The notes below the pieces were generated by a model, which saw nothing but the letters and a program-made list of their open reading frames with translations, was not told where the DNA came from and did no database searches. A program made the translations under genes and the position numbers. Positions 1 through 11,073 of a stretch of 11,073 nucleotides of DNA are shown here, piece by piece. How positions within the stretch are numbered: the stretch's first letter is position 1; every line of letters starts with the position of its first letter. The stretch comes from a bacterium (lineage in GTDB: Bacteria > UBP14 > UBA6098 > 4484-93), in assembly GCA_021158465.1 (NCBI GenBank), contig JAGGUN010000048.1, forward strand, positions 1 through 11,073, in the 5' to 3' direction.

Positions 1-623
1 TAAGTATTGCTGGTGAGACCGAGGACGAGTTTGCAAAGATTATGGATGCTCTTTCCCCTTATGAGGGTAGTTTCGATGCTTATGAGCTCAATGTTTCCTG
101 CCCCAATGTCTCGAGAGGTGGGATGGCATTTGGCACGAGCGCGGCACTGACCCGTTCTCTTGTAGCCAGGGTTCGCCTATGCACGGACAAGCCTTTGATC
201 GTTAAGCTTACCCCGAATGTTACGGACATTGTCGAGGTGGCACAGTCTGCCTGTGATGCAGGAGCCGATGCAATATCTCTTATTAACACTATCGTTGGTA
301 TGGTAATTGACATTGAGCATAGGAAGCCGCTTCTGGGGAACAAGTTTGGTGGGCTGTCAGGCCCTGCTGTAAAGCCTGTTGCCGTTGCCTGTGTATATAA
401 GGTAGCTTCAGCTGTTTCTGTCCCGGTAATAGGTGGGGGAGGTATCTCTTCCTGGCGGGATGTGGTAGAGTTTCTGATGGCTGGAGCAGATGCTGTTTTT
501 GTTGGCTCTGCTGTCTTTGCGAACCCCACGGTCATAAACGACCTAACAGACGGTCTCTCATCCTTCATTGATAGAGGGGAGTTCTCCTCTATTCGGGATA
601 TTATAGGAGTTGCCAGGGGTTAG
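1..623 (+). CDS. pyrD: Dihydroorotate dehydrogenase, class 1B catalytic subunit (5' part missing)
   Basis: Cytosolic flavoenzyme oxidising dihydroorotate to orotate, the fourth step of de novo pyrimidine synthesis. In class 1B it works with the FAD/2Fe-2S subunit PyrK and passes electrons to NAD+; pyrK is not in the window. The reading frame is open from base 3, and 206 residues are visible of the roughly 300 usual, so about 100 N-terminal residues lie outside. Family landmarks in order are the LNVSCPNV segment with the presumed catalytic cysteine, FGT, the FMN/substrate-contacting KLTPNVTD, INT, GGLSGPAVKPVA, and the C-terminal phosphate-binding IGGGGISSWRD and MAGADAVFVGSA segments. The ATG at base 42 is internal, because family similarity continues upstream of it (SIAGETEDEF). 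It ends in TAG, 3 nt before the lipoprotein gene. Class 1B rather than 1A rests on the SRGGMAFGT context and is likely but not certain. Confidence 0.95.
   Translation, partial: SIAGETEDEFAKIMDALSPYEGSFDAYELNVSCPNVSRGGMAFGTSAALTRSLVARVRLCTDKPLIVKLTPNVTDIVEVAQSACDAGADAISLINTIVGMVIDIEHRKPLLGNKFGGLSGPAVKPVAVACVYKVASAVSVPVIGGGGISSWRDVVEFLMAGADAVFVGSAVFANPTVINDLTDGLSSFIDRGEFSSIRDIIGVARG
615..619 (+). promoter_or_regulatory. Ribosome binding site for the RlpA-like gene
   Basis: AGGGG lies inside the last codons of pyrD, 7 nt before the ATG at 627. A second candidate, AGGAG, lies at 605-609. Both fall within pyrD, so the lipoprotein gene appears to be co-transcribed with pyrD and reads from its tail. 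Confidence 0.55.
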
Positions 624-626
624 CGT

Positions 627-1025
627 ATGAACAGGGTAGCATTTTTGTTTTTGCTTCTTATTTGTGGTTGTTCAACCTCTCCCAGATACACAAAGCCTGT
701 TATAATCTTTCCTACCGGGTATGTTCAAAAGGGGATAGCCTCGTATTATTCGGAAGAGTTTCACGGCAGGAAGACCTCCTCTGGTGAGATATTCGATATG
801 AACGGTCTAACCTGTGCCCATAGGATGCTGCCTCTTGGGACTATTATTCGGGTTGTCAACCTTGAGAACGGCAGGAGTATTGTTCTTCGTGTTAACGACA
901 GGGGTCCGTTCAAGCGTGGGAGGATATTGGATGTCTCTCGTGAGGGGGCTCGTCGTCTCGGTTTCCTTGAGAAGGGGACGGCACTTGTCTCTATTGAGGT
1001 TCTGAGGTATCCTGAGGGTTATTAG
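627..1025 (+). CDS. rlpA: RlpA-like double-psi beta-barrel lipoprotein (putative septal lytic transglycosylase)
   Basis: A 132-residue lipoprotein. Residues 1-15 form a type II signal peptide, with a hydrophobic stretch ending in ICGC, so Cys15 is the likely lipidation site. Ser16 at +2 favours outer-membrane sorting by the known Lol rule. Residues about 36-128 form the double-psi beta-barrel (GIASYYSEEFHGRKTSSGE, AHRMLPLGT, VNDRGPF, LDVSREGARRLGF). Glu54, His65 and Asp91 have the same spacing (11 and 26 residues) as the catalytic residues I recall for Pseudomonas RlpA, which cleaves glycan strands lacking stem peptides. Lytic activity is therefore plausible. It has no SPOR domain, which many septum-targeted RlpA proteins carry, so its localisation may differ. 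The start has AGGGG at 615-619, 7 nt upstream. It follows pyrD by 3 nt, and its last 35 nt overlap the convergent PASTA gene. Confidence 0.93.
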   Translation: MNRVAFLFLLLICGCSTSPRYTKPVIIFPTGYVQKGIASYYSEEFHGRKTSSGEIFDMNGLTCAHRMLPLGTIIRVVNLENGRSIVLRVNDRGPFKRGRILDVSREGARRLGFLEKGTALVSIEVLRYPEGY

Positions 1026-1746
1026 TGCTGATAGTCAGGCTTACTGAGCTTCCAGCGTATGTTCTTGTTCCTGGTTCGGGGCTTTGGCGGTATACGGTTT
1101 GTGGCTCAACGGCAACGGTGAAATGATACTTGATCCTTCCTATTTTAAGCCTGTTCTTCTTGGCAAGCTCTTTTGCCTCGTCTATCGATAGACCGAGAAA
1201 TGTTGGAGTGGTTACATATGCTCGGCTTCCACTGCTTACATATAGGGTTACTTTCCCACCGATCGGAATATTTTCCCCCCCAGGTGGCTCGGTTTTCACG
1301 ACATTTCCCTCAGGTATGTTTTTATCTTCTATGAATATTGTATCCCCGATTGTGAGCTTTTTCTCCTCGATAATGAATTTTGCCTGCCGGAGAGAGTAGC
1401 CTTTGAGTTCTGGCACGGTTATATTCTGGCTGCCGAGGCTCACTGTGAGTTTTACCTCTTTTTCTCTCTTTACCATTAGGTTCCCTCTCGGTACCTGGAA
1501 CATCACTGTTCCTTCAGGGAAATCAGAGCTGTATTCTTCTCTGTATCTTCTCACCCTAAGTTTTTTCTCTTCGAGAACCTTTTTTGCCTCCTCGAACTCC
1601 ATTCCAACCACCTTGGGGACGAGTATATCGGCATTGTGCCGAACGACAACCCTCATCACCACCCTATCGAACACAAGAAACCCGAGTGCAATTCCTAAGA
1701 TTCCGGTCGCAATGTAGATGAGAGGGTTGAAAAACCGCCTATTCAT
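991..1746 (-). CDS. Membrane-anchored protein with three PASTA domains, no kinase
   Basis: A 251-residue protein. Residues about 9-27 are one transmembrane segment (IYIATGILGIALGFLVF) after a short basic N-terminus (MNRR), predicting a cytoplasmic N-terminus and an extracytoplasmic remainder. Three PASTA repeats follow at about 41-105, 108-173 and 178-240, each with the pattern VP.(L/V).G.....A...L, then a (P)EG..(V/M).....P.G stretch, then a V.L.VS.G end. PASTA domains in PknB-type kinases and some penicillin-binding proteins bind muropeptides or peptidoglycan. Here no kinase or transpeptidase domain is present, so it may be a cell-wall sensor or scaffold; the function is inferred. The ATG overlaps the birA stop (ATGAATAG, 8 nt), with GGGAG at 1756-1760 as ribosome binding site. 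It is the last gene of the minus-strand unit and ends inside the 3' end of the convergent RlpA-like gene. Confidence 0.9.
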   Translation of the reverse strand: MNRRFFNPLIYIATGILGIALGFLVFDRVVMRVVVRHNADILVPKVVGMEFEEAKKVLEEKKLRVRRYREEYSSDFPEGTVMFQVPRGNLMVKREKEVKLTVSLGSQNITVPELKGYSLRQAKFIIEEKKLTIGDTIFIEDKNIPEGNVVKTEPPGGENIPIGGKVTLYVSSGSRAYVTTPTFLGLSIDEAKELAKKNRLKIGRIKYHFTVAVEPQTVYRQSPEPGTRTYAGSSVSLTISTNNPQDTSEPQ

Positions 1747-2509
1747 ACGAGATTTCTCCCGAGAATAGCTGCTTCTTCCCGTCTTCGTCGACGATGATAA
1801 GCGTTCCTGTCTCGCTTATATCGTGGAATAGAGAAACCGTTTTTTCTTTTCCTATCTTGGAATAGATAACATCATGCCATCTTGGGCAGAGCGAGAGCCA
1901 TCTATCTCTAAAGTATAGAAACCCCTTGTTCTTGTAAATGGTAAGGTTTTTGTCAATTCCCTGGATAAGGTTGAGCAGGGCATCGGTTAGATCAAGTTTC
2001 TTACCTGTCTCTATGAAGACCGAGGTTGCTTTTTCTCTTAGCTCCTCAGGGAGGGCAGTCTGTTCCGTGTTGATGTTCACTCCGATGCCACAGATAAGGT
2101 TATCGCCCACTAGCTCTGCCAGTACTCCGCCTATCTTTTTACCGTTGATAAGGATATCGTTGGGCCACTTGAGGCTTGGTTTAATCCCTGTAAGGTAGTG
2201 AATGGTATTTGCCACAGAGTAAGCTACTACAAGTGTTAGGGGAGTAATGTCTCTTTTGAACCGCTTGATGAGGAAGGAGAAATAGATCCCGCCTCTCGGG
2301 GATACCCATTCCCTTTTGAACCTACCGTATCCCTTTGTTTGGATGTTTGCTACTGCCACTGCTCCCGATGAAACTTCGCCTCTTGTTAGAGCGTCCTTCA
2401 GAAAACTGCTTGTGGATTCTACCACTTCGTGGATTATGATATTCCTCCCGATGAGTCGTGCCTTCTGTGACTTGAGTATCCTCCTTGTGTCGTAGGTATT
2501 GCTACTCAT
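1739..2509 (-). CDS. birA: Biotin-[acetyl-CoA-carboxylase] ligase, catalytic type without HTH domain
   Basis: Joins biotin to the acceptor lysine of biotin carboxyl carrier proteins through biotinoyl-AMP, in the cytosol. From the chosen start it has 256 residues: the catalytic domain at about 20-200 and a small SH3-like C-terminal domain at about 205-256. Visible motifs are ESTSSFLKD near 31-39, the biotinoyl-AMP loop KGYGRFKREW at 59-68, SPRGGIYFS, KWPNDILINGKKIGGVL with the catalytic Lys114, and GIGVNIN at 141-147. The N-terminal winged helix of bifunctional BirA repressors is absent, so it should not repress biotin genes. The adenylate loop departs from the usual GRGRxGR, with Tyr in place of the first Arg and Lys in place of the last Gly. 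The frame is open to an ATG at 2551, but the ATG at 2509 is preferred: it has GGAGGTGG 9 nt upstream and overlaps the nadC stop by 8 nt (ATGAGTAG). Confidence 0.94.
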   Translation of the reverse strand: MSSNTYDTRRILKSQKARLIGRNIIIHEVVESTSSFLKDALTRGEVSSGAVAVANIQTKGYGRFKREWVSPRGGIYFSFLIKRFKRDITPLTLVVAYSVANTIHYLTGIKPSLKWPNDILINGKKIGGVLAELVGDNLICGIGVNINTEQTALPEELREKATSVFIETGKKLDLTDALLNLIQGIDKNLTIYKNKGFLYFRDRWLSLCPRWHDVIYSKIGKEKTVSLFHDISETGTLIIVDEDGKKQLFSGEISYE

Positions 2510-3374
2510 ATACCCTCTCCACCTCCAGTGACATATCCAACCCGTTTGCACTGTGGGTTAATGCTCCAACTGATATATACTCGATACCCGTTCTGGCAAA
2601 TTCCTCTATATTCTCGAGCTTCACCCCTCCAGATAACTCGAACTCTACATCGACATCCATTTCTTCTCTCATTCTTATCGCCTCTCTAACCATATGAGGG
2701 GTGAAGTTATCGAGCATGATCCTGTCGAACCTACATGGAAGCACCTTTTTGAGCTCGTCAAGGGTTGACACCTCTATCTCAACCTTCGTGTTAATGGATC
2801 TCCTTTTACTCTTCAAGATCTTCAGAATGTTGTCTATTCCACCGGCTGTTTTTATGTGGTTATCCTTTATGAGCATCATATCGAATAGCCCCATTCTATG
2901 GTTTTCCGCTCCACCGTCTCTTGTTGCTTTCTTCTCCGATTCTCGCATACCAGGCGTGGTTTTCCTCGTATCCAGTATCTTTGTCTTTGTTCCTTTTACC
3001 TTTTCGATGAACTTAGATGTCAGGGTAGCTACCCCTGATAGATGGGAGAGTATATTCAGTATGGTTCTCTCACAGGCAAGGATAGCTCTTGCATCACCTG
3101 TTATTCGGCAGATGACTTCTTGTGGTTTGACCCTCTCAGCATTCTCTTTGAAAAAGGTTATATTGGGTTTTTGGTAATGTTTTTCTGGGTAGATTTCTAT
3201 GAGTCTTTCGAATGTTTTCTCTATGGTTTCAACTCCGGACAATACCCCCTCTTCCTTCGCTATGATAACTGCGTCTATTATCCTTTTGTCGATGAATGTA
3301 TCGCTTGTGATATCTCCTTTTTCTCTTAGGTCTTCTGCAAGGGCGGCTGTTATAAAGTCGAGATGTTTTACCAT
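2502..3374 (-). CDS. nadC: Nicotinate-nucleotide pyrophosphorylase (quinolinate phosphoribosyltransferase)
   Basis: Cytosolic enzyme converting quinolinate and PRPP to nicotinate mononucleotide with CO2 release, the entry from de novo quinolinate synthesis into NAD. At 290 residues it is full length for the family. Landmarks are EDLREKGDITS (14-24), the N-terminal swapped domain, ERTILNILSHLSGVAT (102-117), DTRKTTPGMR (135-144), the quinolinate-binding stretch around RDGGAENHRMGLFDMMLIKDNH (152-173), VEIEVSTLDE, IMLDNF (219-224), ELSGGV (246-251) and ISVGALTHS at the C-terminus. No nadA or nadB is in the window, so quinolinate must be made by genes elsewhere. The ATG overlaps the peptidase stop (ATGGTAA, 7 nt) and its own Shine-Dalgarno is weak, so translation probably depends on coupling. 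It is followed by birA with an 8-nt overlap. Confidence 0.97.
   Translation of the reverse strand: MVKHLDFITAALAEDLREKGDITSDTFIDKRIIDAVIIAKEEGVLSGVETIEKTFERLIEIYPEKHYQKPNITFFKENAERVKPQEVICRITGDARAILACERTILNILSHLSGVATLTSKFIEKVKGTKTKILDTRKTTPGMRESEKKATRDGGAENHRMGLFDMMLIKDNHIKTAGGIDNILKILKSKRRSINTKVEIEVSTLDELKKVLPCRFDRIMLDNFTPHMVREAIRMREEMDVDVEFELSGGVKLENIEEFARTGIEYISVGALTHSANGLDMSLEVERVYE
2519..2526 (-). promoter_or_regulatory. Ribosome binding site deciding the birA start
   Basis: On the minus strand, GGAGGTGG lies 9 nt before the ATG at 2509, inside the nadC tail. It is followed by a second purine-rich run, GGAGAGGG. This strong site supports the downstream ATG and argues against the in-frame ATG at 2551, which would add 14 residues unlike the family. 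Confidence 0.75.
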
Positions 3375-3832
3375 CTCATAAGTCCCAGTATCTTGACCCT
3401 TGTCTCCATCGCCTTATACGATACATCGAACCTGTCTGCGAGGATAGAGATACGATATTGTGGGTTGGTTTCGTACTGTTTCCAGAGTTTCTTGACAGTG
3501 ACGATCGGCATAAGGAGCTCCGATGCGAATGCATTTGCAGCTCTTTCCATCTTTCGATTCTTCCCGTGGAAGTATACACCTTGTGAGCGGTGTGGCATGA
3601 CGATATGTCCAAGTTCGTGTGCTATGGTGAACCGTTTCTGCCTGTCTGAGAGATGGGTCGAGACGACGATGAGTTTGTATTCCCGGGACTTGAAGGTTAT
3701 TCCGTCCATCCCGATAAAGTCATCCTCCTTAATCTCGACACCCAGCTTATCACAGAGCTTGTAAATGTCTATCGGAGGATTGTCAAGGTCGATGTATTTA
3801 TACAGGCTTCTGGCATAGTCGACTGGTCTCAA
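3368..3832 (-). CDS. ImmA/IrrE-family zinc metallopeptidase
   Basis: A 154-residue cytosolic protein of the ImmA/IrrE (peptidase M78-like) family. The zinc motif is in TIAHELGHIVMP, with His72, Glu73 and His76. ERAANAFASELLMP (97-110) supplies the likely third ligand Glu97 and the family's hallmark C-terminal half. The N-terminal helix with PPIDIYKLCDKLGVEI (19-34) and the C-terminal LADRFDVSYKAMETRVKILGLM are also typical. Known members cleave an XRE-type repressor (ImmA cutting ImmR, IrrE cutting DdrO), usually encoded next door. Here no helix-turn-helix gene adjoins it. Its immediate upstream neighbour is a 47-residue basic protein whose stop overlaps the start (TTGA). The start is TTG, supported by AGGGAG 8 nt upstream; no ATG or GTG exists in this frame between the upstream stop at 3905-3907 and the conserved N-terminus. 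The substrate is unknown. Confidence 0.9.
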   Translation of the reverse strand: MRPVDYARSLYKYIDLDNPPIDIYKLCDKLGVEIKEDDFIGMDGITFKSREYKLIVVSTHLSDRQKRFTIAHELGHIVMPHRSQGVYFHGKNRKMERAANAFASELLMPIVTVKKLWKQYETNPQYRISILADRFDVSYKAMETRVKILGLMRW

Positions 3833-3972
3833 CTCTTCTTCTCCCTCATCTTCTTGAAGTATTTTGCCCAGTAAAGGACCTTCTTCCTGTCGGTGGTTGA
3901 GAGCTTATTCTTCCGGAAGAACAGATAAATGTCCTTTTCAAGGGGTTCAAAAGAGTTTTTATCTTTTGCCAT
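3829..3972 (-). CDS. Small basic protein (47 aa) between the giant surface protein and the ImmA-like peptidase
   Basis: I do not recognise a named family. Reading from the ATG at 3972 gives 47 residues. It begins MAKDKNSFEPLEKDI, then YLFFRKNKLSTTDRKKV, then LYWAKYFKKMREKKS and a TGA. It is strongly basic (12 Lys and 3 Arg against 3 Asp and 3 Glu), with no signal peptide or membrane segment. It probably forms two short helices, the second (about 27-45) amphipathic. It starts 3 nt after the giant gene's stop (TAAGCGATG), and its TGA overlaps the peptidase start as TTGA. That tight packing on both sides is the main evidence that it is real. The shape of the second half recalls the tail that follows the HTH in some XRE regulators encoded beside ImmA proteins, but no HTH is present; this likeness is only an impression. 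It could be a partner, substrate or remnant regulator for the peptidase. Confidence 0.6.
   Translation of the reverse strand: MAKDKNSFEPLEKDIYLFFRKNKLSTTDRKKVLYWAKYFKKMREKKS
3841..3846 (-). promoter_or_regulatory. Ribosome binding site supporting the TTG start of the ImmA-like gene
   Basis: On the minus strand, AGGGAG sits 8 nt before the TTG at 3832, within the last codons of the 47-residue gene. It is the main argument for a TTG start. The next ATG is at residue 42 and would remove the conserved N-terminal helix. Confidence 0.6.
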
Positions 3973-3975
3973 CGC

Positions 3976-6900
3976 TTATCTTGCCAGAATTATTGTTCCG
4001 TTGCAAACTACCTTATCCTGCACCTCGAGGACATAGATATATATCCCTGATGGGACCTTTTTGCCAGACATATCTTTTCCATCCCAGGAGCGCAGATTGA
4101 ACTGCCTGAAGTCGGATATAGGAGGCAGCGTTTTCTGATATATGAGAGTATTGCGGATGTCGAATATCGAGAGGGTTGCCTCCTCGCTGAACATAAACGG
4201 GTAATCGAAGACAGTGATGTCATTATAGCCGTCGGAGTTTGGGGTAAATGGGTTTGGATGCACATAGCAAGAGATATCAGGCTCGACCCAGAAGAACCAG
4301 TTGAACTCTCCTGTGTTTGGCTCGCAGTAGTCTGGACTGTCTTTAGCCTGTAAGGAGATAAACACTGTGTCTCCCTGGAGAAATTCACCGCCAAACGCTT
4401 CTGGCGAGAAGATGAGTTCACCACCGTTTCCGTTTGGAATGTACTCCAGTCCATCGGAGAGGCGGTATTCTGTTCCAGAGATGCCGAATATGATACCTTC
4501 TGGGTTGACGCCTGACAGATTGTCATCGAGGGTTATACGGATACTTGCTTCTCGATTTCTTATCATTGAACCGTTTTCCGGTGCTGTCAGGACTGCTGTT
4601 GGTGGTTCCGTATCAACCGCAAACTGCCAGGTGACGGGCGTTCTCATCGGGTTGCCGAGATTATCGTGCGCCGATGTAAGTGCGACATTTACCGTCTGGT
4701 TGTTTGTGAAGATAGGCTCTGCTGGTGTGAAGAAGAGAGTATCGTTTCTAAATTCAAGCTGCGTAGAATCGATTGTGTAAGCTCTCCCTTCGACCTCGAG
4801 TGTTATCGTCGCCGGGTTTACCCCCTCGGGGTCTGTGATGAGCATTATTATTCGCTGGTCGTCGCAGGCTGTTATTGTATTTGGTAGTGGCTCGACTATT
4901 GTTGCCACAGGTCCTGTCAGTATCCGGACCGATGAATCGGTGAAAGACGAGGTCATATCAGAACAGTTGACAAAATCTATATCGGCGTCCCTTGCTATCA
5001 CTCGATAGACGAAGTTTGAGCCTTCAGGCTGGGCAGGTATCGGGTTCTCCGTGCGAAAGCGAGTAGTTGTCAGAACTGACTCGGATACGAGCTTGCTGGT
5101 CTTTTCTGCTCTTGCTGTTGTCAGAGGTCTCATATTGACGATCCCTGAGAAATCCTCTGGTCCGACCGTTCCGTCGTTATCCCAGATGAGATATACAACA
5201 GAGTCCGGGCAGAACCCTCCTGTGAAGATGTCCGATGTGTCGGCTATATCGCATTCGATGTAGAACGCCGAGTCGTTGGACCAGAAGCCTGGCGAGAAAT
5301 TGGAGATTGCAGGTCCTATTGTGTCGTCATCGAGGATTGTGAAGCTAAATGAATTCGGCAACTGTATCGGGTTTGGCTCGCAGTAGTCTGGTTCGTTGTC
5401 GGTGGCAAACACCCGGACGGTGATTGTTGCGAACTCGGGGAAGTATATCCCTGATGTGAGTTCTGGCTCCGTTATCGGGTCGTATTCTATACCGAGGCTT
5501 GACTCGTCGACGAGCTCCGGATGGAATGCAAGCGTCTCTCCGTCCCATTCGAACACAGGTGACATGATGTCGAGTCGAACGGTTCCCGATGCCTTGTAGA
5601 CTCCGTCAATCTCGATGTATATGCTCGATGAATCGACTCCGAGGATGTTATCCGTAAGCGTCAACGATAGTGTCGGCTGCCAGCTATGGATATCCCCTGT
5701 TGGTGAGAAATCGTCTGCCACAGGTCCAGATAGGTCGAGGATAAATACCCATTCGACAGGTGCTCTCTCTAACGGATTGCCAAGCATATCATCTGCACGG
5801 ATGAGCGCGATATGGACCGTATCGTTGTCGCTCCAGTATCCCACAGGCGGCGTGAATACCAATGTGTCCCTGATAAATGTAAGCTCATCGTCGGCAACGC
5901 TGAATGTATCGGAGTTTATGACGAGCCGAATGCTCGTTCCGTTGACCCCATTGGAATCTGTGATGCTCATTATAATCCTCTGGTCATCGCAGGCGGATAT
6001 GGTTGAGTCGAGCGGCTCGATGATGACTGCTTCCGGTCCGCCTGTCGCGATGAAGAAACTCCAGCAGGTATCAAGTATATTGGGTGGACAGTAGTCAGGC
6101 GAATCCTGCCCGCTCACGCATACTTCTATCTCATCTCCGCCGTGGAAATGATACCCTGCTGCCTCCATATCGAGTGAGAAACCTCTGCCATCCCAGGCAA
6201 CATGCGGTGATGTTATATCGTAGACATCAGCCCCGTTCACCGTCAGAGTGACCGTTGTCTCGTCGAGCCCGGAGAGAACATCGTATATATCGAACGATAT
6301 TGTCGGATGCACATCCTCGATGGTTGTCCCCGGAGCAGGGAGCGGGTCTTCAAGCACAGGAGGCGACAGGTCGATGAAGAACAGCCAGCTTACTGGAGCG
6401 TCTATCGGATTGTGGAGCATATCCTCTGCATTAACGAGCGTCACAGTGACCTCCAAACCATCGGTGAAATATTCGCTCGGCAGTGGTGTCCAGATAAGCT
6501 CACAGGTTGACGCATCGTATGTCAGCTCGGTGTCGGAGATTGTGTATTCTACCCCGTTCACATCGAGTATTATCGATGTTGTGTCAACGCCGTTCCTGTC
6601 GGTTACAGTCAGGATGATGCGTTGGTCTTCGCAGGCTGAATATGTCGATTCAAGCGGCTCTATAATCTCAACAATCGGTCCTCCTCTCGATATGGCGAAC
6701 TCCCAGCAGCTGTCGAGCACATTCGGACCGCAGGTGTCGGGCATATCCGAAACCGTCAGGCAGACCTCGATCGTATCTCCACCTGACCATTCTATTCCGA
6801 GCGACTCCGGCACAAACTCGAGCGTCGTCCCGTCCCAGAAAAGCCCTGCCGACGAGGTGTCGTATGCTACTCCATCCACCGTTAGACTTATGGATGCTGG

Positions 6901-9900
6901 GTCAACACCGCTTGTTGCATCGCTTATATCCATCGAGATGGTCGGTGTTGTTATATCCACTTCACCGCCGGCGGCTGGTGTAACGGCACTAACAACAGGC
7001 GGTGAGTAGTCGAATGTTACCGAGAAAGCAACAGGTGCTGTAAGCGGGTTGCATAAAATATCATCTGCTCTATCAAGCAGGAATGAGACAGTTGAACCAT
7101 CGGCAAAGAACCCCACAGGTGGTGAGAAAAGCAGGGTATCGTCGTCGTAAGTCAGATATGTCGAATCAATTGTGTATTCCACGCCACCTGCAACAAAATG
7201 GATGGTCGCATCGTCAACACCGTTCGAGTCAGTCAACAAGATAACTATCTCCTGTGGGTCGCAGGCGGATATCACACCGTCCCGCGGTGATATGAGTGAG
7301 GCAACAGGTCCACCTGTCTCGATTGTGTAAATCCAGCAGCTGTCGAGTATATTCGGTGGACAGTAGTCGGGCATATCCCCTGCTGTGAGGCAGACGAAGA
7401 GCGTGTCCCCGCCACAGAATGAGAGTCCTGCCTCGTCGGACGAGAAGACAAGATGCCCATCCGACCAGCTTACGCCTGCGGAGGTCAAACTGTATTCTGC
7501 TCCGTTCACAGTCAGTATAACGCTTGCCTCATCGAGACCGGATAACCTATCGGACAGGTCGAATTCGAATGTTGGTGTTCTCGTTGCAAAGATGTAACCC
7601 TCAGGCGGTGTTAGTCCTGATATCTCGGGTGGCGTCAAATCGACCGTGAAGCTCCAAACGACAAGGGAATCGAGGCAGTTTGACAGCATATCGCAAACAG
7701 ATGTTAGCCTGACCGTTACTATTTCTCCGTCGGTGAAGTATTCTGTCGGAAGCGGCGTCCAGATAAGTTCACCTGTTGATAGGTCATAACTCAATTCCGT
7801 ATCGTCAGTGGTGAATTCTGTCCCGTTCACCTCAAGCGTTATGCTTGACGGGTTGACGCCATCGATGTCCGTTATATTCATTATTATCGATTGGTCTTCG
7901 CAGGCGGTATATGTCTCCGGTAGCGGCTCGATTATGACAGGCGCCGGCGGTCCCACAGGGATTGTGAATGTCCAGCAGGTATCGAGAAGATTCACATCAC
8001 ACATATCGGGTGTATCCTCTGCCCTCACGCAGACTCGAACGACCGTTCCACCGGAGAAGCTCATCCCTGCCCCGTCGGTATCGAATGTAACGGTCGAATC
8101 CGTTATGGTAAGATACCCCGTGCTTCCAACGAGTATCCAGCTTGTATCTGTTGGAATAGTATCGACAGCAACAAGTATGTTCGAGAGGTTCACACCCGCC
8201 ATATTATCGGTTATATCGAATGTGATAGTTGGTCGTGAGTCGGCAACCTCCGTACCTGCTGGTGGGAATTCGCTGTATATGTGTGGTGCCTCCCTGTCAA
8301 CATAGAACACAAACTCCATATCGGCACTCTTCGGATTGCCGAGTGAATCCTCTGCCGCCAGGAGATTGATTCTTACCGTGTCGTTGTTATCAAACTCCTC
8401 GAACGATATATGTGTGAGCAGGGTATCTCCTGCCCAGTCTATCCCCACAGGAATAACCTCGAAAGGTTCTCCGTTGATTGTCCCGGCAAACTGGGCAAAC
8501 CTAACACCATGGGAAGCAGGTATATGGTCGAATACCGGTATGGTGAAGAATGTGTCATAGCAAGAGACGATTATCCCATCGAACGGAGCGGTAGCACTTG
8601 GACCGATTATATCGATATAGAACTCCCATGAGGTTTCGCCTGTGTTCGGGTCGCATAGCGTAGGGGAGTCTCCGGCGGATACGCTTACGAGGACGGTCTC
8701 GGCATGCGAGAAGACTACGCCGGCAGATTCAGGGTAGAAGTAGAGCATCCCCTCGGATATATCCGATAATGTATCGGGCAACCAAACGACGCCTGGGTCT
8801 CCTATGTGGTATGTAACCCCGTTTATGGTCAGCAGGACGAGCGATATATCAATTCCCGATACGGAGTCGGCAATGTGAACAGAGATAACAGGGACAGAAT
8901 CCGCCACCCAGGAGAGATTGTAAGGCGTTTCCTCACTGAATACTGGCGGTGATATATCGACGATAAAGCTCCAATCGAGCGGCGTAGTCAGTTCATTTCC
9001 GAGCGAATCATCGGCAGATATAAGCTCGATATGGACGGTTGAGCCGTCTGGCCAGGGGATAGAATCTGCTGGAATGAAATACAGCGTGTCGTTGCGGAAG
9101 ATAACCTGCGGGTCAGACACAGAATAGGGCGTTCCGTTTATCCTAAGCTCGATTGTTGCATCGTTCACACCCTGCTCATCGGTGATTGTCATAGCGATTA
9201 TCTGTGGTCTGCAGCTGGAGATGTCCCCATCCATTGGTGTTACGATATTGGCATACGGTCCAAGCAGACTGATGACAAAGCTCCAGCACTCGTGCGAATG
9301 GTTCGGGTCACAGTAGTCGGGTCTGTCCTCCGCATCGATGCAGACTGTCAGTGTCTCACCATCGGCAAAGACAAATCCTGCAAGGGCGGTGTTTATCTCA
9401 AAATGCTCACCATCGAATGATACCCCGAGGCTCTCCACACCGTAAGAGATCGTATCGTTGATTGTAACGACAATCGATGTCGGCTCCACACCGGACATAT
9501 CATCGAATATATCGAATGAGATGACAGGGGATGCCGTTGCCACAAGCGAATCTGATGCTGGCAGCATATTCTCAAAATACGGTGGTGAGAAGTCGGTGTA
9601 GAATGACCATTCGAGCGGTGCATCTGTCAGCGGGTTGCCGTTTATATCGAACGCAGAATCAAGCGAAACATAAACCGTTTCATTATCCGCCCAGAACCCT
9701 GCTCCAGGTGAGAAAACAAGTATAGAATCCCTCGGATTGTAGTTCAGAGCCGGGTCGGATGTGCTGTATCCTGCCTCGTTTATCACGAGATATATCCTGT
9801 CGCTATTTACCCCCTCCTCGTCGAAGAGGTGGATAATAATCGATTGGTCTTCGCAGGCGGTGTATGTTTCTGGCAAGGGTTGAACAATCTCCGCGACAGG

Positions 9901-11073
9901 TCCTGTTAAATCGACATAGAATATGAAGCAGGTTGTGTCGATCACATTCGGTGCGCAGTAATCCGGAGTATCGTAGATATTGTAGAAGCAAACGGTAACT
10001 GTTTCATTGTCGGCGAACGCCAGCCTTGCCTCTTCCGGGTGAAACTCGAACTCTCCTGTAAGCGTATCGTAGTGGACGCCTGGGGCGTCGTATCCGTAAT
10101 AGACCCCATTTATCTCGATCCCGATAGATGTCGGATCAACTCCGCTCATGGAATCGTATATCGTGGCGGAGATGACTGGTGTAGGCGTGGTGACCGTCGT
10201 ATCCTCTGGGAAAAAGTCGGATAGCACTGGAGGCGAGAAGTCGGTATAGAATGTCCAGCTTATAGGTGCCCCTTGGAGCGGATTACCGTAAATGTCGTCG
10301 AAGGTCAGGAGTGAGACATTCACGGTTTCCGCATCTGCCCAGAAGCTGTCGGGCGGTGTAAAGTAGAGCGTATCGTTCGAGTATGTCAGGTACGGGCTTC
10401 TCGAATTGTACACCACCCCATTAATCTCAAGCTGAACGGTGGAGAAATCCGCCCCGCTCGAGTCGAATACCGTCATAATAATCCTCTGGTCCTCGCATGC
10501 GGTGTATGTTTCAGGCAACGGCTCGATAATCTCCGCCTCCGGTCCTGTAATGTCGATTATCACAACGAACCACCAGCAATATGGCTCCTCGAGATGGTTC
10601 GGCTCGCAGTAGTCGTAGGTTGGGGAATCTGCAACATCTAACAGACATATGTATACAGAATCCAGGTTCTCGAATACCATTCCATCAAAATGTAGTGTCG
10701 TGCCATCCCAGGATATCGTGTACATTGATGGGTCCAAGGTCACACCATTGACCTGAACACTCACAACAATAGTCGATGGGTCGATCCCCGAGATGTCATC
10801 GGCGATGTTCACCGATATTGTCGGGTCGGCCACATAAACAAAGTGGGAGTCTGGCTGCTCGTTGTATGCCCATGGTGGTCCTGTATCCACCTGAAAGTTG
10901 CAATGAACTGTATCACCGTAACATCCGATATTGTCGGCGACAGGACCGGTTGAGAACTCGACCCATATACCGCTTGGCCAGGGTGTGCTTGGATGCCAGG
11001 TGAGATACGGCGGTGTCCAGTCAAGCTCGGGGTCGCTGATAAAGTAATCGACTCCGTTGACCGTTAGCCTGAA
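3976..11073 (-). CDS. Giant secreted repeat protein with alternating Ig-like modules and a sorting-type C-terminal domain (N-terminus outside window)
   Basis: The frame is open without a stop from the right window edge to TAA at 3976-3978, giving at least 2365 residues. The GTG at 10890 is not a true start, because repeat-like sequence (FRLTVNGVDYFISDPELDW) continues upstream of it. The protein is an alternating array of about 105-residue, beta-rich, Asp/Thr/Ser-rich modules. Type A has IIEPL..TYTACEDQ, D..GV....I.L.VNG, F.....GNPL and an SPP end. Type B has P.IS..I.D..SGVDP.SI.L.VNG, GG(D/E)T..VC, DxPDYCxPN, CWxF and a GP end. There are ten B modules, nine complete A modules and one A cut by the edge. 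A different module (4915-5316) and a C-terminal domain (3979-4278) complete it. The cysteine pattern and low Lys content fit an extracellular, disulfide-stabilised surface or released protein, perhaps an adhesin. No enzymatic motif is visible. The signal peptide must lie off the window. Confidence 0.92.
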   Translation of the reverse strand, partial: FRLTVNGVDYFISDPELDWTPPYLTWHPSTPWPSGIWVEFSTGPVADNIGCYGDTVHCNFQVDTGPPWAYNEQPDSHFVYVADPTISVNIADDISGIDPSTIVVSVQVNGVTLDPSMYTISWDGTTLHFDGMVFENLDSVYICLLDVADSPTYDYCEPNHLEEPYCWWFVVIIDITGPEAEIIEPLPETYTACEDQRIIMTVFDSSGADFSTVQLEINGVVYNSRSPYLTYSNDTLYFTPPDSFWADAETVNVSLLTFDDIYGNPLQGAPISWTFYTDFSPPVLSDFFPEDTTVTTPTPVISATIYDSMSGVDPTSIGIEINGVYYGYDAPGVHYDTLTGEFEFHPEEARLAFADNETVTVCFYNIYDTPDYCAPNVIDTTCFIFYVDLTGPVAEIVQPLPETYTACEDQSIIIHLFDEEGVNSDRIYLVINEAGYSTSDPALNYNPRDSILVFSPGAGFWADNETVYVSLDSAFDINGNPLTDAPLEWSFYTDFSPPYFENMLPASDSLVATASPVISFDIFDDMSGVEPTSIVVTINDTISYGVESLGVSFDGEHFEINTALAGFVFADGETLTVCIDAEDRPDYCDPNHSHECWSFVISLLGPYANIVTPMDGDISSCRPQIIAMTITDEQGVNDATIELRINGTPYSVSDPQVIFRNDTLYFIPADSIPWPDGSTVHIELISADDSLGNELTTPLDWSFIVDISPPVFSEETPYNLSWVADSVPVISVHIADSVSGIDISLVLLTINGVTYHIGDPGVVWLPDTLSDISEGMLYFYPESAGVVFSHAETVLVSVSAGDSPTLCDPNTGETSWEFYIDIIGPSATAPFDGIIVSCYDTFFTIPVFDHIPASHGVRFAQFAGTINGEPFEVIPVGIDWAGDTLLTHISFEEFDNNDTVRINLLAAEDSLGNPKSADMEFVFYVDREAPHIYSEFPPAGTEVADSRPTITFDITDNMAGVNLSNILVAVDTIPTDTSWILVGSTGYLTITDSTVTFDTDGAGMSFSGGTVVRVCVRAEDTPDMCDVNLLDTCWTFTIPVGPPAPVIIEPLPETYTACEDQSIIMNITDIDGVNPSSITLEVNGTEFTTDDTELSYDLSTGELIWTPLPTEYFTDGEIVTVRLTSVCDMLSNCLDSLVVWSFTVDLTPPEISGLTPPEGYIFATRTPTFEFDLSDRLSGLDEASVILTVNGAEYSLTSAGVSWSDGHLVFSSDEAGLSFCGGDTLFVCLTAGDMPDYCPPNILDSCWIYTIETGGPVASLISPRDGVISACDPQEIVILLTDSNGVDDATIHFVAGGVEYTIDSTYLTYDDDTLLFSPPVGFFADGSTVSFLLDRADDILCNPLTAPVAFSVTFDYSPPVVSAVTPAAGGEVDITTPTISMDISDATSGVDPASISLTVDGVAYDTSSAGLFWDGTTLEFVPESLGIEWSGGDTIEVCLTVSDMPDTCGPNVLDSCWEFAISRGGPIVEIIEPLESTYSACEDQRIILTVTDRNGVDTTSIILDVNGVEYTISDTELTYDASTCELIWTPLPSEYFTDGLEVTVTLVNAEDMLHNPIDAPVSWLFFIDLSPPVLEDPLPAPGTTIEDVHPTISFDIYDVLSGLDETTVTLTVNGADVYDITSPHVAWDGRGFSLDMEAAGYHFHGGDEIEVCVSGQDSPDYCPPNILDTCWSFFIATGGPEAVIIEPLDSTISACDDQRIIMSITDSNGVNGTSIRLVINSDTFSVADDELTFIRDTLVFTPPVGYWSDNDTVHIALIRADDMLGNPLERAPVEWVFILDLSGPVADDFSPTGDIHSWQPTLSLTLTDNILGVDSSSIYIEIDGVYKASGTVRLDIMSPVFEWDGETLAFHPELVDESSLGIEYDPITEPELTSGIYFPEFATITVRVFATDNEPDYCEPNPIQLPNSFSFTILDDDTIGPAISNFSPGFWSNDSAFYIECDIADTSDIFTGGFCPDSVVYLIWDNDGTVGPEDFSGIVNMRPLTTARAEKTSKLVSESVLTTTRFRTENPIPAQPEGSNFVYRVIARDADIDFVNCSDMTSSFTDSSVRILTGPVATIVEPLPNTITACDDQRIIMLITDPEGVNPATITLEVEGRAYTIDSTQLEFRNDTLFFTPAEPIFTNNQTVNVALTSAHDNLGNPMRTPVTWQFAVDTEPPTAVLTAPENGSMIRNREASIRITLDDNLSGVNPEGIIFGISGTEYRLSDGLEYIPNGNGGELIFSPEAFGGEFLQGDTVFISLQAKDSPDYCEPNTGEFNWFFWVEPDISCYVHPNPFTPNSDGYNDITVFDYPFMFSEEATLSIFDIRNTLIYQKTLPPISDFRQFNLRSWDGKDMSGKKVPSGIYIYVLEVQDKVVCNGTIILAR
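3979..4278 (-). other. C-terminal FlgD/T9SS/CHU_C-like domain of the giant protein
   Basis: The last 100 residues start at PDISCYVHPNPFTPNSDGYND and continue with EEATLSIFDIRNTLIYQK, WDGKDMSGKKVPSGIYIY and a CNGTIILAR end. The order PNPF(T/S)PN.DG.ND, L.I.D......, WDG.D..G..V.SGIY.Y, then a short hydrophobic end, is that of C-terminal domains found on exported proteins in the FCB group and related candidate phyla. Those related to T9SS sorting signals direct outer-membrane export and attachment. Whether this organism has a type IX system cannot be seen here. The domain starts with a cysteine (ISCYV), 19 residues after the loop cysteine of B10. Confidence 0.75.
4279..11073 (-). repeat. Coding tandem array of alternating A and B modules, period about 630-660 bp
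   Basis: Boundaries set at the GP (B to A) and SPP-like (A to B) junctions, from the protein N-terminal side: A0 10873-11073 (partial), B1 10546-10872, A1 10228-10545, B2 9904-10227, A2 9580-9903, B3 9262-9579, A3 8944-9261, B4 8605-8943, A4 8284-8604, B5 7954-8283, A5 7627-7953, B6 7312-7626, A6 6997-7311, B7 6682-6996, A7 6358-6681, B8 6040-6357, A8 5722-6039, B9 5317-5721, non-repeat module 4915-5316, A9 4600-4914, B10 4279-4599. Most modules are 315-330 bp. B9 is enlarged to 405 bp, and A4 is the most divergent A, having lost EDQ. A and B share a common core (D..GV...I.L.VNG), so they probably descend from one ancestral module. DNA copies have mostly diverged, but short exact matches remain, for example a 23-bp identity between A2 (9839-9861) and A5 (7886-7908). 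Confidence 0.88.
4915..5316 (-). other. Non-repeat module inserted between B9 and A9 of the giant protein
   Basis: This 134-residue segment breaks the A/B alternation. It begins GPAISNFSPGFWSNDSAFY, contains VVYLIWDNDGTVGPEDFSG in its middle and EGSNFVYRVIARDADIDF towards the end, and closes with SSVRILTGPV, where the A9 module starts. It lacks the DPxSIxLxVNG core of A and B. The WDNDG and YRV.A.DAD elements suggest another beta-sandwich, fibronectin- or Ig-like, domain; that fold call is an inference. It holds three cysteines (in YIEC, GGFC and FVNC). Confidence 0.7.

Follow-up and report, generated by a model that had tools for sequence, protein, structure and literature searches.

The locus and its modules

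One long reading frame on the reverse strand (3976-11073) occupies most of the window, by which we mean the whole 11,073-nucleotide stretch of DNA that we analysed. This frame encodes 2365 amino acids and reaches the contig end, so the N-terminus of the protein is missing. The neighboring genes (3-3832) are all ordinary; by their Pfam matches, they are a partial dihydroorotate dehydrogenase, a DPBB/RlpA-like protein, a PASTA protein, a biotin ligase, a quinolinate phosphoribosyltransferase, and an IrrE-type peptidase.

The protein is an array of two kinds of modules, A and B, with an inserted module (X) before the last A-B couplet and a sorting domain at the C-terminus. In the list below, F and G are strands, the loop cysteine is the one between strands F and G of a B module, and a proposed clamp is a predicted disulfide between the cysteine of an A module and the loop cysteine of the next B module.

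3979..11073, (-): whole open reading frame; partial A0, eight B-A repeats, B9, X, A9, B10, C-terminal sorting domain
10885..11073, (-): A0, partial A module; C51/C58 near the A0 F-G region
10549..10884, (-): B1 module; F-G pair C143/C166, loop C156
9907..10548, (-): couplet A1-B2; proposed clamp C193-C373, F-G pair C362/C382
10495-10497 and 9955-9957, (-): codons of C193 and C373
9265..9906, (-): couplet A2-B3; proposed clamp C407-C588, F-G pair C578/C596
8608..9264, (-): couplet A3-B4; proposed clamp C621-C807, B4 without F and G cysteines
7954..8607, (-): couplet A4-B5; proposed clamp C838-C1025, F-G pair C1015/C1033
7315..7953, (-): couplet A5-B6; proposed clamp C1058-C1238, F-G pair C1228/C1246, extra C1127, C1133, C1220
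6685..7314, (-): couplet A6-B7; proposed clamp C1271-C1448, F-G pair C1438/C1456, extra C1341
6043..6684, (-): couplet A7-B8; proposed clamp C1481-C1662, F-G pair C1652/C1670, extra C1524; within the AlphaFold model
5320..6042, (-): couplet A8-B9; proposed clamp C1695-C1898, B9 without F and G cysteines
4918..5319, (-): X, inserted module preceding the last couplet; C1941, C1955, C2037
4279..4917, (-): couplet A9-B10; proposed clamp C2070-C2250, B10 without F and G cysteines
3979..4278, (-): C-terminal domain, CHU_C / T9SS type B-like sorting signal; putative pair of its own, C2269/C2357

The A and B modules are both Ig-like, because A9 matches Big_5, the A and B models match each other (aligning over their full length), and the predicted structure is all-beta and resembles Ig tandems. 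Against Big_5 (PF13205), the whole protein scores 42.4 bits vs. a curated cut-off of 23.6, and A9 (residues 2083-2151) is the single stretch that passes alone. The structure is an AlphaFold model of B7-A7-B8-A8 (5731-7005; model m04db14dd0edc; pLDDT 90.3), with strands from DSSP; the BABA alignment had 8 non-overlapping rows. Its best structural match is titin (3b43 by VIA-align; Z 14.7, rmsd 9.5 over 358).

An earlier note on this DNA had reported a cysteine in the loop of all ten B modules and at one position in all nine A modules. We find the same, at residues 156, 373, 588, 807, 1025, 1238, 1448, 1662, 1898, and 2250 for B and at 193, 407, 621, 838, 1058, 1271, 1481, 1695, and 2070 for A. 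Its spacings from each loop cysteine to the next A cysteine are correct to the residue (37, 34, 33, 31, 33, 33, 33, and 33), as are the 33 residues from the FVNC cysteine of X to the A9 cysteine and the 19 residues from the B10 loop cysteine to the SCY cysteine of the C-terminal domain. It missed the cysteines on strands F and G of most B modules and the second cysteine of the C-terminal domain (C2357). The A'-B turn cysteine of A0, which is the expected partner of C156 in B1, falls past the contig end. Five more cysteines in A5, B6, A6, and A7 (C1127, C1133, C1220, C1341, and C1524) lie outside all of the proposed pairs; C1127 and C1133 of A5 may form a local pair.

Related proteins

These modules were abundant in all 17 of the genomes that we examined from one small phylum. 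In a search of 44 other genomes, matches came from just two, with ten weak ones in the better of them. A contig scan with a single couplet as the query found three loci. From about 1 Mb around the matches, we typed modules in 135 proteins (749 A and 750 B); outside of the organism's own genome (G000) and two others (G004 and G008), the sample consists of the best-scoring loci. The loop cysteine is present in over 95% of the B modules of these related proteins and the A cysteine in about 96% of the A modules, and this conservation is far beyond chance. There are 661 steps from A to B vs. 534 from B to A, and the arrays mostly have A first and B last.

The loop cysteine is coupled to the preceding A module

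A B module has its loop cysteine when the A module just before it has its cysteine and lacks it when that A module does. In the raw table, both were present in 614 cases, the A cysteine only in 3, the loop cysteine only in 0, and neither in 16. We checked the three A-only cases by eye. In two of them, L156 B#7 and L166 B#1, the loop is shortened but does contain a cysteine (APDCPN and ADCPN), and these were re-called. The third, L090 B#1, matches in part, at 9 bits, and was dropped. The corrected table has 616 with both, 16 with neither, and 0 of 632 discordant. When we permuted the A states within each protein 2000 times, the number of discordant cases averaged 12 and was never below 2. In L080 and L070, an A module lacks its cysteine, and these apparent exceptions to the pairing are explained because the loop of the following B module lacks one as well. 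The 16 co-losses, which are few and not all phylogenetically independent, do not reflect one event, because they are spread over about six protein groups (by rough BLAST), three genomes (G000, G004, and G008), and three families. Two sets of full-length homologues (L075, L178, and L154; L070 and L156) were each counted once.

The earlier note had placed the disulfide on the other side of the B module: the loop cysteine would bond the A cysteine that comes 31-37 residues later, in the next module, to form rigid B-A couplets. The spacing is indeed constant near 33, both in the window and in the homologues, but this merely reflects the constant length of the modules. For the following A module, the raw table is 521/5/5/3, and nine cases are discordant (5 and 4 one-sided), so the members of this pair are lost independently, which is an outcome that the earlier note had itself named as refuting its pairing. 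Nine is no fewer than in the shuffles (mean 7.8, P = 0.83), and the following-A cysteine has no association with the loop cysteine beyond chance. Pairing from B to the next A would also leave arrays with a partnerless A at the start and a partnerless B at the end, and many arrays that are interrupted by X keep both cysteines with nothing in place as a partner.

The predicted structure points the same way. In the model, strands F and G span residues 78-87 and 96-105; the B-loop cysteine (Cys92) is in the loop that connects them, and the A cysteine (Cys125) is in the A'-B turn. Strand G of an Ig-like sandwich finishes at the C-terminal pole. This places the FG loop at the opposite, N-terminal pole, and the A'-B turn lies, like the end of strand G, at the C-terminal one. 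Judged by this topology rather than by measured distances, the A cysteine would sit at the C-terminal pole of A and the loop cysteine at the N-terminal pole of B, and a B-to-A pair would need to bridge about two modules. The Ig-Ig interface of titin is formed by the FG loop and the A'-B turn (PMC5043576); by this comparison and in the model, both elements are at the module ends that are far from the B-A junction. We consider a B-to-A bond to be very improbable.

Since coupling and topology agree, the likely clamp runs from A(n) to B(n+1), with the partners about 180 residues apart. Facing-loop cysteines of adjacent Ig-like modules are present or absent together, and the bond itself is predicted. 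An inter-module disulfide at alternate junctions, as the earlier note had suggested, is thus supported, but at the A-to-B junction rather than at the B-to-A junction. Its statement that A-to-B junctions lack a conserved cysteine was wrong in effect, as the same two cysteines flank that junction. The rigid unit would then be A-B, and the B-A joints would be unclamped.

A second pair on strands F and G

Besides the loop cysteine, B modules can have a cysteine in strand F (in VTVC) and another in strand G (in DTCW). In the window, these two are found together in 7 of 10 B modules (B1, B2, B3, B5, B6, B7, and B8) and are both missing from B4, B9, and B10. Among B modules of the homologues, 571 have both, 146 have neither, and 14 are mixed; those of the mixed cases that we inspected by eye were alignment slips. 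The corresponding cysteines in the model (Cys82 and Cys100) are nearly opposite each other on the two strands. We take these two cysteines of B to be an in-module pair across the hairpin. Some A modules have an F-G pair as well (32 both, 330 neither, and 1 mixed, using strict columns).

With four cysteines per couplet that are usually present together, they might instead be joined as F to the loop (within the module) and G to the A cysteine of the neighbor. But the F-G pair and the A-B pair can each be lost without the other: F and G are lost with the loop and A cysteines kept in 24 couplets, and the loop cysteine is also lost where F and G are kept. We give this exchange of partners almost no credence, and we retain F-G pairs together with A(n)-B(n+1) clamps.

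The terminal B module, adjacent to the sorting domain (B10, at 4279-4611 in the window, and its counterparts in L061, L063, L064, L081, and others), forms a class of its own: it keeps the loop cysteine but is almost always without those on strands F and G.

The inserted module and the C-terminal domain

X recurs ahead of the last A-B couplet in many homologues (for example L101, L087, L094, and L073). Its FVNC cysteine is variable, while the next A module nearly always has its cysteine, and so does the next B module wherever it is readable. The earlier note had paired the FVNC cysteine with A9, but of 41 X-interrupted arrays that have the A cysteine, 24 have no cysteine in that region of X, so we rejected this bond. 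X also has a conserved acidic stretch (D-x-D-x-DF, such as DNDFDFLNPLDR in L094), found in the window (4918-5319) and in the four homologues named above, whose sequence possibly resembles a Ca2+ site. An AlphaFold prediction for B9-X-A9-B10 with the C-terminal domain (from three sequences) had a pLDDT of 47 and a pTM of 0.24 and was uninformative about X or about the joint between B10 and the C-terminal domain.

The SCY cysteine of the sorting domain (C2269) was also thought to have its partner in the loop of B10. Instead, it co-occurs with a second cysteine near the C-terminus (C2357, in KVVCNGT): 66 proteins have both, 5 have neither, and 3 are mixed, one of which is a tail without the end of the domain. 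This co-occurrence extends to proteins with no B module typed alongside, and three terminal B modules without a loop cysteine are followed by a domain that keeps its SCY cysteine. Judging from these sequences, C2269 and C2357 are a predicted pair inside the sorting domain, which displaces the proposed bond to B10.

Export and the state of the cysteines

The C-terminal domain passes the Pfam cut-off for CHU_C sorting domains (PF13585; 34.9 bits vs. 27) and is below the NCBIfam cut-off for type B sorting domains (TIGR04131; 31.6 bits vs. 35). The genome has 61 FlgD_ig-like matches and a gene for the SprA translocon (SprA_N, PF14349, E = 3.2e-38, in a frame of 1943 amino acids). Because of the CHU_C, FlgD_ig-like, and SprA matches, export by type IX secretion (T9SS) is plausible.

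We found no match to DsbA, DsbB, VKOR, or Thioredoxin_4 in the organism's own genome, which is 97.6% complete. Nevertheless, many strictly paired cysteines occur in proteins of this genome that have export-type C-termini. It is a puzzle that many dozens of disulfides are predicted in a genome that has no recognised enzyme to form them. The lack of matches to DsbA, DsbB, and VKOR would fit cysteine pairs that bind a metal or remain as reduced thiols. However, three further two-cysteine pairs (F-G in B, F-G in A, and the two cysteines of the sorting domain) are nearly all-or-none, and the paired cysteines are on a protein with an export signal. We think that metal binding or free thiols are improbable and that the pairs would be disulfides.

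Comparison to known systems

Like this protein, the I-band of titin has tandem Ig beads (3b43; I9-I11, PMC5043576). Its junctions are described as having hydrophobic and polar contacts, with no inter-domain disulfide (PMC5043576), and we found no sequence relation to this protein. In Siglecs, a disulfide joins the adjacent V-set and C2 domains (such as Cys46-Cys172 in Siglec-6, based on AlphaFold; PMC10122656) and fixes their interface, as we predict here. Siglecs are eukaryotic and have this bond at a single junction, whereas we propose it for alternate junctions along a long stalk.

Among bacterial proteins, GhpA of Aureispira forms a giant filament of tandem beta-sandwich domains (9flu, 9flx, 9g8b, 9fls, and 9flv; Z 10-12), but unrelated Ig tandems reach structural scores that are at least as good, and its chains in the PDB had no match to our B-A profile up to E = 5. 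The adhesin extenders (MpAFP region II, 4p99; SiiE, 2yn5) are tandem Ig-like stalks that match by fold. They are named for bound Ca2+, whereas for this protein we propose a covalent clamp at alternate junctions. The general models for Big_5 (PF13205) and CHU_C (PF13585) miss the alternation of A and B with paired cysteines. Our literature search, which had partial coverage, gave no example of inter-domain disulfides at alternate junctions in a bacterial Ig tandem.

Proposed role

The N-terminal regions of the related proteins differ (compare L061, on contig C45 of the organism's own genome, with L080 on C41 and L073 on C33): VWA-like domains, LVIVD repeats, and IgGFc-binding-like domains are found on A-B stalks of varied length. 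Because relatives vary their N-terminal regions on different stalk lengths, we read the arrays as surface stalks with locked A-B joints and free B-A joints.

We think it quite probable that this protein is a secreted stalk of A-B couplets with A(n)-B(n+1) disulfide clamps, F-G staples, and a T9SS sorting domain. The stalk, on the outer surface, would be made of repeated couplets of Ig-like (Big_5-type) modules. The cysteine in the A'-B turn of A(n) would bond to the cysteine in the FG loop of B(n+1) and lock the A-B junction; the B-to-A joints would be unclamped and more flexible. Most B modules would have a further disulfide that staples the hairpin of strands F and G on which the loop is displayed, and another disulfide would lie within the sorting domain.

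A broader possibility, which we consider conceivable but on balance doubtful, is that very long T9SS-exported stalks are found across the phylum, are mechanically tuned by disulfide clamps at every second Ig-Ig junction, and are oxidised by a system other than DsbA, DsbB, or VKOR. The A-B clamp itself, if it forms, would give bacteria a covalent means to set the stiffness of an Ig-like surface stalk, by alternating locked and free joints, and it could be recognised from sequence by a simple rule among thousands of modules that lack annotation.
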